DNA of 15,907 nucleotides from Pseudomonadota bacterium. GTDB taxonomy: Bacteria > Pseudomonadota > Gammaproteobacteria > Xanthomonadales > Rhodanobacteraceae. Location: assembly GCA_018241165.1 (NCBI GenBank), contig JAFEEK010000018.1, forward strand, positions 1 through 15,907. The letters run 5' to 3'. The position numbers and the translations under genes are program-made. This document shows positions 1 to 15,907 of the stretch, in pieces; the stretch's first letter is position 1, and every line of letters starts with the position of its first letter. The notes under the pieces were generated by a model. It was not told where the DNA came from, did no database searches, and worked only from the letters and a program-made list of their open reading frames with translations.

Positions 1-69
1 GAGATTGCGGCAATCGCCAGCTATGTCGAAGGCCTGCACGCGGTGGATTCGTCCACGGCGGCGAAGTGA
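1..69 (+). CDS. C-terminal end of a c-type cytochrome (partial)
   Basis: The first frame is open from the window edge and encodes 22 residues before TGA at 67-69, including EIAAIASYVEGL. An 'IA.Y..GL' helix close to the C-terminus is typical of small class I cytochromes c (c4/c5 type), which are periplasmic electron carriers. No heme motif is visible because the gene starts outside the window. In Xanthomonadales, from memory, a cytochrome c4-like gene often precedes the tandem dsbA genes, and that context is the main support. The next gene starts 15 nt downstream, so the two are probably cotranscribed. With so few residues the family call is tentative. Confidence 0.55.
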   Translation, partial: EIAAIASYVEGLHAVDSSTAAK

Positions 70-83
70 CGAGGATCGCAGAC

Positions 84-761
84 ATGAAACGTTTTTTCGC
101 CGTTGCCGCACTCGCCGTTTTTTCCGTTGCCGCCATTGCGCAAGATGCCGCCACCCAATGGCAGGCCGGCAAGAATTACTTCGTGATCGATCCGCCGCTG
201 CCGACCCAGACCGGCGACAAGATCGAAGTGACGGAAGTGTTTTCCTACGGTTGTCCGGCCTGCAATTTTGCGCATACGTATGTCGATACATTGCGCAAGC
301 ACCTGCCGGCGAATGCGCAGATGGACTTCGTGCCTGCCTCGTTCAACAAGGCCGAGGACTGGGAAGTGTTCCAGCGCGCCTATCTCACGGCCAAGGCGCT
401 GGGCATCGCCGAAAAGGCCCACGACGCGATGTTCGACGCGGTCTGGAAAACCGGTGAACTTGCCATCTACGACGCCAGCAACCGCATCAAGAGTCCGCTG
501 CCGACGATCGAAGACGTGGCCAAGTTCTACGCCAAATACGGCGTCAAGGCGGATCAGTTCGTCGCTACCGCCAATTCGTTCACGATCAACACGCGCATGA
601 AGCAGGCCGATGCCTTCGTCAAGGCCGCTGGCGTGGACCAGACGCCGACGATCGTCGTCAACGGCAAGTATCGCCTGACCACGGTTTCCGCAGGCGGCAG
701 CTGGGACAAGGCCGAGCAACTGGTCCTGTTCCTGGTGAACAAGGAATCATCTGCCAAGTGA
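84..761 (+). CDS. dsbA: Periplasmic thiol:disulfide oxidoreductase DsbA, secreted form
   Basis: This 225-residue protein should oxidise cysteine pairs in newly exported proteins and be re-oxidised by DsbB (not in the window). A Sec signal peptide covers residues 1-19 with likely cleavage after AIA. The thioredoxin-fold active site is C57-P-A-C60 after FSYG, and the cis-proline loop is in QTPTIVVNGKYR near the C-terminus; between them lies the helical insertion of DsbA proteins. ATG at 84 is chosen over an in-frame GTG at 66 because GAGG at 71-74 is well spaced and the signal peptide begins exactly here. The gene follows the cytochrome gene by 15 nt and precedes a second dsbA. The dipeptide between the cysteines is PA, where E. 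coli DsbA has PH; this should alter redox potential, though by how much cannot be read from sequence. Confidence 0.93.
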   Translation: MKRFFAVAALAVFSVAAIAQDAATQWQAGKNYFVIDPPLPTQTGDKIEVTEVFSYGCPACNFAHTYVDTLRKHLPANAQMDFVPASFNKAEDWEVFQRAYLTAKALGIAEKAHDAMFDAVWKTGELAIYDASNRIKSPLPTIEDVAKFYAKYGVKADQFVATANSFTINTRMKQADAFVKAAGVDQTPTIVVNGKYRLTTVSAGGSWDKAEQLVLFLVNKESSAK

Positions 762-815
762 CGGAACTTGCCTGACCGGCAGTAGTCCGAAGACCGGTCT
801 TCATCGGAGAACACG

Positions 816-1502
816 ATGTTCAAGCATGCCCTGATTTTGTTCGCGGGACTGGTTTTTCTCGGCGGTTGCCAGGCACAAGGCAGCGCGGAGGCCGCCAAGG
901 CGCCGGCCAAACCCGCGCTCGTCGCCGGCCAGGACTACCTGCCGATCGAACCGGCCAAGCCGACGTCGGGCGACCAGGTCGTTGTCACCGAAGTGTTCTC
1001 GTACGCCTGCCCGCATTGCGCGGAATTCCAGCCTTACGCGAACGAACTCAAGAGCAAGCTGCCAAAGGGCGTCAAGTTCGATTTGCTGCCGGCGGTTTTC
1101 AACGCGATGTGGGAGCCGTATGCGCGCGCGTTCTACACCGCGCAATCGATGGGACTGGTCGACAAGACCCATCAGGCGCTGTTCGACGCGATCCACCGCG
1201 ACCACCAGCCGCTGCGCTCGATCCAGGATCTGGCCAATCTGTTCTACGCGAACTATGGCGCCAATCCCGGCGAATTCCTTTCCACCGCGACCTCATTCGT
1301 GATCGAAGGCGAAATGGCCGCCGGCAACCAGAAGGTACGCGACTGGCAGGTCGATGCCACGCCCACGTTGATCGTCGATGGCAAGTATCGCGTCACCGCG
1401 AATCCCGACCGCGGCATCGGTTTCCAGCAGATGGTGCAGATCGCGCTGCAACTGGCCGATCAGGAACTGGCAGCACGGCAAACGGCCAAGTCGCACAAGT
1501 AA
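816..1502 (+). CDS. DsbA-family thiol:disulfide oxidoreductase, lipoprotein form
   Basis: A 228-residue paralogue of the preceding protein. Residues 1-17 form a lipoprotein signal with lipobox L15-G-G-C18. Residue +2 after the cysteine is Gln, so by the E. coli Lol rule it would go to the outer membrane. An Ala/Lys/Pro-rich linker (about 22-36) leads to a DsbA domain with active site C65-P-H-C68 and cis-proline loop ATPTLIVDGKYR. GGAGA at 806-810 is a good ribosome binding site for ATG 816. The two proteins share the frame 'Y..I.P..P...GD...VTEVFSY.CP.C', showing tandem duplication followed by divergence in anchoring and active site. The role is inferred to be oxidation of cell-wall or membrane-proximal substrates. 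Lipid-anchored DsbA paralogues are known in other bacteria, such as Neisseria. Confidence 0.92.
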   Translation: MFKHALILFAGLVFLGGCQAQGSAEAAKAPAKPALVAGQDYLPIEPAKPTSGDQVVVTEVFSYACPHCAEFQPYANELKSKLPKGVKFDLLPAVFNAMWEPYARAFYTAQSMGLVDKTHQALFDAIHRDHQPLRSIQDLANLFYANYGANPGEFLSTATSFVIEGEMAAGNQKVRDWQVDATPTLIVDGKYRVTANPDRGIGFQQMVQIALQLADQELAARQTAKSHK

Positions 1503-1548
1503 GACCGCCGCGTGACCAAAGCCGCTTGCGGCGAAGCCGCGGGCGGCA

Positions 1549-1554
1549 TAGCCT
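1549..1554 (+). promoter_or_regulatory. Possible -10 hexamer for a leaderless EEP-family mRNA
   Basis: TAGCCT lies exactly 6 nt before ATG 1561. A transcript starting about 7 nt after the hexamer would begin at the start codon. No Shine-Dalgarno sequence precedes the ATG. The hexamer is a weak match to TATAAT and no -35 is convincing. The call rests mainly on the same spacing recurring before two other genes in the window. Confidence 0.25.
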
Positions 1555-1560
1555 GCATTG

Positions 1561-2346
1561 ATGAAAGCCGCCACCGCCCACAATGAGCAACCCGTGGCGC
1601 AGCATCTGAACCTGCTCAGTTGCAACATCCTTGCCGGTGGCAGCATGGCGCGCTACCGCGATTACGTGACCCAGAGCTGGAAGCATGTTCTGCCGGCGCG
1701 CTCCAAGCGCGGCAATCTCGACCGCTTTGCCGGATTGCTCGCCGATTTCGATGTCGTCGGATTGCAGGAAGCCGACGCCGGTTCCTTGCGCTCGGGTTTC
1801 GTCAACCAGACCCAATACCTTGCCGAAGCGGCGCATTTCCCGTACTGGAGCCACCAGCCCAACCGCAATGTGGCGCGCTTTGCGGCATCCGCGAACGGAC
1901 TGCTCACGCGCATCGCGCCGGACGAGGTGCGCGACTATCCCTTGCCCGGCCGCATACCCGGACGTGGCGCACTCTGGGCGCGTTTCGGCACCGATGACGC
2001 GGCGCTGGTCGTCGTGATCGCCCACCTGTCGCTCGGCCCGGGGGCGCGCCACCGGCAATTCGATTTCCTTGCCGGGCTGATTGGCGATCAAAAGAACGTG
2101 GTCTTGATGGGGGATCTGAATTGCCCCGTGCATAGCCGCGAGCTGACGCCGCTGTTCGATCGCACTGCACTGGCGCCGCCACGGCAGACCGCACCGGCGA
2201 CGTTTCCAAGCTGGCGGCCGCGCCGTGCGATCGACCATATCCTGACCTCGTCGAACATCGAGATCGAACGCCTGTGGACACTGCCGCATCCGGTATCCGA
2301 TCACCTGCCGCTGGCGGCGAGGATCAAGTTGCCCAATGCACGTTGA
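1561..2346 (+). CDS. Endonuclease/exonuclease/phosphatase (EEP) family hydrolase
   Basis: 261 residues with all hallmark motifs of the metal-dependent DNase I/ExoIII-like phosphoesterase fold in order: LLSCNILAGG (Asn22), VVGLQEAD (metal ligand Glu70), a catalytic-type His155 in IAHLSLG, GDLN 184-187, IDHI 224-227 and SDHLP 246-250. There is no signal peptide, so it is probably cytoplasmic. The substrate may be nucleic acid, phosphoinositide-like lipid or another phosphodiester and cannot be told from these motifs. The ATG at 1561 has no clear ribosome binding site; an in-frame GTG at 1594 (residue 12) just before the conserved strand is an alternative start. It follows the lipoprotein DsbA gene by 58 nt and probably belongs to the same transcription unit, although nothing links it functionally to disulfide chemistry. 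Confidence 0.85.
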   Translation: MKAATAHNEQPVAQHLNLLSCNILAGGSMARYRDYVTQSWKHVLPARSKRGNLDRFAGLLADFDVVGLQEADAGSLRSGFVNQTQYLAEAAHFPYWSHQPNRNVARFAASANGLLTRIAPDEVRDYPLPGRIPGRGALWARFGTDDAALVVVIAHLSLGPGARHRQFDFLAGLIGDQKNVVLMGDLNCPVHSRELTPLFDRTALAPPRQTAPATFPSWRPRRAIDHILTSSNIEIERLWTLPHPVSDHLPLAARIKLPNAR

Positions 2347-2371
2347 CATTCCACGATGTTTAATGTACTAT
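2343..2371 (+). promoter_or_regulatory. Sigma-70-like promoter P1 upstream of rpoH
   Basis: A perfect -35 TTGACA (2343-2348) is followed after 17 bp by TACTAT (2366-2371), 4 of 6 matches to TATAAT. The -35 overlaps the TGA stop of the upstream hydrolase gene. Start of transcription would be near 2378, only about 8 nt before the GCAA-loop hairpin at 2386. That is too close for the hairpin to end this transcript efficiently, so the hairpin would instead form its 5' end. Confidence 0.5.
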
Positions 2372-2385
2372 CTGGTGCATTAATC

Positions 2386-2404
2386 ACGGCCGCAAGGCCG
2401 TTTT
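2386..2404 (+). terminator. Short GC hairpin with GCAA tetraloop and T tract
   Basis: ACGGCC (2386-2391) pairs with GGCCGT (2396-2401) across a GCAA loop and runs into TTT. It is best read as the intrinsic terminator of the dsbA/EEP transcription unit. It has the same design as the stronger terminator after rpoH (GCAA loop, GGCC-rich stem). The T tract is short (TTTT then G), so termination may be partial and some readthrough into rpoH is likely. Confidence 0.6.
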
Positions 2405-2432
2405 GAACTTCAGGGCTTGTTTAGCACTCAAA
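2403..2432 (+). promoter_or_regulatory. Candidate sigma-E (RpoE)-type promoter of rpoH
   Basis: TTGAACTT (2403-2410) contains the GAACTT -35 element recognised by RpoE-type sigma factors. TCAAA (2428-2432) after a 17-bp spacer resembles the TCTRA -10 element. A sigma-E-dependent rpoH promoter is well known in E. coli, so the position makes biological sense. The -10 overlaps the end of the left CIRCE arm, so HrcA binding would be expected to block it. The spacer is at the long end and the -10 has one mismatch, hence moderate confidence. Confidence 0.45.
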
Positions 2433-2447
2433 CCGAGCGAGTGCTAA
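2421..2447 (+). promoter_or_regulatory. CIRCE operator (HrcA binding site) in front of rpoH
   Basis: TTAGCACTC (2421-2429), a 9-bp spacer, then GAGTGCTAA (2439-2447): a perfect match to the CIRCE consensus TTAGCACTC-N9-GAGTGCTAA in both arms and spacer length. CIRCE is the operator of the heat shock repressor HrcA, usually in front of groESL or hrcA-grpE-dnaK. Here it ends 25 bp before the rpoH start codon, so the target is almost certainly rpoH. Its right arm overlaps an extended -10 element and its left arm overlaps a candidate sigma-E -10, so repressor and RNA polymerase should exclude each other. hrcA itself is not in the window. Confidence 0.95.
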
Positions 2448-2450
2448 AAT
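2421..2450 (+). promoter_or_regulatory. Extended -10 promoter P2 embedded in the CIRCE
   Basis: TGC followed by TAAAAT (2442-2450) forms an extended -10 element, with the hexamer matching TATAAT at 5 of 6 positions. TTAGCA (2421-2426) at an 18-bp spacing is a 4 of 6 match for the -35. Both lie inside or against the CIRCE arms. Predicted transcription start is near 2457, giving a leader of only about 16 nt that contains the GGGAGG ribosome binding site. Confidence 0.5.
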
Positions 2451-2472
2451 TGCGTTCATACGGGAGGTTTCA

Positions 2473-3336
<864 letters not shown>

Positions 3337-3361
3337 GACGCAACACCAACGCAATGAATCC

Positions 3362-3387
3362 AACGGCCCGGGCAACCGGGCCGTTTT
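3362..3387 (+). terminator. Intrinsic terminator of rpoH
   Basis: A 10-bp perfect stem (3362-3371 with 3376-3385), mostly GGCCCGG/CCGGGCC, closes on a GCAA tetraloop and runs into TTTTC. It lies 26 bp after the rpoH stop. On the opposite strand the hairpin is followed by GG rather than a T run, so it would terminate the convergent ndh transcript less well. Confidence 0.9.
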
Positions 3388-3406
3388 CATTTGCGCGCGT
3401 GCGATC

Positions 3407-4693
3407 TCAGCCCGCTTCGGACGGCCCCCGCGCTTCGGCCCGTGGCGCGCGACCGAAGATGATGCGCGCGGCGCGCTGATAGCTCCAGTACGCCACGGCC
3501 CAATTGAGCAGTACCGCGAGCCGGTTGCGAAAGCCGATCAGGAAAAAGATGTGCGCGGTGAGCCAGAACCACCACGCGAACAGACCGGACAATGCAAAAC
3601 CGTGTACGTCCACCACGGCGGCCATGCGTCCGATCGTGGCAAGGTTGCCGTAGTCGCGATAGCGAAAGGCGGGTGGTGCACGCCCGGCGAGCCGATCGCG
3701 GATGGTTCGCGCCACGTGCGTGCCCATCTGCTTGGCGGCCGGTGCCACTCCGGGCACCGGCTTGCCATCGGCCTGCGTCACCGCCGCGAGGTCGCCTGCC
3801 ACAAGAATATCCGGATGCCCCGGTACTGACAGGTCGGGCGCGACGCGGACGCGCCCGGCGCGATCGAGTTCGACGCCGAGCGAGCGCGCCAGTGGCGACG
3901 CGGCGACGCCCGCGGCCCAGACCACGGTGCGCGCTGGCACGAACGTGCCGTTGGATCGATAACCTTGCGCATCGATCGCCTCGACCGGCGCGCCGGCAAC
4001 CACCTCGACGCCGAGTCGTTCGAGTTGCCGGTGCGCCTTGCGCGACAGCGATTCAGGAAAGGCTGACAGGATGCGCGGACCGGCTTCGAGCAGGCGCACG
4101 CGTGCGGTGGCCGGGTCGATGTTGCGAAACTCGCGCTTGAGGGTGTGTCGCGCGATCTCGGCCAGTGTGCCAGCAAGCTCGACGCCGGTCGGGCCGCCGC
4201 CAACGATGGCAAAACTCAGCCATGCCTGCTGCGCCGCCGGGTCGGATTGCGCCTCGGCGTGCTCGAAGGCGAGCAACAGCCGACGGCGCAGCAACAGCGC
4301 GTCTTCGAGGGTCTTGAGTCCGGGCGCGAACGGCGCCCAGTCGTCGTGGCCGAAGTACGCGTGGGTTGCCCCGCTGGCAAGCAGCAGCGTGTCGTAGGCC
4401 ACATCGCAGCCATCGTCCAGGACGACGCGGCGCGCCTCGGGCTCGATGTGCTGCACATGGGCCAGACGTACCTCGACGTTGTCCTGCCTGCGCAGGATGT
4501 GGCGCAGCGGTGCCGCGATATCCGGCGCGGACAAGCCAGCCGTCGCAACCTGGTAGAGCAGCGGCTGGAACAGGTGATGATTGGCGCGATCGATCAGCAG
4601 GATCGAAACCGGCGCATTGCGCAAGGCGCGCGTGGCCCACAGCCCGGCGAATCCGCCACCGACGATCACGATGCGATGAGGCGTCGTTGCCAT
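3407..4693 (-). CDS. ndh: Type II NADH:quinone oxidoreductase (NDH-2)
   Basis: A 428-residue single-subunit flavoprotein that passes electrons from NADH to quinone at the inner membrane face without pumping protons; E. coli Ndh has 434 residues. The FAD-binding Rossmann motif is VGGGFAG at 11-17. The family motif HHLFQPLLYQVATAGL is at 39-54, the NADH-binding GGGPTG at 165-170, the second FAD contact ILVAGDLA at 296-303 and a quinone-site-like APAAKQMG at 317-324. An aromatic, amphipathic C-terminal part (about 368-405) fits membrane attachment. ATG at 4691-4693 is preceded by AGGA (complement of 4699-4702). It lies 45 bp downstream of priA on the same strand, so readthrough from priA is possible. 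It converges on rpoH. Confidence 0.93.
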   Translation of the reverse strand: MATTPHRIVIVGGGFAGLWATRALRNAPVSILLIDRANHHLFQPLLYQVATAGLSAPDIAAPLRHILRRQDNVEVRLAHVQHIEPEARRVVLDDGCDVAYDTLLLASGATHAYFGHDDWAPFAPGLKTLEDALLLRRRLLLAFEHAEAQSDPAAQQAWLSFAIVGGGPTGVELAGTLAEIARHTLKREFRNIDPATARVRLLEAGPRILSAFPESLSRKAHRQLERLGVEVVAGAPVEAIDAQGYRSNGTFVPARTVVWAAGVAASPLARSLGVELDRAGRVRVAPDLSVPGHPDILVAGDLAAVTQADGKPVPGVAPAAKQMGTHVARTIRDRLAGRAPPAFRYRDYGNLATIGRMAAVVDVHGFALSGLFAWWFWLTAHIFFLIGFRNRLAVLLNWAVAYWSYQRAARIIFGRAPRAEARGPSEAG

Positions 4694-4738
4694 GTCTGTC
4701 CTGCATAGAGTTGCGCAACGCTTTGCAGTATCGCACGG

Positions 4739-6928
4739 TCAATACAAGTCGACCGGATCCACATCGATAGCCCAGCGCACGCGTTTCGCCTCGCGCAGCA
4801 CGCGCACGCGCGCGAGCCAATCGGGCAGAAAGACCTGCAATGCGCGCCGTTCGGTCGCGCTGAACAGCAACTGGCCACGATGAAAGCCGGCGCGGCGCGG
4901 CATCGGCGCGGGCATCGGGCCAAGCAGGTTCACGCCGTTTGGCGACGCGGCGGACTGTGCGGCGGCGGCGAGAAATTCCTCGACCGCGGTCTGGGACTTT
5001 GCCTCGGCGCGCAGCAGGGCGAGATGGGCGAACGGGGGCAGTTCGGCGGCGCGGCGTTCTTCGAGCAACTCGATGGCGACTTTGGCGTAGCCATCGCGCA
5101 GCAAATCGCGCAGCAGGGGATGCTCGGGATGGTGGGTCTGCAACCAGACTTCACCAGGTTTGTGCGCCCGCCCGGCGCGGCCGGCGACCTGCACGATGAG
5201 CTGGCACAGGTATTCGCTGGCGCGAAAATCCGCGCTGAACAAGCCGCTATCTACGCCGATCATGCCGACAAATGTCAGGTTCGGAAGATCATGGCCCTTG
5301 GCCAGCATCTGCGTGCCGACCAGGATTCCGGACTGGTCGGGCGTGAGCTTGCCGAGCAGGTCGGCGAGCGCGTCGCGACGTCGCGTGGTCTCGCGGTCGA
5401 TGCGCACGACCGGTACACCGGGGAACAATGTGGTCAGCGCCTGTTCCATGCGTTCGGTGCCGACGCCTTTCGGTATCAGTTCGGAGTTACTGCATTGCGG
5501 GCAGCGCGGCGGCAGGCGCTGCTGCGCACCGCAGTGATGGCAGCGCAGCATCGCATCCGCCCGGTGCCAGGTCATCGGCTTGTCGCAGCGCGCGCAGTCC
5601 GCGTGCCAGCCGCAGGATCGGCAGATCAGCGCAGGCGCGTAGCCGCGACGATTGCGAAACAGCAGCGCCTGCTCGCCACGCGCAAGGCAAGCGCGCACGC
5701 CGGCGATGAGTTCGGGCGCAAGGCCGTCCTGCAACGGCTTGCCGCGCAGGTCGATGATGCGAAATTGCGGAAGGCGCGCGCCGCCGGGCCGAGCGCTCAA
5801 ATGCAGTTTGCGATAGCGTCCGGCAATCGCATTGGCGAGCGTCTCCAGCGCCGGGGTCGCCGAGCCGAGCACGACCGGGACATTCAGCGCCTTGCCGCGC
5901 ACGAGCGCGAGATCGCGCGCGTGATAGCGCAATCCGTCCTGCTGCTTGTAGGACGTGTCGTGTTCCTCGTCGACGACGATCAGGCCCGCGCGCGGCAGCG
6001 GCACGAAGATCGCCGAGCGCGTGCCGAGGATCACGCACGGCTCGCCACGCGCGGCAGCGAGCCAGGTACGCGTGCGTTCGCCGTCGGCGAGGCCGGAATG
6101 CAGCGCATGCACCGGCGCGGGCAGGCGCTCGCGGAAGCGTCGCAGCAATTGCGGGGTCAAACCGATTTCCGGCACCAGCGCGAGTACCTGTTCGCCGCGC
6201 GCCAGGGCCTGTTCGGCGAGCGCGAGATAAACCTCGGTCTTGCCGCTGCCGGTGATGCCCTCGAGCAGGAACGGCGCGAACTTGCCGGATTCGGCGGCGA
6301 TAGTGGCGACTGCCGCCATCTGTTCGGTGGTCGGCGGAGGTGGCGTGATCCGCGCATGCGCAACAGGCGTCACTTTGAGATGGATCGTTTCCACGAGGCC
6401 GCGCCGGCGCAGGTTGGCTGCGGCGCGGCGCCAGTCCGGCCATTGCGTATCGAGCGTTGCAAACAGCGCCGGACCATTGCGCAGGATTTCGAGCAGGCGT
6501 GCGCTGGCGCTGCCGGATTTCGCCGTCGCATCGCTGGCGTTCGCTGACAAGGCCAATGCAAGGTCGCCAGCTACGGGCAATGCGCGCGACGAACGCAAGC
6601 CGGCCGGCAGGGCAGTGTCGATCGCTTCGCCAAGCGGATGCTGGTAGTAGCGCGCGGTCCACTCCAGCGTGTCGAGCAATTCCGTGGTGAGCAGCGGCTG
6701 CGGGTCGAGAATCGCGGCAATGGCCTTCAGGCGCGCACGTGGGATGTCGGATGTCGCCACGACCGCCACCACGACGCCCACGCGACGGCCACGACCGAAC
6801 GGAACACTCACGCGCATGCCGCGCGCGATTGCGTCCGGGCCGATTCCCGCCGGTGCCAGATAGTCGAAAAGCTGCGGCAACGGAACCGGAATCGCGACAC
6901 GCACCACGAAGTCACGCAACGGATTCAC
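4739..6928 (-). CDS. priA: Primosomal replication restart helicase PriA
   Basis: PriA binds abandoned forks and D-loops and reloads DnaB to restart replication. In the 729-residue form chosen here (E. coli has 732) the N-terminal 3'-DNA-end binding domain begins VAIPVPLPQLFDYLAP. Walker A GITGSGKT is at 224-231, DEEH at 320-323, and eight zinc-ligand cysteines lie at 436, 439, 445, 448, 463, 466, 476 and 479. Motif VI QVAGRAGR is at 580-587, and the C-terminus AIDVDPVDLY is typical. The frame extends upstream to a TTG at 6991, but those extra residues do not resemble PriA. GTG at 6926-6928 gives the usual length; no candidate start has a good ribosome binding site, so the exact start is uncertain. 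The control region upstream contains twin DnaA boxes. Confidence 0.95.
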   Translation of the reverse strand: MNPLRDFVVRVAIPVPLPQLFDYLAPAGIGPDAIARGMRVSVPFGRGRRVGVVVAVVATSDIPRARLKAIAAILDPQPLLTTELLDTLEWTARYYQHPLGEAIDTALPAGLRSSRALPVAGDLALALSANASDATAKSGSASARLLEILRNGPALFATLDTQWPDWRRAAANLRRRGLVETIHLKVTPVAHARITPPPPTTEQMAAVATIAAESGKFAPFLLEGITGSGKTEVYLALAEQALARGEQVLALVPEIGLTPQLLRRFRERLPAPVHALHSGLADGERTRTWLAAARGEPCVILGTRSAIFVPLPRAGLIVVDEEHDTSYKQQDGLRYHARDLALVRGKALNVPVVLGSATPALETLANAIAGRYRKLHLSARPGGARLPQFRIIDLRGKPLQDGLAPELIAGVRACLARGEQALLFRNRRGYAPALICRSCGWHADCARCDKPMTWHRADAMLRCHHCGAQQRLPPRCPQCSNSELIPKGVGTERMEQALTTLFPGVPVVRIDRETTRRRDALADLLGKLTPDQSGILVGTQMLAKGHDLPNLTFVGMIGVDSGLFSADFRASEYLCQLIVQVAGRAGRAHKPGEVWLQTHHPEHPLLRDLLRDGYAKVAIELLEERRAAELPPFAHLALLRAEAKSQTAVEEFLAAAAQSAASPNGVNLLGPMPAPMPRRAGFHRGQLLFSATERRALQVFLPDWLARVRVLREAKRVRWAIDVDPVDLY

Positions 6929-6983
6929 GCAGCTTGGCTCGCGTGGATCAGCGTAAAAATCATGGCTTGCGTGAAAATCGTAA

Positions 6984-7023
6984 GTTGGCAATCAACAACT
7001 AGTGACAACATGTTGGCAGTCAA
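6984..7023 (+). repeat. Direct repeat GTTGGCAnTCAA, two copies
   Basis: GTTGGCAATCAA at 6984-6995 and GTTGGCAGTCAA at 7012-7023 match at 11 of 12 positions and start 28 bp apart. The palindrome CAACATGTTG (7006-7015) overlaps the second copy. Tandem half-sites of this kind in a promoter region suggest a regulator binding site; I do not recognise the regulator. Confidence 0.5.
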
Positions 7024-7035
7024 AGGATTTTTTCC

Positions 7036-7058
7036 TTATCCACAACGGATGTGGATAA
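7036..7058. promoter_or_regulatory. Two perfect DnaA boxes, inverted
   Basis: TTATCCACA (7036-7044) and its exact inverse TGTGGATAA (7050-7058) are separated by 5 bp. Each matches the strongest DnaA box consensus at all nine positions. A T run (7028-7033) lies just upstream. The hairpin is not followed by a T tract on either strand, so an intrinsic terminator is unlikely. There is no dnaA, dnaN or rpmH nearby, so this is probably not the chromosomal origin; DnaA-dependent control of priA or of the rightward operon is an alternative. Confidence 0.7.
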
Positions 7059-7140
7059 GTCTGTGCATGGCAGGCGGGACAGCGTGCCGCCGGGCGCGTC
7101 GCCATGGGGTCTGGATTGTATTGGTGAATTTTTAACCAAC

Positions 7141-7158
7141 CTGAAATAGCCCTTTCAG
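7141..7158. repeat. Inverted repeat CTGAAA-N6-TTTCAG
   Basis: Perfect 6-bp arms (7141-7146 and 7153-7158) with a 6-bp spacer, just upstream of an AT-rich stretch with TATAAA at 7169-7174. The size and position fit a dimeric repressor or activator site for the rightward sigma cassette. No known consensus is recognised. Confidence 0.4.
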
Positions 7159-7318
7159 ATCAATGCGATATAAACGAAAAAACTGTATACATTGTGGCAA
7201 TTCCGCACCTGCATTCGTCCATCTTGCGCGGTATTCCCCGGCTGTGCAAAACCGGTCGTTCGCATGCAGTCCCGGCCGGCGGATTTTCACGTCAACGCAT
7301 GCGGCAGCGGCGCGTTGA

Positions 7319-7954
7319 ATGATGGCAAGCCAGCTTACTTTCACGGTCATCATGCATACAATCGCCTTGACGGCCACGGCCAACTGGAATCCCGCGCGCG
7401 TGGATGCGGAAAACACCGGCGAGCGCACGCTCGATGCATTCCTCAAGAGCGTGGAACGCCGCGCCTTGCGCATGGCCGAACTCGCCACGTCCAGCCGCGA
7501 CGATGCGCTGGACCTGGTCCAGGACGCGATGTTCGGCTTCGCGCGCCATTATGCCGCCAAGCCGCAGTCGGATTGGGCGCCCTTGTTCTACCGCGTGCTC
7601 GACAGCCGCCTGAACGACTGGCATCGCCGTCGCAATGTACGCAGCCGCTGGCTGGCCGTGTGGACGCACAATGCTGGCGACGACGATGGCGAACGCGACG
7701 AAATCGCGCAGGCGCCCGACACCAGCGATCCCGGCCCGCTGTTGCGGTTGGCTGGCGACGAGGCCGGACACGCGCTCAACGCCGCGTTGACAATATTGCC
7801 ATTGCGCCAGCGCCAGGCATTCCTGCTGCGCGTGTGGGAAGGATTCGATGTCGCCACCACGGCGAGTACCATGCGCTGCAGTCAGGGCAGCGTGAAGACG
7901 CATCTGTCGCGCGCGCTTGCCGCGTTGCGGCGCGAGTTGGAGGATCACGCATGA
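7319..7954 (+). CDS. ECF-like RNA polymerase sigma factor
   Basis: 211 residues with two sigma domains and nothing resembling region 3. Region 2 is at about 38-106, with RDDALDLVQDAMFGFARHY aligning with the core-binding helix and a basic WHRRRNVRSRW end. Region 4 is at about 155-206, with LPLRQRQAFLLRVWEGFD and the helix-turn-helix MRCSQGSVKTHLSRAL. An acidic linker (about 118-145) joins them. Two adjacent ATGs (7319, 7322) begin the frame and a third lies at 7352; none has a clear ribosome binding site, so the first roughly 12 residues are uncertain. The stop overlaps the next start (ATGA), indicating translational coupling to the membrane protein in the anti-sigma position. It should recruit polymerase to an unknown, probably envelope-related, regulon and may drive its own operon. 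Confidence 0.88.
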   Translation: MMASQLTFTVIMHTIALTATANWNPARVDAENTGERTLDAFLKSVERRALRMAELATSSRDDALDLVQDAMFGFARHYAAKPQSDWAPLFYRVLDSRLNDWHRRRNVRSRWLAVWTHNAGDDDGERDEIAQAPDTSDPGPLLRLAGDEAGHALNAALTILPLRQRQAFLLRVWEGFDVATTASTMRCSQGSVKTHLSRALAALRRELEDHA

Positions 7955-8331
7955 ACGACAATTTGCCGCAATGGACGCAACGTGCGCGCGACTTGCTCGA
8001 CGAGTCCGCGCTGGCGCTCGATGCCGCGACGATGTCGCGCCTGAACCGCGCGCGTCAGGCCGCGCTGGCACGGCACGCACCGCGCCGCCGCGCGGCGTGG
8101 ATGTTGATGCCCGCGGGCGTGGCCGGCGCATGCGCGTTGTTGCTCGCCGTCGGCATGTGGCATGGGCGCAGTCCGCAAACCGAGCCGGCTCCCGCCCAGC
8201 CGGCGGTCGCGGGCAGCGCGATGAATCCCGCCGACCTTGACCTTATCGCCAGCGGCGACAATCTGGAAATGATGCAGGACCTGGATTTTTACGCGTGGCT
8301 CGATGCGCAGGACCAGGACAACAACGGGTGA
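7951..8331 (+). CDS. Small single-span membrane protein, DUF3619-like, possible anti-sigma factor
   Basis: 126 residues. The N-terminal 50 (WTQRARDLLDESALALDAAT, then a basic helix with many Arg/Ala) should be cytoplasmic. One transmembrane segment follows at about 49-69 (WMLMPAGVAGACALLLAVGMW), then a Pro/Ala-rich tail ending in an acidic stretch (LEMMQDLDFYAWLDAQDQ). The pattern 'RARDLLDE....LD..T..RL..AR..AL' resembles DUF3619 proteins, which from memory sit next to sigma factor genes in related bacteria. The strong GGAGG at 7939-7943 lies inside the sigma gene, and ATG 7951 overlaps the sigma stop. No zinc-binding anti-sigma motif is present, so anti-sigma function is an inference from topology and position only. 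Confidence 0.75.
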   Translation: MNDNLPQWTQRARDLLDESALALDAATMSRLNRARQAALARHAPRRRAAWMLMPAGVAGACALLLAVGMWHGRSPQTEPAPAQPAVAGSAMNPADLDLIASGDNLEMMQDLDFYAWLDAQDQDNNG

Positions 8332-8618
8332 TGCTTACGTTGCTTCCCATGCTGACATTGCTGGTTGCAGCGCAAGCATCGCCCGTTCCGGCGAAATCGT
8401 CCGCGGATTCGCCGGCAACCGTGCAAGCGCGCAAACATGACACGAAGAAGATGGACAAGACCGGAAAATCCGCAGCGCAATCGGACCTTGACGTGATCGG
8501 CTACCTGGGCGATTACGGCGATGCCGCCGACGGGCTTGATCCGATCGGCCTGGCCGAGGATGCGGGCGCGATGCCGCGTACACCGGATTCGAACAAACCA
8601 CAGGCAGGCCACCCATGA
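8331..8618 (+). CDS. Small exported protein of the sigma/DUF3106 cassette
   Basis: 95 residues. The N-terminus (MLTLLPMLTLLVAAQA) is a short, almost unchargeable signal sequence with likely cleavage near residue 16. A Lys/Ala/Ser-rich linker follows, then an acidic block DLDVIGYLGDYGDAADGLDP and a short polar tail. ATG 8331 shares its A with the preceding TGA (TGATG), and its own stop overlaps the next ATG (ATGA). A longer in-frame start at 8295 lies inside the upstream gene and lacks a signal sequence, so it was not used. I do not recognise a domain. The acidic 'YLGDYGD' block echoes the acidic tail of the preceding membrane protein. Probably periplasmic, part of the same functional unit. 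Confidence 0.7.
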   Translation: MLTLLPMLTLLVAAQASPVPAKSSADSPATVQARKHDTKKMDKTGKSAAQSDLDVIGYLGDYGDAADGLDPIGLAEDAGAMPRTPDSNKPQAGHP

Positions 8619-9343
8619 ACCTGCGCAACAACGCGATTGCCGTCGTTTTCGCCGCCGTACTGCTCGCTTGCGCGGGCGTGCGCGCGCAGGACCAGGGCGC
8701 GGCTGCGCCGGTTCCGTGGACGAGCCTGAGTCCGGCCGAACAGCAAGTGCTGGCGTCGGCGCACGACAGGTGGGACACGCTGACCGCCGCCGAGCAGCAG
8801 CGCCTGCAGCGCGGCGCGCAACGCTGGGAGACGATGAGCCCCGAGCAGCGCGCGACCGTGCGCCAGCGCTTCCAGAAATGGCAAAGCCTTACGCCCGAGC
8901 AACGCGCGCAGTTGCGCGAGCGCTACCAGAAATTCAAGGATCTTCCGCCCGCGCAGCAGGAGCGCATCCGCCAGGCGTTCAAGCGCTTTTCCAGCCTGCC
9001 GCCGGAGCAGCGCGAAAAGCTGCGCGAGAAATTCAAGCAGATGAGCCCGGCCGAACGGCGCGCCTTCATCGCCGGCGCACAGGCGCAGAATCGGGCGGGC
9101 AATGCGCGCGAATTCTTCCATTCGGTTCCGCAGGACGAGCGCCAGCCGACGCGGCAGATGCTGCAGGCGATGACGCCAGCCGAGCGCCGCGCGTTCCACC
9201 AGACCTGGCACGCACTGCCGGACGGCGAACGCGACGCCTATCGCCAGCGCATGCTGCGGATGCCGGCGCAGCAACGCAGTGCGGAACTGGCCAAGGCGCG
9301 GCCGCCGCATCCGCCACCCGCGCCGCACCCACGCGGGCATTGA
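8615..9343 (+). CDS. DUF3106 periplasmic repeat protein
   Basis: 242 residues. A signal peptide ends at about residue 24 (GVRA/QDQ). The core is a run of 18-residue repeats, each an aromatic residue, two residues, Leu/Met, Ser/Thr/Pro, Pro/Ala and a Glu/Gln/Arg-rich helix. Units start at W35, W53, W71, W89, F107 and F125, and a shortened step leads to F140. A second half has looser 'MTPAERRAFHQTW' motifs, and the tail (about 228-242) is Pro/His/Arg-rich. This matches DUF3106 proteins, whose function is unknown. The helical, Gln/Arg/Glu-rich design recalls periplasmic CpxP/ZraP-like 'LTxxQ' stress proteins, but homology is not shown. ATG 8615 overlaps the preceding stop, making it the last gene of a four-gene coupled cassette. 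It converges on the DUF3667 gene 19 bp away. Confidence 0.85.
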   Translation: MNLRNNAIAVVFAAVLLACAGVRAQDQGAAAPVPWTSLSPAEQQVLASAHDRWDTLTAAEQQRLQRGAQRWETMSPEQRATVRQRFQKWQSLTPEQRAQLRERYQKFKDLPPAQQERIRQAFKRFSSLPPEQREKLREKFKQMSPAERRAFIAGAQAQNRAGNAREFFHSVPQDERQPTRQMLQAMTPAERRAFHQTWHALPDGERDAYRQRMLRMPAQQRSAELAKARPPHPPPAPHPRGH

Positions 9344-9362
9344 TGGCGGTGGTCGCACACGA

Positions 9363-10553
9363 TCAGGCCGTGGCCAGGCTGATCACGAACGCCGCGGCCA
9401 CGCCGAGTGAAATCATGATCGTGTAGCAGATGCCGATTGCGCCGAATTTCAGGGTCGTGAAGAACCAGCCCTGGGCGTAGACCCTTTTTTGCATGACGAA
9501 CAGGTAGATCGGGACCCACCAGCCCATCACGACCAGCAGCAGGCCGAGCACGGGCGCGAGCGCGGGCGCGGAGGCCAGCGCCCATGCATGCGCGAATCCG
9601 GCGAGCGTGATCAGGAACAATGAAAGAAAAACGAACGCGTGGCTGTGCAGCGCCACGATCAGGTGTTCCATGTACAGGCGGCGCTTGAAGATGTAGAAAA
9701 TCTTCAGCAGCAGCGCGAACAGCGGCATCAGCACGAACAACACCTGCGGCAGTACGCCAAGCGCGCCGGCGATGAGCAGGGTCGGATCCTTGCGGATGCG
9801 CGGGATATTGTCCTTGGCGTGTTCGATCGCCGCATTCAGGCGCGCGTTCGCGAAATCCGGCAGCCACGCCACGTGCAGCGGATTGGTTTTCGCGTCCCAG
9901 GGTTTGTCGTTGAAACTCAGGGCATCGATGTTGGGATCGGGCGGTGGCGCTTCGCCTTTCGCTTTCGCGTCGGCGACTTGTCGCAGGTAGGCAAGGCGCG
10001 CATCGGCTTCCTTGCGCAGCTTCTCGGCGCCCTTGTCCATCTCGGCGGCAACCTGCTTGTTCACGGCGACGGGCGCCGATGTCGCGCCGATGATCGCCCC
10101 GGTGGCGGCCTTGGCTGTTTGCAACTGCGCGAGTTTTTGATCGCGCCGCGCGATGACTTCCTGCGGCGTCATCGCGGACGAAATGCCGGAGGTGTCGTCG
10201 TCGAGCTGGATGTACTTGCCCAGCTGCGAATCGCCGAGCGTGAACTGGATCGTGAAGAACGCGAGTACGCTTAAGAAAAAGTATAGGCGGAACGGCGTCA
10301 CGTACCGCGTGCGCCGGCCGGCGAAATATTCCCGGGTCAAAAAACCGGGCCGGAAATACAGCGGCAGCACGCTGTGGAAGACGCGCGAATCGATGTTGAA
10401 AATCGTATCGGCGACGTCGTGCAGCATGCTCGACAGCGGCCGGATCATGCCCTTCACCGGCTGGCCGCAGGCGTGGCAATGATTGCCGTGCAGTTCGGCG
10501 CCGCAGTTCAGGCAGCGCGGCGGCGGGGCGGGGGCGGCTTCGGCGGTGTCCAT
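9363..10553 (-). CDS. DUF3667 zinc-ribbon membrane protein
   Basis: 396 residues from ATG 10551-10553 (an upstream GTG at 10595 adds 14 unlikely residues). A zinc ribbon lies at the N-terminus: C14-LN-C17 and C26-HA-C29 followed by GQ. Then comes a conserved stretch with FRPGFLTREYFAGRRTRYVTP, typical of DUF3667. The first hydrophobic segment is at about 91-106. A long polar region (about 107-255), with a likely coiled coil at 130-200 rich in Lys/Ala/Glu, separates it from four C-terminal membrane segments at about 258-288, 300-325, 335-355 and 372-395. The function of the family is unknown. No clear ribosome binding site is seen. It is divergent from the MATE gene and convergent with the DUF3106 gene, so it is probably a single-gene unit. 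Confidence 0.83.
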   Translation of the reverse strand: MDTAEAAPAPPPRCLNCGAELHGNHCHACGQPVKGMIRPLSSMLHDVADTIFNIDSRVFHSVLPLYFRPGFLTREYFAGRRTRYVTPFRLYFFLSVLAFFTIQFTLGDSQLGKYIQLDDDTSGISSAMTPQEVIARRDQKLAQLQTAKAATGAIIGATSAPVAVNKQVAAEMDKGAEKLRKEADARLAYLRQVADAKAKGEAPPPDPNIDALSFNDKPWDAKTNPLHVAWLPDFANARLNAAIEHAKDNIPRIRKDPTLLIAGALGVLPQVLFVLMPLFALLLKIFYIFKRRLYMEHLIVALHSHAFVFLSLFLITLAGFAHAWALASAPALAPVLGLLLVVMGWWVPIYLFVMQKRVYAQGWFFTTLKFGAIGICYTIMISLGVAAAFVISLATA

Positions 10554-10643
10554 GCTGCGCACTTTAGCCGATCGAACACGCCACGACAGCGGCACAAGTC
10601 ATGGGTTCGGGTAAACTGCGCGGCCCTTCGCTCAAATCCACCG

Positions 10644-11990
10644 ATGATCACGCCGCGCCTGCACCGCGAACTGCGCGAAACCCTGCGCCTGGCCACGCCG
10701 CTGGTGCTCGGCCAGTTGTCCGCGATCGGCATGAATGTGGTCGATACCGTGCTGGCCGGTCACTACGACGCGCCGACGCTGGCGGCTGTGGCGATCGGCG
10801 CGAATGTGTGGTCGCTCGCCATTGTGGCTGCGATCGGCGTGATGCTGGCGATGCCGCCGTCGGTGGCGCATCGATTTGGCGCCGGCGAGCGCGAACCGAT
10901 CGGCGCGTTGTTGCGCCAGGCGCTGTGGCTGGCGATGTTCATCGGCATCGGCCTGTTCTTCGCCGTGCGCCACGCCGGTGCGTTGCTGCGCGTGATGGGC
11001 ATTGCGCCCGACATTGCCGAACACGCGCAGCAATTCCTGCATGCGATTTCCTGGGGCGCGCCGGCTTTGACCGGCTATTTCGCGTTGCGCGGATTTTCCG
11101 AAGGCCTGAGCCTGACCCGCCCGACCATGTATTTCGGCGCGTTCGGCCTCGTCCTGCTCGCACCGATCGGCTATGTCTTCATGTACGGCGGATTCGGTTT
11201 GCCCGCGCGCGGCGCGCAAGGTTCGGGCATGGCAACCGCGACGGTGTTGTGGATCCAGTTCGGTGCGCTCGCGGCCTATATCGCGCGCCGCGGCAATTAC
11301 GCGCGTTACGCGCCGTTTGCGCAGTGGGACTGGCCGCAGCCGCGCGCGATTTTCGAACTGCTGCGCCTGGGCGTGCCGATGGGCATATCGCTGCTGATGG
11401 AAGGCGGCCTGTTCGTCACCGCAGCGCTGCTGATCGGCTCGCTCGGCGCGGATGTCGTCGCCGGCCACCAGATCGCGATCAATGTCGCCTCGGTCACGTT
11501 CATGGTGCCGCTTGGCCTTGCCATGGCGACCACGGTGCGCGTCGGCCGCGCGGCCGGCAGCGGCGACGCGGACGGTGCGCGCTGGGCCGGATTCACCGGC
11601 ATCGGCGCCTCGCTTGCATCGCAGGTGGTTTCGTGCGCGATCATGGCGTTGTTTCCGCACTTTATTGCAGCGTTGTACACGGACGATACCGCGGTCGCCG
11701 CGATCGCCGCGCAGTTGCTGCTGTTTGCGGCGGCGTTCCAGCTCTCCGACGGCATCCAGGTCACCGCGAATGGCGCGCTGCGCGGCCTGAAGGACACCAC
11801 CGGGCCGATGGCGATCACCACGCTGGCGTACTGGGGCGTGGGCATGCCGATCGGCTACCTGCTGTGCTTCCATTTCGGCCACGGCGCGCCGGGCATGTGG
11901 ACGGGCCTGATCGCGGGCCTGAGCGTGGCGGCGGTATTGTTGTTCGTGCGTTTCGCGCGCGAGTCGCGCGTGCTGGCGGCGCCGGCATGA
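10644..11990 (+). CDS. MATE family multidrug/cation antiporter, NorM type
   Basis: 448 residues forming about 12 membrane helices in two homologous halves, the normal MATE size. It should export cationic drugs in exchange for Na+ or H+. Key acidic residues are in the expected places: Asp34 in VVDTVLAGH of the first helix, Glu253 in LLMEGGLF and Asp369 in QLSDGIQVTANGALRG. By position and motif these correspond to the cation-coordinating Asp36, Glu255 and Asp371 of Vibrio cholerae NorM (from memory). ATG 10644 is chosen because the MATE fold begins 10-15 residues later; the longer upstream frame overlaps the divergent DUF3667 gene. No Shine-Dalgarno sequence is evident. A -10-like TAAACT lies at 10612-10617. 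sppA follows 63 bp later on the same strand. Confidence 0.92.
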   Translation: MITPRLHRELRETLRLATPLVLGQLSAIGMNVVDTVLAGHYDAPTLAAVAIGANVWSLAIVAAIGVMLAMPPSVAHRFGAGEREPIGALLRQALWLAMFIGIGLFFAVRHAGALLRVMGIAPDIAEHAQQFLHAISWGAPALTGYFALRGFSEGLSLTRPTMYFGAFGLVLLAPIGYVFMYGGFGLPARGAQGSGMATATVLWIQFGALAAYIARRGNYARYAPFAQWDWPQPRAIFELLRLGVPMGISLLMEGGLFVTAALLIGSLGADVVAGHQIAINVASVTFMVPLGLAMATTVRVGRAAGSGDADGARWAGFTGIGASLASQVVSCAIMALFPHFIAALYTDDTAVAAIAAQLLLFAAAFQLSDGIQVTANGALRGLKDTTGPMAITTLAYWGVGMPIGYLLCFHFGHGAPGMWTGLIAGLSVAAVLLFVRFARESRVLAAPA

Positions 11991-12053
11991 CCTGTGGCGC
12001 GTGATCGCGACCTGCGTATCGGTTAGGCTTGCGCGAATCGTCCGGAGATTTTC

Positions 12054-13901
12054 ATGGCTGAGCAACAACGCGGCATCATCGTGCGCTTTTTCATCGGCGC
12101 GTGGAACCTGTTCAATTTCACCCGGCGCTTCGTGTTCGGCGTCATCGCGCTGTTCCTGCTGATCGGGTTCATCGCCGCGTTGCGCACCAGCACGCCGAAA
12201 CTGCTCGACAAGACCGCGCTCGTGCTCGATCCGAAAGGCGCGATCGTCGAGCAGTACACGAACGATGCCGCGCAGCGCGCGTTGTCGAACCTTGCCGGCG
12301 ACAAGACCCGGCAGACGCAACTGCGCGACATCATCACGGCGATCGATGCCGCGGCGAAGGATCCGCGCATCGCGCGCATCGTGCTGAAACCCGACGACAT
12401 CGAAAGCGTGGGCCTGGCGACCTCACACGAGATCGGCGCGGCGCTGGATCGCTTCAAGGCGACCGGCAAGCAGGTGATCGCAGTGTCCGACGGCATGAGC
12501 CAGGGCCAGTATTACCTTGCCGTGCACGCGAACCAGATCCTGCTGCATCCGGAATCCATGGAAGGCGTGCTTCTAACCGGCTTCGGCGCGTACCGCAGTT
12601 ACTACAAGGACGCGCTCGACTGGCTCGGCGTCGACGTGCACGTGTTCAAGGTCGGCACGTTCAAGTCGTATCCGGAACCGTATGTGCGCAACGACGCCTC
12701 GCCCGAATCGAAAGAGGCCGACCTGTTCTGGATGAACGATCTGTGGGGCGATTACCTCAAGGATGTCGCGGCGGCGCGGCATCTGGATCCGGCAAAAATT
12801 TCCGCCCTGATCGCCGGTTACGCCGACGCGGTGAAGGCCGCGGGCGGCGACATGGCCAAGCTCGCGCTCGCCGCCAAGCTCGTCGACAAGCTCGCGACCC
12901 CGGACGAAGCGCGGCAGCTGTTGATCGACGAAGGCGCGCGCGACGGTCACACCTATCGGCACATCGACTTCGCCGACTACGCGGCGCTGGTCGAACGCGA
13001 GCGCGCGCTCGACGCCGGCCCGCAAGTCGCGGTCGTCGTCGCGGAAGGCGAAATCCTGCCCGGCGACCAGCCGCAGGGCACGGTCGGTGGCGTATCCACC
13101 GCGAAGCTGCTGCGCGAAGCGCGCCTGGACGATTCCGTCAAAGCGGTCGTGCTGCGCGTGAATTCGCCGGGCGGCGATGCGTTCGCATCCGAACTCATCC
13201 GCCGCGAAGTGGAGTTGACGAAGGCCGCGCACAAACCCGTGATCGTGTCGATGGGCAATGTCGCAGCGTCCGGCGGCTACTGGATCTCGATGGACGGCGA
13301 CCAGATCTTCGCGGAGCCGACGACGATCACGGGTTCCATCGGCATCTTCGGCATCATGATGAACATCCCGAACACGCTCGCGAAGATCGGCGTACACACC
13401 GATGGCGTCGGCACCACGCCGCTGGCCGATCCGATCGATCCGCGCCGCGCGCTCGACCCGAACGTCGGCGCGGCGTTGCAGGCGGCGATCGACAACGGTT
13501 ACCAGCGCTTCATCCACAAGGTCGCCGCCGCTCGCCACAAGACGCCGGATCAGATCGATGCGATCGCGCAAGGTCGCGTGTGGAGCGGCAAGCAAGCGCA
13601 AGAACGCGGGCTCGTCGACAAGATCGGCGGACTCGAAGACGCGACCGCCGCCGCCGCGCAGGCCGCGAACCTGGGCAGCAACTACCGCGTGACGTATGTG
13701 GAAAAACCGCTCACGTTGTGGGAACGCGTGGCGATGAACATGAGCAACGACGCGCTCGTGTCGTTCGCCCGCGCGGTGTTGCCGCAGATGCCGCTTGGAT
13801 TGCTCGAGCAGGCGCAGATTCGTCAGCAGTTGCGGCTGCTGCAATCAGCGAGCGATGGGAAACTGGGCGTGTATGCGTATTGCTTTTGCAACTTGCGCTG
13901 A
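12054..13901 (+). CDS. sppA: Signal peptide peptidase SppA, long (67K) type
   Basis: 615 residues against 618 in E. coli. SppA is a membrane-anchored periplasmic serine protease that degrades cleaved signal peptides. One N-terminal membrane segment lies at about 25-44 (RFVFGVIALFLLIGFIAAL). Two tandem ClpP-like domains follow. The catalytic Lys204 is in VGTFKSYPEPY of the first domain and the nucleophile Ser406 in NVAASGGYW of the second, the split Ser/Lys dyad of the long family. VNSPGGDAFASE (369-380) forms the oxyanion region. GGAG at 12044-12047 is a good ribosome binding site for ATG 12054. The gene may be cotranscribed with the MATE gene upstream; no functional link is known. A GC palindrome lies just after the stop. 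Confidence 0.95.
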   Translation: MAEQQRGIIVRFFIGAWNLFNFTRRFVFGVIALFLLIGFIAALRTSTPKLLDKTALVLDPKGAIVEQYTNDAAQRALSNLAGDKTRQTQLRDIITAIDAAAKDPRIARIVLKPDDIESVGLATSHEIGAALDRFKATGKQVIAVSDGMSQGQYYLAVHANQILLHPESMEGVLLTGFGAYRSYYKDALDWLGVDVHVFKVGTFKSYPEPYVRNDASPESKEADLFWMNDLWGDYLKDVAAARHLDPAKISALIAGYADAVKAAGGDMAKLALAAKLVDKLATPDEARQLLIDEGARDGHTYRHIDFADYAALVERERALDAGPQVAVVVAEGEILPGDQPQGTVGGVSTAKLLREARLDDSVKAVVLRVNSPGGDAFASELIRREVELTKAAHKPVIVSMGNVAASGGYWISMDGDQIFAEPTTITGSIGIFGIMMNIPNTLAKIGVHTDGVGTTPLADPIDPRRALDPNVGAALQAAIDNGYQRFIHKVAAARHKTPDQIDAIAQGRVWSGKQAQERGLVDKIGGLEDATAAAAQAANLGSNYRVTYVEKPLTLWERVAMNMSNDALVSFARAVLPQMPLGLLEQAQIRQQLRLLQSASDGKLGVYAYCFCNLR

Positions 13902-13919
13902 GTAGTCAGCCTTGCTCCC

Positions 13920-13941
13920 CCTCTCCCGCTGGCGGGAGAGG
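13920..13941. repeat. GC-rich palindrome, REP-like, between convergent genes
   Basis: CCTCTCCCGC (13920-13929) and GCGGGAGAGG (13932-13941) form a perfect 10-bp inverted repeat with a 2-bp centre, preceded by a run of Cs. Elements of the form 'CCCTCTCCCGC..GCGGGAGAGGG' are, from memory, dispersed in many copies in Xanthomonadales and other GC-rich proteobacteria. It sits between sppA (+) and the lipoprotein gene (-), a typical place for such elements and for bidirectional termination, although no T tract follows on either strand. Confidence 0.7.
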
Positions 13942-13994
13942 CGGTTAACACTTGAAATCGAGCGTCGAATTGCGCGACGCGATGAGCCTGATCT

Positions 13995-14222
13995 TCACCC
14001 ACCCGAATCCTGGATGGCCTGATCCTGCGCCTTCTTCTGCTCATCGACGGTCTTCTGCACATCCTTGGCCTTTTGCAGCGCCTTGACGTCGCTGCTGAAC
14101 ACATTCGAATCCGGTAGTGGCGCCGGTTGCGCGGCGGCGGCTTTCGGCGGCGGCGGCGCGTCGGCACCGCAGGCGCCAAGGCCCATGCTGAGGATGGCAA
14201 TGCAGGCAAGCGCGGTTTTCAT
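13995..14222 (-). CDS. Small lipoprotein with coiled-coil tail, unknown function
   Basis: 75 residues. A lipoprotein signal ends in lipobox L15-G-A-C18, followed by a Pro/Ala-rich linker (PPPPKAAAAQPAPLP) and a C-terminal charged helix (SDVKALQKAKDVQKTVDEQK) with heptad-like spacing. GGGAGA (complement of about 14228-14233) is a good ribosome binding site for ATG 14220-14222; an upstream in-frame start at 14288 lacks a signal sequence. Residue +2 is Gly, so outer membrane sorting is predicted. The layout (lipid anchor, flexible linker, short coiled coil) recalls small Lpp-like envelope proteins, but no family is recognised. It is divergent from the short-chain dehydrogenase gene, 70 bp away. 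Confidence 0.8.
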   Translation of the reverse strand: MKTALACIAILSMGLGACGADAPPPPKAAAAQPAPLPDSNVFSSDVKALQKAKDVQKTVDEQKKAQDQAIQDSGG

Positions 14223-14292
14223 GGCGGTCTCCCGGTGAATTGCGTACAGTCTGCGCCGGAGCGGCACACGGCTCAAGCGCGGGTACACGGCG

Positions 14293-15075
14293 ATGACGAC
14301 AAATGCGGCACGTTGGCGGCTGGACGGTCAAACCGGCCTGATCACCGGCGCGAGCCGCGGCATTGGCCTGGCGTGCGCACGCGAGTTCGCGGCGCTTGGC
14401 GCCGATGTGCTGATGGTGGCACGCGACGAAGTGCATCTGGAATCCGCGCGCGTCGAGTTGGCCGAAGAGTTCCCTGATCGCGAAATACTCGCGTTCGCGG
14501 CGGATGTATCCGACCACGAGCAGCGCCTGGAAGTTTTCGACTGGCTCGCCGACCTCGACGTCGAATTGTCGCTGCTCGTGAACAACGCCGGCACGAACCA
14601 GCGCAAGGCCACGCTCGAATACAGCGAAGACGAAGTGCGCGCGCTGATCGACGCGAACCTCGTGTCCGCGTTCGCGATGTGCCGGCTCGCACATCCGCAT
14701 CTGGCCGAGCATGCGAATGCGGCAATCGTGAACGTGAGTTCGGTGTCGGGGCTCACGCATGTGCGCACCGGCTCGCCGTACGGCATGACGAAAGCGGCGC
14801 TCGCGCAACTGACGAAGAACCTCGCCTGCGAATGGGCGGACGACGGCATCCGCGTCAACGCGGTCGCGCCGTGGTACATCCGCACGCAGCGTACCGAAGG
14901 CGCGCTCGCGGATCCGGATTACCTCGACGACGTGTTGCAACGCACGCCGCTCGCGCGTATCGGCGAGCCGGAGGAAGTCGCCGCCGCGGCAGCGTTCCTG
15001 TGCCTGCCCGCGGCGAGTTACATCACCGGCGAAATTCTCGCCGTCGATGGCGGATTCCTGAAATACGGGTTTTGA
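14293..15075 (+). CDS. Short-chain dehydrogenase/reductase (SDR), classical type
   Basis: 260 residues with a complete classical SDR set: the NAD(P)-binding TGASRGIG at 18-25, NNAG at 97-100, catalytic Ser150 (NVSSVSG), Tyr163 and Lys167 (YGMTK), and the C-terminal ITGEILAVDGGFLKYGF. The spacing Ser-12-Tyr-3-Lys is normal. Overall it looks like the tropinone reductase-like/FabG-like group; the substrate cannot be read from the sequence. A basic residue after the first strand region (Arg44 in MVARD) suggests NADP(H) preference. ATG 14293 has no clear ribosome binding site. It is divergent from a small lipoprotein gene and followed after 47 bp by the DUF4336 gene. Confidence 0.9.
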   Translation: MTTNAARWRLDGQTGLITGASRGIGLACAREFAALGADVLMVARDEVHLESARVELAEEFPDREILAFAADVSDHEQRLEVFDWLADLDVELSLLVNNAGTNQRKATLEYSEDEVRALIDANLVSAFAMCRLAHPHLAEHANAAIVNVSSVSGLTHVRTGSPYGMTKAALAQLTKNLACEWADDGIRVNAVAPWYIRTQRTEGALADPDYLDDVLQRTPLARIGEPEEVAAAAAFLCLPAASYITGEILAVDGGFLKYGF

Positions 15076-15110
15076 CGACCGATTGCGGCATGCGCGACAC
15101 AACGACGTAG

Positions 15111-15116
15111 TATCCT
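15111..15116 (+). promoter_or_regulatory. Possible -10 hexamer for a leaderless DUF4336 mRNA
   Basis: TATCCT lies exactly 6 nt before ATG 15123, and an overlapping TAGTAT is at 15108-15113. No Shine-Dalgarno sequence is present in the 20 nt before the ATG. TTGCGG at 15083-15088 is a weak -35 candidate at a long spacing. If correct, transcription would start at or within a few nucleotides of the A of the ATG. Confidence 0.35.
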
Positions 15117-15122
15117 GCCGAA

Positions 15123-15806
15123 ATGCTCGAACAATTCGGACCATCGCTGTACGTCGCGCAAGGGCCCACGGTTTCGTTCGCCGGCTTTCCGTATCCCACG
15201 CGCATGGCGGTGGCGCGTCTGTCGGATGGCAGCGCCTGGATGTGGTCGCCGATCGCACTCACGCCGGAACTCGCCGACGCAGTCCAAGCGATTGGTCCCG
15301 TGCGCTACATCGTCTCGCCGAACAAGCTGCATCACCTGTTTCTGCAAGCGTGGGCCGAGCATTGGCCGCACGCGCAGCTGTATGCGCCGCCCGGGCTCGC
15401 GCGCAAAAAGAAAACATTGCACTTTGCCGCCGATCTTGGCGATGAGCCGCCGCTCGCGTGGAAGCAGGACATTGATCAGGCACTTTTTAACGGCTCATTC
15501 GCTATGAACGAAGTCGCCTTCTTCCATCGTGCTTCGCGTACCGCGATCATCGGCGACCTGATTCAACGCTTCCCCGAGACGAGCATTTCCGGTTGGAAGG
15601 GAATGGTCATGAAACTCGCCGGACTGGTCGGCGAGCGAGGGGGTACGCCATTCGACTGGCGCTCGAGCTTTCTACGCCATGCGCCCGCTCGCGCTGCACT
15701 GGAAAAAGTACTCGGATGGAATCCGGAGCGCTTGCTGATCGCACACGGTTTATGCGCGCAGAGTGGCGCGCGCGAGATCATCGCTTCTGCCTTGCACTGG
15801 ATTTGA
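15123..15806 (+). CDS. DUF4336 family protein, metallo-beta-lactamase-like
   Basis: 227 residues. Characteristic stretches of the DUF4336 family appear in order: WSPIALTPELADAVQAIGPV (41-60), SPNKLHHLFLQAW (65-77), YAPPGLARKKK (87-97), EVAFFHRASRTAIIGDLIQRF (130-150) and a C-terminal AHG at 207-209. The order of His/Asp-bearing strands (HH at 70-71, FFH 133-135, GDL 144-146, AHG) resembles a shrunken metallo-beta-lactamase fold, which is a known relationship for this family to my memory. Enzymatic activity and substrate are unknown. No signal peptide. It follows the SDR gene by 47 bp; the gap has its own -10-like hexamer, so it may be transcribed separately. Confidence 0.82.
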   Translation: MLEQFGPSLYVAQGPTVSFAGFPYPTRMAVARLSDGSAWMWSPIALTPELADAVQAIGPVRYIVSPNKLHHLFLQAWAEHWPHAQLYAPPGLARKKKTLHFAADLGDEPPLAWKQDIDQALFNGSFAMNEVAFFHRASRTAIIGDLIQRFPETSISGWKGMVMKLAGLVGERGGTPFDWRSSFLRHAPARAALEKVLGWNPERLLIAHGLCAQSGAREIIASALHWI

Positions 15807-15839
15807 GCGTCAGCAGGTATTTCGCGTAAGCGGCATCCA

Positions 15840-15862
15840 TAGCCGAAAACGGCTAGTTTCGG
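15840..15862 (+). repeat. Two overlapping, mutually exclusive hairpins
   Basis: TAGCCG (15840-15845) can pair with CGGCTA (15850-15855) across AAAA. CCGAAA (15843-15848) can instead pair with TTTCGG (15857-15862). The two stems share bases, so only one can form at a time. The first may be a weak terminator for the DUF4336 gene, but only GTTTC follows it. Confidence 0.4.
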
Positions 15863-15889
15863 TATCGCCGCGGCATTAGGATCGCCGCC

Positions 15890-15907
15890 ATGTCCACGGC
15901 ATATTCC
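15890..15907 (+). CDS. Possible start of a further gene, cut by the window edge
   Basis: ATG at 15890 opens a frame of six codons (MSTAYS) to the edge. TAGGAT at 15877-15882 is a -10-like hexamer 7 nt before the ATG with no Shine-Dalgarno sequence, the same arrangement seen before the EEP and DUF4336 genes. Too short to identify. Confidence 0.3.

Follow-up and report, generated by a model that had tools for sequence, protein, structure and literature searches.

The window, by which we mean the whole stretch of 15,907 nucleotides analysed here (contig C99 of an assembly of 515 contigs that is 89.55% complete), carries a gene for the heat-shock sigma factor sigma-32, preceded by the elements collected in Table 1. 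The gene product scores 415.7 bits against the NCBIfam equivalog model TIGR02392 (cut-off 323.1), and the nearest rpoH genes among the named genomes, at 72-76% identity, come from Xanthomonadales/Lysobacterales such as Xanthomonas, Luteimonas, Dyella and Rhodanobacter, which would place the window in this order. Upstream on the + strand lie two tandem genes for DsbA-like thiol:disulfide proteins (66-761 and 816-1502) and, 3' of this pair, a gene of the endonuclease/exonuclease/phosphatase family whose end just precedes the rpoH promoter region. The + strand also has an ORF at 7319-7954 whose ECF-like product shows the region 4 domain of sigma factors (Sigma70_r4_2).

Table 1. The rpoH gene and the sequence elements in front of it, with positions in the window
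Feature	Position	Strand	Basis
Upstream sigma-70-type promoter, TTGACA-N17-TACTAT	2343..2371	+	promoter scan, 10/12 matches
Imperfect inverted repeat TGTAC-N6-GTACA, spanning the upstream -10	2364..2379	.	genus alignment
Small G+C-rich hairpin followed by TTTT	2386..2404	+	fold
Sigma-E-type -35, TGAACTT (6/7 bases of GGAACTT), 10 nt ahead of CIRCE	2404..2410	+	alignment, sequence
CIRCE operator, perfect arms and 9-nt spacer	2421..2447	.	sequence match, genus conservation with variable spacer
Sigma-E-type -10, TCAAA	2428..2432	+	left arm gives TC, spacer gives AAA; spacing to the -35 is 17 nt
Housekeeping-type extended -10, TGCTAAAAT	2442..2450	+	right CIRCE arm plus AAT; promoter scan, sequence
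Shine-Dalgarno-like GGGAGG	2462..2467	+	sequence
rpoH, gene for sigma-32 (287 aa)	2473..3336	+	ORF and NCBIfam model

The CIRCE operator is made of a left arm, TTAGCACTC (2421-2429), a spacer (2430-2438) and a right arm, GAGTGCTAA (2439-2447), and there is no mismatch in either arm. An earlier reading, made from the sequence only, had described arms and spacer alike as exact matches to the consensus; this stands for the arms and for the spacer length of 9, and falls for the spacer sequence, since the consensus gives none and length alone can be compared. The distance of 25 bp to the rpoH start codon that it had given is exactly what we measured. Within three mismatches no other CIRCE occurs across the whole window, where dinucleotide shuffles yield a mean of 0.01, and a perfect match to the 18 arm bases would be expected by chance about 6e-8 times in the window and 9e-6 times in the genome of 2.45 Mb. 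A chance palindrome is thereby ruled out.

Further upstream, the sigma-70-type promoter has a conserved -10 region and a less conserved -35 in the alignment of the genus loci. The inverted repeat that spans this -10 is perfect in several of these loci (among L113-L127), and it is possible that another regulator binds there. The small hairpin sits between this promoter and the sigma-E-like -35; it might be the terminator of the upstream gene or a leader hairpin, and the terminator scan of the window did not call it as a terminator.

Two promoter-like elements share bases with the operator itself. The genus alignment also shows GGAACTT or TGAACTT conserved 9-10 nt before CIRCE. This corresponds to the -35 consensus of sigma-E, GGAACTT, whose matching -10 would be TCnnA. 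Because the -35 lies at such a distance, a -10 of this form must take its TC from the end of the left arm and requires an A at position 3 of the spacer. At the other end of the operator, the right arm is followed at rpoH by NAT, and arm plus NAT spells TGCTAANAT, an extended -10 that follows the sigma-70 consensus TGN-TANNNT. No strict sigma-32 promoter was seen by eye at the operator in the genus alignment.

How widely is the operator kept? Sixteen genomes of the genus were searched, in which we found rpoH in 15 and groES in 13. All 15 rpoH loci (the window included) carry the operator, none with more than two mismatches; its arms are perfect in 12/15, and the spacer varies while keeping its length of 9. 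The absence from close relatives that would have refuted the sequence-only reading is not what we see. At groES of the same genus, CIRCE occurs in 12/13 loci with one or two mismatches each (perfect arms in 0/12); the 13th locus (L132) is cut by a contig end 5 nt before the gene and was excluded from the 38 groES CIRCE loci that serve as our comparison set. Across the family, at least one CIRCE with no more than two mismatches is present in 232/233 genomes, usually two, and the 30 family loci that we fetched fell at rpoH (12), at groES (17) and at neither (1). The scan of rpoH upstream regions that had been proposed was also carried to 80 named loci: CIRCE, with up to three mismatches and within 300 nt before rpoH, is found in 42 of them, betaproteobacteria and non-enteric gammaproteobacteria among them. 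The 38 named loci without CIRCE were kept out of this set and include 12 Enterobacterales and 6 Vibrionales loci, the orders being assigned from the genus names; two of the 38, L098 and L100, are too short to judge. These counts rule out an operator peculiar to one genome. In the class, the bare CIRCE core is present in 274/369 genomes; the first 30 listed core loci, from 30 genomes and chosen regardless of the -35, comprise 16 at rpoH, 9 at groES and 5 at neither gene, the last being excluded from the rpoH and groES motif counts.

Taken together, the 42 named and 16 class loci give an unselected set: 58 rpoH loci included irrespective of the -35. GGAACTT, with at most one mismatch and a gap of 8-11 nt to the operator, precedes it in 15/15 genus, 12/12 family (gap 8-10), 24/42 named and 6/16 class rpoH loci, where composition shuffles would give 0.2 cases in the 42 named loci. 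In the unselected set this makes 30/58, against 0/38 at groES (p 8e-9, a value that ignores relatedness). Of the 28 unselected loci in which the element is missing at this gap, six have a sigma-E-like promoter at another distance, and in 22 no such promoter was found near the operator; in all, a sigma-E-like promoter lies close to or across the operator in 34 of the 58 loci and is lacking in 24. We then counted an exact composite, GGAACT followed after 10 to 14 bases by GCACTC-N9-GAGTGC, in the 369 class genomes. It occurs in 70 of them, in 53 of 272 genera, and the reversed pattern that served as a control gave 0 in every genome. All 70 composites lie upstream of rpoH and on its strand, with an interval of 13 bases in 54, 14 in 14 and 12 in 2; the window itself falls outside these 70 on account of the one mismatch in its -35. 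A Dyella isolate (L036) carries the composite as well.

The A that a sigma-E -10 would need at spacer position 3 occurs together with the -35. It is present in 66/70 composites, in 14/15 genus and 11/12 family rpoH loci, and in 3/38 groES loci; within the unselected rpoH set it is found in 28/30 loci with the -35 vs 7/28 without (p 6e-8, relatedness again ignored). The extended -10 behaves differently. AT at the second and third bases after the right arm occurs in 50/58 unselected rpoH loci vs 0/38 groES loci (p 3e-19, likewise ignoring relatedness), and T at the third base in 57/58 vs 1/38. These bases are indifferent to the sigma-E -35, AT being present in 26/30 loci with it and 24/28 without, and for this reason the extended -10 looks like the general promoter and the sigma-E element like the added one. 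Nearer to the window the AT is less strict (9/15 genus, 5/12 family and 50/70 composite loci), while T at the third base is kept in 14/15, 10/12 and 66/70, respectively.

In the genome of the window, hrcA and other CIRCE sites had been named as things to look for. The gene is there, on another contig (G000:C405), with both HrcA Pfam domains, PF01628 at 206.6 bits, and in the order hrcA-grpE-dnaK, which rules out that the genome has no hrcA. As for other operators, the rpoH site is the only CIRCE within three mismatches in the assembly. It stands alone at least in part because groES is missing; the gene was not found in this incomplete assembly, and the usual groESL site is thus invisible there. 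Before hrcA (locus L002) the best CIRCE-like site has 7 mismatches, so that HrcA seems to leave its own operon uncontrolled; should sigma-32 transcribe the hrcA operon, a loop from sigma-32 through HrcA to rpoH would close. The genome also encodes rpoE (TIGR02939, 320.8 bits, cut-off 236.15) and, beside it, an RseA-domain protein (RseA_N, 51.9 bits). In the rpoE locus itself, a sigma-E-like promoter was not found with the pattern used.

Operator and repressor tend to occur together. Among 50 of the 80 named genomes, hrcA is present in 22/25 with CIRCE at rpoH vs 7/25 without it. The exceptions are three site-bearing genomes without an hrcA match and seven site-less genomes that have hrcA, three of these being myxobacterial and one Xanthomonas pisi, whose operator is changed to GCAGTC-N9-GACTGC. 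Pseudoalteromonas luteoviolacea (L062) has a perfect CIRCE before rpoH and only a weak HrcA match (E 1e-11), which we read as a divergent HrcA.

To explain these patterns we propose that the site is a true HrcA operator and that HrcA represses rpoH by sitting where transcription from two overlapping promoters would start, one of the sigma-E type and one with an extended -10. We consider this reading fairly likely, our confidence in it having been lowered slightly by the looser extended -10 of the genus and family loci compared with the wider set. Bound to its operator, HrcA would mask two -10 regions, that of sigma-E on the left arm and the extended -10 on the right arm. When HrcA activity is lost, upon heat or when GroEL is occupied by unfolded protein, as in the systems studied, both promoters would open; outer-membrane stress would then add its input through sigma-E, and the envelope signal could feed sigma-32 only when chaperone status in the cytoplasm allows it. 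A rise in GroEL would shut the gate once more, and the upstream sigma-70-type promoter could provide a basal level of rpoH. What we observe are the sequences themselves, their conservation, and hrcA, rpoE and the RseA-domain gene in the genome; from these we infer HrcA binding, repression, the use of each promoter and the feedback by GroEL. That HrcA acts on rpoH is likely the best reading of the locus, and the overlap with the sigma-E-like promoter and the extended -10 likely changes the mechanism. The sequence-only reading had placed HrcA above sigma-32. This agrees with the presence of hrcA and with the operator kept throughout the genus, but it is too narrow: because groESL of the genus also carries CIRCE, HrcA would exert its effect at both levels, instead of only above sigma-32.

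A simpler device would consist of CIRCE and the extended -10 on its right arm, a housekeeping promoter only, the TGAACTT of the window being a decayed or unused remnant of a sigma-E promoter. The AT after the right arm, as frequent without GGAACTT as with it, speaks for such a device, as does the window's own -35, one base off and at a spacing of 17. A remnant, however, would lose the conservation that we observe: the -35 is kept in every genus and family locus, at gaps of 9-10 and 8-10, and the A at spacer position 3 is retained in nearly all of them. The genome also has rpoE and an RseA-domain gene. We regard the remnant as unlikely.

In E. coli, sigma-32 is under strong post-translational control by DnaK and FtsH. 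HrcA could accordingly bind at rpoH and yet matter little, the control of sigma-32 being exerted mainly on the protein, and the textbook picture lends weight to this. So does Xylella, where hrcA rises more than 4-fold under nitrogen starvation and rpoH 2-fold too, in the account that a review gives of it (PMC11764788); as far as that account goes, the joint rise does not fit a simple strong repression in that organism. Against a minor role stand the 18 arm bases, conserved around a free spacer in every genus rpoH locus found, and the fact that, in the same genus, the groESL site is less well kept (perfect arms in 0/12 vs 12/15 at rpoH). We find a minor role for HrcA rather improbable. Much less probable still is that the repeat works mainly as an RNA hairpin, within the leader of mRNA made from the upstream sigma-70-type promoter, and thereby affects the stability or translation of rpoH mRNA. 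The promoter that this calls for is there, and the transcribed inverted repeat folds well (-16.3 kcal/mol). The arms, however, are conserved in sequence, beyond mere pairing, the site co-occurs with hrcA, and the promoter-like elements would put starts within the operator, at about 2437-2441 for sigma-E, or beyond it, at about 2456-2459 for the extended -10, leaving such transcripts without the left arm.

The repressor gene and the operator consensus are those known from groESL and dnaK operons. The promoter arrangement sets the rpoH site apart: groES operators are followed by CAA or CAG in 32/38 loci and lack GGAACTT at gap 8-11, whereas CIRCE at rpoH itself supplies promoter-like elements. 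In E. coli, the rpoH promoter P3 depends on sigma-E, and a GGAACTT-N16/17-TCnnA element before rpoH is what our locus shares with such promoters, in E. coli and Vibrio alginolyticus. By contrast, hrcA is missing from 6/6 Enterobacterales and 2/2 Vibrionales genomes searched for it, and CIRCE from their rpoH loci, while here the operator overlaps the -10. A loose sigma-E-like match precedes rpoH in 19/38 named loci without CIRCE, including 11/12 Enterobacterales; these are raw counts, uncorrected for chance. This pattern was found in 0/6 Vibrio and Photobacterium rpoH loci, even though a report on V. alginolyticus places RpoE at the rpoH promoter by ChIP (PMC4890791). The sensing that we assume for HrcA has a parallel in Campylobacter jejuni, whose HrcA is described as combining intrinsic heat sensing with stimulation of its DNA binding by GroE (PMC8533110).

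The operator alone is not new. Nor is it peculiar to the group of the window, since numerous HrcA-bearing beta- and gammaproteobacteria carry CIRCE at rpoH. A study by Permina and Gelfand of 2003, which to judge by its title treats the HrcA/CIRCE and sigma-32 regulons of beta-, gamma- and epsilonproteobacteria, may already list such sites. In Geobacter sulfurreducens, CIRCE before rpoH was predicted by Rodionov et al. in 2004 (Table 8; PMC545781): as given there, the operator is perfect and directly before rpoH (at -51), and groESL of the same genome carries one too. In that table hrcA-grpE-dnaK-dnaJ also has CIRCE, whereas there is none before hrcA here, and the part concerned says nothing of a sigma-E element. 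The arrangement is neither new nor rare; it is widespread and probably functional. For the overlap of a sigma-E promoter with CIRCE at rpoH we found no description in what the open-access literature offered, weak evidence of absence given that most subscription papers lay outside this scope; as far as that literature shows, the site is a known kind of operator and the composite of promoter and operator a new variant of it.

The textbook circuit of sigma-32 is that of E. coli, and the control genomes with an HrcA match do not include this species. If the composite works as we read it, a repressor that senses chaperonin would gate the transcription of rpoH in many proteobacteria, and sigma-E would raise sigma-32 only once HrcA lets go; two protein-folding compartments would be joined at a single element of about 45 bp. 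We envision a wider picture, to which we give an even chance: across much of the beta- and gammaproteobacteria that keep HrcA, CIRCE at rpoH would be part of the promoter, and one HrcA complex would shut both entries to sigma-32, forming an AND-NOT gate of envelope stress and chaperone status that Enterobacterales lost along with hrcA while keeping the sigma-E promoter. The frequent loose sigma-E match in Enterobacterales fits such a loss of hrcA and operator with the promoter retained, and this would be a simple route to the layout of E. coli.

In some genomes the operator itself has changed. The CIRCE core is absent from 3/3 class-sample genomes of the other family in the order of the window, which fits a changed operator like that of Xanthomonas pisi. 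CAGTC-N9-GACTG, in which both arms carry the same change and the palindrome is kept, is the rpoH operator of Lysobacteraceae NML93-0793 (L252), Xanthomonas pisi (L258) and three other loci (L037, L033 and L038). The groES sites of genomes with this operator are mixed (L253, L257). Such paired changes suggest that the specificity of HrcA has drifted in the family of the L252 and L258 genomes.
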